From Planctomyces sp. (lineage in GTDB: Bacteria; Planctomycetota; Planctomycetia; Planctomycetales; Planctomycetaceae), in the NCBI GenBank assembly GCA_019636235.1, contig JAHBXW010000020.1, positions 1 through 64,000 on the forward strand: DNA of 64,000 bases, read 5' to 3'. How positions within the stretch are numbered: the first letter of the stretch is position 1; the number at the start of each line of letters is the position of its first letter. This document shows, one piece after another, positions 1 through 64,000 of this stretch. Both the position numbers and the translations under genes were made by a program. The notes beneath the pieces were generated by a model. That model was not told the DNA's origin, did not search any database, and saw only the letters and a program-made list of their open reading frames with translations.

Positions 1-74
1 AATCCCGGTCCGCCCCGGGGCTTCCCGCGCTGCGCTTCGTCCACGCACTGCGACGGATTGGCCAACAGTCATCG

Positions 75-109
75 AATGACACAGTCCCAACCGACGGCTT
101 TGCCGTCGG
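75..109 (+). repeat. Dispersed palindromic repeat R1, copy A
   Basis: A short intergenic element made of an AATGACAC lead-in and a perfect 8-bp hairpin (CCGACGGC, loop TTT, GCCGTCGG at 91-109). A near-identical copy with the same lead-in lies at 48377-48412. The hairpin lies downstream of the deacetylase gene on the minus strand, so it could also act as a terminator, but no T-run follows on either side. The conserved lead-in points to a repeat family. Confidence 0.6.
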
Positions 110-173
110 GCGCGGTTCGCGGCGCACGATCCGCTGCGCTACCGGGTGGGGCCGTGCGCTGAGTCGCTGACTT

Positions 174-1085
174 TCACGGCCCGAAAAACGGGAACAGTCG
201 GCGAATCTCGGCGTCATCGGGCTGACGGCCGTACTCGCAGATCTCGAACGCCTCGGCGAACCGGACGGCCTTGCCGCGCTCTTCGCCGTACAGGCGGATC
301 AGCGCGTCGCGGGACCGGTCCGCCTCGCCCCGCTGCCGCGGCTCCCATTGCTGGCGCAGCCAGGCCTTGCGCCCCTCGACGTCTCGTTCCGGCGGCACGG
401 AGGCGACATGTTGTTCGCTGCCGTTCGCGCCCCCTTCATAGTGCTGCGAGGCCAGTTCGTGGATGCCTTCCAGCTTCTGATCGAAAGACTCGTCCACGGA
501 AACGGCGATGTCCGCGCGGAACGGGTAGGGCTTCTGGAACCGGTCGCTGGAGTACAGGAACACCGGGTTGTGCTGGAGCGGCGGAGTGTCGGGACAGAAG
601 AACGGGACGGTGACCATGTAGGCGGCATCCTGCACGAGTACGCCGACGTAACGGTGATCGGGATGGTAGTCCCAGGGACGATGCGCGATGACGATGTCGG
701 CGTTCCAGCCCCGGATCAGCCGCGTGATGGTCTGGCGATGTTCAAGCGTCGGCAGCAGTTCGCCGTCGTGGATGTCGAGGACCTGGCTTTCGACGCCCAG
801 GATCTTCGCGCAGGCGGCGGCTTCCGCCGTGCGCCGCATCGCCAGCGGCCCTCCGGCCATCTGCCAGTGCCCGATGTCGCCGTTGGTGACGGAGACCAGC
901 TTGACCTTGTGCCCCGCGCGGGCCCACAAGACGGCCGTGCCGCCGGCCTTGTACTCGGCGTCATCCGGATGAGCCCCGAAGACGATGATGTTCAGCGGCC
1001 GCGCGGCGTCCTGCGCCCGGGCGGTCGCGAGGAGCGCGGGCAGCAACACTGCGAGCAGCCAGCAGCGGCGGGAGAGAAGTCGCAT
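174..1085 (-). CDS. Exported PIG-L family deacetylase
   Basis: 303-residue LmbE/PIG-L family protein. These are zinc-dependent hydrolases that remove acetyl groups from N-acetylglucosaminyl substrates (GlcNAc-PI, mycothiol or bacillithiol precursors, antibiotics). The family motif AHPDD is at residues 38-42 and supplies metal ligands; a second His region (HRPWDYHPDHR) follows. I chose the ATG at 1085 because it opens a clean Sec signal peptide (MRLLSRRCWLL..., AxA site ARA before QDA). The open frame continues upstream to 1178, but that part is not conserved-looking. The signal peptide and about 115 bp upstream are nearly identical to those of the next gene on the same strand (start 1769), so the 5' cassette was duplicated. 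The true substrate is unknown; export suggests a periplasmic or extracellular sugar. Confidence 0.88.
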   Translation of the reverse strand: MRLLSRRCWLLAVLLPALLATARAQDAARPLNIIVFGAHPDDAEYKAGGTAVLWARAGHKVKLVSVTNGDIGHWQMAGGPLAMRRTAEAAACAKILGVESQVLDIHDGELLPTLEHRQTITRLIRGWNADIVIAHRPWDYHPDHRYVGVLVQDAAYMVTVPFFCPDTPPLQHNPVFLYSSDRFQKPYPFRADIAVSVDESFDQKLEGIHELASQHYEGGANGSEQHVASVPPERDVEGRKAWLRQQWEPRQRGEADRSRDALIRLYGEERGKAVRFAEAFEICEYGRQPDDAEIRRLFPFFGP

Positions 1086-1202
1086 GGCGAGGCTCCGGAT
1101 GAAATCAGCGGGCGGCGATGCGCCTCGCGAGCGGCGTTGATCCCTGGCGCGCGTGCGCGCCCGCCACACTACCGGCATCGTCCCGCGCTGCCAACGGAAT
1201 CC
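1024..1202 (-). repeat. Duplicated promoter/signal-peptide cassette, copy 1
   Basis: About 179 bp covering the first ~20 codons of the PIG-L deacetylase gene and its upstream region. It is nearly identical to 1708-1881, which covers the same part of the DUF2314 gene. Identity is highest around the start codon and the signal peptide; short differences occur at the peptide end and in the middle of the upstream region. The bodies of the two proteins are unrelated. Confidence 0.85.
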
Positions 1203-1241
1203 TTAAGCGCGGGGCTGTGCCACCGGGGCGTCACGTAATCA

Positions 1242-1769
1242 TCAATCCAGCGTGAACGGAAGTTGCCGCCGAAACTCCTCCAGGTCCTCTCCCTCGAGAA
1301 TTTCCTGCAGGACGCGAATTGTGTAGCCGCCGACGAGCTTGCCGTCTTCGACATACATCCAATCCGAGACCTCCTCCCGCGGGATCAACACGGGGTGTCC
1401 GCTCCGCACGTTTGAGAGGTTCACCGGCTCGTTCATCAGGACGCCGCGAAAACTCGTGCCGTCCGTTTCTTCCAAACCGATCCACATGAATTCCGCCTCG
1501 TCGCCGTCGACAAAACGCGACTTGATCGAAAAGCCGAGTTGATTCGGGCGGGGCGACTCAAAGGCGGCCACGAATGACGGCAGCGTGCGTTTCGCCTCAT
1601 CCATCGCCTGTTCCATTCGCGGATCGGACGTCGTAACCACGCCGGGCTCGTTCTCCCGAAGCGTCACGGCGCCCTCTTGGCGTCCACGCCGGGCGTCGCC
1701 GCAGCCAGTCGCGAGGAGCGGGGGCAGCAACAGTGCGAGCAGCCAGCAGCGGCGGGAGAGAAGTCGCAT
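1242..1769 (-). CDS. DUF2314 domain lipoprotein
   Basis: 175-residue protein of the DUF2314 (YegJ-like) family, whose function is not established. The N-terminus has the same signal sequence as the PIG-L deacetylase next to it, but here it ends in LATGC, a lipobox-like site, so the mature protein is probably a lipoprotein with Cys22 lipidated. The remaining ~150 residues carry the family pattern: an 'MEQAMDEAKRTLPSF' type helix, a GDEAEFMW strand segment, and a DWMYVEDGKLVGGYT segment near the end. It lies 156 bp upstream of the deacetylase gene on the same strand. The role is unknown. Confidence 0.8.
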   Translation of the reverse strand: MRLLSRRCWLLALLLPPLLATGCGDARRGRQEGAVTLRENEPGVVTTSDPRMEQAMDEAKRTLPSFVAAFESPRPNQLGFSIKSRFVDGDEAEFMWIGLEETDGTSFRGVLMNEPVNLSNVRSGHPVLIPREEVSDWMYVEDGKLVGGYTIRVLQEILEGEDLEEFRRQLPFTLD

Positions 1770-1881
1770 GGCGAGGCTCCGGATGAAATCAGCGGGCGGC
1801 GGAAGCGCGTCGTAAGCGGCATTGGCCCGGCGCGCGTGCCCGCCACACTATCGGCATCGTCCCGCACTGCCAACGGAATCC
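1708..1881 (-). repeat. Duplicated promoter/signal-peptide cassette, copy 2
   Basis: Partner of 1024-1202. It contains the ATG at 1769, the signal peptide of the DUF2314 protein, and about 112 bp upstream. The two copies are direct repeats about 680 bp apart. The upstream half presumably holds the promoter, because it is the only intergenic DNA conserved between the two genes. Confidence 0.85.
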
Positions 1882-2087
1882 CCGAGCCCCGCGAATTCAC
1901 CAGGGGGCTGGCCCGCGGGGAGATGGACGAACAGGCCGCGCACTGGGAATAATCCTGCCTGCGGCGCCGGTCGTTCCCAAGGACGAAATTCGTCCAGGAT
2001 CGGAACGCGCTGAATGTGGAAACAGGGCGGTCGCCAGCGCGTGGCGGCGGCCATCAGCATTGAATCTGCACACAGGGGCGAGGCTCG
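1770..2087. other. Intergenic region between divergent genes (318 bp)
   Basis: The region separates the minus-strand DUF2314 gene from the plus-strand SpoIIAA-like gene. The first ~112 bp are the upstream half of the duplicated cassette. I see no convincing gene, tRNA or strong hairpin in the rest. Confidence 0.6.
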
Positions 2088-2447
2088 ATGATTCAGGAAC
2101 TCCCGTCGCCGTCGGACAAGGTTCTCGGCTTCCAGCTCTCCGGCAAGCTGCACGACGAGGACTACAAGTCCTTCGTGCCGCGCGTGGATCGCGCGATCGC
2201 CGAGGAGGGCAAGGTGCGCCTGCTGGCGCACTTCCACGATTTCCACGGTTGGGACGCGCATGCGCTGTGGGACGACATCAGGTTCTCGACAACGCACTGC
2301 ACGAAGATCGAACGCATCGCGCTCGTCGGCGAGAAGGCCTGGGAACGCTGGATGTCGACGGTCTGCAAGCCGTTCACGATGGCGTCGATCCGCTACTTCG
2401 ACGCGGCCGAACTCGACGCCGCCTGGAAATGGCTGGAGGAGGCCTGA
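2088..2447 (+). CDS. SpoIIAA-like (STAS-fold) protein
   Basis: 119-residue protein of the SpoIIAA-like family (STAS-type fold, DUF3478 group). It shows the usual pattern: a strand opening with 'KVLGFQLSGKLHDEDYKSF', a helix 'VPRVDRAIAEEGKVRLLAHF', the Trp-containing segment FHGWDAHALWDD, and a C-terminal 'DAAELDAAWKWL' helix. Members are cytoplasmic, small and stand alone. Their role is poorly known, and lipid or small-molecule binding has been proposed. There is no operon partner, since the next gene is convergent 33 bp away. Confidence 0.82.
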   Translation: MIQELPSPSDKVLGFQLSGKLHDEDYKSFVPRVDRAIAEEGKVRLLAHFHDFHGWDAHALWDDIRFSTTHCTKIERIALVGEKAWERWMSTVCKPFTMASIRYFDAAELDAAWKWLEEA

Positions 2448-2480
2448 ACCCGGCGCGACGGCTTGAACGGGCGGCGACGA

Positions 2481-3665
2481 TCACGCCTGCCAGCCGGCCC
2501 AGGGGTGCCCGCGGTCGGTCAGCGGCAGCGCGATTCGGCCGCCTCCGACGCGGTGCGAGGCGTACGCCCCGGCGATCATTTCGATCGTCGTCGCTCCGTC
2601 GCGGGCGCTGCACAACGGCTGCCGGTTCTCCTCGATTGAGGCGAGGAGGTCCCGCGCGGGCAGGACATGCGTCGCCACCTCTTCGCGGACATTTGACAGC
2701 TGCTCCGGCTCGCCGACTCCGGCGCTCGAAATCGGCGTCCAGGCGCGCGGTTGATCAGTCGGATTGAACGGGTTCCCCGGACACCAATGGGCGAACGACG
2801 GCTGATCAACCTTGAGGTCAATGATCCCTTTGACGCCGATCAGTTGCAGGCCGAAGCCCGTTACGGGAATGCCGGCGCGGCGGATCGAGTCGAAGAACAC
2901 CGGCACGCCGCTTTCGGTTTCGAAGCGGGCATGCAGCTCATTCCCGGCGATCAGGCCGATGGCGTCTCCCCCTTCGCGGAAGTCCGTGGGGTCGATCGGT
3001 CGACCGTCCTGCAGGATCGTCGTCGCACATGCCACCGGATCGCCCGCAAAAGCATGCGCCAGGTTCAGCGGATGCGAACCCAGCACCCACAGGTCCTCGC
3101 AGCCGCCGCGGTCGTCCTCCTTGCCCCGCGTGCGAATCTCCAAAAGCTTGCCCAGGCCGCCGTCGGCGATGAACTGCTGAACCGCGGGCATCGCCGGATG
3201 CCACCGGTTGCGATGCGCCACCGCGCACTTGACGCCCGAGCGGTCGCAGGCCGCGACCATTTCGTCCGCCTCCGTCAGCGTCCGGCAGAAGCACTTCTCG
3301 ATGTAAATGCCCCGCGCGCCGGCGTCGACCGCGGCCAGCAGCATGTCCCGGTGCTGATCCGTATCCCGCGAACAGATCGCGACGATGTCCGGCTTCGTCT
3401 CGTCCAGCAACGCGCGGTAGTCGCCGAACGTGCGATCGGTCCGCAACCGCTGGCCGGCCTGAGCCAGCCCGGCGGGATCGGCGTCCGCCACGCCCACGAT
3501 CTCCGTCTCCGGCATCAGCAGCCACATCGTGTCCAGGCCGTGGCCATAGTTCCCGCGACCGGTGTGTCCGATGACGCCCACGCGCCAGGTCCGCGTCGAC
3601 TCGGCGGCCAGCGCGGACAGCGGCAGGGCGGCCGCCGCGGCGGCCAGAAACTCGCGTCGATTCAT
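2481..3665 (-). CDS. Gfo/Idh/MocA family oxidoreductase with Tat-type leader
   Basis: 394-residue NAD(P)-dependent sugar dehydrogenase-like protein. A twin-arginine leader (NRREFL, residues 2-7, then an Ala-rich core to LAA at 19-21) suggests export of the folded, cofactor-loaded protein, as in many planctomycete members. The Rossmann segment begins at VGVIGHTGRGN (29-39). The usual catalytic EKP motif reads EKC (123-125), so Lys124 is kept but the Pro is lost. A His-rich stretch HRNRWHP follows. The gene lies 46 bp downstream of the DUF1501 gene on the same strand, so the two are probably cotranscribed. The substrate cannot be told from sequence. Confidence 0.88.
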   Translation of the reverse strand: MNRREFLAAAAAALPLSALAAESTRTWRVGVIGHTGRGNYGHGLDTMWLLMPETEIVGVADADPAGLAQAGQRLRTDRTFGDYRALLDETKPDIVAICSRDTDQHRDMLLAAVDAGARGIYIEKCFCRTLTEADEMVAACDRSGVKCAVAHRNRWHPAMPAVQQFIADGGLGKLLEIRTRGKEDDRGGCEDLWVLGSHPLNLAHAFAGDPVACATTILQDGRPIDPTDFREGGDAIGLIAGNELHARFETESGVPVFFDSIRRAGIPVTGFGLQLIGVKGIIDLKVDQPSFAHWCPGNPFNPTDQPRAWTPISSAGVGEPEQLSNVREEVATHVLPARDLLASIEENRQPLCSARDGATTIEMIAGAYASHRVGGGRIALPLTDRGHPWAGWQA

Positions 3666-3711
3666 GGTCTCGTTCCTGATCGGCCTGACGCGTCCGTCGC
3701 AAACGGTCCGC

Positions 3712-5148
3712 TCAGGCGAGGATGTCGTGGATCACGTGCCCGGTTTCCTTCTCCAGCCGCACCCGGCCCGGGACGCCCAGACGCGAGTTGTCCAGCCCCA
3801 GTTGATGCAGCACCGTGGCGTGGATGTCGGTGACAAAATGCCGCTGCTCCACGGCGTGAAAGCCGAGTTCGTCCGTCGCGCCATGCGCGATGCCGCCGCG
3901 AATGCCGCCCCCCGCCATCCAGACGGTGAACCCGTACGGGTGATGGTCGCGGCCATCTCCGTTCTGAGAACCCGGCGTGCGGCCGAACTCCGTCGCCCAC
4001 AGGACGAGCGTTTCATCCAGCAGGCCGCGGGCCTTCAGATCTCGCAGCAGGGCCGCGATGGGCTGGTCCGTCTGCTTGCACAACGAAGCATGCCCCCCCT
4101 TGAGGCCGCCATGCGCGTCCCAGCTCCCCGCGCCGCCGTTCGATCCGTGATACACCTGGACGAAGCGGACGCCGCGTTCGACCAGCCGCCGGGCCGCCAG
4201 CATCTGCCGGCCGAATTCGCGGGTCTCGTCCTGATGCAGGCCGTACAGCTCCTGCGTCGCCTGCGTTTCCGAATCGAGCTGCACGGCTTCGGGGACGGCC
4301 GACTGCATGCGATAGGCGAGTTCGTAGGCTTTCACCCGGGCGCGCAGCGCGTCATCGTCGGGGAACTGTTCCGCCGCAAACCCGTTCAGCCGGCGGAGGA
4401 GGTCGAACTCGCCCGTCTGCTCCTCGCGGTACACGCCCTGCGCCGGCTGGGCGAACGGCAGCGGATTGGCCGGGTCGACGTTCAGCGGCACGCCATCGAA
4501 TTGCGGACCCAGGTAGCTGGCCCGGTGCCCCTCTTTGCCGCCGCAGCAATCGGCCAGCGGGGTCCCCATGACGACGAACTGCGGCAGGTTTTCGTTGAGC
4601 GTGCCCAGCCCGTAGGTCGTCCAGGCGCCGAGCGTCGGATGGAAGCCATCGAGCCGATGTCGCCCCTGCAGGAACTGCAATTGGGCGCCATGGTTGGAAT
4701 CCTCGGTCCACATCGAACGGATGAGGCACAGGTCGTCGGCCCGCTCGGCGAGATGGGGAAACCAGTCGCTGATTTCGAGCCCGCTTTCGCCGTGTTTCTG
4801 AAAGCCGATCTGGAGCGGGTAGACCTCGGTGCGGACCAGCCCGTTGGCGTCGGGGACGACAATCCGTTCGTTCTTGAGGAACGGGGACTCGAGGACGGCC
4901 TTGTACGGCGTTTCGGCGATGGTCTTGCCGGCCCAGGCGTTCAGTTCAGGCTTGGGATCGAAGGATTCGAGATGGCTGGTCCCGCCGATCATGAACAGGC
5001 AGATGACGCTTTTCGCACGCGGCGTTCGAAGCGGCGGTCGGGACGCGTCAGCCCGGGCTTCGCGGTCGAGGAGCGCGGTCAGAGCGACCGATCCGAGACC
5101 CAGGCCCAGGTCCTGCAGGAAGGCGCGACGCTGGCGGGGCGAATGCAT
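3712..5148 (-). CDS. DUF1501 domain-containing exported protein
   Basis: 478-residue DUF1501 protein, a family abundant in planctomycetes with a fold related to alkaline phosphatase/sulfatase enzymes; no activity is established. The start at 5148 (ATG) opens a Tat-like leader ([16 protein letters not shown]). The open frame continues upstream to 5493, but that part reads as non-coding and would overlap the promoter of the divergent radical SAM gene. Typical motifs are [13 protein letters not shown] near the N-terminus, [13 protein letters not shown] in the middle, and [17 protein letters not shown] towards the C-terminus. DUF1501 genes usually sit beside a PSCyt1/DUF1553 gene; here the neighbour is a Gfo/Idh/MocA gene instead. 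Confidence 0.9.
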
Positions 5149-5356
5149 TTCAAAACGTCCGGGCGAAATTGCGTTCCGTGGATTGTCCCCGCGTGAGGAT
5201 CGCATCACAAGCGATCGATGCGTGCCGCGCGTGCGGTTCTGGATCACGGCGGCCGTTGTTCGAGATTCGGGATCGTTGCCGTCGCCCTGGATGTCGCTCG
5301 GCTTGTGGCCGCCCGGGGAAACCAATAGGATACAGGCGTTCACAATTCGGTGACGC

Positions 5357-6436
5357 ATGTCTCTGCCATCCCCCAAAGGGCGCGGTTCGCCCCTCGCGCC
5401 TCCCAATCGCTTCGGCGGCATCCATGCCGAACGCGATCTCGAGCACATCGCGGACGATCCCGAGACGTTCGAAGAACTCGCCGACGTTCGCACCGTCTAT
5501 CTGCCCGACGACTCGCGCTCCGTCATCAGCGAGAACGACAGCCCCGATCTCCCGTTCCGATACAGCCTGAACCCGTACCGCGGCTGCCAGCATGGCTGCG
5601 CGTATTGCTATGCCCGGCCGACGCATGAGTACCTGGGGCTCAACGCGGGCCTTGATTTCGAGACGCGGATCTTCGTCAAACACCAGGCCCCAACGCTGTT
5701 TCGCGAGTGGATGGGCCGCCAGGGCTATCAGCCGGCCTGCGTGATGCTGTCGGGCGTGACCGACTGCTATCAGCCGGGGGAACGCCAGTTCCAGGTGACG
5801 CGCGGCTGCCTCCAGGCGGCGCTGGAATGCCGCCAGCCCATGGCGATCGTCACCAAGAACGCGCTCGTCACGCGCGACCTCGATCTGCTCAGCGAAATGG
5901 CTTCTCTGGGAATCGTCTGCGTGGCGATCAGCCTGACGTCGCAGAATCCGGAAACGACCGGCGTGCTGGAGCCGCGGACCAGCCGACCCGAAGCGCGGTT
6001 GCGGGCCATTCGAGAGTTGAGCGCAGCGGGAGTGCCGGTGCGGGCGATGCTCGCGCCGATCATCCCCGGTCTGAATGACGTCGAGATTCCCTCGCTGCTG
6101 GAAGCGGCCGCGGAGGCGGGGGCCAGCACTGCTTCGTGGATCCTGCTGCGGCTGCCGCTGACCGTCCGTCCGGTGTTTCAGGAGTGGCTGGAGCGGACGC
6201 AGTCGGAGGCCGTCCGCGACCGGATCGCCGGATTGATCCAGCAGACGCGCGGGGGACGCTGGAACGACTCCCGGTTTGGATCGCGGTTTCGCGGCGAGGG
6301 CGCCATTGCGGAGCAGATCGGCCGCACGTTCGACGTGTTCGCGCGGCGACTGGGTCTGACGCGCAGCCATCCGCCGCTCGACGTCTCGAAGTTCCGCCCG
6401 CCGGCGGCGAAGAATGGTCAGTTGCGGTTGTTCTGA
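5357..6436 (+). CDS. PA0069-type radical SAM protein (SPL-like)
   Basis: 359-residue radical S-adenosylmethionine protein of the PA0069 family, related to spore photoproduct lyase. The [4Fe-4S] cluster motif is CxxxCxxC at Cys77, Cys81 and Cys84 ([14 protein letters not shown]). The family hallmarks THEYLG and [10 protein letters not shown] follow directly, and GVTDCYQP comes later. Family members occur widely outside spore formers and their substrate is unknown. It is cytoplasmic and transcribed divergently from the DUF1501 gene across 208 bp. The downstream GlmU-like gene is convergent, 20 bp away. Confidence 0.9.
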
Positions 6437-6456
6437 GCGCGCGAGCGCGTCGGCCT

Positions 6457-7749
6457 TCAGCCGAGGGCGGCGATTTCCGGCCGCCGGCCCGCCTGCCGCG
6501 CGAGCGCCGCGGCCCGCTCGCCGGCCGTCGCGTCATGCACGAACTGCAGCAATTGCTCCATTGCGGGGGACAGCACGCAGCGGCGGCGGCCCATCGCGAT
6601 CCGGGCCGTCTCGATCGCCGGACCGATGTCCGCCAGCTCCTCGATCTCCCCATGCCATAGACGGGTGAACGAGGGCAGATGCTTGGGCAGCAGTTCTCCC
6701 GCAGGGAGGATCATGCTCATCACGCCGATTGATGTGCCGGTGTTGAACAGGCTGCACAGCGCGGCCTTGGCATGATCGCCGATAAAGCAGCCGACCTTGG
6801 TGGAACCGGTGTCCAGCGGCTCGCCCCACAGCGGGACGCGGACGGCGGAGTAGTCGTTCTTCAGGTCGCTGTTGGTCGACAGCGCTCCGAGGTTGACCCA
6901 CGGACAGACGTAGCTGTGCCCCAGGAATCCATCGTGATACTTGTTGCTGAAGCCGTGCAGGATGCTGGCTTCGACTTCGCCGCCGACGCGGCAGGCGGGG
7001 CCGATCGATGTCGCTTCGCGGACGTTGGCGCGGAACAGTTGGGCCTCGCGGCCGATGAAGCAGGGGCCTTCGAGCCGCGTGAAGGGCTGCAGTCGCGCGC
7101 CGGCGTCGATCCAGATCGGTCCGGTGCGGGCGTCGATGACGACGAACGGGTCGATCTGCGCGGTGGGGTCGATGTAGATGTCCTCATCCCGACCGAGCAG
7201 CGCTGCCTGCGCGCTGAGGTCAGCCTTGCTGGCCCCGCGACGCCGCCTCAGGAAATCGGCCGTCAGCTGATCCCCGTTCAGTTCAATGAGGCGCCAAGGG
7301 TAGTCGACGAGCGTCCCCGGGACGTCGACAAGTTCCCGCGATCGGGCCAGCCGCGGCAGCACGTCCGGCCAGCTGTCGACCGTCGCCAGCACCTCGGCCT
7401 CCTCGGGATCGACGGTGATCGCGACGATCGTCCCCTCGCAGGCCACCGCCTGCCGCGGACCGAGCGCCGACAACTCCGCCGCGTCGGGCAGCCACCGGCC
7501 ATTGACCAGCAGCGTCGTCCCGCGCTTCAGCCAGTCGTCGTCCAGAACATGCGCGGCCGGATGTTCCTCGCGGTAGGTCGCCGCGAGCTCGGGACGCAGC
7601 CAGGCGCCCCATTCCTCGTATCGGCCGGACTGCAGAACGCGTTCACGGAGCGTGAAGTGCCCGCAGCGCAGTTCGTACACGGGCCTTAGCCAGGCCAGCG
7701 GGCGGAAATTCGCCGCCTGCGAATCCTCAAAGAATGCGACTCGCCTCAT
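6457..7749 (-). CDS. GlmU-like sugar nucleotidyltransferase
   Basis: 430-residue protein of the 'putative sugar nucleotidyl transferase' family. The N-terminal ~190 residues form a divergent nucleotidyltransferase-like part (FFEDSQAANFRPLAWLRPVYELRCG is split across the opening strands). The C-terminal half has hexapeptide-repeat character (left-handed beta helix: isoleucine/valine-spaced segments such as IDPFVVIDARTGPIWI and GVMSMILPAGELLP). These proteins probably activate or acylate a sugar phosphate in the cytoplasm. I placed the start at ATG 7749, which has a GGAAGG ribosome-binding site ten bases upstream, rather than at 7821. No operon partner is visible. Confidence 0.8.
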   Translation of the reverse strand: MRRVAFFEDSQAANFRPLAWLRPVYELRCGHFTLRERVLQSGRYEEWGAWLRPELAATYREEHPAAHVLDDDWLKRGTTLLVNGRWLPDAAELSALGPRQAVACEGTIVAITVDPEEAEVLATVDSWPDVLPRLARSRELVDVPGTLVDYPWRLIELNGDQLTADFLRRRRGASKADLSAQAALLGRDEDIYIDPTAQIDPFVVIDARTGPIWIDAGARLQPFTRLEGPCFIGREAQLFRANVREATSIGPACRVGGEVEASILHGFSNKYHDGFLGHSYVCPWVNLGALSTNSDLKNDYSAVRVPLWGEPLDTGSTKVGCFIGDHAKAALCSLFNTGTSIGVMSMILPAGELLPKHLPSFTRLWHGEIEELADIGPAIETARIAMGRRRCVLSPAMEQLLQFVHDATAGERAAALARQAGRRPEIAALG

Positions 7750-8086
7750 AAGACTGCCTTCCAATGCCGCGTCCATCCCTGGAGGCCCGTTCCCCGGCGC
7801 GACGCCAGTCAGCGGCCGCAAGCCGTCGAAGCAGGCCAGATCCCCATCTCACTCATTTGATTCGAACTGCAGAAAATGTACTCGGAAACCCGCACGTAAG
7901 ACCAGATGAGTTCCGGGCCGGGCGGGTGCGGCAGACCGGAATTCATCGGCTCTTTGCATTCCGGTCGGACGCTGATCCCGCAATGCGAGCGGCCGCCTTC
8001 CCCTTTCGGAAACGGCGGCCGGAGGTCGCAATGCGGACTGGCGACTGGAACCGTGTGGCATCCACGTCCCGGGCGCCGCTTTGTCA
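7750..8086. other. Intergenic region (337 bp)
   Basis: The region lies between the GlmU-like gene and the end of the Cys-rich copper protein gene, both on the minus strand. It holds the promoter side of the former and a GC-rich hairpin at 7990-8021. I see no gene. Confidence 0.5.
7990..8021 (-). terminator. Hairpin downstream of Csp1-like gene
   Basis: An 8-bp perfect stem (CGGCCGCC with GGCGGCCG) continues into a TTCC/GGAA inner stem, 66 bp after the stop of the copper protein gene. No T-run follows, so a terminator role is only likely, not proven. Confidence 0.35.
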
Positions 8087-8545
8087 TTACATCAGATGCA
8101 TCACCATTTCCTTGCAGGCTTTCTCGCACTTGCGGCATTCCTGGGCGCACTGCTTCATATGCTCGTCGTCGGGAAACTTCTCGCACTCCTGGGCGCAGCG
8201 GTCGCAGGCGACGGCGCAGGCGTCGCAGATGAGTTTGCTGAGGGGCCCGCCGCGGGACACGACCCGGGCGGCGTTCGCGCAGACGTCCGCGCAGTCGAGA
8301 CAAAACTGCGCCGTGACAAGATGCGCCTCGTGCCCCTCGGCGACTTGCTTCATGCAGTGCACCGCGCACGAATCACAGGCCTGCTGGCAGGCGTTGCACG
8401 CCGCCGCGCAGTCCATGAGGGCTTTGTTGAGATGGTCGTCGTGACCCGAAGCCGCCCGGCGGGCCTGAGCGGCCGCGAAGCTTGGAAAGGCGGCCAGTCC
8501 CAGGGCTGACAGCCCCAGCGTTCCGAATTGTCTGCGTCCGATCAT
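8087..8545 (-). CDS. Csp1-like exported four-helix-bundle copper-binding protein
   Basis: 152-residue Cys-rich protein with 18 cysteines after the leader, spaced as CxxxC and CxxC along predicted helices (MDCAAACNACQQAC, LICDACAVACDRC). This pattern is that of four-helix-bundle copper-storage proteins (Csp), in which the cysteines line the inside of the bundle and bind many Cu(I) ions. The leader has a Tat-like GRRQF followed by a hydrophobic Gly/Leu/Ala core and an AAA cleavage region. Tat export matches Csp1 of methanotrophs, as opposed to cytosolic Csp3. The start at 8545 has GGAG upstream. It lies upstream of nothing on its strand but follows two other Cys-rich exported proteins (8652-9468) in the same direction. 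Confidence 0.85.
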   Translation of the reverse strand: MIGRRQFGTLGLSALGLAAFPSFAAAQARRAASGHDDHLNKALMDCAAACNACQQACDSCAVHCMKQVAEGHEAHLVTAQFCLDCADVCANAARVVSRGGPLSKLICDACAVACDRCAQECEKFPDDEHMKQCAQECRKCEKACKEMVMHLM

Positions 8546-8651
8546 GGTCAGAACTCCATTGTTGGCGAAACGGGGATGGCCCAAACAAAACGCCGGGAGC
8601 GCGACGACCGCGCCCCCGGCTGACGTTCCGAACGTTGTCAGTTGTCAGGCG

Positions 8652-8846
8652 TTACCCCGAGCAACCGCAAACGCCGCAGGCGCACACGCCGCACGAACAC
8701 GTCTGCCCGTCACAGTCGGGGCAGGCGCAGCTCACGCAGCCGCAGCTCGCCGCGGACGGCGAGGTTGACGCCGGGGTGGATGCGAACAGCGCGCCAAACG
8801 CAGTGCCAATCGCCGCAACAGCGGCCAGAATTGAAAAGCCCTTCAT
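8652..8846 (-). CDS. Small exported metallothionein-like Cys-rich protein
   Basis: 64-residue protein with a signal peptide (MKGFSILAAVAAIGTAFGAL) and a C-terminal half holding 11 cysteines, mostly as CxC and CxxC (SCGCVSCACPDC, CSCGVCACGVCGC). The spacing is metallothionein-like and suggests soft-metal binding outside the cytoplasm. The start at 8846 is set by a strong AAGGGAGA ribosome-binding site; a longer frame extends upstream to 9224 but has no signal of coding. It lies 106 bp upstream of the Csp1-like gene and 157 bp downstream of another Cys-rich protein, all in one direction. I know no named family for it. Confidence 0.7.
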   Translation of the reverse strand: MKGFSILAAVAAIGTAFGALFASTPASTSPSAASCGCVSCACPDCDGQTCSCGVCACGVCGCSG

Positions 8847-9003
8847 GAGAAATCTCCCTTGGGAATGTGGTGAAACTTGCGCCGGCCACCACAGGGGCGC
8901 CGGCCGCAGCGCGCCCGGACACGTTGTTGGTCCCGGCGCGCGATGCGCTGACAGACAGCCGATGGCCGACAGGACTTGGCCTGTCTGGACGCTCGTCAGC
9001 GGC

Positions 9004-9468
9004 TCATTCCAGCCACACGCAGTGGGCCACATGCGGCAGCGGCCCATCCGCACGCACACGCCCGGGAGCGCCCGCTTCCCGCCCGGATTCCGTCGCCCCC
9101 AGCACCGCCGTCGCCAATTGCGGCAGCGGAAGCAGCGCGACCGTCCACTCCCCGGCAGCCGGCATCGCCCGTTCGACGGCGGCCTGCGTCGCCGGCGCTG
9201 GAGGAACGTAACAGCAGCAACCAAGCACCCTGGGCGCCAGCGGTGCTGAGTCCGGCACGTCCGCCGGCTCGCACGTCTTAGCGTGGCGGGCGCAGCAACT
9301 GTGGGGCGTTTCGACCGCAGCGGCCGGCCGGCAGCACGAACGAATTGGCTGCGAGTCCGGATCGCTGCAACAACAGGGGCCGGCCTGCGCGATCAACGGC
9401 CCAAGAGCCAGGATCGCGGCCGCGGCGAATGACAACGCTGCGCGCACAGTGCCCATGTCGCCAGACAT
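9004..9468 (-). CDS. Exported Cys-rich protein of unknown function
   Basis: 154-residue protein with a signal peptide (core FAAAAILALGPLIAQA) followed by Cys clusters: CCC, CC, CC, C, CCC and a final C, twelve in total, most within the first half. The ATG at 9468 is preceded by GGGAG five bases away. The C-terminal third is Ala/Pro-rich with few cysteines. Together with the two downstream genes it forms a three-gene cluster of exported cysteine-rich proteins, suggesting metal (probably copper) handling. I do not recognise the family, and the function is inferred only from composition and neighbours. Confidence 0.6.
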   Translation of the reverse strand: MSGDMGTVRAALSFAAAAILALGPLIAQAGPCCCSDPDSQPIRSCCRPAAAVETPHSCCARHAKTCEPADVPDSAPLAPRVLGCCCYVPPAPATQAAVERAMPAAGEWTVALLPLPQLATAVLGATESGREAGAPGRVRADGPLPHVAHCVWLE

Positions 9469-9770
9469 TTTATCTCCCGCCCTGACGGGAATCCAGATCA
9501 ATTTTCGCGTCGCGTGCTTTGGAGGGGTCTGCGAAGGCGCTCGAGGGGCCGCGCCCGTTCATTGCAAAATGCCAGGCGACGCCTGAGAATCCGAGCGAGA
9601 CACGAGGCTTCGCGCAGCCCCGGGGCGACTGCCGCTACTCGCGCGACCGCGGGTGCGTCCGTTCCTTCGGCCCGCGTGCCGCGTGCTCCTCCGGGCCGAT
9701 TGTTGCCTGTCGCGAGGGCCGATCGGCCGCATCGCCAGGTCGAGCCCGTCCCCTCAACACCTCCCGATCC
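9469..9770. other. Divergent promoter region (302 bp)
   Basis: The region separates the Cys-rich cluster (minus) from the NtrC-like regulator (plus). The regulator's frame is open back to 9519, but the protein similarity starts at the GTG at 9771, so most of this stretch is probably regulatory. I see no clear promoter boxes or sigma-54 site. Confidence 0.4.
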
Positions 9771-11108
9771 GTGCCGAACACCCGTTCCATCCTCGTCGTC
9801 GAAGACGAGCAGGTCATCCGCAACAGCCTTCGCGAGTTCCTCGCCGAAGAGGGTTTCACCGTCACCGAAGCCGGATCGGTCGCCGAAGCCCTCAACTTCG
9901 CCCGCCAGCGCGATTTTCAGGTCGCCATCTGCGATGTGCGGCTGCCCGACGGAGACGGCGTCCAGCTGCTGCGCAAGCTCCAGCAGATCAATCCCAGCGT
10001 CTTTGTGCTGATCATCACGGCCTATGCGACGGTCGAAAACGCCGTCGAAGCCTTCAAGGCCGGCGCCTTCGACTACCTCGTCAAGCCGGTCATCTTCGAT
10101 GACGTCGCCAACAAGCTCCGGCGCGTCTACCAGTTCCGCGACCTGTTCCTCGAAAACCAGCGGCTTCGCAAAGAACTCGCCCAGCCGCGGCAGTTCAACC
10201 AGATCGTCGGGTCGAGCCAGCCGCTGAAGGAACTGGAGTCGGCGATCGCGAAGGTGGCCGCCACGAATTCCACGGTGCTGCTGGTCGGAGAATCGGGCAC
10301 CGGAAAAGAGCTGTTCGCGCGGGCCATCCATGGCGGCGGGCCGCGCAAGGAGGAAAAGTTGCTGGCCGTCAGTTGCGACACGCGCCCCGTGGAGTTGCTG
10401 GAGGCCGAACTGTTCGGCAACGAGGGCCCGGGCAATCACCAGCCCGGCGTGCTGCGGAGCGCGGGGGACGGCACCGTGTTTCTCGATGAGATTTCGCAAC
10501 TGCCGATGGGCACGCAGACGCGGCTGCTGCGGGCCATCGAGTACCAGGAGGCCATGCCGTCCGGAGGCTCCGAGCCGTATCGCGTCGCGTGCCGGATCAT
10601 CGCCTCGACCAGTCAGGAGCTGATGCGGCTCGTCGGCGAAGGGGAGTTTCAGGAGGACCTGTTCTACCGGCTCGATGGCGTCAAGATTCGCATTCCGCCG
10701 CTCCGGGAGCGGATCGACGACGTCCCGGAACTCGTGGACCATTTCATCGCCCGCCACAGCCGGGCCATCGGCAAGCGGGTGACGAGCGCCACGAGCGACA
10801 CCATCCGGCTGCTGATGGCCGCCCAGTGGAAAGGCAACGTCCGCCAGCTCGACAACGCCATCGAACGCGCGGTCATCATGTGCGACGGCACGCAGATCAC
10901 CCCGCAGGACCTGCCGCCGGATCTCCTGGGATTGGGCCAGCCCCTGCCGGACACCGACGACCTCCGCTCTGCACTGCGGCATTACGAACGCCTGCACATC
11001 ACCCGCGTGCTCCGGCAGTGGCCCGACAAACGGGAAGCGGCGAAGCGACTGCGTCTGGGCCTGTCCAGCCTGTACCGAAAGATCGAAGAACTGGGGATTG
11101 AACTGTGA
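9771..11108 (+). CDS. NtrC-type response regulator lacking the GAFTGA loop
   Basis: 445-residue regulator with three domains. The receiver (1-115) has acidic residues 11-12, phosphoacceptor Asp55, Thr83 and Lys105. The AAA+ domain (about 143-380) has Walker A GESGTGKE at 173-180 and Walker B VFLDE near 237-240. A Fis-type helix-turn-helix ends the protein (REAAKRLRLGLSSLYRKIEELG). Where enhancer-binding proteins have GAFTGA for contacting sigma-54, this one reads NEGPGNHQPG (217-226), so it probably does not activate sigma-54. It may instead act as a sigma-70 regulator or repressor, as in TyrR/HupR-like cases. The start is a GTG at 9771, where the receiver begins. Its stop overlaps the start of the hydrolase gene by four bases (GTGA). 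Confidence 0.88.
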   Translation: MPNTRSILVVEDEQVIRNSLREFLAEEGFTVTEAGSVAEALNFARQRDFQVAICDVRLPDGDGVQLLRKLQQINPSVFVLIITAYATVENAVEAFKAGAFDYLVKPVIFDDVANKLRRVYQFRDLFLENQRLRKELAQPRQFNQIVGSSQPLKELESAIAKVAATNSTVLLVGESGTGKELFARAIHGGGPRKEEKLLAVSCDTRPVELLEAELFGNEGPGNHQPGVLRSAGDGTVFLDEISQLPMGTQTRLLRAIEYQEAMPSGGSEPYRVACRIIASTSQELMRLVGEGEFQEDLFYRLDGVKIRIPPLRERIDDVPELVDHFIARHSRAIGKRVTSATSDTIRLLMAAQWKGNVRQLDNAIERAVIMCDGTQITPQDLPPDLLGLGQPLPDTDDLRSALRHYERLHITRVLRQWPDKREAAKRLRLGLSSLYRKIEELGIEL

Positions 11109-11905
11109 AGCACATGATCGACGTCGCGGGACTGACGCTTCATGTCGAGGAGCGGGGCGCGGGCTCCCCCCCGCTGCTCCTGGTGCACGGCTTCCCATTG
11201 GACCACACGATGTGGCGCCGCCAGATCGACGATCTGGCGACGACGTTTCGCGTCATCGCCCCGGACCTGCGCGGCTACGGGGCCAGCAGCGTCACGCCCG
11301 GAACGAGCAGCATGCGGCAGTTCGCCGATGACCTCGCCGGGCTGCTCGACGCCCTGGGCGTCGTCGAGCCGATCGTCTTCTGCGGACTGTCGATGGGGGG
11401 CAGCATCGGCTGGCAGTTCCTGCAACATCACCGGCCCCGGGTGCGGGCCATGATTGTCTGCGACGCCCGGGCCGCGGCCGACGCGCCCGAGGGAGTCCGC
11501 ACGCGCGAGCAGCTTGCGGAACGGGTCCGGCGCGAGGGGACCGGTTTTCTGCCCGAGACGCTGATGCCGCGGCTGTTCGCTCCGGCGACATTCGAACATC
11601 AGCCGCAGACGATCGCCGATACGCGGGCCGTGATCGTCAACACGGATCCGGAGGGGGTGGCCTCAGGAGCATTGGGGCTGGGCTCGCGCCCGGATGTGAC
11701 GGCCTGGCTGCCGCAGGTGGATGTGCCGACGTTGCTGATCGTCGGCGAAGGGGACAAGATTTCGACCGTCGACGAGATGCGTTCGATCGCCGAGGCGATT
11801 CCCGGATCGGAGTTCGTGGTGATCCCCGGGGCCGGCCACATGGCGCCGCTGGAACAGCCCGTGCTCGTCAACGAGGCGATCCGCCGGTTCCTGAGCCGCG
11901 TGTGA
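11105..11905 (+). CDS. Alpha/beta hydrolase
   Basis: 266-residue alpha/beta-hydrolase. The oxyanion-hole region LLVHGFPLDH lies near residue 25, the nucleophile elbow is GLSMGGSIG, the acid is in VGEGDKIS, and the catalytic His is in GAGHMAPLEQP, which is the usual order and spacing. It resembles 3-oxoadipate enol-lactonase-like and general esterase members, but the substrate cannot be assigned. The GTG start overlaps the stop of the upstream response regulator gene, with GGGG upstream, so the two are translationally coupled. An ATG at 11114 is an alternative start. Confidence 0.87.
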   Translation: MKHMIDVAGLTLHVEERGAGSPPLLLVHGFPLDHTMWRRQIDDLATTFRVIAPDLRGYGASSVTPGTSSMRQFADDLAGLLDALGVVEPIVFCGLSMGGSIGWQFLQHHRPRVRAMIVCDARAAADAPEGVRTREQLAERVRREGTGFLPETLMPRLFAPATFEHQPQTIADTRAVIVNTDPEGVASGALGLGSRPDVTAWLPQVDVPTLLIVGEGDKISTVDEMRSIAEAIPGSEFVVIPGAGHMAPLEQPVLVNEAIRRFLSRV

Positions 11906-11964
11906 TGGACGGCTGAACGGCCCACGAGACGCTGAACCGGCGGCTCACGGACGCGGTGCAGTCC

Positions 11965-12717
11965 TCACTCCGCGGCGGATTTCCTGGCGGCCCTGGACGA
12001 CCTTTTCAGCGATTCATTGCCGCCGCTGGAAACATACTTCGGCTTGCCCGTCGAAGGATCGGCCTTCAATCGGACTCCTCCCGCGAGCTTCCGCGGGTCA
12101 AACAGAACCGGCCGCAGCATCGTTGCATCGTGCCCCAGCCGGGCAAGCTCATCCGTGAAATCTTCGAACTCTCGCTCGTGGTCCGGCGCGCTGGCGTCGG
12201 ACTCGAACTGGATGATCCGCGTGCCGACGACGTCTCCGGTGCGCTTCTGATAGGCGGCGACGGCGAGCTTTCTGGCCGGCAGGATCGACACGGGGACGGC
12301 GCTGCGGGCCTTTCGCCCCTCCACGCAACACGGCTCGGGACGCTCGAAGAACGGCCGCGGGTTGCTCATGTAAATGATGTTCCCAGCGGCGTACGCCTCC
12401 GCCGGTCCGGTCACCACGAGCTGGAAGGTGATGAACGTGCACCCCCAGACGAACAGGCCGCTCAGATTGAAGTCGAGATTCTCCGTGATCTGCTCGTTGG
12501 GCGGCGTCGGAATGGCGCCGTAACGGCGAATCAGCACGCCTGCGCCCGGACCGCCATCGCGCCCCCGGGGATTCGACGTGAGATAATTCAACGCCACATG
12601 CGCGTACACATCGCGCCGGGATGTCCGCAACTCGTATTCGGCGACGGCCGGTCCAGACGCCTCCGAGGGGGCGTGGCCCCACAACCAGCAGTGATCAACG
12701 CCGCAAAAGCAAGACAT
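11965..12717 (-). CDS. Hypothetical protein
   Basis: 250-residue protein that I do not recognise. It opens MSCFCGVDHCWLWGHAP, with three cysteines and a His in the first ten residues, and ends in a Lys/Arg/Ser-rich tail (SLKRSSRAARKSAAE). The middle has a hydrophobic aromatic stretch (LFVWGCTFITFQLVV) that is too polar at its edges for a clear membrane segment. There is no signal peptide. It is convergent with the hydrolase gene (59 bp apart) and 174 bp downstream of the NYN gene on the same strand. Codon use matches its neighbours, and the length with few rare codons supports a real gene. Confidence 0.6.
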   Translation of the reverse strand: MSCFCGVDHCWLWGHAPSEASGPAVAEYELRTSRRDVYAHVALNYLTSNPRGRDGGPGAGVLIRRYGAIPTPPNEQITENLDFNLSGLFVWGCTFITFQLVVTGPAEAYAAGNIIYMSNPRPFFERPEPCCVEGRKARSAVPVSILPARKLAVAAYQKRTGDVVGTRIIQFESDASAPDHEREFEDFTDELARLGHDATMLRPVLFDPRKLAGGVRLKADPSTGKPKYVSSGGNESLKRSSRAARKSAAE

Positions 12718-12891
12718 GGCCAGGCGCCTCCGCTTTCAGCGATTTCCCGGCAGCGGAACGGGCGTGAATCGGATCAGGGCCGCGCCATTCGAGAACCGCC
12801 GGTCGCACCGCCAGATGCGATCAGAATACCGGTCCTCCTCCACCGTAAACAAGCTGCCAGTCGCTGCGCCGATGTTCCCACCCACGTCGCT

Positions 12892-13599
12892 TCACGTCGG
12901 CCGACGCGGGGGCGGGCGGTCCGGGCGTCGTTCGTCTTCGATCCGCTCCAGCCAGAAATCGGGATCGTCGATGTCGGCCGGCGGCGCTGGCGTTGGAGGC
13001 AGTTTTCGATCCCCGGCGTTCGTGGACAGCGGGCTGCGTTCCCCGGCGGCTGGGCGTGAACCGTCGGACGGTTCGCTGGCGAGCCGCTCGAGTTCCAGTT
13101 GAGCGGCGGCGGCGATTTCCTCGGCCAGGTCTCCCAGCTCCGGCGTTCCCGCCGGCTTGGCCGGCGACGCTCCCGGACGCGTTGTTTCGGGGGGGCGTTC
13201 GAGATCGCTCAGAAACTGCTCGCTGTCGATGGCCGCCGCGCCGCGACGGCGGGCCGCCTGATGCAGCCGATGATCGCTCGACACAACCAGCACCTGCTTC
13301 GGCGCGGAATGGCCGGCCAGCAGGTCCTCGATCAGGTCGTCCGCCTCCCGCCGATCGACGGTGAACAGCACCCGGATGCCGCCGGACGAGGGAGGCGCGG
13401 CGGGGCTGTCGCTCGGCGGATCGCGACGGGCGTCCCACACCACCGTGGTCCGCGCCTGCACCTGCGGATCCAGCAGTTCAGACAGCTTCTGAAGCAACCG
13501 CAGCCGGGCACGGAGCAGGCCGCCCGGTCCGTAGTTCGGACGCGCGAACCCGGCGGCATGGAGCAGATTGTAGCCGTCGATCAGAAGTTCGACCTGCAT
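12892..13599 (-). CDS. NYN/YacP-type PIN-like nuclease
   Basis: 235-residue protein with an N-terminal NYN (YacP/Rae1-like) domain of about 135 residues. IDGYNLLHA (7-15) carries the first catalytic Asp; VVWDARRD, EADDLIEDLL and VVSSDHRLHQAA supply the other acidic positions of the PIN-like active site. YacP homologues cleave RNA, in some cases on ribosomes. The C-terminal ~100 residues are Pro/Ala/Glu-rich and look disordered, ending in PDRPPPRRPT. No cognate antitoxin-like gene is next to it, so this is probably the housekeeping type and not a toxin. Confidence 0.82.
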   Translation of the reverse strand: MQVELLIDGYNLLHAAGFARPNYGPGGLLRARLRLLQKLSELLDPQVQARTTVVWDARRDPPSDSPAAPPSSGGIRVLFTVDRREADDLIEDLLAGHSAPKQVLVVSSDHRLHQAARRRGAAAIDSEQFLSDLERPPETTRPGASPAKPAGTPELGDLAEEIAAAAQLELERLASEPSDGSRPAAGERSPLSTNAGDRKLPPTPAPPADIDDPDFWLERIEDERRPDRPPPRRPT

Positions 13600-13839
13600 G
13601 TCCCCTCCGCGTGGCCTTTGCCGAGTCTACGGAGCGATCACCAGGGGAGAAAGGCCGGGCATCGCAAGCGGAGACCTGCCATGCGCAAACTCGTCCCCCG
13701 CGCGTGAAACCCGGTCCGCGCGCAGCGTCCCGTCGGCGGGATCGTGCTTTTCGAGCCGCCGAGGCCTATAATGGCCGAACACGCCGCTGGACTGTCCGTG
13801 TCCGGCGCCCCTGCGCCCGCCCAAGGGAGTTTCGCGACA

Positions 13840-16800
13840 ATGATGCGTCGCCCGCTGTGGATAATCGCGTTGATGACCTGCGGTTTGACCGGCCTGGCCA
13901 GCCTGTCCTTCGCCGCCGAGGCTCCGCGTAAACTGTCCTACAATCGCGATGTCCGCCCGATTCTCACGGACAACTGCTTCGCGTGTCACGGCCCCGACTC
14001 CGCTTCCCGCGAAGCGGATCTGCGGCTGGACGGCGCCCGGTACGCGACGATGGCCGAAGAGGGGCTGACGCCCGCGATCGTCCCCGGCAAGCCGGATGAG
14101 AGCGAAGTGTTCTCCCGCGTGTCGTCGACCGACCCGGACATGGTCATGCCGCCGGCATCGACAAAGAAGCAGCTCACGCCGGAGCAGATTTCAATTCTCC
14201 GGCAGTGGATCGAGGAAGGCGCCGAATACGAGCCGCACTGGGCCTTCATTCCGCCGACCCGCCCCGAGGTTCCGGACATCGCCGACCCGCCGTTTCCGCT
14301 GCGCAGCCCGATCGACAACTTCATCGTCGCGAAGCTGCGCGAGGCGGGACTGGAACCCGCGCCCGAGGCGGACCGCCGCACGCTGGCGCGGCGGGCTGCG
14401 CTGGACCTGACGGGGCTGCCCCCCAGGCCGGACATGCTCCACGAGTTTCTGGCGGACGAATCGCCCGATGCGTACGAGCGGTATGTCGACCGCCTGCTGG
14501 AGTCGGAGGCGTGGGGCGAGCACCGCGGCCGCTACTGGCTGGACGCCGCGCGGTACGCCGACACTCACGGCATCCATTTCGACAACTTCCGCGAGATCTG
14601 GTCGTATCGCGACTGGGTCATCAACGCCTTCAATCGGAACCTGCCGTTTGATCAGTTCACGATCGAACAGCTGGCGGGAGACCTGCTGCCCGAGCGAACG
14701 CTGGATCAACAGATCGCCTCGGGGTTCAACCGCTGCAACATCACCACGAATGAAGGGGGCGTCATTCCCGAGGAATACGCGGTGCTGTACACGCGGGATC
14801 GCACGGAGACGACGGCCCAGGTGTGGATGGGGCTGACGGCCGGCTGCGCCGTCTGCCATGACCACAAGTTCGACCCGCTGTCGCAGCGGGAGTTCTACGA
14901 GCTGGCGGCGTTTTTCAACAACACGACGCAGAACCCGATGGATGGGAACATCAGCGACACGCCGCCGATCGTGACCGTGCCGAAGGACGAGGACCGCCCG
15001 CGCTGGCAGGCCCTGGAGCGTGCGATTCCCGAGGCGCGTGGCGGGGTCGAGGCGCGGAAGGGCGCGGCCCGGGTGGAGTTCGACGCCTGGTTGGCATCGG
15101 CGAGCGCGGACCAGTTGCGAGAGTCGATTCCCGCTGAGGGACTGCTGCTGCATGCCCCGCTGAACGAGGGGGATGGCCGCGAGACGCAGGTCCGGGTGGC
15201 CGGCGAGCCGAGGGCGGCGGCGCTGTCGGAGTCCGCCAAGTGGCAGGCCGGCGCTCCGGACGGCTCGGCCGTGGAAGTGCAGGGCGCCGCGATCGAACTG
15301 GCGGACGCCGGCGACATTGAGAAGGATCAGCCGTTCACGATGGCGGCGTGGGTCCGGCTGCCGGCGAACGATTCCAGCGCCGCGCTGTGTTCGCGGATGG
15401 ACAACGACAACGCCTACCGCGGCTGGGACCTGTGGGTCCAGGGGCGACGGATCGGCACGCACATCGTCAACGCCTGGCCGAACAACGCGCTCAAGGTGGT
15501 GGCCCGCGATCAGGTTCGCGGCAACCGCTGGACGCATGTGGCCGTGACGTATGACGGCTCGGGCAAGGCCGCGGGCGTGAAGATTTATTACGACGGTACG
15601 CCGCAGCCCGTGAACGTCGAGCAGGACCGGCTGTCGGAGACGATCCGCACGACGGTCCCGTTCAAGGTCGGTCAGCGGAACACCAGCGAGCCATTGAGCG
15701 CCGCGGCCGTGCAGGACCTGCGGATGTACTCCGGCGCGCTCGAGCCGGGGCAGGTGGAATCGCTCGCCAAGGCGACGCGGTTTGCGGGAATTCTCGCCAA
15801 GGCCGCCGAGGAGCGGACCGACGCGGAGAAAGAGGAAATCTACCCCTGGTGGCTGGGCGCGTTCGATGCCCCGTACCAGGCGGCGACGGCCGAGGTCTCC
15901 GCGCTTGAGCAGGAGCAGGCGGCCATCAAGCAGCGGGCGGCGATCGCGCACGTCATGCAGGAGAAGTCCGATCCGGCGATGGCCTTCATCCTGTTCCGCG
16001 GCGAGTACGACCAGCGGAAGGACCAGGTCGCGCCCGCCACTCCCGCGGTTCTCCCCGCGTGGCCCGAGGAACTGCCGAAGAACCGCCACGGATTCGCGCA
16101 GTGGCTGCTGTTGCCCGAGCAGCCGTTGACGGCGCGGGTGACGGTGAACCGGTTCTGGCAGGAAGTGTTCGGGACGGCGATCGTGAAATCGGCTGGCGAT
16201 TTCGGAATCACGGGCGACCTGCCGTCGCACCCGGAGCTGCTGGACTGGATGGCGATGGAGTTCCGGGATTCGGGCTGGGATGTGAAGCGGTTCTTCCGGA
16301 TGCTGGTGACGTCGTCGACGTATCGTCAGGCGGCCCTCACGACGCCGGACAAGCTGCTGAAGGATCGGGACAACCGGCTGTTGTCGCGGGGCCCGCGGTT
16401 CCGGATGGATGGGGAGATGATCCGCGACGCTGCGCTGGCGGCGAGCGGCCTGTTGTCGCCGAAGATGTTCGGCCCCAGCGTGAAGCCCTATCAGCCCGAT
16501 GGCGTGTGGGAGGCGGTCGCGATGATCGGCTCGAACACCCGCGATTACCGCCGGGACACGGGAGACAGCCTGTATCGCCGCAGCCTGTACACGTTCTGGA
16601 AGCGGAGCGCGCCGCCGGCGCAGATGGAGATCTTCAACGCCCCGAATCGCGAGACGTGCGTCGTCAAGCGCGAGCGGACGAATACGCCCCTGCAGGCGCT
16701 CGTCACGCTGAATGACGAGCAGTTCGTGGAGGCGGCCCGGCATCTCGCGCAGCGGGCGCTGCGGGAGGGGGGCGACACGACGGAAGCCCGGCTGAACTTT

Positions 16801-17028
16801 GTCGCCGAGCGTCTGCTGGCCCGCCCGTTGACGGCGGACGAGCTGCCCATCGTCGTGCGGACGCTGGACGACCTGCTGGGCCATTACAACAGCCGTCCGG
16901 ACGATGCCCGGGCGCTGATCGTCACGGGGGAATCCAAGCCCGATGACGGGCTCGATCCGTCGGAGCTGGCCGCCTGGACAATGACGGTCAACAGCCTGAT
17001 GAACCTGGACGAGGCGCTCAGCAAGTAG
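13840..17028 (+). CDS. PSCyt1/DUF1549/LamG/DUF1553 secreted protein
   Basis: 1,062-residue planctomycete hallmark protein. In order: signal peptide (1-26, ending SFAAEA), a PSCyt1 cytochrome-like domain with haem motif CFACH (46-50), DUF1549 (about 150-360) with a second motif CAVCHDHKFDP at 336, a LamG/concanavalin-like domain (about 434-647), and DUF1553 (about 750-1020, starting near VTVNRFWQEVFG). These proteins are thought to be periplasmic or surface haem proteins involved in polysaccharide use, on genomic grounds only. The start is the first of two adjacent ATGs (13840, 13843), with AAGGGAG upstream. The DUF1501 partner commonly found beside such genes is absent here. Confidence 0.93.
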   Translation: MMRRPLWIIALMTCGLTGLASLSFAAEAPRKLSYNRDVRPILTDNCFACHGPDSASREADLRLDGARYATMAEEGLTPAIVPGKPDESEVFSRVSSTDPDMVMPPASTKKQLTPEQISILRQWIEEGAEYEPHWAFIPPTRPEVPDIADPPFPLRSPIDNFIVAKLREAGLEPAPEADRRTLARRAALDLTGLPPRPDMLHEFLADESPDAYERYVDRLLESEAWGEHRGRYWLDAARYADTHGIHFDNFREIWSYRDWVINAFNRNLPFDQFTIEQLAGDLLPERTLDQQIASGFNRCNITTNEGGVIPEEYAVLYTRDRTETTAQVWMGLTAGCAVCHDHKFDPLSQREFYELAAFFNNTTQNPMDGNISDTPPIVTVPKDEDRPRWQALERAIPEARGGVEARKGAARVEFDAWLASASADQLRESIPAEGLLLHAPLNEGDGRETQVRVAGEPRAAALSESAKWQAGAPDGSAVEVQGAAIELADAGDIEKDQPFTMAAWVRLPANDSSAALCSRMDNDNAYRGWDLWVQGRRIGTHIVNAWPNNALKVVARDQVRGNRWTHVAVTYDGSGKAAGVKIYYDGTPQPVNVEQDRLSETIRTTVPFKVGQRNTSEPLSAAAVQDLRMYSGALEPGQVESLAKATRFAGILAKAAEERTDAEKEEIYPWWLGAFDAPYQAATAEVSALEQEQAAIKQRAAIAHVMQEKSDPAMAFILFRGEYDQRKDQVAPATPAVLPAWPEELPKNRHGFAQWLLLPEQPLTARVTVNRFWQEVFGTAIVKSAGDFGITGDLPSHPELLDWMAMEFRDSGWDVKRFFRMLVTSSTYRQAALTTPDKLLKDRDNRLLSRGPRFRMDGEMIRDAALAASGLLSPKMFGPSVKPYQPDGVWEAVAMIGSNTRDYRRDTGDSLYRRSLYTFWKRSAPPAQMEIFNAPNRETCVVKRERTNTPLQALVTLNDEQFVEAARHLAQRALREGGDTTEARLNFVAERLLARPLTADELPIVVRTLDDLLGHYNSRPDDARALIVTGESKPDDGLDPSELAAWTMTVNSLMNLDEALSK

Positions 17029-17101
17029 TCGCCGCGCGATCGGCGCCTTGTGGACTTGTTGAGGACGGGCGTCGACGCGGCGGCGCGGTCCGCCGCTCGC
17101 G

Positions 17102-17602
17102 CTACAGGTTTTCCTTGCGGCTGATCGGCACCCCGAGGATGCCGCCTTCCATCGCCAGCAGGTCGTTGTTGAAGATCTGGAATTTGAACTGGGCGACGAC
17201 GCGGGGCCGGATGCGTGTCGCCTGCGCGCAGATGATCAGCCGCGTCGACGGATACACGGGCTGCCGGAAGCGGATCTCGTCCATGCCGCCGAAGCCCATG
17301 AAGTCTCCCGCCTGCAGCAGGTTGAACTTGCGGGCGAAGAAGGCCGCCAGCTGCGCCGCCGCTTCGCAGAGCAGCACCCCGGGCATGAGGGGGAAGCCCG
17401 GCATGTGCCCCTTGATCCAGAACTCGTCGTCGCTGACGTCCTTGAATCCGACGATGCCCTTTTTGACGTCGTCCACGTGCACGACGCCCGTCAACTGCTC
17501 CATCTCATGCCGCTGCGGGTTGAACTTGCGGATTTCGTTGATGTCGTAGAGCGGCTTGTCGTAATTGAAGCGCTGGTAGTCGTAGAGCGGTTCCGTCGGC
17601 AT
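17102..17602 (-). CDS. FabZ-like 3-hydroxyacyl-ACP dehydratase
   Basis: 166-residue hot-dog-fold dehydratase. The catalytic His66 lies in GHMPGFPLMPG and Glu80 in VLLCEAAAQLA, giving the 14-residue spacing typical of FabZ. It removes water from 3-hydroxyacyl-ACP in fatty-acid (or polyketide-like) synthesis in the cytoplasm. The N-terminal ~35 residues (YDYQRFNYDKPLYD...) are longer than in E. coli FabZ, a feature of a planctomycete paralogue group. The start is at ATG 17602, since the open frame further upstream (to 18325) overlaps mogA. It is divergent from mogA across 111 bp, with no fab genes adjacent. Confidence 0.87.
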   Translation of the reverse strand: MPTEPLYDYQRFNYDKPLYDINEIRKFNPQRHEMEQLTGVVHVDDVKKGIVGFKDVSDDEFWIKGHMPGFPLMPGVLLCEAAAQLAAFFARKFNLLQAGDFMGFGGMDEIRFRQPVYPSTRLIICAQATRIRPRVVAQFKFQIFNNDLLAMEGGILGVPISRKENL

Positions 17603-17713
17603 TCGCGTCGCGGGGCAGGGGTCGGCGGAAACCGACCGGTCTGGCGGCTGAGGTTTGTCGGCAACGCGGCTAATATCTTCCGGATGTGCGGATCGGGTCA
17701 ACGCTGGTCCGCG

Positions 17714-18289
17714 ATGGATGTCCCCCTTGTCGTGCAGGAACCCGCGTCCGTGTCCGCTCGAATCGGCATCGTGACCGTCTCCGACCGCGCCAGCCGAGGC
17801 GAGTATGAGGACCTGGGCGGCCCCGCCATCCAGGATTACTTTCGCGATGTCCTGGCCAGCGACTGGACGCCCGTGCCCTGCTTGATTCCCGATGAGCGGG
17901 TCGTCATCGAGCGCACATTGGCCGCGCTGGCCGACGACGAACGCTGCTGCCTGGTGGTGACGACCGGGGGCACCGGCCCGGCGCTGCGGGACGTCACTCC
18001 GGAGGCGACGGAGGCCGTCTGCCAGAAGCTGCTGCCCGGTTTCGGCGAGCTGATGCGGAAGGTGTCCCTGGAGAAAGTCCCGACAGCCATTCTGTCGCGT
18101 CAAACCGCGGGCGTCCGCGGCGGGACGCTGATCATCAATCTTCCGGGTCAGCCCAAGGCGATCCGCGAGTGTCTCGATGCCGTGATGCCGGCCGTGCCGT
18201 ATTGCATTGAACTTCTGGAAGGTCCGCGACTGGAGACCCGGCCGGAGCGGCTGGTTGCGTTCCGACCGAAAAAGCCAGCGGGCGGGTGA
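17714..18289 (+). CDS. mogA: MogA/MoaB-type molybdopterin adenylyltransferase
   Basis: 191-residue MogA-type protein that adenylates molybdopterin before molybdenum insertion. Features are [21 protein letters not shown] near the N-terminus, the [16 protein letters not shown] phosphate-binding loop in the middle, and the [14 protein letters not shown] motif near the C-terminus. The start is uncertain: ATG 17714 is used, but 17684 is also in frame. No other molybdenum cofactor genes are in the window. The gene's stop overlaps or nearly touches the ABC ATPase gene downstream (GTG at 18286, ATG at 18292), so the pair is cotranscribed. Confidence 0.88.
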
Positions 18290-18291
18290 CG

Positions 18292-19047
18292 ATGTCGGAA
18301 TCTCGAGGCCCCGAGGCAGTGGCACGTCCGCACATCGACACCGCCAAGCCCGTGTTCCAGGCGGTCGGCGTGACGAAGACCTACCACATGGGGGATGTGG
18401 ACGTGCAGGCCCTGCGGGGGGTCGATCTGGACCTGTACTCGGGGGAGCTGGCCGTGCTGCTGGGGCCGTCCGGGTCGGGCAAGTCCACGCTGCTGAACAT
18501 CCTGGGGGGGCTGGACATTCCGTCCAGCGGGACGATCCGCTACGGGGACCGCGAGCTGACGGCCTTCGACGACGCGGAGCTGACGCGCTACCGCCGTGAG
18601 CATGTCGGGTTCGTGTTCCAGTTCTACAACCTGATTCCCAGTCTGACCGCGCGGGAGAATGTGGCGCTGATCACGGAGATCGCGAAATCGCCGATGAAGC
18701 CTGAGGAGGCGCTCGATCTGGTCAACCTGGGGCCCCGCATGGACCATTTTCCGGCGCAGTTGTCCGGCGGCGAGCAGCAGCGCGTGGCCATCGCCCGGGC
18801 CATCGCCAAGCGGCCGCAGGTGCTGTTGTGCGACGAGCCGACGGGCGCGCTCGACGTGCATACCGGGATCGTCGTGCTGGAAGTCATCGAGCGGGTGAAC
18901 CGGGAACTGGGGACGACGACGGCGGTGATCACGCACAACGCGATCATTTCGCGGATGTCGGACCGCGTCATTTCACTGTCCGACGGCCGGATCGTGGAGA
19001 CGCACTGGAATCCCGAGAAGCTGCCGGCGAGCAGTCTGGAGTGGTAG
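18292..19047 (+). CDS. LolD/MacB-type ABC transporter ATP-binding protein
   Basis: 251-residue ATPase with Walker [10 protein letters not shown] (58-66), Q-loop [14 protein letters not shown], signature LSGGEQQR, Walker [13 protein letters not shown] and the switch His in VITHN. The pattern [12 protein letters not shown] is that of the LolD/MacB/FtsE-like export class, which works with MacB-type permeases on lipoproteins, peptides or drugs. No permease gene lies on either side; the upstream neighbour is mogA and the downstream one a host-attachment-like gene. The ATG at 18292 was taken over the GTG at 18286, which overlaps the mogA stop. The partner permease must be elsewhere. Confidence 0.88.
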
Positions 19048-19280
19048 CACGGGGCGAATCCGCACACTCTCCAGCGGCGGGCGCGCCGGCGCCGCACGCT
19101 CGGTGAGATGTGAGGCCCGCCTGTGTCGCGTCCCGCCTCGGCGGTTTGCAGGTCTCGCCCCTCTTCACGGAACGGCGCCGCGTTGGTACGCCGGTTGCCA
19201 GTTCCTCCGGCGGCGCTTGTTTGCCCGTCGTCCGATTGCGGTACAGGGCGGGCAAGGCGGCGCCGTACGGGAGATGACAA

Positions 19281-19760
19281 ATGTTCAAACGCGCAGCGCG
19301 ACGCGATTCGCGAATCTGGGTGGTCGTGGCCGATCGAGCCAAAGCCAGAATTTTCTCCGCGGAGTGGGAGGGCCTGACCGGGTTCCGGGAGCTGGAAACG
19401 CTCGTTCATCCTCAAGGGGCCATGCATGCCCGCGATGTCGAAGCCGACACGCATGGTCGAAACCGTGCGCCGGACGGTCACCGCTACACCACGGAGCCCG
19501 CGGGGGACTTTCGGCATCGGACGGCCGACGCATTTGCCAATCGCATCGTCGAGCGGATTGACCAGGGCCGGCAGGCGGGTGAGTTCGGCCGGCTCGTCAT
19601 CGCCGCGCCGCCGCTGATGCTCGGCCGGTTGCGAATGGAGCTGTCGACGGTGCTGAAAGACCTGCTGGTCGCCGACTTCGACCAGGAGTTGACCGGACTG
19701 GGCGAGAAGGAAATTCTCGCGAGGGTGCGGTCGCGGCTGGAAGCGGTCGCGGAGGTCTGA
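19281..19760 (+). CDS. Host attachment protein-like (baeRF-related)
   Basis: 159-residue protein of the 'protein required for attachment to host cells' family, which is related to bacterial/archaeal eRF1-like (baeRF) domains. Typical features are the opening strand WVVVADRAKARIF, the conserved EADTHGRNRAPDGHRYTTEPAGD stretch in parts, a helix in FANRIVERIDQGR, and LVIAAPPLMLGRLR. The family name comes from an Agrobacterium phenotype; in free-living bacteria the role is unknown. It is cytoplasmic, and the BON-like gene follows after 84 bp on the same strand. Confidence 0.83.
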   Translation: MFKRAARRDSRIWVVVADRAKARIFSAEWEGLTGFRELETLVHPQGAMHARDVEADTHGRNRAPDGHRYTTEPAGDFRHRTADAFANRIVERIDQGRQAGEFGRLVIAAPPLMLGRLRMELSTVLKDLLVADFDQELTGLGEKEILARVRSRLEAVAEV

Positions 19761-19844
19761 CGTGACGGAGTCCGCTGCGGAGGGCGTTCCTCCCGGACGG
19801 CGGAGTTCAGACGGGAGTCGATTCCGAGCCGACGAGTCGTCGCC

Positions 19845-20246
19845 ATGCTTCTGTTCGCCTCCAGCTGCGCGTCTCAGCCAGAACGGGAACCTCGTTGCGG
19901 GTCGCCGTCCCAGGACCAGCCCGACGCGGCGTCGCCGGCGCCCGGCCAGGCGCCGCCGCCCGCCGACGGGAGCGTGGAGGCCGCCATCCGGGAGGCGTTC
20001 GACGCCGCCGGCCGGGGGGCCCTGCGTCGGATCCAGGTGCGGATCGACGCCGCCACGATCCGGCTCGTCGGCCTCGTGCCAAACTTCCACTGCAAGCAAA
20101 TGGCCCAGCACATCTGCCTGGAACTGGCCGGGGAGCGGCTGGTCGACAATCAACTGCAGGTCCAACAGCGCATCCCGATCCGACGTCCGGAGCGCCGGAT
20201 CACGCGCGATCGTCCCCGCCGCCCGGACCGCGGGTCGGCGGAGTGA
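19845..20246 (+). CDS. BON-domain-like small protein
   Basis: 133-residue protein. Residues ~45-115 show the BON pattern: an amphipathic helix (VEAAIREAF), strands (IRLVGLVPNF), then a helix (KQMAQHICLELAGERLVDNQLQV). BON domains bind phospholipid or other hydrophobic surfaces and are usually exported. The N-terminus (MLLFASSCASQ) looks like the end of a lipoprotein signal, but it is too short to work as one, so either the start is wrong or the export signal was lost. The tail is Arg-rich (RRPERRITRDRPRRPDR). It converges on the next gene with three bases between stops. Confidence 0.6.
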   Translation: MLLFASSCASQPEREPRCGSPSQDQPDAASPAPGQAPPPADGSVEAAIREAFDAAGRGALRRIQVRIDAATIRLVGLVPNFHCKQMAQHICLELAGERLVDNQLQVQQRIPIRRPERRITRDRPRRPDRGSAE

Positions 20247-20249
20247 CGG

Positions 20250-20702
20250 CTACGAAGCCGCGGCCGTCTCTTCGCCGAGAGCGAGGACGGGCGGCCCGGT
20301 GTTCGCGTCGCCGGACGAGGACTCGGCTGCCGTCAGGTCGGACTGTTCCCGGGCCGCGTCGTCCGCACTGATTTCACGGAACCGTGCCCAGGCGCCGGCG
20401 ATCGTTCCCAGCGGCATGACCTCCGTGAACGGAATCGAGCAATAGATCGCTGCGATGACGCCGCACAGCAGGCTCTCCCGGCCGGACAACCGCAGGCAGC
20501 GGCCCAGCCAGAATCCGGCCAGCCCGCCGATCGCCGGTCCCGCGTAGAGTCCGATCGGGCCGAGCGTCAGCAGGTCGATGCTGTCGATGATCATGCCCGC
20601 CGCGATCGGGCCGAACGCGCGATTCAGGCGCCGACCGACCTGCACGGCGGCACGTCCGGAGTCGACCGTCAGGGGCGGTGCGATTGATGTGTTGCGGTCC
20701 AT
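20250..20702 (-). CDS. Hypothetical membrane protein
   Basis: 150-residue protein with two to three hydrophobic segments (about 30-50 FGPIAAGMIIDSIDLLTLGPIG, 55-70, and 85-105 LLCGVIAAIYCSIPF) and Gly-rich turns, followed by a polar Ala/Asp/Ser-rich tail. The start at 20702 has a strong GAGAGGGGGG Shine-Dalgarno tract. I do not recognise a named family; the layout is that of a small integral membrane protein, possibly of the DUF4112-like or related type. It is divergent from the RfbD gene. Confidence 0.6.
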   Translation of the reverse strand: MDRNTSIAPPLTVDSGRAAVQVGRRLNRAFGPIAAGMIIDSIDLLTLGPIGLYAGPAIGGLAGFWLGRCLRLSGRESLLCGVIAAIYCSIPFTEVMPLGTIAGAWARFREISADDAAREQSDLTAAESSSGDANTGPPVLALGEETAAAS

Positions 20703-20943
20703 GGCGCGGTCCCCCCTCTCATCTGGCGTTCGCTGGCAGTCTCCTCGGATGGGACCCCGCTTCCGGCGGCGTCCCCGTTCCCCCCGCAACGGGCCGTAAC
20801 GAACCGCGGATCAGCCGTTCGGCGCGGATTTCCGGGAATTCGCAGCAACCCTCGCCGATGCCTTACACTGCGGGCGATTCGTCCGTGCATTCCGTCCTCC
20901 GCGCCCTGCGCCCCGCCCGGCTTCCCGACCCCCCGCACCAGGC

Positions 20944-21816
20944 ATGTCGATCCGCATTGCCCTCCTCGGCGCCGCCGGTCAGCTCGCCGCCGACCTCCGG
21001 CCGCTGCTCCCGGGATCCGTCGTCCCACTGACCCATGACGACATCGAACTCACCGACCCCGCGTCGATCGACCGGGTGTTCGAAGCTCAGGCGTTCGACC
21101 TCGTCATCAACGCCGCATCCTACAATCTCGTCGACCGCGCTGAACAGCAGCCCGAACCCGCCTTCGCCGTCAACGCCTACGGCGTCCGCAGTCTCGCACA
21201 GGCCTGCGCTCGACGAGCTGTCCCGCTGCTGCACATCAGCACCGATTACGTGTTCGGCGGGGACAGCGATCGGCGGACGCCGTACTCCGAAAGCGACTGC
21301 CCGGCGCCGGTCAGCGTCTACGGCGTCAGCAAGCTCGCGGGGGAGCAGTTCGTCCGCGCGATCTGCCCGCAGCACTGCATCGTCCGGACCTGCGGGCTGT
21401 ACGGACTGGCCGCGACGCGCGCCAAAGGCAACTTTCTGGAGACCATGCTGCGGCTGGCTCAGACGAAACCGGAGGTGCGGGTCGTGGATGACCAGCGCTG
21501 CACTCCCAGCTTTACAGAGGACGTCGCGGCGGCGATCGTCGCCCTGATTGCCGCCAACGCGCGGGGCACGTTTCATGTGACGAACTCCGGCGACGCCACG
21601 TGGCGCGAGCTTGCCGAGGAGCTGTTCCGTCAGGCCGGACAGTCCGTGCGGGTGACCCCGATCACATCCGCGGAATTCGGGGCCGCCGCCCGGCGTCCGT
21701 CGTACAGCGTGCTGGATGGTTTGCGACTGCGCGCCGCGACTGGTCGGGATCTGCCCGACTGGCGGGACGCGGTGGCGCGATATCTCAAGGCCCGCCAGGC
21801 GCGGCCCGAGGACTGA
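20944..21816 (+). CDS. rfbD: dTDP-4-dehydrorhamnose reductase (RmlD/RfbD)
   Basis: 290-residue extended short-chain dehydrogenase of the RmlD type, which makes dTDP-L-rhamnose from dTDP-4-keto-L-rhamnose with NAD(P)H. The Rossmann motif GAAGQLA is near residue 10, STDYVFGGD lies in the middle, and the catalytic YxxxK is in VYGVSKLAGE. C-terminal TPITSAEFGAAARRPSYSVLD fits the family substrate region. The other rml genes (rmlA, B, C) are not in this window. The ComB gene follows after 56 bp on the same strand. Confidence 0.88.
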   Translation: MSIRIALLGAAGQLAADLRPLLPGSVVPLTHDDIELTDPASIDRVFEAQAFDLVINAASYNLVDRAEQQPEPAFAVNAYGVRSLAQACARRAVPLLHISTDYVFGGDSDRRTPYSESDCPAPVSVYGVSKLAGEQFVRAICPQHCIVRTCGLYGLAATRAKGNFLETMLRLAQTKPEVRVVDDQRCTPSFTEDVAAAIVALIAANARGTFHVTNSGDATWRELAEELFRQAGQSVRVTPITSAEFGAAARRPSYSVLDGLRLRAATGRDLPDWRDAVARYLKARQARPED

Positions 21817-21872
21817 ACCGCCACCGATTGCATCGTTCTGTTTCGCACTGACATTTCCGGGATTCTCGTTCG

Positions 21873-22679
21873 ATGCGCGTCCACGTCGCCCTGCATTTCC
21901 ATCAGCTCACGCCCGAGATGCTCGCAGGCAGCGTCGCGGTCGTGATCGACGTGCTGCGCGCCAGCACGACGATCGTGCATGCCCTCGCCGCGGGGGCGGA
22001 AGCCGTCATTCCCTGCCAGGAGGTTGAGGAGGCCCGGAACCTGAAGCGGGAACGGCCGGACGAGAAGTTCCTGCTGGGAGGGGAACGTCAGGGCCTGCGC
22101 ATCCCGGGCTTCGATTTTGACAACTCGCCGTTCGCCTATGCCGCGGACGTCGTTCGCGGCCGGGCTATTGCGTTCACCACGACGAACGGGACGCGGGCGC
22201 TGGCGGCGGCCGCGGGGGCGGCCCGGGTTCTGGTGGGTGCGTTCGTCAATCGGGCGGCAATCGTGCGGGAGCTGCGCCGCGCGGGACGTCCGGTGTGTCT
22301 GGTATGTGCGGGGACGGATGGCGGCATCACCGCCGAGGATGTGCTGTTCGCGGGGACGGCGGCGATGGACCTGGTCGGCGACGTGCAGGACTCAGGTCCC
22401 GCCTCGGCGGCGGTGTCGATCGGCGAACTCGAAGCGTCGAAGCCGGAGGACGTCGAGGATCCGCTGGGAACGGCCGTCGCGTTCGCTCGGGCGCACGGCT
22501 CGACGCTGGCGGAACGGCTGGCGACGCTGCGGGCCAGCCGCGGCGGCCGAAACCTGATCGAGATCGGCCAGGCGTCGGACATCGAGAGGGCTGCAGAGGA
22601 CAGCCTGTTTGCGACGATTCCGGAGTGGGACCGGGGGGCGAACCGGTTCGTCGCCGCCGACGCTGAGCGGTCTGACTGA
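21873..22679 (+). CDS. comB: 2-phosphosulfolactate phosphatase (ComB)
   Basis: 268-residue ComB protein, named for the coenzyme M pathway enzyme that dephosphorylates 2-phosphosulfolactate with Mg2+. Characteristic stretches are VVIDVLRASTTIVHAL near the N-terminus, LLGGERQG, DFDNSPFAYA, the FTTTNGTRAL motif, and CAGTDGGITAEDVLFAG. Planctomycetes are not known to make coenzyme M, so the natural substrate may be another phosphorylated acid or sulfolactate in sulfonate metabolism. Its stop codon and that of the convergent next gene share the six-base palindrome TGATCA at 22677-22682. Confidence 0.9.
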   Translation: MRVHVALHFHQLTPEMLAGSVAVVIDVLRASTTIVHALAAGAEAVIPCQEVEEARNLKRERPDEKFLLGGERQGLRIPGFDFDNSPFAYAADVVRGRAIAFTTTNGTRALAAAAGAARVLVGAFVNRAAIVRELRRAGRPVCLVCAGTDGGITAEDVLFAGTAAMDLVGDVQDSGPASAAVSIGELEASKPEDVEDPLGTAVAFARAHGSTLAERLATLRASRGGRNLIEIGQASDIERAAEDSLFATIPEWDRGANRFVAADAERSD

Positions 22680-23339
22680 TCAGATGGGGCTCGGATCAGT
22701 GGGCCCTTCATCGATCAGGCGCCGCCGGGATCGCTCGCGCCGCCACCAGACGGCCAGCGCGGCCGTCAGCACGGCGCCGGCCCAGCGCATCCCGCCTTCC
22801 GCGAAGACGACCGCGCCGTTGAACACGATCAGCCCCAGAAATGCGTGCAGCGAAACGGAGGCCCAGCGCGGTCGAGCCGCACGGGCGTCCGGGGCCAGTT
22901 GCCACAGCGCAGCATCCAGCGGCCACAGTATTGTGAACAGGTACGAGACGTAGATCCCCTCGCCGAAGCCGCTTTCGGTCGCCGTCGCCGCGAAGGCCCG
23001 CGCGTGCGACCAGCCATGCACGAAGTGGAATGCCATCGCCACATGCACGAGATACGCGGCGCTGCCCCACGTCCACAGCCAGCGGGCGGACCGTCCCGCC
23101 GCCGTCCGAGCCCGCCAACCGGCATCGTCCAGCGTCAGCATCAACGCCAGCGCAGCGAAGTACGCCACGACCGCGATGCGGATCGGCCAGCGGACGAGCG
23201 TATCCTCAGGACGCGCCGTCACTGTCGCCAGCCCCAGCATCCCCAGCAGTCCAAGCGCGCCGGCGAGAGCTCCGATCGTGTCCAGGCGCGTCCGTTCGCG
23301 TGGCGTGAGTTCGAACTGCGTCGGCGACGAGGTGTCCAT
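22680..23339 (-). CDS. Hypothetical multi-pass membrane protein
   Basis: 219-residue integral membrane protein with about five to six hydrophobic segments (GALGLLGMLGLATV, IAVVAYFAALALMLTL, WTWGSAAYLVHVAMAF, VSYLFTILWPLDAALW, HAFLGLIVFNGAVVFA, GAVLTAALAVWW). Conserved-looking features inside the membrane part are His-containing (VHVAMAFHFVHGWSH), which might bind a metal or haem. It has no named family that I recognise. The ATG at 23339 lies 23 bp after the stop of the Ldh-type gene on the same strand, so they are likely cotranscribed. Confidence 0.65.
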   Translation of the reverse strand: MDTSSPTQFELTPRERTRLDTIGALAGALGLLGMLGLATVTARPEDTLVRWPIRIAVVAYFAALALMLTLDDAGWRARTAAGRSARWLWTWGSAAYLVHVAMAFHFVHGWSHARAFAATATESGFGEGIYVSYLFTILWPLDAALWQLAPDARAARPRWASVSLHAFLGLIVFNGAVVFAEGGMRWAGAVLTAALAVWWRRERSRRRLIDEGPTDPSPI

Positions 23340-23362
23340 GGGCGAAGAGGGTTCCCGTTCGC

Positions 23363-24418
23363 TCAAGGGGCATCGCACCGCGGCGGCGGAGTCGGCGCGC
23401 CCCGCGTCCATCCGCCAGGGGTCGCCTGCCCGAGCGCCGCATGCACGGAGTCCCGCAGTGGAATGCCCTCCGATCGGATCCGATCAGCCCGCGCGGCGTC
23501 TTCATCGCCGGCCAGGCGGACCCGGTCGAACCCCGGCAGCGGCGGCAGTCCGCGGATGTCGTCCATCTCGGCCGTCACCCGCTTGGCGAAGTCCGCGGGA
23601 TCGATGAACTCGGCCGGTTGAATGGCCTGGAAAAAGTGCTGCGAATCTTCCGCGGCGCCGGGGCGTTTGCGGCGGATCGGCAGACGGCCCCCCGCGAGCC
23701 CTCCGCACAGCACCGAACACACGAACGCCAATCCGAATCCGCGCGGGCCGGCCATCGGCAGCAGCGTCGTGGCGGCGACGGCGTCCGTCGTGGGGCGTCC
23801 CTCCGCGTCGAGCGCCAGGCCCGCATCGAGCGGTCGTCCGTCGACGGCGGCGGCCCGCACGTCGCTCCAGGACGTTGCTCCGGTGGAAAAGTCGAGCACA
23901 AACGGCGGCCGGCCCGGGACGGGAATCGCCCAGGCCAGGGGGTGATTGCCGACCGCCGGGCGGTTTGATCCGTAGGCCGCGACGCTCGCCTGGCCGGAGC
24001 TGGACGTCACAAAGCCAATCAACCCTTCGCGCGCCGCAAGCAGCGCGAAGACGGAGGCGGCGCCCAGCGACTGGCTGTTCCCCACGACGGCCGTACCCAC
24101 GCCGACCCCATTCGCCTTGGCGATCGCGGACTCCATGCCCTTCGTCGCCGCCACCGCGCCGGCCGCACGGCTGCCGTCAAGCACCGCGACGGCCGCGGTT
24201 TCATGGACCGTCAGCACCCGTCCGCGAGGATCGATGTCGCCGGCCGCCAGCGCTTCCAGCAGCGTCAGCGCCGAGGCCGCGCCGTATTCCGGCAGCCCGC
24301 GGAGGTCGGCGTCGATCAGCCGCTGCGCGACAGTCTCGGCGTCGAACTTGAACAGGCATTTGGAGACGAGCAGCCGCAGCAGCAGGTCGCGTACGTCATC
24401 GACGGGAACGTGAATCAC
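23363..24418 (-). CDS. Ldh-family (malate/L-lactate dehydrogenase) oxidoreductase
   Basis: 351-residue member of the Ldh_2 family (malate/L-lactate/ureidoglycolate dehydrogenases), NAD(P)-dependent and not homologous to classical MDH. Family marks are ADLRGLPEYGAASAL near the N-terminus, GVGTAVVGNSQSLGAA, NRPAVGNHPLAWAIPVPG, and GPRGFGLAFVCSVLCGGLAGG. It is cytoplasmic and the exact 2-hydroxyacid cannot be assigned. The C-terminal 15 residues are Pro/Gly/Thr-rich and atypical. It heads a two-gene unit with the membrane protein downstream. Confidence 0.86.
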   Translation of the reverse strand: MIHVPVDDVRDLLLRLLVSKCLFKFDAETVAQRLIDADLRGLPEYGAASALTLLEALAAGDIDPRGRVLTVHETAAVAVLDGSRAAGAVAATKGMESAIAKANGVGVGTAVVGNSQSLGAASVFALLAAREGLIGFVTSSSGQASVAAYGSNRPAVGNHPLAWAIPVPGRPPFVLDFSTGATSWSDVRAAAVDGRPLDAGLALDAEGRPTTDAVAATTLLPMAGPRGFGLAFVCSVLCGGLAGGRLPIRRKRPGAAEDSQHFFQAIQPAEFIDPADFAKRVTAEMDDIRGLPPLPGFDRVRLAGDEDAARADRIRSEGIPLRDSVHAALGQATPGGWTRGAPTPPPRCDAP

Positions 24419-24774
24419 GGCGAGTCCGAGTGGGCAGGAGGGGTGGTGATGAGTCGGCGGACGCGGCGGAGAACTCCGAGCGCAAATGACCGCTGCAGCC
24501 TACCGAACCCGCTGCAGGGCCGATACGCAACCGGCCGCGCTCGCCGGCCGTCGCAGGGCGGGGATCTGCAGCGCGGTCGTGCGACGGACGGCTGGCGTTG
24601 AAGCGCGCGACGGGCGGACGAATTCATCCCGCTCGTTCATGCAAGACTGCCAACTACCTGTCACCGCCGTCGCTACGGTTTCGCTCGGGCAGGATGACTT
24701 TTTTTCTGCGGGCCGGGCAGGGAAGCGCGAGCTCCGGTCCGCAGTTTCGTCACAGCTCTTCAGAGGGCCGGAAG
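24419..24774. other. Divergent intergenic region (356 bp)
   Basis: The region lies between the Ldh-type gene (minus) and the small membrane protein gene (plus). There are open frames on both strands, but none has a start with a ribosome-binding site or recognisable product. A T7 run (24707-24713 area) is the only A/T-rich spot. No tRNA or strong hairpin is seen. Confidence 0.5.
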
Positions 24775-25305
24775 ATGCAACATGCCGAGATCGTCGGGCT
24801 GGTGGTCGCGTACACGCTGACGGGCGCGTTCGTGTTCACAGTCGTCGTCACCTGCATCGCGCTGCTCATTCCGAGCGTGATTCCCAGCCGGAACGTGCGG
24901 CGGGCGTTGATGGGCACGTTGATCCTCGAAGTCGCGGCAGGGGGCGTCGGCTACTACCTGGACTTCCTGAAATTCAATCCGAAGCAGGTGGCCCAGGACA
25001 TCGGCGGGCGCGCGGCCGCGAAAGCGCTCGTCGCCATCGAACCTCCGATTCCCGAACCGAACGAGGCCCAGCGCGACGTTGTCGCGCCGGCCGTGGAATA
25101 CGTCTCAGCATTCGAGTTTCCTCCGGGATCTCCGGCCTCCATCGACCAGCAGGCATTGCTGAAGCAACTCCGGCAAAGCGCGGGTGAAACGTCGCCTGAG
25201 AAGTCCAACGCAGTCTTCTGGACCAATCTCAACACCTTCCGTGACGCAGCCAGCGCCTACGCCGAGACAGGCAAGTGGCAGCGCCTGGAACTCCCCGCTC
25301 AGTAG
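24775..25305 (+). CDS. Membrane-anchored hypothetical protein upstream of CTQ operon
   Basis: 176-residue protein with two N-terminal membrane segments (about 6-30 VGLVVAYTLTGAFVFTVVVT and 45-65 LMGTLILEVAAGGVGYYL) and a ~115-residue polar domain expected outside the membrane. I do not recognise it. The ATG at 24775 is preferred over upstream in-frame starts because it opens the first membrane helix. It ends 77 bp before the LodA-like gene on the same strand and may belong to that operon. Confidence 0.65.
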   Translation: MQHAEIVGLVVAYTLTGAFVFTVVVTCIALLIPSVIPSRNVRRALMGTLILEVAAGGVGYYLDFLKFNPKQVAQDIGGRAAAKALVAIEPPIPEPNEAQRDVVAPAVEYVSAFEFPPGSPASIDQQALLKQLRQSAGETSPEKSNAVFWTNLNTFRDAASAYAETGKWQRLELPAQ

Positions 25306-25382
25306 GCCCCGGAGCGGATCAGGCGGAGCCACGTCGCGCGCAGCAGAGTTCGCTTCTCAGTTCCTTTCTCCATGGGTCTCAC

Positions 25383-26867
25383 ATGATCACCAAGTACCGG
25401 ATTCATCCCTCGATCGGCATCGCACGGATCGGCAACAGCGCGAACGACTGGTTCGACGGCCCCGACGTCCCCTCGCTGGCGTTCACGCCCCCCGGCGGCG
25501 CCTATCGCGATGCCTCCGGCCGCATCAAGCGCCAAGCCGCGAAGTTCCGAATCTATGAGTCGACCTACGACCCCACCGACCTGACGCACCCGGTCTCCGT
25601 CCGTGAAATCACCAGCGCGGACGCCGAGATCGAATGGCACGTTCAACTGGCGAACCTCAAATCCTTCGAGCGTGATCCCGCTGGAGGCGGAAACGTCCCG
25701 GTCCCCAACAGTCCGCCGACAGGCTCCGTTCGTCCGGGGGACATGCACGAGATTCAGGGCAGCGTGTTCGGCCACAATCTGCTGCTGGGCCGCCTGATGA
25801 CCGACGACGATGGACGGCTGCGCGTGCTGGGCGGGCTCGGCCGGTCGGAATCGCCAAGCGGCGAGCCGCTGGTCAGCCTGTTCAATCCCGGCTGGTACGA
25901 CGACGTCTCGGATGGACCGGTGCGGGCGACGATCCGGCTGCACGGCACGAATGATGTGCCGGTCGTTGAATCGGCCTGGGTCGTCGTGGGCGTCCCGGCG
26001 TACGCGCATCCGGTCGTCAGCATCGTGACGATGTGGGACCTGGCGTACGACATCGCCGTGCGTCACTTCGGACATCCGTTGCCGGTCCGCGTGTCGTTCA
26101 CGCGCGACATCTACCCGATTCTGCAGCGCACCGTGCTGATGCAATGGGCATCGGGTCTGGCGCGGGTGGGGCACGGTCCGGGCCGGAGGGGAGATTTTCT
26201 CGAACCTGCCCTGCTGGGTCTGTTGGCCAGCAATGACAGCGCTCCCGGTTCGCCGGCCCGCGCGGCCCGGGAGCGTGTTTTCGACAAGCTCCGGAATCCG
26301 CTGGGCGGGACGGGGGGCAACATGCCGCGCCTGCCCGGACCGCCTTCCCCCGTCACTCCGAATGCCGATGGCTTCACCGTCACCCAGGTCCAGTTCGACC
26401 TGATGCAGAGATGGAGGCAGGGGAGCTTCGATCCGGACTGGGCAGGCCCGCCGCCAGAGCCGGTGTTCAGCGCGTTGAGTCCGGCGGAGCAGACGGCGGC
26501 GCTGGACCACACCGGACTGTGGACGGGCGTCGGCGGGTCCTTCCTGCCGGGAATCGAAGTCAGCAGCGCGTTTGCCCAATGGACGACGTACGCGTCGCCG
26601 TTTCGCATTCAACCCACGTTGCCGGCGGGAACCTTGACGGCTGGGCTGTCCGTTCCCTGGCAGGCGGACTTCACGGCCTGCGGCAGCAATTATTGGCCGG
26701 GAGCGCGTCCGAACGAAGTGACGGACAACGGCACGGCCTTTCACCAATGGACGACGTACACCATGCCGCAGATGGTGGCTGACTGGTGGAAGCTGGGCTT
26801 TCTGGCGTGGCGGCCGCTGCAGTCCGGCGTCGCGGGCATTCTGGAGACGGAGAAAGTCGTTCCGTAG
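25383..26867 (+). CDS. LodA/GoxA-type CTQ-dependent oxidase, short form
   Basis: 494-residue protein of the LodA/GoxA family (L-lysine epsilon-oxidase, glycine oxidase), whose cofactor cysteine tryptophylquinone is built from a Cys and a Trp of the same chain. The N-terminus KYRIHPSIGIARIGNS is the family signature. Near the C-terminus, WQADFTAC gives Asp429 and Cys433, matching the Asp512/Cys516 pair I recall for LodA; the Trp partner is likely Trp468 or Trp469 in VADWWKLGF. The spacing (~35 residues) is shorter than the 65 of LodA, and the whole protein is about 230 residues shorter. No signal peptide is visible. Next comes a c-type cytochrome gene, then a LodB-like flavoprotein gene. Confidence 0.87.
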   Translation: MITKYRIHPSIGIARIGNSANDWFDGPDVPSLAFTPPGGAYRDASGRIKRQAAKFRIYESTYDPTDLTHPVSVREITSADAEIEWHVQLANLKSFERDPAGGGNVPVPNSPPTGSVRPGDMHEIQGSVFGHNLLLGRLMTDDDGRLRVLGGLGRSESPSGEPLVSLFNPGWYDDVSDGPVRATIRLHGTNDVPVVESAWVVVGVPAYAHPVVSIVTMWDLAYDIAVRHFGHPLPVRVSFTRDIYPILQRTVLMQWASGLARVGHGPGRRGDFLEPALLGLLASNDSAPGSPARAARERVFDKLRNPLGGTGGNMPRLPGPPSPVTPNADGFTVTQVQFDLMQRWRQGSFDPDWAGPPPEPVFSALSPAEQTAALDHTGLWTGVGGSFLPGIEVSSAFAQWTTYASPFRIQPTLPAGTLTAGLSVPWQADFTACGSNYWPGARPNEVTDNGTAFHQWTTYTMPQMVADWWKLGFLAWRPLQSGVAGILETEKVVP

Positions 26868-26929
26868 CGTCGGTTGGCGGCGCGTGATGCGTCTGGTGGA
26901 TTCAAGGGCCCCTTTCTGGAGAGACTCCC

Positions 26930-28327
26930 ATGCCGTGGAATCGATTGGCCTGCGGGCTGACCATGCTGGCCGCGTCGGCCGCAGCGCTGTCCGATGTCGC
27001 ACTGTCGCAAGTCCCGATCACTGGCCCGACGGTCACGGCCGAATTGCCGCCGGAGGTGCTCGATGGAGGCGGCCTGCCGCTGCCCGTGAGCGTGAGCGCG
27101 CTGCCGCTGGACTTCTTCGACGATTTCTCGTGGCGATCGTTCGTCGCGTTGAACTGGCCTGCGGCGGCTGGCGGACGGGGCGTCCCGGATCGAACGAAGC
27201 CGATCAGCGCCCCGGGCCCCCGGGTCTGGGAGACGTGGAAGGCCAGCTATGAGACGATCCTGCCGACCGGAGCGCCCCCGGGCCCCTGGGATTCCGTCGA
27301 CGGACCCACGCCGTGCGCCAGCATCCCTCCCAGCGGCAGCGGCCTCGTGCGCCTGTTCGGTTCGTATTCGCACTTTGGCGATCTGAATCAGGCGGGCTTC
27401 GGCGGCCTGTCTGGCCCGCTCGTCTGCCAGAACCGGACATATACGCGGTATGAGGTTCGGCTCAACCAGCCGCAGTACGAGCACATCGCCAACCAAAGGC
27501 TGTATCTGAGGTCGACTCTCCTCGGGCTGACCGCGCCCGAACGGTTCCCGGACGGATCGATCGTCGTCAAAGCGGCGTGGCGGGAATTCGGCGCGAATGA
27601 CGATCAGGAATTGCGCTCGCGGTTCTACACCGTGGACGCCGCCGTCCTCGATCCGCCGAGCGGCCGCTGCGAGCCGAAACAACTGGGACTGGTGGGGCTG
27701 CACATCGTCCACAAAACGCCGCTGCGCCCGCAGTGGGTTTGGTCGTCCTTCGAGCATGTCGACAACGTCCCGGAGTTCGGACAGCCCCCGATGCCAACGG
27801 ATCGGTTCTCGTACAACAGCTCCAAGGATCCGCAACTGACCGACTCGGAACCGCCGACGCTGACTCTGGCGACGTTCCAGGCGTCGCCGGAACCCAACCA
27901 AATCGTCCGCGAACTGCCGCTGCATCCGGCCGCTCCGAACAATATCGGCACGGAGGCGATGAACCGGCGCTACCAGGCGGCGCTTTCGGGAACCGTGTGG
28001 GCGAACTATCAGCTCGTGGTGACGCAGTGGCCGAGGCGAACGCACGATCCCGATGTGGTCCCGTCGGATGATATCCCCGGCGATCCCTTCCCGGCTGCGA
28101 CCGTTTCGATGACCAGCGTGGCGAACACCGCCATGGAGTCATACCTGCAGACGGACACATCCTGCATGGACTGCCACGATCTCGCTCGACAGAACAAGAC
28201 GGACTTCATCAATTTCCTGCATGTGCATGCATTCGATGACACGTTCGTGAAAGTGAAATCGCAGTTCGAATTGCAACTCCATGAGAAGAAGCTGAAGATT
28301 CATACCAAGCAACGGTCGAGGCGGTGA
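26930..28327 (+). CDS. Monohaem c-type cytochrome family protein in CTQ operon
   Basis: 465-residue exported protein with a signal peptide (core LTMLAASAAALSDVALS) and a single haem c motif CMDCH near residue 409-413. The N-terminal ~100 residues hold DFFDDFSWRSFVALNWPA, a motif I associate with a poorly characterised cytochrome family; the rest shows paired Trp/Tyr-rich segments (VWSSFEHVDNVPEFG, WANYQLVVTQWP). The start ATG at 26930 has GGAGAG upstream. It sits between the LodA-like and LodB-like genes with gaps of 62 and 46 bp, so it is probably part of the enzyme system, perhaps as electron acceptor. Its tail is unusually Lys-rich. Confidence 0.75.
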   Translation: MPWNRLACGLTMLAASAAALSDVALSQVPITGPTVTAELPPEVLDGGGLPLPVSVSALPLDFFDDFSWRSFVALNWPAAAGGRGVPDRTKPISAPGPRVWETWKASYETILPTGAPPGPWDSVDGPTPCASIPPSGSGLVRLFGSYSHFGDLNQAGFGGLSGPLVCQNRTYTRYEVRLNQPQYEHIANQRLYLRSTLLGLTAPERFPDGSIVVKAAWREFGANDDQELRSRFYTVDAAVLDPPSGRCEPKQLGLVGLHIVHKTPLRPQWVWSSFEHVDNVPEFGQPPMPTDRFSYNSSKDPQLTDSEPPTLTLATFQASPEPNQIVRELPLHPAAPNNIGTEAMNRRYQAALSGTVWANYQLVVTQWPRRTHDPDVVPSDDIPGDPFPAATVSMTSVANTAMESYLQTDTSCMDCHDLARQNKTDFINFLHVHAFDDTFVKVKSQFELQLHEKKLKIHTKQRSRR

Positions 28328-28373
28328 GCCGGGCCGGCCGGCATACGCTGGGTCGTTGCGGGAGGGCGGGCCC

Positions 28374-29495
28374 TTGAATGCGTTGCAGGACGTGATCGTG
28401 CTGGGCGGCGGACCGGCCGGAGCGGCCACGGCGGCGCGGCTCGCGATCACAGGAATTCGCGTGGCGCTCGTTGAGCGGCCCGGGCCTGCCAGCGTGCGGA
28501 TCGGGGAATCGTTGCCGCCGGCGGCCTGGGCGCGCGTCGTCGCGCTGGGCGCGGCGGCCAGGTTCCTGTCCGACCGGCATCTGGAAACGCCGGGGACCGT
28601 TGCCTGCTGGGAAACGGAGACCCCGGCCGCGCACGACTATCTCTACACGCCCCCGGGGCGTGGCTGGCATCTCGACCGCCGTCGGTTCGATCGGATGCTG
28701 CGGAAGACGGCGGTCGCCGCGGGGGCGCGGGTGATCCGCGCCCGGCCGCTGGATATTGAGTCCCGGTCAAACGGGTTCTGGACGCTGCGAGTCCGGGGAC
28801 GCGACGGCGCGATGGAACGCGTCTCCGGGAGGCTGGTCGTCGATGCCACGGGGCGCTCGAGCTGGTTCGCGCGCCGCCAGGGGATGCGGCGGTCGCGGCT
28901 TGACCGGCTCGTTGCGCTGGCTGGACTGGTCCCGACGCCAGCGACGGCCGACCCGCGGCTTCTCGTTGAAGCGGCGCCCTGGGGCTGGTCCTACTGTGTC
29001 CCGCAGCCGTCGGGGGGCCTGGCGGCCGTCTGCCTGATGGATGCCGATGATCCGTGGCGCGGATCGACGCTGGCATCCACTTGGCGATCGCGGATCGGTT
29101 CGACGCCGCATGTCGCGGCGCGGGCGGGAGAACTGGCCCCGACGTGCGTGCGATTGCTCTCCGCGGCGACAGAGCGGCTGATGCAGTTTGCGGGCCACGG
29201 GTGGCTGGCGGTCGGCGATGCGGCGTTTTCGCGCGATCCGCTGTCATCGGGGGGGATTGCCGGAGCGCTGGAGATGGCGTCGCTGGCGGCGGAGTCGATC
29301 GGGTCCTGGTTTCAGGGCAGTTGCCGCGCGGCGGCGGAATACGCCTCCGCGCTGGAAGACCAGTGGTCGCGCTATCTGGCGGAGCAGAGAGTTCAGTACG
29401 GTGCGGTGGATCGCTGGCCGACAGAACTGTTCTGGCTGCGCCGGCGCGGCGCCATGACGTCGAGGTCGCCGGCGCCGGCGAGCGACAGACGATGA
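28374..29495 (+). CDS. LodB-like FAD-dependent flavoprotein
   Basis: 373-residue flavoprotein of the tryptophan-halogenase/LodB type. The FAD motif GGGPAGAATAARL (11-23) is followed by SVRIGESLPPAAW, the flavin-halogenase/LodB-type GES motif, and by VGDAAFSRDPLSSGGIAGAL near residue 285. LodB-type enzymes are required to build the tryptophylquinone in their LodA partner by oxidising the Trp. I place the start at the TTG at 28374, behind a GGGAGGGCGGG tract; the neighbouring ATG at 28378 is out of frame. A halogenase role is unlikely because the WxWxIP motif of tryptophan halogenases is not seen and the gene lies in the CTQ operon. Confidence 0.83.
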   Translation: MNALQDVIVLGGGPAGAATAARLAITGIRVALVERPGPASVRIGESLPPAAWARVVALGAAARFLSDRHLETPGTVACWETETPAAHDYLYTPPGRGWHLDRRRFDRMLRKTAVAAGARVIRARPLDIESRSNGFWTLRVRGRDGAMERVSGRLVVDATGRSSWFARRQGMRRSRLDRLVALAGLVPTPATADPRLLVEAAPWGWSYCVPQPSGGLAAVCLMDADDPWRGSTLASTWRSRIGSTPHVAARAGELAPTCVRLLSAATERLMQFAGHGWLAVGDAAFSRDPLSSGGIAGALEMASLAAESIGSWFQGSCRAAAEYASALEDQWSRYLAEQRVQYGAVDRWPTELFWLRRRGAMTSRSPAPASDRR

Positions 29496-29578
29496 GCGGA
29501 CGCTACAGTCGTTGGGCGATGGCTGACGGCGCAGAGGCTTGCATCCTTGAGGTTGGCGGGCATCGGTAGAATCGGGCG

Positions 29579-30109
29579 ATGGACGTGCGACCCGCGCTGC
29601 AGGCCGTTCTCAAGAAATACGTGCTGCCGCTCGACGGCGAGCACGGCGTTGCGCATTGGGCGCGGGTGCTCGAAAACGGACTCCGTCTGGCCGGGGAAAC
29701 GGGGGCCAGCGTCCGGGTCGTATCGCTGTTTGCCGTTCTGCACGATTCGCGGCGGGTGAACGAGATTCACGATCCAGATCACGGGCGCAGGGCGGCCCGA
29801 TTCGCCGCGAAATTGCGCGGGACGGTCATTGATCTCTGCGACGACGAGTTCCGCCTGCTGGCAACGGCCTGCGAGGGGCATACGCACGAGCGGACTCATC
29901 CGGACGTGACTGTTCAGACGTGCTGGGATGCTGACCGCCTGGACCTGGGGCGGGTGGGGATCGTGCCGGAACCGGAGCGACTTTGCACGCCGACCGCCCG
30001 GCAGGCGGAGCTGATCCGCTGGGCGCATCGGCGGGCCAGTATGCAGTTCGTCCCTGCGTTCGACCTGGAGGAGTGGGGGGTCAATCTGGAAGCGAACAGG
30101 GCGCGGTGA
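29579..30109 (+). CDS. HD-domain protein
   Basis: 176-residue HD-type protein. His26 (GVAHWARV) and the HD pair His55-Asp56 (FAVLHDSRR), followed by H-rich positions in ACEGHTHERTHPD and the Asp in CWDADRLDLGRVG, make the metal site of the HD superfamily, which hydrolyses nucleotide phosphate bonds. The size and arrangement match small stand-alone bacterial HD hydrolases; the substrate is unknown. It is cytoplasmic, 83 bp after the LodB-like gene on the same strand. Confidence 0.8.
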   Translation: MDVRPALQAVLKKYVLPLDGEHGVAHWARVLENGLRLAGETGASVRVVSLFAVLHDSRRVNEIHDPDHGRRAARFAAKLRGTVIDLCDDEFRLLATACEGHTHERTHPDVTVQTCWDADRLDLGRVGIVPEPERLCTPTARQAELIRWAHRRASMQFVPAFDLEEWGVNLEANRAR

Positions 30110-30552
30110 GACGCACGTGCCCAACCTGCCGGCCCGCACGAATCGCCGATCGTCGTCGCGGACCGATCGATGCCGCTGTGATGGCCGGCCAGGGCGAAGC
30201 GGCCTCGCTCGGCATGCGGCCAGCGGCTGGACCGTGCAGCGCGAGGGGAGCCCCGCCCATAATCCCTGCGGAAAACGGGGGAATCAAGCCGCATGATCAA
30301 CCGCGCTGCCCGGGAACGACGCTGCCCGACGCGGTTCAACTTTGCCGAGGCCGAGAGGGGATCGATGCACTTGCCCAGCTGCGGCGGAACCAATTGCCAA
30401 GCAAAACGTTGCGTAAAAGACGGCCTGGCGGGTAGGCTGGAGTTTGCCGCCGCGGCGGTTCGCCGGGAGGGGGACCGGGAATTCCGGAGTTGCGCCAACG
30501 GACGGCGTGCCGGGGTACGTAGATACTCCTGTCGACAGCCTTCGGGAGACTC
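30110..30552. other. Intergenic region upstream of ECF sigma gene (443 bp)
   Basis: There is no convincing gene. Two short open frames overlap here on opposite strands without ribosome-binding sites. The only structured signal I see is a candidate ECF-type promoter at 30386-30410. Confidence 0.45.
30386..30410 (+). promoter_or_regulatory. Candidate ECF-sigma promoter
   Basis: GGAACC (30386-30391), a 15-bp spacer, then CGTT (30407-30410). This matches the general ECF pattern GGAAC-N15/16-CGTT. It lies 142 bp upstream of an ECF sigma gene, where autoregulation is common. The match is short, so chance cannot be excluded. Confidence 0.3.
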
Positions 30553-31200
30553 ATGATGACCGCCAGGAGCGCCGCGGCCCGGGATCGGACGTGGGACGTC
30601 ACCCGGGAACCGCAAACGAGTGACGCGCGGCTCGTGGAAGCCGCGCGCGCCGGATCGCAGGCCGCGTTCGGCGCCCTGGTGCAGCGGTACGAACGGCGGC
30701 TGCTGAGGGTCATCAGCCGGTTTGTCCGCGATCCGGACACGGCCGAGGATCTCGCCCAGGAGACGTTCCTCAGGGTGTATGAGCGGTTGGACCAGTTCGA
30801 TTCGTCGCGGCGGTTTGGGCCGTGGCTGTTCCGGATCGGCGTGAACCTGACGCTGGACCATTTCCGCCGCCGAAAGCGGAGGATCTGGGGTTGGCTGTTT
30901 TCGGATCGCGGCGAGGATCAGTGGCCCGATCCGGCGGTCAGCGATCCGCGGCAGGCACAGGACCTGCAGCAGGAAGTGCAGGCGGTCGTGAGCCAGATTG
31001 CGGAAAAGTACCGGGTGGTGATGATCTTGAGGGACCTGGAGAATTTCAGCACATCGGAGATTGCGGCGATTCTGAACCGGCGTGAAGCGACGATCCGGTG
31101 GCGTCTCGCCGAGGCCCGGCTGCGGTTTCAGCAGCTGTGGGAAGCGCGGATGGGATCGTCGGGCGTTGCCGCGCCGGGATCCGGAGGTCGTGGATCATGA
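30553..31200 (+). CDS. ECF RNA polymerase sigma factor (RpoE-like)
   Basis: 215-residue sigma-70 family factor of the extracytoplasmic function class. Region 2 (AAFGALVQRYERRLLRVISRFV, then AEDLAQETFLRVYERL and the -10 binding part FGPWLFRIGVNLTLDHFRRRKR) and region 4 (QIAEKYRVVMILRDLENFSTSEIAAIL, RREATIRWRLAEAR) are both present, with no region 3 or extra C-terminal domain. The stop overlaps the ATG of the anti-sigma gene (ATGA), so sigma and anti-sigma are translationally coupled. The signal sensed is unknown. Confidence 0.92.
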   Translation: MMTARSAAARDRTWDVTREPQTSDARLVEAARAGSQAAFGALVQRYERRLLRVISRFVRDPDTAEDLAQETFLRVYERLDQFDSSRRFGPWLFRIGVNLTLDHFRRRKRRIWGWLFSDRGEDQWPDPAVSDPRQAQDLQQEVQAVVSQIAEKYRVVMILRDLENFSTSEIAAILNRREATIRWRLAEARLRFQQLWEARMGSSGVAAPGSGGRGS

Positions 31201-31676
31201 ACTGCCGCCAGGCCCGTTATGAGATGGCGCTGCTCGCGGGGGACGATCTCGCGGACGAGGATCGGCGTCGTGATGTGGAGCGACACCTGTCGATGTGCCC
31301 CGGCTGCCGTCGTCAGCATCAGCGGCTGTGCGGCGTGCTGGGCGCGGTGTCGGCGTCGGATGTGCCGGCGACGTATGTCTCGGCGCATTCGCTGTGGCCG
31401 TCGGTGCGGCGGCGGATGAATGCGCCCGCAAGGCCCGGCGGGCAGGGGGTCGACTGGAAATCCTGGACGCCCTTTGCCGCCGGCGTTGCGGCGTGCGCCG
31501 GCGTGCTGATGATGGCCAGCGTCGCACTGCAGACTCCCGGACCGCAGGCGCCGGTTTCGCGGCAGTTGTCGCCGCTGTATCCGCCGCTGCAGCCGATCGT
31601 GGAGCCGCTGATGTCCGAGCCGGACGTCACGCGTCCGACGAGTTTTCGGCGCTCGGCGCTGGCCGAAGACCGCTGA
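31197..31676 (+). CDS. Zinc-finger anti-sigma factor
   Basis: 159-residue protein. The N-terminal zinc-binding anti-sigma (ZAS) motif has Cys3 and His30-x3-Cys34-x2-Cys37 (ERHLSMCPGC). A single membrane segment follows at about 88-110 (FAAGVAACAGVLMMASVAL), with a ~45-residue Pro-rich tail outside. It would hold the ECF factor at the membrane and release it on a signal. It starts inside the stop codon of the sigma gene. The short outer domain suggests regulated proteolysis, but no sequence evidence shows this. Confidence 0.85.
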   Translation: MNCRQARYEMALLAGDDLADEDRRRDVERHLSMCPGCRRQHQRLCGVLGAVSASDVPATYVSAHSLWPSVRRRMNAPARPGGQGVDWKSWTPFAAGVAACAGVLMMASVALQTPGPQAPVSRQLSPLYPPLQPIVEPLMSEPDVTRPTSFRRSALAEDR

Positions 31677-31744
31677 CGGCGCGGAGTTCTGTTCAGATCA
31701 ACGACGACGCGCCACCGAACCGCGCCCGGACCCGCCCGCCGGCG

Positions 31745-33073
31745 CTACAGCACCTCGCCAATTGCCGCCCCCTCGGACAAGAGCGTCGGCCGGCCATCCG
31801 TCTGCAGATACGTGATCGCGTGCGAGTCATACCCCAGCGCGGCGAACACCGTCGCGTGCACGTCCGCCGGAGTCACCGGACGCGACAAGGGCGCCGCCCC
31901 GTGCTTGTCCGATTCCCCCACCGTCTGGCCGCCCCGGATGCCGCAGCCCGCCAGCACGACCGAGTAGCATTGCGGCCAGTGGTCCCGGCCCGCGTTGCCG
32001 TTGATCACCGGAGTGCGGCCGAAGTCCGCCATCCAGATCACCAGCGTCGTGTCCAACAGGCCCCGCTCCTCCAGGTCGTCCAGCAGCGCGCCGTAAGCGC
32101 GCTCCATCGGCGGCACGAGCCGGTTCTTCATCAGGTTGAAATTGTCCGTGTGCGTGTCCCAGACGATGCTTTGGCCGTTGACCGTCGTCACGAACCGGAC
32201 CCCCGCCTCCACCAGCCGCCGCGCCAGCAGATGCGACTGCCCCCAGGTGTGGCGGCCGTAGCGTTCGCGCGTCTCGGGCGACTCGTCCGACAAATCAAAC
32301 GCGCGGGAGGACGCCGCGTCGGTCATCAGCGACAGCGCCCGCTCGCGGTGCAGACCGAACTCGTCCGCCAGCGGCGTCGGCGCCAGGGCGTTGTGACGGC
32401 TGAACTGCGTCAGCAGGCTCCGGCGCTCGTCGACGCGTCCGGGGCTGACGCCTTCGCAGGGGCCCATTCCGGAGACCTGAAAGTTGTTCGCGTTGGGGTC
32501 GCTGTTGACGACGAACGGGTCGTACGCCGCCCCCAGGCAGGAGCCGAATTGTCCCGGGGTGATGTACTGCAGACTGTCGCAATGCGGGCCGGGCGTGATC
32601 ACGTACGGCGGCAGCGCGCCCGCGTAGCCGTCCCGCCGGGCCAGCCAGCCGACCAGCGTCCCGAAGCTCGGGTAATCGGCGCGGCTGGGATTGATGAGCG
32701 TGCTGTCGACGCGGTAGGGCTGGCCGACGATCGACCAGTACATGCCGGAGTTGTGCTGGGCCTGGGCGTGGTGCACGGTGCGGACGATCGCCAGCTTGTC
32801 GGCGTGCCGCACGACGTTCGGCATCAGCTCGGAGACCTGGATGCCGGGGACGGCCGTGTCGATGGGGCGGAACTCGCCGCGAATGTTCGACGGCGCCTCG
32901 GGCTTCATGTCCCACAGGTCGAGATGGCTGGGCGCGCCGCAGTTGAAGATCAGGATGACGGAGCGGGCGCGGGAGACGGCGGGCGCGGCGGCCTCCGCGC
33001 GGGCCAGGCCGGCCAGCAGCGAACCGGCCGCTCCCTGGGAACACTGACGCAGCCAGTCTCGACGGCTGGGCAT
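31745..33073 (-). CDS. DUF1501 domain-containing exported protein
   Basis: 442-residue DUF1501 protein, a second paralogue in this window and only distantly like the one at 3712-5148. Motifs are RSVILIFNCGAPSHLDLWDMKP after the leader (in two parts), VRTVHHAQAQHNSGMYW, VNSDPNANNFQVSG and FGRTPVINGNAGRDHWP. The leader SRRDWLRQCSQGAAGSLLAGLA fits Tat-type export. The start at 33073 has GGGAG upstream. No PSCyt1/DUF1553 gene is nearby; the upstream neighbour is an LRR protein, with 159 bp between. Confidence 0.9.
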   Translation of the reverse strand: MPSRRDWLRQCSQGAAGSLLAGLARAEAAAPAVSRARSVILIFNCGAPSHLDLWDMKPEAPSNIRGEFRPIDTAVPGIQVSELMPNVVRHADKLAIVRTVHHAQAQHNSGMYWSIVGQPYRVDSTLINPSRADYPSFGTLVGWLARRDGYAGALPPYVITPGPHCDSLQYITPGQFGSCLGAAYDPFVVNSDPNANNFQVSGMGPCEGVSPGRVDERRSLLTQFSRHNALAPTPLADEFGLHRERALSLMTDAASSRAFDLSDESPETRERYGRHTWGQSHLLARRLVEAGVRFVTTVNGQSIVWDTHTDNFNLMKNRLVPPMERAYGALLDDLEERGLLDTTLVIWMADFGRTPVINGNAGRDHWPQCYSVVLAGCGIRGGQTVGESDKHGAAPLSRPVTPADVHATVFAALGYDSHAITYLQTDGRPTLLSEGAAIGEVL

Positions 33074-33232
33074 CGCGGCCACTCCCGCTGCAGGGTGGTG
33101 CGCCGGACGGCCCTGTGCGCAGCCGTCCCGCAACGGATCAGTCAACTTTGAAATGATACCTTGCCCGGGCGGCCGCGGTCTACGGATTCCGCAACGCCGT
33201 CTCTCGCGGCAGACGGGACGGCCCCGCCGCGG

Positions 33233-34219
33233 TCACTCGTCAGCCGCCGGCTCGGCGCCATCCGCCGGCGGATTCCGCGGACTGAATGCTCTGCCCTCCG
33301 AGTGGTGGCCGTAACGCACAGTCATCGACGGACAACGCGCGAACAGGCGCGCAGCAGCCGCGTCCGAAACGGTCGTGTCGATCAGATTCAAACTGCGGAG
33401 AGCTGGCCCCGGAACAAACACGTCCAGCCCCGCATCGGTGATCGCCGTCCGGGACAGGTCAAGTTCCTCCAGGCAGGGGAGTCCGCTCAAGACCTGCAGG
33501 AGCGGATCGTCGGCCGGGAATCCCGTCAGCCCGAAGACTTTGAGGCGCGCGCACCGCGACAGGCATTGAAGGTTCGCCGCATGGGCGTCGACATCGTGCA
33601 GGCTTAACAGCTCCAGATTCTCCAGCGGCAGGTCGGCCAGCCCATCTCGGATCCTGGCGCCTCCAAGTCGGAGCGCACGCAGCCCGCGACAGCCCGCCAG
33701 AGCCTCAAGGCCCCGATCTGTCAGCGCGTCGCTGTGAATCGCCAGAACTTCCAACCGCCCGGACCGTGCGAGGTCCTTCAGAAACGCGTCCGTGACGCCG
33801 ATGCGGCCGGCAATGGAGAGACCACGGAGGCCTCGCCGAGTGGCCAGCGGCGCCAGTCGCTCATCGGTCATCACGGCCCGTGCGTCTTCCACCAGTTGGC
33901 CCAGGCGAACCGATTCCAATTGGGACAGCTCGCCCAGGGGCGACAGGTCCGGGAGATCCGCCAGTCGCCCTCGGTATTCGCAGCGATCCACGAAGTCCCG
34001 GGACAGGAACTTGACCCCCAGCTGATCGCCCCAGGTTTCGAGCAGTCCTCGTGGACGCCCGCTGGCCGTCATGCTGAAGTTGGCGCCCAACCGGCGGATG
34101 GCATCCGCTTCGGCTTCCAGCGCGCGGGTCGATTGGACCGCGAGGAACACCGCGCCCAGCAGCGCGAGCGCCACAAACAGCGCAAGGCCCCTGAACCAGG
34201 ATCGGCGGATGCGCCGCAT
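33233..34219 (-). CDS. Membrane-anchored leucine-rich repeat protein
   Basis: 328-residue protein with a signal anchor (about 12-32, LALFVALALLGAVFLAVQ after RRIRRSWFR) and a solenoid of leucine-rich repeats from about residue 85 to 300, such as RLEVLAIHSDALTDRGLEALAG, GLRALRLGGARIRDGL and CLEELDLSRTAITDAGLDVF (each within one repeat). The repeats resemble the ribonuclease-inhibitor/cysteine-containing class common in planctomycetes and probably mediate protein contacts in the periplasm. A low-complexity tail (PPADGAEPAADE) ends it. The partner is unknown. Confidence 0.8.
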   Translation of the reverse strand: MRRIRRSWFRGLALFVALALLGAVFLAVQSTRALEAEADAIRRLGANFSMTASGRPRGLLETWGDQLGVKFLSRDFVDRCEYRGRLADLPDLSPLGELSQLESVRLGQLVEDARAVMTDERLAPLATRRGLRGLSIAGRIGVTDAFLKDLARSGRLEVLAIHSDALTDRGLEALAGCRGLRALRLGGARIRDGLADLPLENLELLSLHDVDAHAANLQCLSRCARLKVFGLTGFPADDPLLQVLSGLPCLEELDLSRTAITDAGLDVFVPGPALRSLNLIDTTVSDAAAARLFARCPSMTVRYGHHSEGRAFSPRNPPADGAEPAADE

Positions 34220-34752
34220 TGCCCGGACTCCTCGCGAAGGCCCTCAAAACGTCCCGTGGCCCCCAGTATGAGGCTCCGTCGCCCCCCGCGGCAACCTGCA
34301 ACGCGGGCCGCCCTCAGAGGCGCGTGTGGCCGGGGCCGGACCGAGCAATGCGAAGGATGCCCCGGTGTGCTCCGACCGCAATCGGCGCGGAATCGACCTG
34401 AGCCGAGGGGTTGATCCCCTCGGCATTGCGAGCCGAGCGGGAACGCCGGTTCGCCGGGCCAAGGCTCGGCCTAAGAATTCTTGTCCCGCATCGCTGGTGG
34501 GTCTCCGACTCGCCCAGAGGCTCGCCGCTCGACGCCACCCTACGGCTTCGAATCGCGCCCAGTGTTCATTCCGCCAATGACAAATTACCAATCCGCGATG
34601 ACCAGTGACCAATCGTCGTGATCGTCGACGGCATTTCGGACTGGCTCTCCAACGGCCGGGCCACACGAGACCCGGCGTTCCTTTCGCTGGTCGCGGTCAG
34701 CGGGTAGAACGATGAGCCTGCCCCCCGCGACTCCCCTGACGCCGCCCGCCCC
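34220..34752. other. Repeat-bearing intergenic region (533 bp)
   Basis: The region lies between the divergent LRR and creatininase genes. It contains the palindromic repeat R2 (34398-34428), and a TTCCGCCAATGACA stretch at 34568-34581 that is also found just before repeat R1 at 48370. A short ACCAATG/ACCAGTGACCAAT run follows (34587-34615). I see no gene, so this looks like accumulated intergenic repeat debris. Confidence 0.5.
34398..34428 (+). repeat. Dispersed palindromic repeat R2, copy A
   Basis: A 31-bp element with a perfect 9-bp hairpin, GCCGAGGGG-TTGAT-CCCCTCGGC (34402-34424). An inverted copy at 48445-48475 matches 29 of 31 bases. Both copies lie in intergenic DNA, next to R1-type sequence. 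Confidence 0.6.
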
Positions 34753-35496
34753 ATGCAGCTCGCCGACCTCACCTGGCCGCAGGTCGAAGCCCTCGATCGC
34801 GACATCCCCGTCATCATCCCCGTGGCTGCGCTGGAACAGCATGGCGGACATCTGCCGCTGTTCACCGACAGCCTGCTCCTCGGCGAAGTCGTCCGCCGCG
34901 CCTCCGAACGTTGCCGCGAGACGGCCCTGTTCGCCCCGCTCACCTGGCTGGGCAATTCGCATCATCACCTGGACTTTCCCGGGACGCTGTCGGCGGAGCC
35001 ACGCCTGTACCTCGATCTGCTGGGCGGCTTGATGGAGCAGTTTCTGGCGATGGGCTTCCGGCGGATCGCCATTCTGAACGGCCACGGAGGAAACATCACG
35101 CCCGGCAAGCAGGCCGTGTTCGAGGTGCGGCAACGCCGCCGGCAGCGAACTGACCTGCTGCTGTTGTTCGCGACGTACTGGGAGACGCGATCCCCGGATG
35201 CGTCGACATTCGTGCATCGCGAGATGGGGCACGCCTGCGAGTGGGAAACGTCCATGATCCTGCGGCTGTCGCCGCAGCTCGTCGGCCCGCATCGCGATCT
35301 GCCGGACGTCGACTTCGGCTTCGGGTTCGAACCGGCCTACCGGGGATGGATCACGAAGGACCGCACGGTTCCGGGGCACATCGGCTCGCCCCGCAACGCC
35401 ACGCCGGAGAAGGGGGAGCTGTTGTTCGCCACGTTTGCCGACGGCGTGGTGGAGTTTGTCGAGCGAATTCGCGGCTGGGATGGGAGGACGTGGTAG
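34753..35496 (+). CDS. Creatininase family protein
   Basis: 247-residue creatininase-fold amidohydrolase. Metal ligands are visible in order: Glu28/His30 region (LEQHGGHLP), Asp39 (FTDSLL), the NGHGGN motif after residue 110, and Glu in HACEWETS. Family members hydrolyse cyclic amides (creatinine, mycofactocin precursor, N-formylated or riboflavin-pathway intermediates), so the substrate here is open. The gene ends six bases before the MFS transporter gene on the same strand, a clear two-gene operon, so the transporter may import the substrate or its product. The start codon has no clear ribosome-binding site. Confidence 0.85.
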   Translation: MQLADLTWPQVEALDRDIPVIIPVAALEQHGGHLPLFTDSLLLGEVVRRASERCRETALFAPLTWLGNSHHHLDFPGTLSAEPRLYLDLLGGLMEQFLAMGFRRIAILNGHGGNITPGKQAVFEVRQRRRQRTDLLLLFATYWETRSPDASTFVHREMGHACEWETSMILRLSPQLVGPHRDLPDVDFGFGFEPAYRGWITKDRTVPGHIGSPRNATPEKGELLFATFADGVVEFVERIRGWDGRTW

Positions 35497-35502
35497 ACCG
35501 CC

Positions 35503-36795
35503 ATGGCTTTCACGTTGCCCAAGCCGCGAACGGCGCTGATGTGCGGGCTGCTGATGTGCGCCAGCCTGATCAACTACATGGATCGGCAGGCGCTGGCGAA
35601 CCTGAGTCCGGACATCGTCAAAGACCTGCAACTGACGAAGCAGGACTACGGCCGCGTCGAGGAAGCCTTCGGCATCGCGTTCGCGGCGGGGTCGCTGTTC
35701 TTCGGGTTTGCGGCCGACGCCGTGTCCGTCCGCTGGCTGTATCCGGCCGTGCTGCTGGCGTGGTCGGCGGTCGGCGTGCTGACTGGATTCTCTCAGGGGC
35801 TGAACGATCTGCTGTTTTATCGGATGCTGCTCGGCTTCTTTGAGGCCGGTCACTGGCCGTGCGCGATGCAGACGACCCGCCGGGTGCTGGCCGCGGAGGA
35901 CCGGGCGTTCGGCAACAGCGTGCTGCAGAGCGGGACGTCGTTCGGCGCGATCCTGACGCCGCTGGTGATTCTCGCGATGCACAGGTTTTACCCGGACAAC
36001 TGGCGCCGCCCGTTCATCGTGCTGGGGGCGATCGGCCTGTTCTGGGTGATCGGCTGGCTGGCGACGGTGCGGGCCAGCGATGTGGCGCCTTCGGAAGAGG
36101 AAACCGGCTCCCGGGAGGGCTTCTGGTCGTCGTTCTTCAAATTGTTTCTCGACGCCCGGTTCTGGGTGCTGCTGGCGGTCGTGATTGCGATCAACACCAT
36201 GTGGCAGTTCTTTCGGGCCTGGCTGCCGCTGTTCATGGTCGATGGCCGGGGCTACTCGACGAAGCAGCAACTGGGGTTCAATTCGGCGTTCTACATCGCG
36301 ACGGACGTGGGCTGCATCGGGGCGGGGCTGGCGACGAAATGGCTGCACTGGAAGGGCTGGTCGGTCTTTGGTTCCCGGCGGTTGACGTTCACCGGCTGCG
36401 CGCTGCTGTGCGCGCTGAGCCTGTTGCTGCCGCTGCTCGCCAAAGGGCCGCTGTTGCTGATGACCTGGCTGGTGATGGGCATGGGGGCCCTGGGACTGTT
36501 TCCCTGCTACTACTCGTTCACGCAGGACCTGTCGGTCCGCCATCCGGCGAAGGTGTTCGGCCTGCTGAGCTGCATGGCCTGGATTGTGACGTCCAAGCTC
36601 CAGAAGCCGTTCGGGGCCTGGGTCGACCGGCTGCAACAGGCGGGCGATCCGGCGGCGTATGACTACGGGCTGGCGATCGCTGGCGTGCTGCCGCTGATCG
36701 CGTCGATCGGCCTGTGGATTGCTTGGCCGCGCGCGGCGACCAGCGACTCGACTTCCGACGAACCCGCCGCGTCGGACGATGCGCTGGCCTCCTGA
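35503..36795 (+). CDS. MFS transporter, anion:cation symporter type
   Basis: 430-residue transporter with twelve predicted membrane helices and the ACS-family start INYMDRQALANLSPDIVKDL (two parts of a conserved loop), the RMLLGFFEAGHWPCAM segment and FFRAWLPLFMVDGRG, as in hexuronate/phthalate/glucarate-type symporters. It is in the inner membrane and probably imports an organic acid. It is cotranscribed with the creatininase gene six bases upstream, so an amide-containing or dicarboxylate ligand is possible. The tail is Asp/Ser/Ala-rich. The exact substrate cannot be assigned. Confidence 0.85.
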   Translation: MAFTLPKPRTALMCGLLMCASLINYMDRQALANLSPDIVKDLQLTKQDYGRVEEAFGIAFAAGSLFFGFAADAVSVRWLYPAVLLAWSAVGVLTGFSQGLNDLLFYRMLLGFFEAGHWPCAMQTTRRVLAAEDRAFGNSVLQSGTSFGAILTPLVILAMHRFYPDNWRRPFIVLGAIGLFWVIGWLATVRASDVAPSEEETGSREGFWSSFFKLFLDARFWVLLAVVIAINTMWQFFRAWLPLFMVDGRGYSTKQQLGFNSAFYIATDVGCIGAGLATKWLHWKGWSVFGSRRLTFTGCALLCALSLLLPLLAKGPLLLMTWLVMGMGALGLFPCYYSFTQDLSVRHPAKVFGLLSCMAWIVTSKLQKPFGAWVDRLQQAGDPAAYDYGLAIAGVLPLIASIGLWIAWPRAATSDSTSDEPAASDDALAS

Positions 36796-36861
36796 ACGGC
36801 TACAATTCGAAGACCCCGCATCGCTGCCGATATTCCACACCGAATCGTCGAACTCGTTCCC

Positions 36862-38292
36862 ATGACCTCCCCCGCGGCGACCGCCGCCGAACCGGCTCCG
36901 CCCACCGTTCCCGCGCCGCTTGATCCGCACAGCCCGGCGTCGACGCTGTCGCCTGACAATCCCGGCGCCGGCATCCCCTACGAGCGGTTCCTCGACTGCG
37001 TTCACTGCGGTCTGTGCACCGCCGCCTGCCCGACGTATCTCGAAACGGCCAACGAGAACGACAGCCCGCGGGGCCGCATCTACCTGATGCGAGCCGTGAC
37101 CGATGGCCGCATCGGCCTGACGCCCGAAGTCTCCCGGCACCTTGACCTCTGCCTCGATTGCCGCAGCTGCGAAACGGCCTGCCCGTCCGGCGTCCAGTAC
37201 GGACGGCTCATTGAACCGTTTCGAGTGAAGATGCATTCGCGCCCGGCGGCCGGGAAACCCGCCAAAGCCGACTGGTTTCAGACATTCATCCTGTACGGGC
37301 TGTTCCCGTATCCCCGCCGGCTGCGCTGGGCGCTGCTGCCCGCGCGGCTGATGCAGCTCACCGGCCTGGACCGACTGGCCGAGAAGACGGGTCTGCTGAA
37401 GCTGCTGCCGGAAAAGCTGCGGCGGATGCAAAGCCTGCTGCCGGCGCTGCGTGCGCGCGGGCCGGCTCTCCCGGAGCTGCTGCCCGCGATCGGCGAGCGG
37501 CGGGCCCGCGTGGCGCTGTTCACGGGCTGCGTCGCCGACGCGATGTTTCAGCACGTGAACTGGGCCACCGCCCGCGTCCTGCAGGCCAACGGCTGCGATG
37601 TCGTTGTCCCGAGGACGCAGGCCTGCTGCGGGGCCATCCATTATCACAGCGGCGCAGGGGAACCGGCGCTGGGGCTGGCGCGGACGAATGCGGCGGCGTT
37701 CCGGGCCGCGGACGTCGATGCGGTGATCGTCAACGTCGCCGGTTGCGGGTCGATGCTGAAGGACTACGGCCACATGGCCCACGAGGTCGCCCCCGAGGCT
37801 GGGGATGTTCAGCGGGAGCTGGCCGAGTTCGCCGGCCGAACGTACGACGTCTCGGAGTTTTTGGCGCGGCTCGGTCCGCGCAAGCCCGAGCACGCGCTGC
37901 CGCTGCGGGCGACCTACCACGACGCATGCCACCTGGTGCACGCCCAGCGGATCCGCGAGCAGCCGCGACGACTGCTGAGCCTGATCGACGGACTCGAGCT
38001 GATCCCCCTCGCGGAAAGCGAGATCTGTTGCGGCGCGGCCGGCAGCTACAACCTCACCGAGCCGGAAATGGCCGACCGCCTCGGGCGACGCAAGGCGGAC
38101 CACATCCTGCAGACCGGGGCGCAGGCCATCGTCAGCGGCAACGCCGGCTGCACGCTGCAGATTCAGTCGCAGCTCAAACAGGCGGGGCGTCCGCTGCCGG
38201 TCGTGCATCCCATGGAACTGCTGGACTGGGCGTACCGCGGCGTGCAGCCGGAGTTCGCCGCGCCCGTCGCCGCGTCGATTCCTCCCGCCTGA
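36862..38292 (+). CDS. glcF: Glycolate oxidase iron-sulfur subunit (GlcF-like)
   Basis: 476-residue iron-sulfur protein. Two [4Fe-4S] ferredoxin motifs near the N-terminus read CVHCGLCTAACP and CLDCRSCETACP. Two CCG (heterodisulfide reductase-like) domains follow with CCGAIHYHSG and CCGAAGSYN. This order is that of GlcF, which passes electrons from the flavin subunits GlcD/GlcE (glycolate or D-lactate oxidation) to the quinone pool. Neither GlcD nor GlcE is adjacent; the downstream gene is a NagA-type deacetylase, 15 bp away. A Pro/Ala-rich 40-residue lead precedes the first motif. Confidence 0.88.
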   Translation: MTSPAATAAEPAPPTVPAPLDPHSPASTLSPDNPGAGIPYERFLDCVHCGLCTAACPTYLETANENDSPRGRIYLMRAVTDGRIGLTPEVSRHLDLCLDCRSCETACPSGVQYGRLIEPFRVKMHSRPAAGKPAKADWFQTFILYGLFPYPRRLRWALLPARLMQLTGLDRLAEKTGLLKLLPEKLRRMQSLLPALRARGPALPELLPAIGERRARVALFTGCVADAMFQHVNWATARVLQANGCDVVVPRTQACCGAIHYHSGAGEPALGLARTNAAAFRAADVDAVIVNVAGCGSMLKDYGHMAHEVAPEAGDVQRELAEFAGRTYDVSEFLARLGPRKPEHALPLRATYHDACHLVHAQRIREQPRRLLSLIDGLELIPLAESEICCGAAGSYNLTEPEMADRLGRRKADHILQTGAQAIVSGNAGCTLQIQSQLKQAGRPLPVVHPMELLDWAYRGVQPEFAAPVAASIPPA

Positions 38293-38307
38293 TTCCCCAG
38301 GCCGCGC

Positions 38308-39465
38308 ATGCCCAGCCGCAGCGTCCTCGCCCGCCGTTACGATTCCGGCGATCCCGTCCGGGCGACGATCGCCGACGGCCGCCTCGCGGAAATCGTCCCG
38401 CTGTGGACCCGCGAACCGCTCGACGACTGGCCCTGGATCGCCCCCGGTTTCTTCGACCTGCAGTTGAACGGTTATGGCGGCATCTGGTTCAGCGATGAGC
38501 GGCTGACAGTCGAGCAGGTGCTGGAAGTCCTTGCCCGCTATCCGCGGCACGGCGTGACGCGGCTGTGTCCGACGCTGATCACGAATTCGCAGGCGGCGCT
38601 GCGGCATGGCCTGGCGACGATCCGGGCGGCCTGCGAGCGCGAGCCCTGGGCGGATGCGATGGTCGCCGGCTGCCATCTGGAAGGCCCGCACATCTCTCTC
38701 GAGGACGGCCCGCGCGGCGCGCATCCGCTGGCTCACGTCCGGCCCTGCAGCCTGTCGGAATTCGAAGAACTCAACGCCGCCTCGGGCAACCGCGTCCGGC
38801 TGGCCACGCTCGCTCCGGAATGCCCTGGCGCCCCGGACTTCATCCGCGGCCTCGTCGAGCGGCGCGTCGCCGTCGCGATCGGACACACCGCGGCCACGCC
38901 CGAACAGATCGCCGCCGCCGTCGATGCCGGCGCCGCCTTCAGCACGCATCTGGGCAACGCCGCCCATCGCGTCCTGCCGCGACATCCGAACTATCTGTGG
39001 GATCAGCTCGGCGAACCGCGACTGGCCGCCAGCGTCATCTCCGACAGCCATCACCTGCCGGCCAGCGTGCTGCGCAGCATCGTCGCCGCGAAGACGCCGG
39101 AGCGGATCATCATCACCTGCGACGCCTCGGGGCTGGCCGGCTGCGAGCCCGGCGTGCACGAGACGCCGCTGGGCACGTTTGAAATGCTTGACGACGGCCG
39201 GATCGTCATCGCGGGTCAGCGGACGCTGCTCGCCGGTTCCGGGCTGATGACGGACGCCTGCGTCGCATTCATGCTGCAGGCGACGGGGGTCCGCCTCCGC
39301 GAGGCCTGCGACATGGCGGGGCGCGTTCCGGCGACCATGCTGGGCCTCCCCGCCGGCCGGCTGCTGCCGGGCGAGCCCGCGAACCTGGCGCTGTTCCGCT
39401 GGTCCCGAGCGTCCAGGCGCATCGACGTCCTGGAGACGTTCTGTCCGGCAGGCCCGCCCGGATGA
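38308..39465 (+). CDS. nagA: N-acetylglucosamine-6-phosphate deacetylase (NagA-type)
   Basis: 385-residue amidohydrolase of the NagA type, which converts GlcNAc-6-phosphate to glucosamine-6-phosphate and acetate. Metal and active-site residues are seen in HLEGPHIS (Glu), IGHTAA (His), THLGNA (His) and ITCDASGL (catalytic Asp). PGFFDLQLNGYGG is the family N-terminal motif. The usual THLFNAM motif reads THLGNAA, a small change. It is in the cytoplasm, 15 bp after glcF on the same strand, a pairing without an obvious pathway link. Confidence 0.87.
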   Translation: MPSRSVLARRYDSGDPVRATIADGRLAEIVPLWTREPLDDWPWIAPGFFDLQLNGYGGIWFSDERLTVEQVLEVLARYPRHGVTRLCPTLITNSQAALRHGLATIRAACEREPWADAMVAGCHLEGPHISLEDGPRGAHPLAHVRPCSLSEFEELNAASGNRVRLATLAPECPGAPDFIRGLVERRVAVAIGHTAATPEQIAAAVDAGAAFSTHLGNAAHRVLPRHPNYLWDQLGEPRLAASVISDSHHLPASVLRSIVAAKTPERIIITCDASGLAGCEPGVHETPLGTFEMLDDGRIVIAGQRTLLAGSGLMTDACVAFMLQATGVRLREACDMAGRVPATMLGLPAGRLLPGEPANLALFRWSRASRRIDVLETFCPAGPPG

Positions 39466-39495
39466 GCGCGCTCCCTACAGCGCCTCAACGTCCGC

Positions 39496-41739
39496 TCACC
39501 ACAGCCCGGCAATCCGCCGCAGCAGCCACTCGCAGCTCAGCCAGCCGAGCAGCAGCAGCATCAGCGACATCCGGTCCCACACATATTCGATCTGCGGGGG
39601 GGCGTCGAGCGCCCGGCGATGCCGTGCCAGGGCCGCCGTCAGTTGATCCATCGCCGCGCCATCGATGGCGTCGAACGCCGCGCCGCCGGACAGATCGGAC
39701 AGGATGCGGAGAGCCAGCGGATCGGCCGACGTCTGCAGCCGCTCGATGTTCACGTCGTACACGATGAACGGCAGTTCGAGCTGCGGCGGCGTCATGCCGG
39801 GGGTAAGGGCGATGACGCGGTGCGTTCCCGGCGACTCGGGCGTCCATTTGGCGCGGTACCGGGGATGCGGGCCGGCCATGCGATGTACGGCAACGTCTTC
39901 CAGTTGCCGGTCGGGCTTCAGAATCTGAATCTGCGGCGACGCGGCCCCGTCCGGCGCGAAGCGGTACACGACGTCGATCGTCAGTTCGTCCCCCAGCCGG
40001 ACGCTGCGACGGCTGAGCTGCAGCGACGTCTGCTGGCCGGGCGCGAAGTCGCCCCCCAGCGCCATCCAACGGACCAGGTTCGACCAGAACAGGTCGTAAA
40101 AGCCGCGCATGTCCTGCAGATCGGGCGTCAGCAGACTCCACCGCCATGTGCCCTCGCCCAGGATGGCGACCACGCCTCCCCGGCCCACGTTCGCCCGGAC
40201 AATCGCCGGACGCTCCGTCGCATCGCCGCCGCGGGGGTCGTGCGCCGTGCTCAGCACGATCGTCGCCGGCTTCACCGAGACCGCCTGCTGCAGCGTCTCC
40301 AGCGGCGGCAGCCGGGGCAGCATCTCCTCCGGATTGACGGGCATTTTCGACAGATTCATCCAGGAACTGGTCCGGCCCGATCCGGCCAGTTCGAGCGTCG
40401 CATTCGACAACGTCTCCTCGCCCCACACCACCGGCTCGAGCGGCCGCAGCGCTTCCTGAACGGCCCGCCCCTGGGCCGATTCCGGGTTGTACGGTCGTCC
40501 CCGCGCCAGGACGAGCTGGCCGCCTCCCTCCACGTACCGCCGCATCCGCTGCGCGCCGGCCGCATCCAGCAGATGCTCCAGCCCCCGGCCGACGATCACC
40601 ACGTCGTACGAACTCCACGCCTCGTCCGTCTCCGGCAGCCGTAGGGACGCGCCGGAATCGCGCGTCACCAGCGTCTCGCGTTTCCGCTCGCCGACCTGCG
40701 TCAACTGCACGATCTCGATCTGCTCGTCCTTGCGCAGCGACTGCGCCAGGAACTTCGTATCCCAGAAGGGCTGCCCCTCCAGAACCAGCACCCGAATCCG
40801 CTTCTCCATGACTTCAATGAACACCCGCTGCTGGTTGTTCGCCAGTTCCGTTTCTGCATTCAGCGGGTCGAGCGAGACGTCGTACTCGTACTGCCCCGGG
40901 GGGCGTCCGGGAATGGTGGCCTGCAGCTCCACGACCTTTTGAGTTCCAAACTCGATCGGAATCTGCTGCTCCTCGCCACCCTGGCGGATGCGCAAGATGC
41001 CGTTCGCCCCGTCGAGCCCCGACTGGTAGACCCGCACCAGCAGGCCGCCGGCTTCGTTCGGCAGCATAGAGTCCTGCATTGGCACCGCCAGGAGCGCGGC
41101 GTCGGCTGTCGTCGACGCTCCGCCCAGCGCGACGGTGAAGATCGGAATTCCCCGGGAGGCCGCGACGCCTCCCGCCGACTGCACCGATTCGCCCGTGGTG
41201 TCGCGTCCGTCGCTGACGACCAGCAGCGCCTGTCCCTGGCCGGTCGTCCGATTCAAGGCCGCGATCACTGATTCGGACAGCCGCGTATCCCGCCCCTGGG
41301 CGTGCTCCTCCGGCCGTTCCCGAACGGCCGCCAGCGACAGCGGGTGCAAACCCGTGTCGAACCCCTGCAGCGTGATCTCGAAATCATTCTCCAGCGCGGC
41401 CAGTTGATTCGGCGAAAGCACCTGCCGCACCGCGTGCGCGATCCGCGACGTCGTCCCGCAGTCCTCGACCAGCATCGACTGCGACGTGTCCAGCAGAATG
41501 TTCAACTTCAGCGGTTCGCTCGATGACCGCGACGCCAGCTCGCGACTCGGCCCGAACAACAGCGCCGTGATCCCCAAAATCGCCAGCAGTCGCATGCCCA
41601 GCAGCATCCCCGCCCAGCCCGGCGATCGCTCGCGCGAACGCAGCCACGCGAACACCGCCAGGCACGACAGCACGACCGCCCCGCCCACCAGCGGCAGCGT
41701 GGAAAACACCGGTCGCCACACCAGGGCCAAAGTCACCAT
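39496..41739 (-). CDS. VWA-like membrane protein (BatA operon partner)
   Basis: 747-residue protein. Two N-terminal membrane helices (about 5-30 and 45-70, LAILGITALLFG) are followed by a von Willebrand A-like domain with the metal site LLDTSQSM and the downstream DGRDTTG, then a large extracytoplasmic region with a glutamine amidotransferase-like part (YDVVIVGRGLEHLLDA), and one C-terminal helix (LMLLLLGWLSCEWLL). This architecture is found in the 'chloride channel/aerotolerance-like' VWA systems of planctomycetes. It lies 60 bp after the BatA-like gene on the same strand. The start was set at ATG 41739; a GTG at 41757 is an alternative. Confidence 0.78.
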   Translation of the reverse strand: MVTLALVWRPVFSTLPLVGGAVVLSCLAVFAWLRSRERSPGWAGMLLGMRLLAILGITALLFGPSRELASRSSSEPLKLNILLDTSQSMLVEDCGTTSRIAHAVRQVLSPNQLAALENDFEITLQGFDTGLHPLSLAAVRERPEEHAQGRDTRLSESVIAALNRTTGQGQALLVVSDGRDTTGESVQSAGGVAASRGIPIFTVALGGASTTADAALLAVPMQDSMLPNEAGGLLVRVYQSGLDGANGILRIRQGGEEQQIPIEFGTQKVVELQATIPGRPPGQYEYDVSLDPLNAETELANNQQRVFIEVMEKRIRVLVLEGQPFWDTKFLAQSLRKDEQIEIVQLTQVGERKRETLVTRDSGASLRLPETDEAWSSYDVVIVGRGLEHLLDAAGAQRMRRYVEGGGQLVLARGRPYNPESAQGRAVQEALRPLEPVVWGEETLSNATLELAGSGRTSSWMNLSKMPVNPEEMLPRLPPLETLQQAVSVKPATIVLSTAHDPRGGDATERPAIVRANVGRGGVVAILGEGTWRWSLLTPDLQDMRGFYDLFWSNLVRWMALGGDFAPGQQTSLQLSRRSVRLGDELTIDVVYRFAPDGAASPQIQILKPDRQLEDVAVHRMAGPHPRYRAKWTPESPGTHRVIALTPGMTPPQLELPFIVYDVNIERLQTSADPLALRILSDLSGGAAFDAIDGAAMDQLTAALARHRRALDAPPQIEYVWDRMSLMLLLLGWLSCEWLLRRIAGLW

Positions 41740-41799
41740 GACGGCCTGCGATTCCACATGCGGACGGGCGCCCTTTCCAACACCGGGAACATCAAAACC

Positions 41800-43950
41800 C
41801 TATCGCCTCCACAAACCCAGCAGCAGCAACTCGACGGCCAGCGACATCATCGCCAGCGAAAACAGTTCGCCCCACAGCGGACGCCCGCCCAGGTCGATGC
41901 CCGACGCCAGCCGGTCGCCCGCCGCCGTTTCGGACGTCAGCCGCTCGCTGGCCAGATGCCGCGACAGCGCCTCGCCTTCGATCCGCAGCAGGTCCGACTC
42001 CCGGGGGTCGAGATTCACGGCCGCCGCGGCGAACGGCGCGCCGTCGACGTCGAGCCGGTACACGCCGGACAGCTCCGTGCGGTTCACCGAAATCCGCGCG
42101 CCCTCCGGACTGTCGTTGCGGGCATAGGATGCCGGTTGCCCGCGGGGATCGAACACGGACACCGCCGCATTCGATGGCGTCCGCCCCGGAAATACCAGTC
42201 CGCCCCCCACCGGCCGGGACTGCGGATCGGCCGTGCTGGCCTGCAGCGTGGCGGCCATGATCTGCGTCATCGCGACGAACGGTCCGTGCTTCCCGAGATC
42301 GCTCGTCGCCGACTCCGGACTGAAACTCGCCAGTAGGAACTGCCCCTTGCCGAATGTCCTTCGGCCCAGCGCCGGCTGGCCGTTTGAGAACACCAGCAGG
42401 GTCTCCGCGTCCACTGCCGGAGCGCCCGCCGTCCACACCGCGCGAAATCCGATTTCCTGAATCGCCAGTTGGCTCTGCTCGTCGAACTCCCGGAACCAGC
42501 GCGACTGCCAACGCCCCGAGGAAATCCGCAGCGGCGGCTCCCCCCGGCCCAACGATCTCCGCGCGCCGAGTTGCCAGGGCGGCATCAAACCCCGGCTGGC
42601 CTCGCTGAACTGCGCCACGTTCTGATCGACCGCCCCTTGTCCGGCGAACAGCACCAGACCGCCCCCGGCCCGGACGTGTTCGGTCAACAGACCGACCGTC
42701 TCCTGCTTCATCACGCCGAGATAACCCAGAAATGCCGCCGACACCCCGCGCAAATCGTCGGCCGTCAACCGACCGGGTCGCACATGTCGCACGGCCAGCC
42801 GTCGCACAGCGGACTCCTCGCCCAGCCCCTCGTAGGGATCGAGCGCCCGCATCAGGTAGAACGCCGCCGTTCCCGGCTCCTGCGGGTCATCGTCGCTGAC
42901 GACCAGCACCGGCGTCGGCTGGGCCGAACCGATCACCAGCGACGCGGAATCGTCGAGCGGCAGCGCGTCGCCCCCTGCCAGCCGGAATGTCGCCTGCTGC
43001 ACCGCGCCCGGCGGCAATGCGATCGAGAACACCGCCCGGCGGCTTTCCCGCGGCGCCAGCGACACCGTTTGCTTCATGACGGCTGGATCGCCCCCGCCGA
43101 TGCTCCGCACCTCGGCCTGCACCTCCGCCTGTTGGGCCGACTCGGACGAGTTCAACAGGTTGACCGAGAGATCGACCGTCTGCCCTTCGGCGGGAATCGC
43201 CGGGAAGCATTCGGGATTCGACAGCCCGACGTTCGCCTCAGGCGGACCCGCCACATCGGCGACGATGATTCGCGTTCCGGCAGGCAATACGTCGGACGCC
43301 CGCGGCTCCGCCAGCACCTCCGCCCAGTTCGCCGCCTGCAGATCGGACAGAATCACGACCTGTCGGGCGCCGTCATGCCGCTCCAGCAGCCGCCCAGCGA
43401 GAGACAGCGCCCCAGCGAAGTCCCCGCGGGTCCCCTTCGGCTGCACCGCGGCCAGTTCGCTGCGAATCGCCGGCAGATTCTGACTCAGCTGCGAGAACAG
43501 CGGTTGCGGCGAATCGTCGACCAGCACCAGGTTCGCGCGGTCCACGCCGCTCCGCAGGCCATCCAGAGTTCGACCCGCGGCCGCCTTCAACGCGTCGAGC
43601 GCGCTCCCCCCGCCGCTCCGCTGCGCCACGCTGGGGCTGATGTCGAGCAGCAGCACCGCGGCCGTCGACTGATTTCCCTCGGCGAGCCGCGCCTGCTGGG
43701 GACTCAGCCATACCGGCCGTGTGAACGCCAGCACGATGCAGGCCACTGACAGCATGCGCAGCAGCAGCAACAGCCAGCGGCGCAGGCGATGAAGTTTCGA
43801 TTGCTGAGCCGCGCACTCCTGCAGAAAGGCGATCGACGGAAACACGATCGGACGGCGGGCGCGGCGCTGCAGCAAATGGGCGATGACCGGGGCCGCGAGC
43901 AGCGCGAGCCCCCCCAGCAGGGCGGCGTTCGTCAGAGACAGTGCGCCCAT
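41800..43950 (-). CDS. BatA/VWA-type membrane protein
   Basis: 716-residue protein. It opens with the BatA N-terminal region (LAAPVIAHLLQRRARRPIVFPSIAFLQ) and two membrane helices (LLLLLRMLSVACIVLAF), then a VWA-like domain with LLDISPSVAQRS, and a long periplasmic part with CARDB/immunoglobulin-like beta segments and a GATase-like stretch (TADDLRGVSAAFLGYLG). A C-terminal helix (MMSLAVELLLLGLW) ends it. Bacteroides Bat proteins are linked to stress tolerance, and in planctomycetes they often sit with MoxR ATPase and DUF58 genes. Neither is present here, so this pair lacks its usual chaperone. Confidence 0.78.
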   Translation of the reverse strand: MGALSLTNAALLGGLALLAAPVIAHLLQRRARRPIVFPSIAFLQECAAQQSKLHRLRRWLLLLLRMLSVACIVLAFTRPVWLSPQQARLAEGNQSTAAVLLLDISPSVAQRSGGGSALDALKAAAGRTLDGLRSGVDRANLVLVDDSPQPLFSQLSQNLPAIRSELAAVQPKGTRGDFAGALSLAGRLLERHDGARQVVILSDLQAANWAEVLAEPRASDVLPAGTRIIVADVAGPPEANVGLSNPECFPAIPAEGQTVDLSVNLLNSSESAQQAEVQAEVRSIGGGDPAVMKQTVSLAPRESRRAVFSIALPPGAVQQATFRLAGGDALPLDDSASLVIGSAQPTPVLVVSDDDPQEPGTAAFYLMRALDPYEGLGEESAVRRLAVRHVRPGRLTADDLRGVSAAFLGYLGVMKQETVGLLTEHVRAGGGLVLFAGQGAVDQNVAQFSEASRGLMPPWQLGARRSLGRGEPPLRISSGRWQSRWFREFDEQSQLAIQEIGFRAVWTAGAPAVDAETLLVFSNGQPALGRRTFGKGQFLLASFSPESATSDLGKHGPFVAMTQIMAATLQASTADPQSRPVGGGLVFPGRTPSNAAVSVFDPRGQPASYARNDSPEGARISVNRTELSGVYRLDVDGAPFAAAAVNLDPRESDLLRIEGEALSRHLASERLTSETAAGDRLASGIDLGGRPLWGELFSLAMMSLAVELLLLGLWRR

Positions 43951-44157
43951 TGCCCGTCTTTCACCTCGTGTCCGATCCGCCCGACATCATCCCGGCCCTC
44001 GCACGGCGCACATGGAACGGCCACGCGGCGGTGCTGCCCGGCCGGCGCGGCTTCAGTATCCTAACAGACCGAACGCGATTCCTCAGCGAACCTCGCCGCG
44101 TTCGCGACATTCCGTTCCCTCCCGATTCCGCCCGCCTGCAACGCTCGCGCTGCCCCC

Positions 44158-45006
44158 ATGATCCGATCCGCCGTCACGCTCAGCCTGGTTTCCGAAGCCC
44201 GCGGCGGCCCGTTCGTCTTCTGGGACGACCTCCCCCAGGCAATCGACCGCGCGGCGGAACTGGGGTTCGACGCGCTCGAGGTGTTCGCACCCGGACCTGA
44301 CGCGATTTCGCCGGCCGAACTCGGACGACGGCTGCGGGATGCGGGACTCGGACTGGCGGCCATTGGAACCGGCGCGGGTTGGGTCAAGCACCGGTTGACG
44401 CTCACCGACCCGGACCCGCGCGTCCGGTCCAAGGCGTGCGCATTTGTGCGTTCGATGATCGAGTGGGGCGCCGCGGCCGGAATTGAGGCACAGGGGGCCG
44501 CGTTGCCGGCCCCGGCCATCATCGGTTCGATGCAGGGCCGGTTTGGAGGCGATGTTGCGAAGGAGTCGGCCCTGGGCTGGCTGGCCGACGCCCTGAACGA
44601 ACTCGCGGCCGGGTTGCCTGAGACCGGACGGTTGCTCATCGAGCCGCTGAACCGGTACGAGACGAACCTTTTGAACACGCTGGCCGACGGCAGCGCATTG
44701 TTGAGGTCCCTCGGCGTCTCGAACGTGCGGCTGTTGGCCGACCTGTTCCACATGAACATCGAGGAAGTCGATTCGGCGACAGCGCTGGCTCAGGCGGGGG
44801 TTGACGTCGGGCACCTCCATTTCGTCGATTCGAACCGCCGACCCGCTGGGAGCGGACATCTTGACCTGCTTCCGATCGCAAAAGCTATTCTGAAAATGGG
44901 TTACGACGGATACGCATCGGCGGAGGCGCTTCCCTGGCCGAACCCCGACGCGGCGGCGACCCAGACAATTCGCCTGTTTCGCCGGTTGTTTCCTCGGGAA
45001 ACCTGA
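44158..45006 (+). CDS. Sugar phosphate isomerase/epimerase (AP endonuclease 2-like TIM barrel)
   Basis: 282-residue xylose-isomerase-like TIM barrel. The four metal ligands are visible: Glu in LLIEPLNRYETN, Asp in LLADLFHMNIEE, the His in GHLHFVDSNR (as a HxH motif) and Glu in YASAEALPW. This is the set used by hydroxypyruvate isomerases, D-psicose 3-epimerases and related enzymes. The substrate is unknown, and the protein is cytoplasmic. It is divergent from the BatA gene (207 bp between). Confidence 0.83.
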   Translation: MIRSAVTLSLVSEARGGPFVFWDDLPQAIDRAAELGFDALEVFAPGPDAISPAELGRRLRDAGLGLAAIGTGAGWVKHRLTLTDPDPRVRSKACAFVRSMIEWGAAAGIEAQGAALPAPAIIGSMQGRFGGDVAKESALGWLADALNELAAGLPETGRLLIEPLNRYETNLLNTLADGSALLRSLGVSNVRLLADLFHMNIEEVDSATALAQAGVDVGHLHFVDSNRRPAGSGHLDLLPIAKAILKMGYDGYASAEALPWPNPDAAATQTIRLFRRLFPRET

Positions 45007-45188
45007 GCGGTTTCCGCCGGTCGCTCTTGCTCGCCGCCGACGCGAATCGCCAGAATCTTTCCATGAGACAGATTTTCTTGGCTGACTCATGCTGCGCGGA
45101 CGCGTTTCACAATGGTGCGGCGGCGCACGCTCGACCTGCCGCCGGATCCCACAGCGTCCAACCGCCTCTGAGACATTGACGTAACATA

Positions 45189-45698
45189 ATGCCTGTGAGC
45201 GTGTTTCGACACCGCGCCTGGCCCGTCTGGGCGGCTCTCAGCGTCAACTTGTTGGCACTGGTCGCAGTCGCCCCGGTTCCGGCGCGCCGCAAAATTGAAC
45301 TCCCGGAACCCTTTCGGATTGAGATCACCGGCGCCGGCAAGCAATGGCAGGTCCGGTATCCCGATCTCGATTTGCTCGGCGGGCCGGACGCGGCGATCAT
45401 CCAGCAGGACATCCCGGTCCCCGGCGACCGCGAACTCCAGTTTGTTCTCAAGAGCGAAGACTACGTCTACACGCTCGAAATCCCGGCACATCAGAAGAAA
45501 GAGATCGCCGTTCCGACGCTTGAGTTCCGCATGACGCTCGAGCCCCAGGAACCCGGCACGCTGGAGTATGTGGGCGAGCCGATGTGCAACGACCCGCACT
45601 CCCCCATGAACGGCCGGCTCATCATCGAGTCCGCCGACCGCTTCCTCGATCGCTGCGAACAGGCGGCCGATCAACGCGACACCGCGGAAGCGGGCTGA
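45189..45698 (+). CDS. Degenerate cytochrome c oxidase subunit II-like cupredoxin
   Basis: 169-residue exported or membrane-anchored protein (hydrophobic segment about 10-30). The rest aligns by eye with the cupredoxin domain of oxidase subunit II: GKQWQVRYP for the aromatic region, IPVPGDRELQFVLKSEDYVYTLEIP (in two parts) for the strand before the first ligand, and a C-terminal CNDPHSPM. Of the CuA ligands only Cys133, His137 and Met140 remain; the other Cys is Gly129, the Glu position is Pro131 and the first His is Tyr94. So it cannot hold a normal binuclear CuA site. The next gene encodes a SCO1 domain fused to FG-GAP repeats. No other oxidase subunit is near. Confidence 0.7.
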   Translation: MPVSVFRHRAWPVWAALSVNLLALVAVAPVPARRKIELPEPFRIEITGAGKQWQVRYPDLDLLGGPDAAIIQQDIPVPGDRELQFVLKSEDYVYTLEIPAHQKKEIAVPTLEFRMTLEPQEPGTLEYVGEPMCNDPHSPMNGRLIIESADRFLDRCEQAADQRDTAEAG

Positions 45699-45728
45699 CA
45701 CGGAATTTGCTGACGAAGGGAAAGACTC

Positions 45729-48323
45729 ATGCTGCGCGTCGCGCTGCATCTTGTGTCCCGGTTCGCCGTTGCCCGCGCTGTCGCCGGTCCGGCGACGGCC
45801 GGTCTGATCGTTCTCGGGTCGCTCGCCGGCGGCTGCACGTCGGGCGACACCGGCGCCAGCCAGTCGGTCGCAACCGACCGGCCCCCCGCCGAGAAGGCCG
45901 CGCCCGGAGAACGCGCGCCGTCTGGGCCGCCGGTGCTGATGCCCGCGCCGGAATTCCTGCTGACCGACCAGTCGGGCGCTCCGTTCGGCGCGCGTGATCT
46001 CAAGGGACAGGTCTGGATCGTCAACTTCATGTTCACGCGCTGCGCCGCCACTTGCCCGCAGCAGACCTCCCGCATCGCAGAGCTGCAGAATCGCGCCCGC
46101 CGCTGGCAGGGCGCCGAACGCCTCAAGCTGCTGAGCATCACCGTCGACCCTGTCAACGACACGCCCCAGCGCCTCGCTGAGTACGGCCAGCGCTTCCAGG
46201 CCGACGCCGAGCGCTGGAAGTTCCTCACCGGAGAACGGGACGTCCTGCGCGCGATCAGCGGGGACGGCTTCAAGCTGCCCGTCAGCGATTCGGACGATCC
46301 GCGCATGCCCATCGCCCACAGCGCCCGCTTCGCCCTCGTGGACGCCAACGGATCGATCCGCGGCTTCTATGACAGCCTGGCCGACGGCGATTTCGAGCGC
46401 CTCGCCGTGGACGCCCGTCATGTGCTGGCCGAGGCGACCGCGACGCCCCCCGATCCGTCGCGGATCAACATTCCGCCGGACGTGGCCGCGCCCGCCTGGA
46501 TGGCGCAAAGGGAAGCGGACCAGCGCGCCACGCGCGACGAGTTCACCGTGCCGCTCGACTTCGAGTTTTTCGACCGCCGCGAGGAAAGCGGCATCACCTT
46601 CGTGAACCGCGCCGTCGAGGACTGCACGAAGCACTTCAAGTCGAATCACTACGATCACGCCAACGGAATCGCCGCGGCGGACGTCGACGGCGACGGCCTG
46701 CCTGACCTGTATTTCACCAGCCAGGTCGGCGGCAACGAGTTGTGGCGGAATCTCGGCGACGGACGATTTGAGGACATCACCGACCTGGCCGGCGTGCGGC
46801 TGGCCGGCCGCGTCTCTGTCTCGGCCTCGTTTGCGGACGTCAACAACGACGGCGCGCCGGACCTGTTCGTCACGACCACGCGGCATGGCAACGTGCTGTT
46901 CATCAACGACGGCCAGGGACGGTTTCGGGACGCCACTGAAGAGGCGGGTTTGGGCTATGTCGGCCACTCCTCCGGCGCGGTGTTCTTCGATTACGACGGC
47001 GATGGCCGGCTGGACCTGCTGGTCACGAACGTGGGGAACTTCACCACCGACGAGGTCGGCGATTGCTGCACCGATGACGAGGAGCCCCGCCCCTACTACC
47101 TGGGCCTGAACGAGGCCTTCGTGGGGCACCTGTTCGCGGACCGCGCGGAGCGCAGCAGCCTGTTTCGCAATGAAGGCGAGGGCCGGTTCCGCGATGTCAG
47201 CGAGGAAACCGGGCTGGTCGACCTCGGCTGGTCCGGCGACGCCACGCCGCTCGACTACAACGGGGACGGCTGGATCGACCTGTACATCCTCAACATGCAG
47301 GGCAACGACGAGTTGTGGGAGAACCAGCAGGGCGAGCGGTTCGTGCGCCGCGGCGAGACGGCCTTTCCGATGTCAGTCTGGGGCGGCATGGGCGTCAAGT
47401 CGTTCGATTTCGACGGCGACGGCCGCCTGGACCTGTACATCACCAACATGCATGCCGACATGTGGGAGCTGCAGAAGGACATCAACGGCCCGGCGGAGCT
47501 GATCAAGCCGCCGCCATACGTCATGCCGGAGTCGTATCTGCGGACCCGGCCGGGGCTGACGAACGTGCTCGGCAACGGACTGTACCTCAACCGCGGGGAC
47601 GGCGAGTTCGAGGAAGTCTCCGATGAGGTCGGCGCGGAGACCTACTGGCCCTGGGGGCTGAGCGTCGGCGACCTGAACGCCGACGGGCATCCGGACGTGT
47701 TCATCACCAGCGGCATGAACTATCCGTTCCGGTACCACGTGAACACGGTGCTCATGAACGACGGCGGGACGCGGCTGCGCCCTGCCGAGTTCCTGGTCGG
47801 TGTCGAGCCGCGGCGCGGCGGACGGACGGCGACTCCCTGGTTCCAGCTCGATTGTTCAGGCGAGGACGCCGGCCACGAACTGTGCCGGGGCAAATCGGGG
47901 ACGTGCACCGTGTGGGGCGCGCTCGGCTCGCGAGGATCGGTGATCCTCGACCTCGACGGCGATGGCGACCTGGACATCGTCACGAACGACTTCAACTCGC
48001 CGCCGCAAGTGCTGATCAGCGATCTGGCGCAGCGTTCGCCGGATCTGAAGTGGCTGGCGATCGCACTTCGCGGCACGCGCGGCAACAGCGACGGCTTGGG
48101 CGCGATCGTCACTGTCCGGGCTGGAGAGCGGAGGTTCACCCAGGCGCATGACGGCAAGTCCGGCTACCTGTCGCAGAGTCGCCTGCCGTTGTACTTCGGG
48201 CTGGGCGGCGCGGAGCGCGTGGACGAAGTGCGGGTCGTCTGGCCAGGCGGGCAGACGCAGACCGTCGCCGGTCCGATCGATCCGAATCAGACGCTGGCGA
48301 TAGAAGAATCGGCGGCCCAATGA
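45729..48323 (+). CDS. SCO1-FG-GAP-ASPIC/UnbV fusion lipoprotein
   Basis: 864-residue lipoprotein (lipobox LAGGC, Cys36). Residues ~70-235 form a SCO1/SenC domain with the full copper site: Cys105, Cys109 (FTRCAATCPQQ) and His197 (PIAHSARF). From ~275 come FG-GAP/VCBS-type repeats with Ca-binding DxDGDGxxD motifs (DVDGDGLPDLYF, DYDGDGRLDLLV, DYNGDGWIDLYI, DFDGDGRLDLYI, DLNADGHPDVFI, DLDGDGDLDIVT), ending in an ASPIC/UnbV segment (VWPGGQTQTV). SCO1 delivers copper to cytochrome oxidase CuA or acts as a thiol reductase; FG-GAP/ASPIC parts form a beta-propeller of unknown role. The start has an AAGGG site. A degenerate subunit II-like gene lies 30 bp upstream. Confidence 0.9.
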   Translation: MLRVALHLVSRFAVARAVAGPATAGLIVLGSLAGGCTSGDTGASQSVATDRPPAEKAAPGERAPSGPPVLMPAPEFLLTDQSGAPFGARDLKGQVWIVNFMFTRCAATCPQQTSRIAELQNRARRWQGAERLKLLSITVDPVNDTPQRLAEYGQRFQADAERWKFLTGERDVLRAISGDGFKLPVSDSDDPRMPIAHSARFALVDANGSIRGFYDSLADGDFERLAVDARHVLAEATATPPDPSRINIPPDVAAPAWMAQREADQRATRDEFTVPLDFEFFDRREESGITFVNRAVEDCTKHFKSNHYDHANGIAAADVDGDGLPDLYFTSQVGGNELWRNLGDGRFEDITDLAGVRLAGRVSVSASFADVNNDGAPDLFVTTTRHGNVLFINDGQGRFRDATEEAGLGYVGHSSGAVFFDYDGDGRLDLLVTNVGNFTTDEVGDCCTDDEEPRPYYLGLNEAFVGHLFADRAERSSLFRNEGEGRFRDVSEETGLVDLGWSGDATPLDYNGDGWIDLYILNMQGNDELWENQQGERFVRRGETAFPMSVWGGMGVKSFDFDGDGRLDLYITNMHADMWELQKDINGPAELIKPPPYVMPESYLRTRPGLTNVLGNGLYLNRGDGEFEEVSDEVGAETYWPWGLSVGDLNADGHPDVFITSGMNYPFRYHVNTVLMNDGGTRLRPAEFLVGVEPRRGGRTATPWFQLDCSGEDAGHELCRGKSGTCTVWGALGSRGSVILDLDGDGDLDIVTNDFNSPPQVLISDLAQRSPDLKWLAIALRGTRGNSDGLGAIVTVRAGERRFTQAHDGKSGYLSQSRLPLYFGLGGAERVDEVRVVWPGGQTQTVAGPIDPNQTLAIEESAAQ

Positions 48324-48376
48324 ATCAGTCGGGCGCGGAACGCCGGGCCAAGTGTGCGTTCCACGTTCGTTCCGCC

Positions 48377-48412
48377 AATGACACGGGTCCCAGCCGACGG
48401 CTTTGCCGTCGG
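48377..48412 (+). repeat. Dispersed palindromic repeat R1, copy B
   Basis: A second copy of the element at 75-109: AATGACAC lead-in, GTCCCA, and the same 8-bp hairpin CCGACGGC-TTT-GCCGTCGG (48394-48412). It lies 54 bp after the SCO1-fusion gene and may also act as its terminator, though no T-run follows. Confidence 0.6.
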
Positions 48413-48444
48413 ACACGTCGGCGAGCCGTCGTCTGTCGCGATCC

Positions 48445-48475
48445 CATTGCCGAGGGTATCAACCCCTCGGCTCAG
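48445..48475 (-). repeat. Dispersed palindromic repeat R2, copy B
   Basis: An inverted copy of 34398-34428, with 29 of 31 bases identical. The stem carries one mismatch compared with copy A (GCCGAGGGT with ACCCCTCGGC). It lies 60 bp from the tRNA-Lys gene. Confidence 0.6.
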
Positions 48476-48536
48476 ACGCGGCAAACGACTGGCGTTCGTT
48501 GGCCGCAAGTCGTTCATCAAGAACGACTTCAGCAAA

Positions 48537-48609
48537 TGCCCCCGCAAGGACTCGAACCTTGGACCTACTGATTAAGAGTCAGTTGCTCTACCAACTGAGC
48601 TACAGGGGC
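48537..48609 (-). tRNA. tRNA-Lys (anticodon CTT)
   Basis: A 73-nt cloverleaf on the minus strand. The acceptor stem GCCCCTG pairs with CGGGGGC (one G-U), the D arm is GCTC/GAGC, the anticodon stem ACTGA/TCAGT encloses loop CTCTTAA (anticodon CTT), the variable loop is AGGTC, and the T arm is CAAGG/CCTTG with TTCGAGT. The discriminator base is A, and CCA is not encoded. I see no integrase gene or direct repeat of the tRNA end nearby, so it is not an obvious island boundary. Confidence 0.95.
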
Positions 48610-48728
48610 CGGGAAGTCCCGAAGTCTATCGGCCCCACCGCCGGAATTCAAATCCTCCCGACGGAAAGTCGCTGCAGGCAGCGCGGATTTCGGCCTTTGG
48701 GAACTCCGGCGGATCCACTGGAGTGACG

Positions 48729-49397
48729 TCACCCCCCCTGGCGTTTCACCATCTCGGCCACCCATACGGGCACGTACGGCGGAGTGCAGCCCTTGGACAC
48801 CGGCCAGTCGCGGTACAGGCCGATCGATTCGCCAATGGCGACGGCCCGCTTGCGGTGCTTCGCATGCCGGATGCCGATCGCCCCCAGCGTGTTGTTCATC
48901 GTCCACTGCACTTCCGGAGGCGCCTTCGGCAGCTCCTTCTCGATCCGATCCAAAAGGCCCGGCAGATCGAGGTCGTCCGCCCCCTTGTTGATGCGGCTGG
49001 CCGTCAGATTCCAGCCCGCCCGCGCGGCCCAGCGGTCCCTGGCCTTCATCCACTTTTCGCGCAGCGCATCCTTTTCGGGATGCTCGGCGACGACGTACGC
49101 GTTCAGCCAGTCGGCCACCTGGGCGCAGGTCGTGGAGCGGGTCAGCGCGTCGAGTTCGGCGGCGGACAGCGACTTGGGCTTGATGATCAGCGTGGCGAGG
49201 AGCTGGGCCTCGACGTTGCCGGTGTCCCAAAGCTTGAGCGCCAGCGCGTGGTCCGTCTTGATCTTCTTGGCGATGACGCGGAGGTCGCCGAGCTTGACGC
49301 CGAACTGGTTGTCGGGCGCGCCGGCCCTGGCGTTGTGGGCCCGCCGGGCTTCGTCGCCGAGCGTTTCGAGCTGCGCGAGGATTTCTTTGACGGTCAT
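48729..49397 (-). CDS. AlkD-type DNA alkylation repair protein
   Basis: 222-residue protein of the AlkD/DNA alkylation repair family, a HEAT-like helical-repeat DNA glycosylase that removes N3- and N7-alkylated purines. Family marks are the ARRAHNARAGAPDNQFGVKLGD opening (helix with R/H pattern), the HALALKLWDTGNVEAQLLATLI helix, and SWAARAGWNL-like RDRWAARAGWNLTA. The start at 49397 (MTVKEILAQL) is where similarity begins; the longer frame to 49523 is not conserved-looking. Other planctomycete members of this subfamily are common. It is a stand-alone gene. Confidence 0.83.
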   Translation of the reverse strand: MTVKEILAQLETLGDEARRAHNARAGAPDNQFGVKLGDLRVIAKKIKTDHALALKLWDTGNVEAQLLATLIIKPKSLSAAELDALTRSTTCAQVADWLNAYVVAEHPEKDALREKWMKARDRWAARAGWNLTASRINKGADDLDLPGLLDRIEKELPKAPPEVQWTMNNTLGAIGIRHAKHRKRAVAIGESIGLYRDWPVSKGCTPPYVPVWVAEMVKRQGG

Positions 49398-49623
49398 GCC
49401 CGCCGATTGTACGCGGAGCGCCGGGGAAACCAACGATGTCCCGCTGCGGGGGGCGCCTGCGCTTTCACGCGCGACCGCCGCACGCTGGAAACCGGCAAGA
49501 CTCGCCGATCGAAAATTCCTCACAAAGGCGTGCCGTCCGCCGCGTCGATGAACAATGCGAGGGTCAAGATGTGCCGGATTTCACGGTTGTGACGTCAACC
49601 GTCCTGCCGATATCGAGGTTTCA

Positions 49624-51030
49624 GTGGGGCCTGATCGTCGCGGCTCAAGAAATGCGTTGCGGCGCGCGGCGGCCTGGTGGCTGTCCGCGCTGATCGTCGT
49701 CGGCTCGGCGCGGGGATCGGACATCCCCGAGGTTCAACCGCTGACTCCTGCCGCCGTCGCGGGTCTCAAGGACGCCGACGACGGGCTGTGGGAATCGCAG
49801 CTCGAAGAGTTCACGGCCCGGCTGCAGAAGCTGGAGCAGGGCGACCGCAAGCGGGCCGACGAAGCGAGGGCCAAGGCGGACAAGGACAAGCTGACGCCGA
49901 CCATCAAATGGACGGGACAGCTTCAGGCGGACCACTACTGGTTCGATCAGGATTCGGAGAGCGTCGCGACCTACGGCGACATCCAGGACGGCAGCGCGTT
50001 CCGCCGGGCCCGCTTCGGCATGTTCGGCGAGTACGGGCTGAGCGAGTACCGGATCGAAGTGGACTTCGCCCTGTCCGGCCGTCCCAGCTTCCTGGACGTC
50101 TGGGCGGGCCTGCACGAGCTGCCCGGCATCGGCCGGGTGCGCATCGGGCACTTCTTCGAACCCTACAGCCTCGAGCGGTTGACCCCCAATCGGTTTCTGA
50201 CGTTCATGGAGCGGGCGCTGCCCGATCAGCCGTTCGCCCCGGCGCGGAACCTCGGCGCATCCGTCAACAACACCTGGGACGATGATCACGGCACGTGGGC
50301 GGTGGGGTTCTTCCGTTCGGACAGTGATGTCTTCGGCGACGACGTGGGCGACGGCTTCGAAAGCGCCGTCACCGGCCGTCTTACCTGGCTGCCCTGGTAC
50401 GATGAATCACGCGGCCTGGATCTGCTGCATCTGGGCGCGGCCTACAGCATTCGAGGAACCAGCAATGGGGTCGCCCGGTTCCGGGCGCAGCCGGAAGCGC
50501 GGATCGGCGCGGCGACGCCCAACGTCCCGTTCTTCGTGGATACGGGGAACATTCCAGCGGACTGGTTTCAGCTGATCGGGCTGGAGGCCGCCTGGGTCCG
50601 CGGCCCCTTCTCGCTCCAGGGGGAATACAACTTCGTGCCGGTGGACGCGGACGCGGGCAGTCTGCTGTTCACGGGCTGGTATGTGCAGACGACGCTGTTT
50701 CTCACGGGGGAGCATCGCCCGTATCGCCGCGACCTGGCTCTGTTTGACCGGGTGAAGCCACACACCGAGTTCGTACGCCGGGCTGATGACGGCGAACGGA
50801 TCTGCGTCGGTCCGGGAGCCTGGGAAATCGCGGCGCGTCTGTCGCAGCTGGACCTCAACGATGGCCCTGTCGCCGGCGGAAAGATCACGGACTTCACCGT
50901 CGGGTTGAACTGGCACATGAGCAAGTACATGCGGGTGACGGCCAACTACGTGCTGGCCAGTTCCGTCCCGGCCGGCAGCGACAGGACGCGGACGAACATC
51001 TTCGCGACGCGGTTCGGCTACGAGTTCTGA
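49624..51030 (+). CDS. OprP/OprO-like outer membrane porin
   Basis: 468-residue protein of the phosphate-selective porin O/P type, an outer membrane beta-barrel. A signal peptide (core WWLSALIVVGSA) is followed by a short coiled-coil-like region (LEEFTARLQKLEQGDRKRADEARAK, split over ~25 residues) typical of planctomycete members, then barrel strands with alternating residues: FRRARFGMFGEYG, VRIGHFFEPYSLERLTP, WAVGFFRSDSDVFGDD, and a terminal aromatic (RFGYEF). I favour the GTG start at 49624, with GAGG five bases upstream, over the ATG at 49555, which lacks a site. It probably passes phosphate or other anions. Confidence 0.85.
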   Translation: MGPDRRGSRNALRRAAAWWLSALIVVGSARGSDIPEVQPLTPAAVAGLKDADDGLWESQLEEFTARLQKLEQGDRKRADEARAKADKDKLTPTIKWTGQLQADHYWFDQDSESVATYGDIQDGSAFRRARFGMFGEYGLSEYRIEVDFALSGRPSFLDVWAGLHELPGIGRVRIGHFFEPYSLERLTPNRFLTFMERALPDQPFAPARNLGASVNNTWDDDHGTWAVGFFRSDSDVFGDDVGDGFESAVTGRLTWLPWYDESRGLDLLHLGAAYSIRGTSNGVARFRAQPEARIGAATPNVPFFVDTGNIPADWFQLIGLEAAWVRGPFSLQGEYNFVPVDADAGSLLFTGWYVQTTLFLTGEHRPYRRDLALFDRVKPHTEFVRRADDGERICVGPGAWEIAARLSQLDLNDGPVAGGKITDFTVGLNWHMSKYMRVTANYVLASSVPAGSDRTRTNIFATRFGYEF

Positions 51031-51269
51031 GCAAGCCGGCGGCGAACTGCTTTGCGCGTTCACCACTGTGGAACGGCACTGCGACTTGTCGTCGCAGACG
51101 CGCCGGATCCGCACCGCCGGCGTCGCCAAGTCACACGGTGTCGCCTCCGCGCCTCCGCCCGATATTCTTCGTCCAGTTCGCGGCGGCGCCAATTGCCCTG
51201 CGGCGATCGTCGAGCGGGTCGCTCCCACGATCGGCGCCGCGCGATCTGAACAAATCGCGAAGGCCATCG

Positions 51270-52694
51270 ATGAATCACATTCGTGCCACACTGTTGTTGC
51301 TTCTGTCCGCCGTTGTCGTCCCCCAGAAAACAGACGCCGCCGAAAGACCGCACATTGTCCACATCGTCGCGGACGATCTCGGCTGGAAGGACGTTGGCTT
51401 CAATGGCTGCACCGACATTCCGACGCCGAATCTGGATCGGCTTGCGGCCGGCGGGGCAAAGCTGACGCAGTTCTACGTGCAGCCGATGTGCACGCCGACT
51501 CGGGCCGCGCTGATGACCGGCCGCTATCCCTTCCGGTATGGCCTGCAGACAGCCGTAATCCCCTCCGTCGCGGATTATGGTCTCGACACGACGGAATGGC
51601 TGCTGCCGCAGTGCCTGAAACAGGCCGGCTACCGCACGGCGATCATCGGCAAGTGGCATCTCGGCCACGCCGACCGGAAGTTCTGGCCCCGACAGCGGGG
51701 GTTTGACTATCAGTACGGCGCCATGATCGGCGAACTCGACTACTTCACGCACGAGGAACACGGCGTTCTCGACTGGTATCGGGACAACGAGCCCGTCCGG
51801 GAAACGGGCTACACGACGGAACTCCTCGGCGACGACGCGGTGCGGCTCATCGAAAGCCACGACGCCGCCGTCCCGCTGTACCTGTACCTGGCGTTCAACG
51901 CGCCCCACACTCCCTACCAGGCGCCGGCGGAGCGGATCGCCCGGCTGACAAACATCGCTGACCCGACGCGGCGGACGTATGCTGCCATGGTGTCGTGCCT
52001 CGACGATCAGGTCGGCCGCGTGATCGCCGCGCTCGAGATGACCGGCATGCGGGAGAATACGCTGGTGCTGTTCCACAGTGACAATGGCGGCACGAAGAAC
52101 GCCATGTTCGCGGGCGTGATGTCGGACCTGTCGAAGGTCAGGATTCCCTGCGACAACGGCCCTTATCGGGATGGAAAGGCTTCGCTGTACGAGGGGGGCA
52201 CGCGCGTCTGCGCATTGGCCAACTGGCCGGGGCGGATCCAGCCGCAGGAGGTGAACGGCCTGATCCATGCCGTGGACCTGTACCCGACGCTGGCGGCGCT
52301 TGCCGGCGCTTCCACGGAACAGTGCAAGCCTCTGGACGGGGCGGACGTCTGGAAGGTGATCGCCCGGGGCGAACCATCGCCACGAGCCGAGATCGTCTAC
52401 AACGTCGAGCCGTTCCGCGCCGCCCTGCGGCAGGGGGAATGGAAGCTGATCTGGCGGACCGTGTTGCCGTCGTCCGTTCAGCTCTTCAATATCGAGTCTG
52501 ATCCGTCCGAGTCGAAAAACCTGGCCGCGGACCATCCCGAGCTGGTCAACGCCATGCAGGCCCGCCTCGACAATGCAGCAACGGAGGCGGTCAAACCGCT
52601 GTACCTCGTCGAACAGTTCCGGGTCATCATGCTGAACATGGACGGCGAGCCGGTCCTGCCGACCGACGACGGTTTCGGCGATCCGGATCGCTGA
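51270..52694 (+). CDS. Formylglycine-dependent sulfatase
   Basis: 474-residue secreted sulfatase. After the signal peptide, HIVHIVADDLGWKDVG supplies the metal Asp35 and Asp36. The active-site motif CTPTR (74-78), in QPMCTPTRAALMTGRYP, is the C-x-P-x-R type in which Cys74 becomes formylglycine. IIGKWHLGH carries further active-site residues, and HSDNGGTKN completes the metal site. It hydrolyses sulfate esters; planctomycetes carry many for sulfated polysaccharides. No modifying enzyme is next to it. The start is at ATG 51270. Confidence 0.93.
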   Translation: MNHIRATLLLLLSAVVVPQKTDAAERPHIVHIVADDLGWKDVGFNGCTDIPTPNLDRLAAGGAKLTQFYVQPMCTPTRAALMTGRYPFRYGLQTAVIPSVADYGLDTTEWLLPQCLKQAGYRTAIIGKWHLGHADRKFWPRQRGFDYQYGAMIGELDYFTHEEHGVLDWYRDNEPVRETGYTTELLGDDAVRLIESHDAAVPLYLYLAFNAPHTPYQAPAERIARLTNIADPTRRTYAAMVSCLDDQVGRVIAALEMTGMRENTLVLFHSDNGGTKNAMFAGVMSDLSKVRIPCDNGPYRDGKASLYEGGTRVCALANWPGRIQPQEVNGLIHAVDLYPTLAALAGASTEQCKPLDGADVWKVIARGEPSPRAEIVYNVEPFRAALRQGEWKLIWRTVLPSSVQLFNIESDPSESKNLAADHPELVNAMQARLDNAATEAVKPLYLVEQFRVIMLNMDGEPVLPTDDGFGDPDR

Positions 52695-52738
52695 CCCGGT
52701 TCGGCGAGGCGCTGCGATCAGCGAGCGGGCGCCGGCGG

Positions 52739-53662
52739 TCAGTCGCGGGGCGTCTCGGTCGCCAGCCAGCGTGCGGCGTTCTCGACGACCTTCAGCGGCT
52801 CGGGCTGCAGGTAGACGTCGAACGTTTCGTGTCCGGGGCGGAAATAGAACAACTTTCCCTTACCGACTTGCCAGATGAGTCCGCTCCGGAACCGCTCTCC
52901 CCGCTCCCACGTCTCTTCGAACAGCGCCTCATCCGGCTCGGGGACGTGAAACGGATCGTTGTACATTTCCGTATGGGGGATCGTGAACGTGGCGGGCAGC
53001 CCCTTGGTCGCCGGATGATCGGGTTTGAGCACGGCGACCGTGCTGGGCGCGCCGTCCGGCCGGTAGTCCGGGAAGCAGCAGTTCGGCAGGTCGACCCGCA
53101 CATGCAGGTCCCGGGGGCCGCGCCGGATGACGTAATGCGCGGGCGTGCGGAAGGATTCGTGCGCCGGCACGGTGTGCTCGAACGGCGGCGGCACGAACTC
53201 AAACGTCACCCTGCGGTCCGCCGTCTCGGGGAACCGCGTCGCCGCGTCCATTCGCGTGCGCTCGTTCATCGCTTCGACGAACGGCGTGGCCCAGTGGGCG
53301 GAGTGCAAGGCGATCAGCGACAGCCGGCCGTCCTTGATCCGCTCCACGATCTTCCGGCCAGTTTCCGGCGTGACCTCGCGCTGCCGGACGTGCCCCCACC
53401 ACACCAGGACCTGCGCGAACTCGAGGTTGTCGTCGGACAGGCCCTGCTGCGGGTCGTCGAGCTTCACGGATCTGACTTCGAAGCCCGGTTCGCCGGCCAG
53501 GTATGCTGCGATGGCGTTGCCCAGAAAATTATCGTAGGCCTCCTTCTGCGCGGGCTGTTGCTCGTCCCAGACAAGGACCCGCACCGGTTCGGCGGCGGGC
53601 ACGACCGGGGCCAGCAAGGCGGCGCAGCCAGCGATCAACAACGTCAGCGGCAGTCGAGTCAT
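52739..53662 (-). CDS. ThuA-domain exported protein
   Basis: 307-residue protein with a signal peptide (PLTLLIAGCAALLAPVVPAA) and a ThuA domain (trehalose-utilisation-like, class I glutamine amidotransferase-like fold). Typical stretches are VLVWDEQQPAQKEAY at the start, VLVWWGHVRQREV in the middle, LIALHSAHWATPFVEAM and a C-terminal GKLFYFRPGHETFDVY. In planctomycetes such proteins are secreted; the function is unproven and links to sugar breakdown are only suggested. It is convergent with the sulfatase gene (44 bp between stops), which also suggests a polysaccharide-use context. Confidence 0.88.
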   Translation of the reverse strand: MTRLPLTLLIAGCAALLAPVVPAAEPVRVLVWDEQQPAQKEAYDNFLGNAIAAYLAGEPGFEVRSVKLDDPQQGLSDDNLEFAQVLVWWGHVRQREVTPETGRKIVERIKDGRLSLIALHSAHWATPFVEAMNERTRMDAATRFPETADRRVTFEFVPPPFEHTVPAHESFRTPAHYVIRRGPRDLHVRVDLPNCCFPDYRPDGAPSTVAVLKPDHPATKGLPATFTIPHTEMYNDPFHVPEPDEALFEETWERGERFRSGLIWQVGKGKLFYFRPGHETFDVYLQPEPLKVVENAARWLATETPRD

Positions 53663-53855
53663 CGGAGTATCCGGCAGGCAAAACGGCGGGCAGCGGAGGC
53701 GGTCATCCTACCGCTGGAGCGCGGGCGGTGCGCTGGCGAGCCGCAGCTGGCTCCTCTGTAAACTCCGTGTTTCGCCTGATGGACGCACGTTCGGGGCTCG
53801 GGGCTTAGCCGTCGTCCGGCCCCAGCCGCACCGAACCAGACCGGACCGTAATCGC

Positions 53856-56762
53856 CTACAGCAGCGATTCGGATCGCAGGGCGTCGATGACGCGGTCCAC
53901 TTCGCCCGCGACCGCCTCCAACTGCGTCCCGACGGTTCCCGTGCGGCCTTCCCGAAGATCGTCCTCGAGCTGCTGCGCGAGGTTCACGCAGGCGTGCGCG
54001 TCGAAGTTCGCGGCCAGGCCCTTCAGGCTGTGCGCGGCGCGCGTCGCAGCCTCCAGCCGCCCTTCGTCGAGCGCGGTCCGAACGTCCCCCAGCAGCGGCG
54101 GCGCGTCCTCGAGGAAGAACTGCGCCATGTCCCGCAGCAGCCGCTCATCGCCCCCCAGGCGCTGTCTCGCGACGGCGAGATTCAGAATCGGTTCCCGTCC
54201 CTGACCCGCTGCCGGCGGAATCGATGCGGCGTGACTCATATCAGCATCCTGACGTCCGGTTCGATCAGCGGATCCGTCCGCCGCGCGCATCCGTGCCGCC
54301 GATTGTTCGAGCAACTGCAGCAGCTCGTCCGCCACAATCGGCTTGGAAATGTACGCATCCATTCCGGCCCGCAGACAACTCTCCCGATCCCCGCGCATCG
54401 CATGCGCCGTCATGGCGATGATCGGAATCCGGTCGCCGCCCGGCAGCGTGCGGATCACCGCCGTCGCCTGGAGCCCGTCCATGACCGGCATCTGCACATC
54501 CATGAGGACGGCATCGTATCGGTTGTTTCGGCAGCTTTCCACGGCCTGTCGGCCGTTCGCCACCAGGTGAGGATGGTGGCCCCGGCGAGTCAGAATCGCC
54601 TCCACCACCTTCCGGTTCGCAGGCGTGTCCTCCGCGACCAGCACGTCCAGCGGACGCGACGTCGGACGGATCCCCGCCACGTCCCGGCTCCGCTGCGGCG
54701 GACCGTTCAGCACCGTCATGATCGCATCCAGCAGCATCGACTGAGACACCGGCTTCTGCAGAAACGCGGCAATCGGCAGACGCCGGATCCGCTCCGACAC
54801 TGACTGCCGCCCCCCCGACGACAGCATCAGCACCCGCGCCTCGCCGATCAGACCCTGCTGTTCCAGCTGCTCCACCAGGTCGCAGCCGTCCATCTTGGGC
54901 ATTGCCCCGTCGACGATCAGCAGCGGATACGAATCGCCGCTGCGCTCCGCCAGCGACAGCGCCGCCAGCGCCGCATCCGGGCCATCCACGACCACCGGAC
55001 GCATCGACCAGTTGCTCAATGTCGTCGCCAGGATCCGGCGGTTCGTCGCGTTGTCGTCGACGACCAGCACCGGCAGCGATTCCAGTTGCTCGACCGGCAG
55101 CTCCGCCTCCAGCCGACGCCGGGTCAGCACCGCGAACCGCATGATGGCTGAGAACGTCGATCCCTGACCCGAGACGCTCTGCAGCTCCAGGCCCCCCTCC
55201 ATCCGCTCGACGATCTCCCGACAGATGGTCAGTCCCAGTCCGGCGCCCGAATACCGCCGCGTCGACGACGCATCCACCTGCGTGAAGGCCTGGAAGATCC
55301 GCTCCTGGTCGGCTTCGGAGATGCCCATCCCCGTGTCACGGACGTCCAGCCGCAAAACGACATGCGACGCCTCCTGGCGGACGACGCCGAGGCGGACGCT
55401 GACTTCGCCCGCCTCGGTGAATTTCAGCGCGTTCCCCGCCAGGTTCGTCACGACCTGACGGAACCGCCGCGAATCGCCCACCAGCCGGTCCGGCACGTCG
55501 GGCGCCACGTCGCACAACAGCTCCAACCCCACCTCGAACGCACGCAGCGACAGCGACCGCATCGCCGAATCGAGCACGCGGCGGATCGAGAACGGATCGG
55601 ACTCCAGCTCGAACCGACCCGCCTCCATCCGTGAATAGTCCAGCAGATCGTCCACCAGCGACAGCATGACCCGCGACGAGTCCCGCGCCGTTTCGAGGTA
55701 GTCCCGCACCAGCTCCGGCAGCGCCTCCCCCAGCGACAGGTCGATCATGCCGATGATCGCGTTCATCGGCGTCCGCAGCTCGTGCGAGACGTTCGCCAGA
55801 AACTGCCGCTGCGTCTGCTGCGCGGTTTCCGCCAGGTGCTTGGCGCGGCGGAGTTCGGCCTCCCGCTGTTTGACCCGGCTGATGTCCCGCTCAATGGTCG
55901 CCGCGCCGATCAGCTGGCCGTCCATGTCCAGCAGCGGCGACACGGTGATCGACACGTCAATCAGTTCGCCGTCCTTGTGGCGGCGGACCGATTCGAAGTG
56001 CTCCAGACGCTGCCCCAGCCGCAGGGCCTCGGCGAGCGCCGGGACCTCGTCGTCGAGGGGCTGCGGGACGATCAGCGAGCCCCGCTGGCCGATCGCTTCC
56101 CCGGCGGTGTAGCCGTAGACGGCTTCCGCGCCTGGATTCCAGTCGGTGATCACGCCGTCCAGGTCCCGGACGATGATCGCGTCCGAGGTGCTGTTGACGA
56201 TGGCGGCCGATCGGGCCCGTTCGCTTTCCCAGCGTCGCCGATCGTGGAAATCCGCGGGTCCGGATTCGCGGCCGAGGTCCTCGTCGAAGGGGCGCGGGTC
56301 GGCGTCATGCACGGCTTCGACCGGTTCGACGACCAGGACCGTGAGCGGCCAGGCGTCGGAAACGGCGTCCAGAGCGGCGGCCTTCAGGACGACTTCCGTG
56401 CGGCCGCCCCCCGCTTCGATCGCGATCGCGCGAACGGAAACGGGCGGCTGCTCGTCCTCGCAATCCATGGAGTCCCGGGTCGGCAACTGAAGCGGCGCGA
56501 CGGGAATCAGGATGTCGGTCCACTGCCGCCCCACGGCGTCGTCAGCGCATCGCCCCAGACGATGCTCCGCGGCGCTGTTCCAGACCGCGATCCGCCCTTC
56601 GCCGTCCACCGCGATCGCCGCGCCGGGCCATTGCTCGATCATCCGGCGCAGCCGATTCCGATTCGGTGATTGCCTGCGCCGACTGGTCATGAATGCGGGG
56701 ACGCGGTCGTGGACCCGGGCGATGTCCGCGGCCGGCACAGCGCCTGGCGCGCGCGAGCGCAT
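53856..56762 (-). CDS. BarA-like hybrid histidine kinase (PAS-PAS-HK-REC-REC-HPt)
   Basis: 968-residue hybrid kinase. Two PAS domains (about 40-140 and 185-295, with VITDWNPGAEAVYGY) precede HisKA (His327 in FLANVSHELRTP), HATPase (N-box NLAGNALKF, DTGMGIS, GAGLGLTI), receivers with Asp618 (LLIVDGAMP) and Asp755 (VLMDVQMPVMDG), and a C-terminal HPt domain with His911 (AAHSLKGLAANF). This is a complete phosphorelay, probably cytoplasmic since no membrane helix is seen. I chose ATG 56762 (56690 is possible). The longer frame to 56927 overlaps the terminator hairpin at 56903-56932, so it is unlikely. No dedicated response regulator gene follows it. Confidence 0.9.
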   Translation of the reverse strand: MRSRAPGAVPAADIARVHDRVPAFMTSRRRQSPNRNRLRRMIEQWPGAAIAVDGEGRIAVWNSAAEHRLGRCADDAVGRQWTDILIPVAPLQLPTRDSMDCEDEQPPVSVRAIAIEAGGGRTEVVLKAAALDAVSDAWPLTVLVVEPVEAVHDADPRPFDEDLGRESGPADFHDRRRWESERARSAAIVNSTSDAIIVRDLDGVITDWNPGAEAVYGYTAGEAIGQRGSLIVPQPLDDEVPALAEALRLGQRLEHFESVRRHKDGELIDVSITVSPLLDMDGQLIGAATIERDISRVKQREAELRRAKHLAETAQQTQRQFLANVSHELRTPMNAIIGMIDLSLGEALPELVRDYLETARDSSRVMLSLVDDLLDYSRMEAGRFELESDPFSIRRVLDSAMRSLSLRAFEVGLELLCDVAPDVPDRLVGDSRRFRQVVTNLAGNALKFTEAGEVSVRLGVVRQEASHVVLRLDVRDTGMGISEADQERIFQAFTQVDASSTRRYSGAGLGLTICREIVERMEGGLELQSVSGQGSTFSAIMRFAVLTRRRLEAELPVEQLESLPVLVVDDNATNRRILATTLSNWSMRPVVVDGPDAALAALSLAERSGDSYPLLIVDGAMPKMDGCDLVEQLEQQGLIGEARVLMLSSGGRQSVSERIRRLPIAAFLQKPVSQSMLLDAIMTVLNGPPQRSRDVAGIRPTSRPLDVLVAEDTPANRKVVEAILTRRGHHPHLVANGRQAVESCRNNRYDAVLMDVQMPVMDGLQATAVIRTLPGGDRIPIIAMTAHAMRGDRESCLRAGMDAYISKPIVADELLQLLEQSAARMRAADGSADRTGRQDADMSHAASIPPAAGQGREPILNLAVARQRLGGDERLLRDMAQFFLEDAPPLLGDVRTALDEGRLEAATRAAHSLKGLAANFDAHACVNLAQQLEDDLREGRTGTVGTQLEAVAGEVDRVIDALRSESLL

Positions 56763-56902
56763 CGCGGGTCTTCTGGGACGTGAATTGAATTGATCGTCGG
56801 GAAGGGGAGCCCGAAACGGGTGTGTGGTTCGGCACAGGGGGACGTGGCTGGCGTCGGCTGGCTGGTCAAATCTCTGGAAGTCGTCAGGCAAACAAAAAAC
56901 GA

Positions 56903-56932
56903 CCGGGACGACGTCAAACGCCGTCATCCCGG
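56903..56932 (-). terminator. Intrinsic terminator upstream of the BarA-like gene
   Basis: On the minus strand an 11-bp stem (CCGGGATGACG with CGTCGTCCCGG, one wobble pair, 8-nt loop) is followed three bases later by TTTTTT (56895-56900 on the complement). This is the strongest intrinsic terminator seen in the window. It would end the transcript of the DUF1328 gene before the kinase gene. Confidence 0.75.
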
Positions 56933-57179
56933 CCGCTCGTCGAGGACAGCGGCATCACAGACCCGCGGCCGTGCCGGCAGGTCGTGAAAGACTTCCTCGA
57001 AAATTCGCAGGCCGGACGAAAGTTCCCCCGGCCGCGATGGGCGTCGCCCCCGCTGCTGAACATCATCCCGGCTCCCGTTCGGAGCCAGCGGCGAGTGCAG
57101 CAGGCGCGTCCGCGTTCTGTCTCGACACGCATCCTGCCGGATGCGGCCGAGTCTCTCCGGTTTCCGATGACATGCTGCG

Positions 57180-57201
57180 GCAGCCGCGAATGTGCGGCTG
57201 C
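57180..57201 (-). terminator. Hairpin directly after the DUF1328 gene
   Basis: A perfect 8-bp stem GCAGCCGC/GCGGCTGC with loop of six, two bases after the stop codon at 57204. There is no T-run. It may stabilise the mRNA end or add to termination before the stronger hairpin at 56903. Confidence 0.4.
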
Positions 57202-57203
57202 AG

Positions 57204-57368
57204 TCACACGTTCACCCGGCGACCGGAGAACAGGGAGATCAGGAACAGCACCAGGAAGACCACGAAGCACACTTTCGCGATCCACGCCGCAGTGCCGGCC
57301 ACCACTCCGAAGCCGAGCACGCCGGCGATCAGAGCGATAATCAGAAACATGATTGCCCAAGACAGCAT
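57204..57368 (-). CDS. DUF1328 small membrane protein (YtjA-like)
   Basis: 54-residue protein with two membrane helices: [19 protein letters not shown] at 3-21, and [16 protein letters not shown] at about 32-47, ending in SGRRVNV. This is the DUF1328 (YtjA) pattern, small inner-membrane proteins often induced by stress and of unknown function. AGGAG lies nine bases upstream of the ATG at 57368. A near-consensus sigma-54 promoter lies 227 bp upstream at 57595-57610 on the same strand, with no other gene between, so sigma-54 control is likely. The neighbouring sigma-54 activator gene (57893-59341) is the obvious candidate regulator. Confidence 0.88.
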
Positions 57369-57519
57369 GACAGTTCTCCTCGACGGGTCAGGGCTGGTTT
57401 TCGATCGCCCCGACCGCGCGGCCGGGGGATGAGGTTTCGCGATCCGCCCCGGGACAGCAAAACCTGCGTTGAGTCAAAGCCAGCCGCCGCAACTCGCGAC
57501 GTCCGGCAGGATCGTTTGT

Positions 57520-57580
57520 CGCCGGGGATCCCTGTTTTTGAATCGCCAGGTCTGGCTGGCGTTTCCGGTGATCCCCGGCG
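57520..57580 (-). repeat. Large inverted repeat in the DUF1328 leader
   Basis: CGCCGGGGATC at one end pairs with GATCCCCGGCG at the other (11 bp perfect), enclosing a smaller GCCAG/CTGGC stem. It lies about 15-75 nt after the sigma-54 -12 box and would fold in the 5' leader of the DUF1328 transcript. It could regulate translation, form a small RNA, or bind a protein. Confidence 0.6.
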
Positions 57581-57594
57581 TTGGAGGAGGGGAA

Positions 57595-57610
57595 AGCAAC
57601 CCCCGTGCCG
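57595..57610 (-). promoter_or_regulatory. Sigma-54 promoter (-24/-12)
   Basis: On the minus strand the sequence reads CGGCACGGGGGTTGCT. This matches the sigma-54 consensus TGGCACG-N4-TTGCT at every defined base except the first. The GG and GC pairs are separated as required (12 bases between the first base of each). The promoter faces the DUF1328 gene. Confidence 0.8.
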
Positions 57611-57892
57611 GAGCGGTCCCTGAGGCAGTTTTTATCGGAATCGCAGCAAATTCCACGAGTTCCGGCTGCATCACAAGGGGCCTGCGTGTGTGCGGCCGCC
57701 CGTCGCGGGTGGGATCAGCGCATGGCGAGAGAACAGACCGTTCGCCGGGAATCCATGTCGCCCGCCGCGCGGAGCGGCTTCTCAACCGGGCGACGGCGCA
57801 GCGACAAGCCCGGCCGGTCCGTCGGCGAGAACTCGGACGACGATCGATCATCCGCCAGCGGTTCGGCTGACGGTCGATCAGCGGCCGATGGA

Positions 57893-59341
57893 TCAGTCGT
57901 CGATCGAGACGTTCGTGTCGACCGAAATGTGGAACGCGGCGATCCGGTCGCGGACCTTGCCCCGGGTGATGCCCAGAATCTCCGCCGCCCGCGACTGGTT
58001 GCCGCCCGTCTCCCGCAGCACCCGGGTGAACAGGTAGCGTTCCATCACCTCGACCGCCTCGGCGTACAGATCCGTCGAGCCGCTGTTCAACCGCCGCTCG
58101 ACAAACCCGCGCAGGTCGATCTCCGGATGCCCTTCCTCCGGCGCCCCCGGCTTCGACATTCCCGAACTGCCATGCAGCACCTCGGGGGGCAGGAATTCCG
58201 GCACGATCACCGGACCGGTGGCCTTCAGCAGCGCCTGCCGCACGACGCTCTGCAGCTCCCGGACGTTCCCCGGCCAGTCGTAGGCCTCGAGCAGCCGCAG
58301 CGCCTCGGGCGACAGCCCCTCGATCTCCGGCTTGTTCAGCTCCCGGCTGGCGATCGCCAGAAAGTGCTGCAGCAGCAGTGGAATGTCCTCGCGGCGTTGG
58401 CTGAGCGGCGGCAGGAAAATCGTGACGCCGTTCAACCGGTAGAACAGGTCGGCCCGGAAGTCCGACGTGCTGACCATCGCTTCGAGATCACGGTTCGTGG
58501 CGGCGATCAGGCGGACGTTCGTCTGGATCGTCTCGTTGCCGCCGACGCGCTCGAACCGCTGCTCCTGCAGCAATCGGAGGACTTTGCCCTGCACGAGCGG
58601 CGACATGTCGCCGACCTCGTCGAGGAACAGCGTCCCGCCGTTGCACTGTTCGAACTTGCCGATCCGCCGCCGGTCGGCCCCGGTGAACGAGCCCTTTTCA
58701 TGGCCGAACAGCTCGCTTTCCAGCAGCGTGTCTGGCAGGGCCGCGCAGTTGACCGCCATGAACGGGCCTTCGCGGCGGTCGCTGTGCTGATACAGAGCGC
58801 GGGCGACAAGTTCCTTGCCCGATCCGCTTTCGCCGCGGATCAGAACGGTGACGCTCTGCCGCGCGACGCGGCCCACGTTCTTGAACACCTCCAGCATTTC
58901 GCGGCTGCGGCCGACGAACAGGTCGCCGATGACCTCCGTCGGGCTGGTCATCGGCAGGGCGACCGGCACGCTCATCAGCCGCCGGGTTTCCAGCGCCTTG
59001 TCGAGCAGCTCCTTCAGCCGCCCCAGGTCCAGCGGCTTGGCGACGTAGTCGTAGGCCCCCAGCTGCATCGCCTGAATGGCCGTTTCGCTCCCCGCGCCCG
59101 CCGTGATGAAGATCACCGGCAGCCGCCGGTCCAGCTCCTGAATCCGGCGGTAAACGTCCAGCCCGGACGGTCCGGGCAGCATGATGTCCAGCAGCACGAC
59201 GTCCGGTTTCTCAGCCGCGACGAGTTGCAGCCCGTCGTCGGCGTTCCGCCCGGTGATGACCCGCAGGCCCTGTTCCGTCAGGCCTCGTTCCACCAGGTGC
59301 AGCACAGTCCGATCATCATCCACCACCAGCACAGTCGGCAT
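57893..59341 (-). CDS. Sigma-54-dependent response regulator (NtrC/AtoC type)
   Basis: 482-residue activator. The receiver has Asp8/9, phosphoacceptor Asp52 and Lys102. The AAA+ domain has Walker A GESGSGKE (170-177), the sigma-54 contact loop GSFTGA (217-222), Walker B LFLDE and the arginine-finger region. The Fis-type helix-turn-helix ends with GGNQSRAAEILGITRGKVRDRI. The GSFTGA motif is a functional variant of GAFTGA, so it should activate sigma-54. The ATG at 59341 lies 47 bp after the stop of the ethylene-receptor-like kinase gene on the same strand; the pair is probably one operon and the kinase its partner. A sigma-54 promoter lies 283 bp after its stop. Confidence 0.93.
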   Translation of the reverse strand: MPTVLVVDDDRTVLHLVERGLTEQGLRVITGRNADDGLQLVAAEKPDVVLLDIMLPGPSGLDVYRRIQELDRRLPVIFITAGAGSETAIQAMQLGAYDYVAKPLDLGRLKELLDKALETRRLMSVPVALPMTSPTEVIGDLFVGRSREMLEVFKNVGRVARQSVTVLIRGESGSGKELVARALYQHSDRREGPFMAVNCAALPDTLLESELFGHEKGSFTGADRRRIGKFEQCNGGTLFLDEVGDMSPLVQGKVLRLLQEQRFERVGGNETIQTNVRLIAATNRDLEAMVSTSDFRADLFYRLNGVTIFLPPLSQRREDIPLLLQHFLAIASRELNKPEIEGLSPEALRLLEAYDWPGNVRELQSVVRQALLKATGPVIVPEFLPPEVLHGSSGMSKPGAPEEGHPEIDLRGFVERRLNSGSTDLYAEAVEVMERYLFTRVLRETGGNQSRAAEILGITRGKVRDRIAAFHISVDTNVSIDD

Positions 59342-59388
59342 TGTTCGTAGTTTCCCGGCGGGCACGGCCTGCCGCTCACCCACCAGGG

Positions 59389-61833
59389 TCAGCGCACTCC
59401 CGCGACCCGATTGTATTGTCGGAGGATCGCCTCCAACAGCGCATGACGGTCCACCGGCTTGGACAGGTAGTCGTCGCAGCCCGCCTTCAGGCAGCGTTCG
59501 CGGTCCCCCTGCATGGCCGCCGCCGTCAGCGCGATGATCGGCACGCGGCTGCCCAGCTCCCGCAGCCGCGATGTCGCCTCGAACCCGTTCATGACGGGCA
59601 TCTGCATGTCCATCAGCACAATGTCGAACGGCTGCGCCCCCTCCGCCGCGCGCAGCACCTCCTCCACCGCCCGCTCGCCATTGTCCACCACCGCCACCAT
59701 CGCCCCGGCGTCCTCCAGCATCCGCCGGATCATGAACTGGATGCCCCGCGTGTCCTCCGCCACCAGCACGGCGATCGGCAGCACCACGTTGATCGAGTCC
59801 CGGCTGCGATGCTGCTCGTCCGCCTGTTCCGCCAGGCCGGCGGACGCCACAAATCGCAGCGGCTGATCGGAATGCACCGGCAGCGACACCGTGAAGTGCG
59901 TCCCCTTGCCCAACTGGCTTTCCACTCCAATCTGACCGTCCAGCATCCGCACCAGCCGCTGGCAGATGGTCAGCCCCAGGCCGGTTCCGCCCACCCGCCG
60001 GGACGGGTAGTTCCCCAGCTGGCTGAAGGCTTCGAACACCGCTTCGAGCCGGTCGGCCGGGATGCCGATGCCCGTGTCCACGACGTGGATGTTCAGGATC
60101 GGCGGGAACGGGCGGCGATCGCAGTCCACGACGACCGCCACGCTCCCGGCGTCCGTGAACTTGATCGCATTCCCCACCAGGTTCATGAGAATCTGCCGCA
60201 CGCGCAGCGGATCGGTCTGCATTTCGCTGGGCATCTGCGATTCGTACCGCACCGACAGCTCCAGTCCCTTTTCCGCCGCCTGCGAGGCCAACAGCGCCCG
60301 CACCTCCTCGATGACCGCGATGATCGAGCACGACTCGGGATGGATCTCCAATCGCCCCGCTTCGATTTTCGACAGGTCCAGGATGTCGTTCAGGATGCCC
60401 AGCAGCATCCGCCCCTGGTTGCGGATCATCTGCAGCATCTCCCGATGCTCTTCCTTATCCAACCGGGGATACAGCGTGTCCGCGCAACCCAGCACGGCCG
60501 TCAGCGGCGTGCGGATTTCGTGGCTCATGTTCGCCAGGAACTCGCTCTTGGCGTCGCTGGCGGCCTGCGCCATTGCCCCGGCGCTCTTCAGCGTCTCCTC
60601 GAATTCGTGCCGTTCGGTGACGTCCCCCTGCACGCCGACGAAATGCGTCACTTCGCCCGCCGCATTCCGCAGCGGAGTGATCCGAATGTCGTTCCAGAAG
60701 GGCGTGCCGTCCCGGCGGTAATTCAGCAGCGTGACGTGGCAGCTGACTTTCCGCTCCAGCGCCTGTCGGACCCGCTCCACCGCCCTGGGATCAGTCTTCG
60801 GCCCCTGCAGAAACCGGCAGTTCCGCCCCAGCACCTCGGAGGCGGGATAGCCCGTCAGAATCTCGAAGGCATGGTTCGCGTAGATGATCGGCAGGTCCGG
60901 CGAATGCGCGTCCGCAATGATGATCCCGTTCGTCGCCGACTGCAGCGCGCGGTCCCGCAGCAACAACTGCTCGTCCGCCTGCCTCCGCTCGGTGATTTCG
61001 AACGTGACGCCGATCATCCGCGATGGTCGACCCGCCGCGTCGCGAACGACGTCTCCGCGCCCCGCCAGCCACACGATCGAGCCGTCAGAATGGACGGAGC
61101 GGAATTCTTCGTCATAGCGGTCGTTGCGATGGATCGTCCGGTCGACCGCCGCGCGAATTCGATCGCGATCCTCCGCATGGATCGCGTCGAACACCCGTTC
61201 GATGTGGACGACGCCGTCCTCCGCATCAATGCCGAACAGCCGCTGCACGCGCCCGTCGATGCGGACGAGGTCGTTCTGGAGCTGCCACTCCCAGGTTCCC
61301 ATCCGGCCCGCCTCGAGGACCAGCCGCAACTGCTCCTCACGATCGCGGAGCGCGTGTTCGATGACCTCCGACCGCGCGACGACCCCCTTCAGACGCGCGT
61401 TGAGCAGCTGCAGTTCCTGCGTCCGCTGCTGGACCTTGGCCTCCAGCTGCACCGGCCCCTGCAGTGCGAGCGCTTTGGGCACGATCGCCATCAGTGCCAC
61501 GACAGTGCCCCAGGAGACGGCCGCCGTCGCCAGTTTGACCAGCCCCGTGAACCGGTACGCCGGCCACCAGAACACGCCGGCATCCAGCAGATGCGTCAGC
61601 CCGCAGGCGAAGATGAACGCGCCGAACAGCCAGAACACGCGCGAGAACGGAATGTCTCGGCGGTTTCGCACCAGGCTGATCAACACGATCGGGATCGCCA
61701 TGTAGGCGGCCCAGATCGCGACATCCGAAACGATGTGCAGCCAGCCCCAGCCCGGTTCCTGGATCCAGTTCGGACCGCACTCCCAGCGCTTTGGAAAGCC
61801 CTCTGTGTCGAAGATCCGGAACACCGACTCCAT
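59389..61833 (-). CDS. Ethylene-receptor-like, LOV-containing hybrid histidine kinase
   Basis: 814-residue hybrid kinase. The first 120 residues hold three membrane helices like the ethylene-binding domain of plant ETR1. Asp37, Tyr44, Ile47, Pro48, Ile74, Cys77 and His81 match ETR1 Asp25, Tyr32, Ile35, Pro36, Ile62, Cys65 and His69 with identical spacing (copper ligands Cys77/His81 in CGLTHLL). A PAS domain (about 170-285) follows, then a canonical LOV domain (295-408) with adduct Cys339 (GRNCRFLQ) and flavin contacts Asn371, Asn381 and Gln402. Next come HisKA (His438), HATPase (DTGIGIP, GTGLGL) and a receiver (VLMDMQMP). The start is ATG 61833, with a GTG at 61839 possible. It is followed by the sigma-54 response regulator gene. 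Confidence 0.93.
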   Translation of the reverse strand: MESVFRIFDTEGFPKRWECGPNWIQEPGWGWLHIVSDVAIWAAYMAIPIVLISLVRNRRDIPFSRVFWLFGAFIFACGLTHLLDAGVFWWPAYRFTGLVKLATAAVSWGTVVALMAIVPKALALQGPVQLEAKVQQRTQELQLLNARLKGVVARSEVIEHALRDREEQLRLVLEAGRMGTWEWQLQNDLVRIDGRVQRLFGIDAEDGVVHIERVFDAIHAEDRDRIRAAVDRTIHRNDRYDEEFRSVHSDGSIVWLAGRGDVVRDAAGRPSRMIGVTFEITERRQADEQLLLRDRALQSATNGIIIADAHSPDLPIIYANHAFEILTGYPASEVLGRNCRFLQGPKTDPRAVERVRQALERKVSCHVTLLNYRRDGTPFWNDIRITPLRNAAGEVTHFVGVQGDVTERHEFEETLKSAGAMAQAASDAKSEFLANMSHEIRTPLTAVLGCADTLYPRLDKEEHREMLQMIRNQGRMLLGILNDILDLSKIEAGRLEIHPESCSIIAVIEEVRALLASQAAEKGLELSVRYESQMPSEMQTDPLRVRQILMNLVGNAIKFTDAGSVAVVVDCDRRPFPPILNIHVVDTGIGIPADRLEAVFEAFSQLGNYPSRRVGGTGLGLTICQRLVRMLDGQIGVESQLGKGTHFTVSLPVHSDQPLRFVASAGLAEQADEQHRSRDSINVVLPIAVLVAEDTRGIQFMIRRMLEDAGAMVAVVDNGERAVEEVLRAAEGAQPFDIVLMDMQMPVMNGFEATSRLRELGSRVPIIALTAAAMQGDRERCLKAGCDDYLSKPVDRHALLEAILRQYNRVAGVR

Positions 61834-62445
61834 GTCCACCTTGAATGACTGGCGATGACAAGCAGGCGCCGTCCTCGCGCTGCGGCCGCTCTCCGCCTTT
61901 CCGGCTCACAGCCAGGCGGCAATTGTCATGACCGCCCCGAACCGCCACGCCCCGCCGCGGCCGGACAGTCCCAGCCGACGCTCGATCCCGATCCTCACCG
62001 GGCCGCGGGCGGAATCCGGTCGTCCGGCCAGGGAATGGGCGGATCGGGCGCCGGGGGCGACGGCAGCGGGGTGGGCTGCGGCGGCGGGGGCTGCGGATCG
62101 GGCAGCGGCGGCCGATCCGATGGTCCGTTTCTCCAGTCGCTCCCGCGCCGTCGGGAGCCGCGCGTGCTCAGCATGTCCGGAAACCCATGAACTGCCAGGT
62201 GGCTGCATGGTAGGTCGCCAGCGGCGTCTCGCACAGCCTGATGCAGATTCCGCGCATGCTCGAATTCCCCGCTGGACAGATGAGCGTCGCCGCAGGATGG
62301 CGAGCGACGCCGGGGGGCCCCCGATGCCTCAAAGCGGTTCGAATGTGCGGCGCACGTACGTCTGGCCAGGAACAAACACGGGGCGTCCCGGAACGGATTC
62401 CGGAACACCCCGTCGAATCAGTCAGCGCCCGCCGGGCGGGCCGCT
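61834..62445. other. Intergenic region upstream of the kinase gene (612 bp)
   Basis: The region lies between the protease gene and the ethylene-receptor-like kinase gene, both minus. It contains the protease terminator (62379-62412). The remaining DNA is very GC-rich and open on several frames. One minus-strand frame (61995-62174) would give a 59-residue Pro-rich peptide, but it lacks a ribosome-binding site. It should contain the kinase promoter; no clear boxes are visible. Confidence 0.45.
62379..62412 (-). terminator. Intrinsic terminator of the DegP/DegQ-type gene
   Basis: A 15-bp stem (CGGGGTGTTCCGGAA with TTCCGGGACGCCCCG, two wobble pairs) with a four-base loop, 34 bp after the protease stop codon. 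On the minus strand it is followed by TGTTTGTTCC. Stem quality and position support a terminator. Confidence 0.7.
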
Positions 62446-63972
62446 TCACTCTGTCGGACTGACAATCAGAAACAGCGCGTTGTCGCCGCGCGACACATGC
62501 AGCAGGATGCCCTGCGTCCGGTCCGCCGCGTCGACCGCCTCCTTGAACTCCTGCGGCGACGTCACGGCCGCATCTCCGACCCGCTGGACAACATCCCCCC
62601 GCCGGAGCCCGGACTCGTAGGCCACGCTGCCCAGCTCGACTTCGGTCACGACGACGCCCTGCGTCCGCTCGCTGATCGACAATTGGGCCGCGATCTCCGG
62701 GGTCAGGGCCGTCACCTTGAGGCCCATCGCGTCCTGGACCTCAGCCGGCGGCGTCGCGCCCCGCGCCGGACGAGTCCGACGCAGCGCGTCCGTATAATCC
62801 TCGGGCATCTCCTCCATCACGACTTTCAGGTCGACTTTCTTCCCCTGCCGCATGACGGCCAGCGTCTGCGTCTCGCCGGGGGGCAGTCCCTCGACCAGCG
62901 TCGTCAACTGGCTGCTGTTGGTGATCGGCTGACCCGCGAGTTCGACAATCACGTCGCCGGCCTGCACGCCGGCTTTCGCGGCCGGGGCGCCCTCCTTCAC
63001 CATCGACACCAGCGCCCCTCCTTGGGGAGCGCCGAACCGCTGCTGCAGCTCGGGCGTCAGCGACTGCAGCGCCACGCCCAGGTACGATCGCTGGACCTTC
63101 CCGGTCTCGATCAACTGCTCGATGACCCCCTGGACCATGTTCACGGGGATGGCGAAGCTCACTCCGTCGTAGCCGCCGCTGTTGGTCGAAATCGCCGTGT
63201 TGATGCCGACCACTTCACCTTTGAGGTTGATCAGCGGGCCGCCGCTGTTGCCCGGATTCACCGCGGCGTCGGTCTGGATGTAGCTTTCGAGCTCGTTGAT
63301 CCGCGTGGCGCGGCCCGTCGCGCTGACGATGCCCTGCGTCACCGACACGCCGACGTTGAACGGATTGCCGAGCGCCAGCACCCAGTCGCCGATCTGCATC
63401 GCGTCGCTGTCGCCCAACCGGGCGACCGACAGATTGTCCGCTTCGACTTTGACGATGGCGATGTCGCGCCGCGGGTCGGTCGCCCAGGACGACGCCCGGA
63501 TGCGGCGGCCGTCATGCAGTTCGACCGTCACTTCGTCCGCCGACGACACGACATGCGCGTTCGTCAGGACAATGCCGTCTCCGATGATGACCCCCGAGCC
63601 GTTGCCCACCTGCGGAGGCACGTACCGCCGCAGATTGCCGCCGTTCCCCTGAAACCGCCGCGGACCGTCGTTGCCGAAGAACCGCCGCAGAAATTCATCG
63701 TTGCCGAACAACTCATCGAGCTGCTCGCCCCCCTGACCCTGCCCTCGCTCCTCGGCGACCTGGACGCCGCCGTTCACTTTGCTGGTGATCGACACCACCG
63801 ACGGCAGCACGTGCTTGGCCGCCTCGCGGAACGCCAGCGACAGGTCGCTGGGCGTCTGCAACACCGATTGCGGGAGGTCCACCTGCGGCTGGGACCAGAG
63901 GGCCCCCGCGCCGAGGCACATGCCTCCGATGACCGTCAACACCCACGCACTTCCGTTCCGAAGCGACTTCAT
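62446..63972 (-). CDS. degQ: DegP/DegQ-type periplasmic serine protease (Do family)
   Basis: 508-residue trypsin-like protease with two PDZ domains. The N-terminus has a signal/anchor segment (about 9-26). The catalytic triad is His140 (LTNAHV), Asp170 (PRRDIAIV) and Ser243 (PGNSGGPL). PDZ1 (about 285-375) starts after SYLGVALQSLTPEL, and PDZ2 (about 415-500) has QGVVVTEVELGSVAYESGLRRGDVV (its ligand groove). It is a periplasmic quality-control protease and chaperone. A Gly/Gln/Arg-rich insertion (75-120) lengthens the LA loop. AGAGGAG lies upstream of the ATG at 63972. Confidence 0.93.
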   Translation of the reverse strand: MKSLRNGSAWVLTVIGGMCLGAGALWSQPQVDLPQSVLQTPSDLSLAFREAAKHVLPSVVSITSKVNGGVQVAEERGQGQGGEQLDELFGNDEFLRRFFGNDGPRRFQGNGGNLRRYVPPQVGNGSGVIIGDGIVLTNAHVVSSADEVTVELHDGRRIRASSWATDPRRDIAIVKVEADNLSVARLGDSDAMQIGDWVLALGNPFNVGVSVTQGIVSATGRATRINELESYIQTDAAVNPGNSGGPLINLKGEVVGINTAISTNSGGYDGVSFAIPVNMVQGVIEQLIETGKVQRSYLGVALQSLTPELQQRFGAPQGGALVSMVKEGAPAAKAGVQAGDVIVELAGQPITNSSQLTTLVEGLPPGETQTLAVMRQGKKVDLKVVMEEMPEDYTDALRRTRPARGATPPAEVQDAMGLKVTALTPEIAAQLSISERTQGVVVTEVELGSVAYESGLRRGDVVQRVGDAAVTSPQEFKEAVDAADRTQGILLHVSRGDNALFLIVSPTE

Positions 63973-64000
63973 TGGATTCGAACTCCTCTCTGCAGAACCC

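Follow-up and report, generated by a model that had tools for sequence, protein, structure and literature searches.

A LodA-type CTQ enzyme encoded with a P460-like haem c protein in Planctomyces: a candidate quinone-to-haem redox unit

The question raised by this locus is whether a LodA-type CTQ enzyme can deliver its electrons to a dedicated haem protein. The characterised LodA/GoxA enzymes are treated as oxidases in the literature searched. In quinohaemoprotein amine dehydrogenase (QHNDH), which is matured by QhpD and QhpG, the CTQ passes electrons to haem. The window, the whole 64,000-nucleotide stretch of Planctomyces sp. DNA that was analysed (contig JAHBXW010000020.1, positions 1 to 64,000), carries a LodA-like gene, a gene with a CxxCH motif and a lodB-like gene. 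As the initial annotation had described, the three lie in one direction on the + strand, separated by 62 and then 46 bp. The features are as follows.

25383..26867, + strand: LodA/GoxA-family CTQ enzyme, a short form of 494 aa; predicted CTQ residues Cys433 and Trp438, conserved Asp429
26667..26702, + strand: CTQ motif DFTACGSNYWPG, residues 429-440 of the LodA-like protein
26930..28327, + strand: exported mono-haem c protein of an unnamed P460/c'-beta-like family, 465 aa
27569..27571, + strand: codon of the invariant Lys214 of the haem protein, P460 haem cross-link position by profile alignment to Lys78 of 6hiu
27701..27703, + strand: codon of the invariant His258 of the haem protein, P460 distal carboxylate position by a gap-free motif match made by eye
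28163..28177, + strand: CMDCH haem-attachment motif, residues 412-416 of the haem protein
28374..29495, + strand: LodB/GoxB-like flavoprotein, predicted CTQ maturase, 373 aa, TTG start, FAD motif GGGPAG

Shine-Dalgarno-like GGAG/GGAGG sequences precede both the haem gene and the lodB-like gene. No clear site of this kind was seen upstream of the lodA-like gene, and no terminator-like site was found on the + strand within the three-gene unit. The unit may begin with a further, unannotated ORF of 235 aa (24598-25305, TTG start), which has a likely membrane segment and stops 77 bp before the lodA-like gene.

The identification of the first gene as LodA/GoxA-like is borne out by Pfam. Both LodA_N (4.1e-46, 158.1 bits against a cut-off of 26.3) and LodA_C (5.2e-18, 65.6 bits against 25) are above threshold. 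The protein misses the NCBIfam equivalog cut-offs (GoxA, 204.9 of 750 bits; LodA, 126.7 of 600 bits), and the QHNDH gamma-subunit model QH_gamma does not reach its own (15 bits against 50). Residues D429, C433 and W438 are invariant across the aligned LodA-family proteins (n=12), the Asp-Cys spacing is the same as in PlGoxA around Asp678 (PMC7876137), and the CTQ Cys and Trp are kept in every LodA-like protein studied (PMC4417212). Judged by this conservation and spacing, the CTQ site is intact. The Cys and Trp are separated by a spacing of 5, compared with 65 in LodA (Cys516, Trp581). The corresponding spacing in QHNDH is close to 5.

The LodA-like protein ranks among the shortest of its family, with a LodA_N match that starts at residue 8. 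No export signal was recognised in it, as judged by hydropathy only, whereas the N-terminus of the haem protein is hydrophobic and bears a signal peptide. This difference disfavours a simple direct contact between the two. Similar to known LodA/GoxA systems with LodB/GoxB, the window protein has the LodA_N and LodA_C domains, the CTQ Cys and Trp with the Asp, and an adjoining LodB-like flavoprotein. It differs in being much shorter, in its Cys-Trp spacing and in having a haem gene placed between its own gene and lodB. The third gene had been read as LodB-like, in agreement with its best NCBIfam matches (GoxB 2.1e-58, LodB 1.5e-53, QhpG 5.5e-46), all of which are below equivalog cut-offs. From this homology, the flavoprotein would build the CTQ in the LodA-like enzyme.

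The middle gene had been taken to encode a c-type cytochrome with one haem. The single CMDCH motif upholds the haem c, but the protein is not an ordinary c-type cytochrome, as its nearest relatives are P460/c'-beta proteins and it has no class I match. Class I cytochrome c was rejected since the Pfam cytochrome c domain is absent at E up to 1, and a QHNDH-type dihaem subunit was rejected on the single CxxCH and the lack of an NCBIfam match. The haem protein alone has no match above cut-off in Pfam, NCBIfam or the PDB sequences; PF16694 scores 16.8 bits against a cut-off of 27.

A family of such haem proteins was assembled from genomes and plasmids, with members of about 430-690 aa. Invariant among 19 members are F71, K214, H258, E275, Y360, N399, E403 and the Cys, Cys and His of CxxCH. 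All members read contain the CxxCH save one that is truncated at a contig end. Sub-threshold PF16694 matches occur in five of the 19, and a family scan gave a Cytochrome_C7 match in one (0.036). When the family profile was compared with the PDB, the best matches, although weak (E 0.2-0.3), were cytochromes P460, with K214 aligned to the residue of 6hiu that forms the haem cross-link, Lys78 (PMC11928373, Table 2). By this alignment, K214 occupies the cross-link position of cytochrome P460. In the P460 of Nitrosomonas sp. AL212 (NsP460), the position that distinguishes the A131E mutant from the wild type lies in the motif GI(A/E)AMVKD. The family sequence GLHIVHK can be fitted by eye to GIAAMVKD gap-free, which places H258 at residue 131 of NsP460. 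On this visual match, the invariant H258 would replace the distal carboxylate of P460.

AlphaFold models were made of the window haem protein (model 1, mean pLDDT 61) and of a Pseudomonas member (model 2, mean pLDDT 70). With model 1, the top five Foldseek matches are all P460/c'-beta (E 0.12-0.25), and in VIA these proteins fill the top 17 rows (Z 4.8-6.6; next fold 3.9). With model 2, they fill the top 16 VIA rows (Z 4.3-5.5; next 3.1), and P460 is absent among the top 50 Foldseek matches. Profile-profile comparison with P460 gave 70% over 15 columns at the Lys motif and 55% at the CxxCH end, and about 2% for the isolated core. As these matches are short and local, the assignment rests on motifs and fold and not on profile statistics. 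Shared ancestry with P460/c'-beta is probable, not proven. Common to both are the C-terminal CxxCH and the fpdG..vK motif, in which a Lys occupies the cross-link position; P460/c'-beta structures also lead the VIA fold matches of both models. The haem protein is about three times longer, has an invariant His in place of the distal carboxylate and falls below the Pfam cut-off. Unlike the genes of P460/c'-beta, those of the haem family are encoded with oxidoreductases.

The pairing of LodA-type proteins with the haem family is recurrent, beyond chance. In Acidisphaera sp. S103, a haem-family gene immediately precedes lodA-lodB. Together with the window, this gives two of about 31 LodA loci in which the family directly adjoins LodA. 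On a plasmid of Bradyrhizobium barranii, a member lies 3.4 kb from a LodA that is split into two ORFs, and a split-LodA cluster of Mesorhizobium sp. AR10 includes a true PF16694 P460 gene. Co-occurrence by genome is strong in an alphaproteobacterial sample, where LodA is present in six of the ten genomes that carry the haem family (Fisher p about 4e-7, or about 8e-5 once three near-identical genomes are collapsed, some of the genomes being close relatives); these p-values are approximate because the two genome draws were unequal in size (289 and 385).

The trio is not conserved in relatives of the host. This possibility was rejected since, of 392 genomes sampled from the phylum, three have LodA, one of them being the host, and the other two have no haem-family gene beside it. 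A sampled genome of the same genus holds neither gene, and no LodA was found in 195 genomes of the Verrucomicrobia, home of the closest haem relatives. This distribution would suggest a horizontal origin. Another genome of the phylum (locus L050, 3186-14494) has a lodA-lodB-lodA run closely preceded by the gene of a 1551-aa protein that combines a VWA domain with five CxxCH motifs.

The haem family is also found beside enzymes of other types. In Pseudomonas, it adjoins a GMC flavoenzyme with a FAD-SLDH-like small subunit; in Pseudomonas putida (locus L015, 5932-10071), the P460-like haem gene, the small subunit and the flavoenzyme lie in a row, and the haem gene has close relatives in eight more Pseudomonas genomes. 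In Azospirillum, the neighbours are a GMC gene and a gene annotated as 'sorbitol dehydrogenase', and in Acidisphaera the family is also found beside a GMC-like flavoenzyme. The Methylobacterium member lies beside an XDH/aldehyde-oxidase-like molybdoenzyme and the Paracoccus member near a tyrosinase, with several other settings elsewhere. The Pseudomonas genes hold the place of the cytochrome subunit of GMC dehydrogenases; they differ in having a single P460-like haem where that subunit is a three-haem cytochrome c. A family of hypothetical proteins turns up repeatedly next to haem-family and LodA-type genes (L032, 6050-7783; L088, 6623-8401; L028, 29931-31049; L050, 2-1621); Pfam scans of three members gave no match.

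The split-LodA loci may be compared with QHNDH. On the B. barranii plasmid (NZ_CP088279.1; locus L028, 22729-28049), a LodA N-part and a small CTQ-bearing C-part are followed by a QhpD-like radical SAM protein (TIGR03906 5e-95, below cut-off) and one QhpG-like flavoprotein, which passes the QhpG cut-off. The cluster has the appearance of an intermediate form between LodA and QHNDH. Clusters of a split LodA, a QhpD-like radical SAM protein and a QhpG-like flavoprotein recur on plasmids of Rhizobium, Bradyrhizobium, Mycetohabitans, Mesorhizobium and Novosphingobium (L166, L167, L168, L169, L170 and L173). The small C-part carries the motif PWxxD[FY]xxCxCYYWA, ferritin-like genes are annotated beside several of the clusters, and the haem gene is missing from most of the split-LodA loci examined. 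These clusters appear to combine the maturation routes of LodA and QhpG, which are contrasted in PMC7876137, the sole paper in the literature searched with both terms.

The initial annotation had likened the window unit to QHNDH. The likeness holds for a CTQ enzyme paired with haem c, which is recurrent, for the short D-x3-C-x4-W motif resembling that of QhpC and for the below-cut-off match of the flavoprotein to QhpG. It does not extend to the dihaem alpha subunit, as the window protein has one CxxCH and one P460-like haem, nor to the small gamma subunit, since the CTQ here is in a full LodA protein.

The reading favoured here, at a probability of roughly 0.4, is that of a CTQ redox unit in which a dedicated haem c protein of the P460 superfamily accepts the electrons of the reduced quinone. 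The LodA-like enzyme would oxidise an amine or amino acid, and transfer of electrons from its reduced CTQ to the exported haem c protein would make it at least partly a dehydrogenase. His258 may serve as a second haem ligand or as a proton-relay residue over the haem. The transfer from quinone to cytochrome that the initial annotation had proposed is thereby partly supported, although for a haem protein of another kind. An acceptor role is plausible in view of the other partners of the haem family, among them GMC flavoenzymes and a molybdoenzyme. These flavoenzymes and the molybdoenzyme normally need an electron acceptor, and in FAD glucose dehydrogenase the electrons go to a cytochrome c subunit (PMC5979317). 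Also in favour are the Acidisphaera gene order, the B. barranii member near a split LodA with QhpD/QhpG-like enzymes, the Cys-Trp spacing far below that of LodA and a c-type cytochrome assembly gene in the host genome. Against it stand the export signal present on the haem protein and not recognised on the LodA-like protein, the peroxide yielded by known LodA/GoxA enzymes, and the haem gene missing from most LodA loci as well as most split ones. Furthermore, the characterised P460/c'-beta proteins bind ligands or catalyse reactions and do not act in simple electron transfer.

The same facts can be read with LodA as an oxygen-using oxidase and the P460-like protein as a peroxidase or peroxygenase that handles its peroxide, a strong rival judged somewhat less likely than the acceptor reading. 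LodA/GoxA enzymes release peroxide and, as this diffuses across the membrane, no protein contact would be needed, in agreement with the compartment difference. Catalase-like domains are fused to some LodA-like proteins, peroxidase-like activity occurs in NeCP-beta of the same superfamily, and an invariant His on the distal side would be in keeping with peroxide chemistry. However, the cross-link Lys of NeP460 suppresses peroxidase activity. Its removal created that activity, so the Lys retained in the haem family argues somewhat against a peroxidase. Moreover, GMC enzymes that have an FAD-SLDH-like small subunit would be expected to act as dehydrogenases and not as oxidases. The acceptor reading fits the other partners of the family better; a peroxide partner fits the compartment difference better.

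A role downstream of LodA, on its product or on a nitrogen compound in hydroxylamine-like or secondary-metabolite chemistry, is rather unlikely. Some cytochromes P460 oxidise hydroxylamine, and related loci hold PF12902 ferritin-like genes, a tyrosinase, a multicopper oxidase and the recurrent hypothetical genes. The distal carboxylate of the hydroxylamine-oxidising P460s is a His here, however, and none of these extra genes was recognised beside the unit in the window ORF list. It is unlikely that lodA, the haem gene and lodB are neighbours with no direct biochemical coupling. The rarity of immediate adjacency and the lack of both genes in the same-genus genome would agree with this, but the haem family stands independently beside lodA in Acidisphaera and near the split LodA of B. 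barranii, and co-occurs with LodA at the genome level. There is very little chance that the haem protein helps to build the CTQ, as the dihaem MauG does for TTQ. MauG shows that a haem protein can act as a maturase, and the haem gene lies between lodA and lodB; yet LodB alone serves in most LodA loci, with no haem neighbour, only the haem protein bears a signal peptide, and its family also accompanies enzymes without CTQ.

No paper linking LodA to a P460-type haem was found in the literature searched, and the word 'cytochrome' is absent from a 2015 survey of LodA loci. If the acceptor reading is true, a dedicated haem partner connects LodA-type enzymes to the quinohaemoprotein dehydrogenases, and the switching of CTQ between oxygen and haem as acceptor becomes testable. 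A tentative and rather speculative extension is that P460-superfamily haem proteins with a distal-side His form a new general class of acceptor, serving LodA-type CTQ enzymes as well as GMC and molybdenum dehydrogenases, with the window enzyme as a LodA-type CTQ dehydrogenase. The fold of cytochrome P460 appears to have been reused by an unnamed and widespread haem family whose genes accompany those of many oxidoreductases. On Gloeothece plasmids (loci L033 and L035), its members adjoin TOMM precursor-binding and amidohydrolase genes, with a SagB-type dehydrogenase in L035, suggesting their use in peptide natural-product loci.
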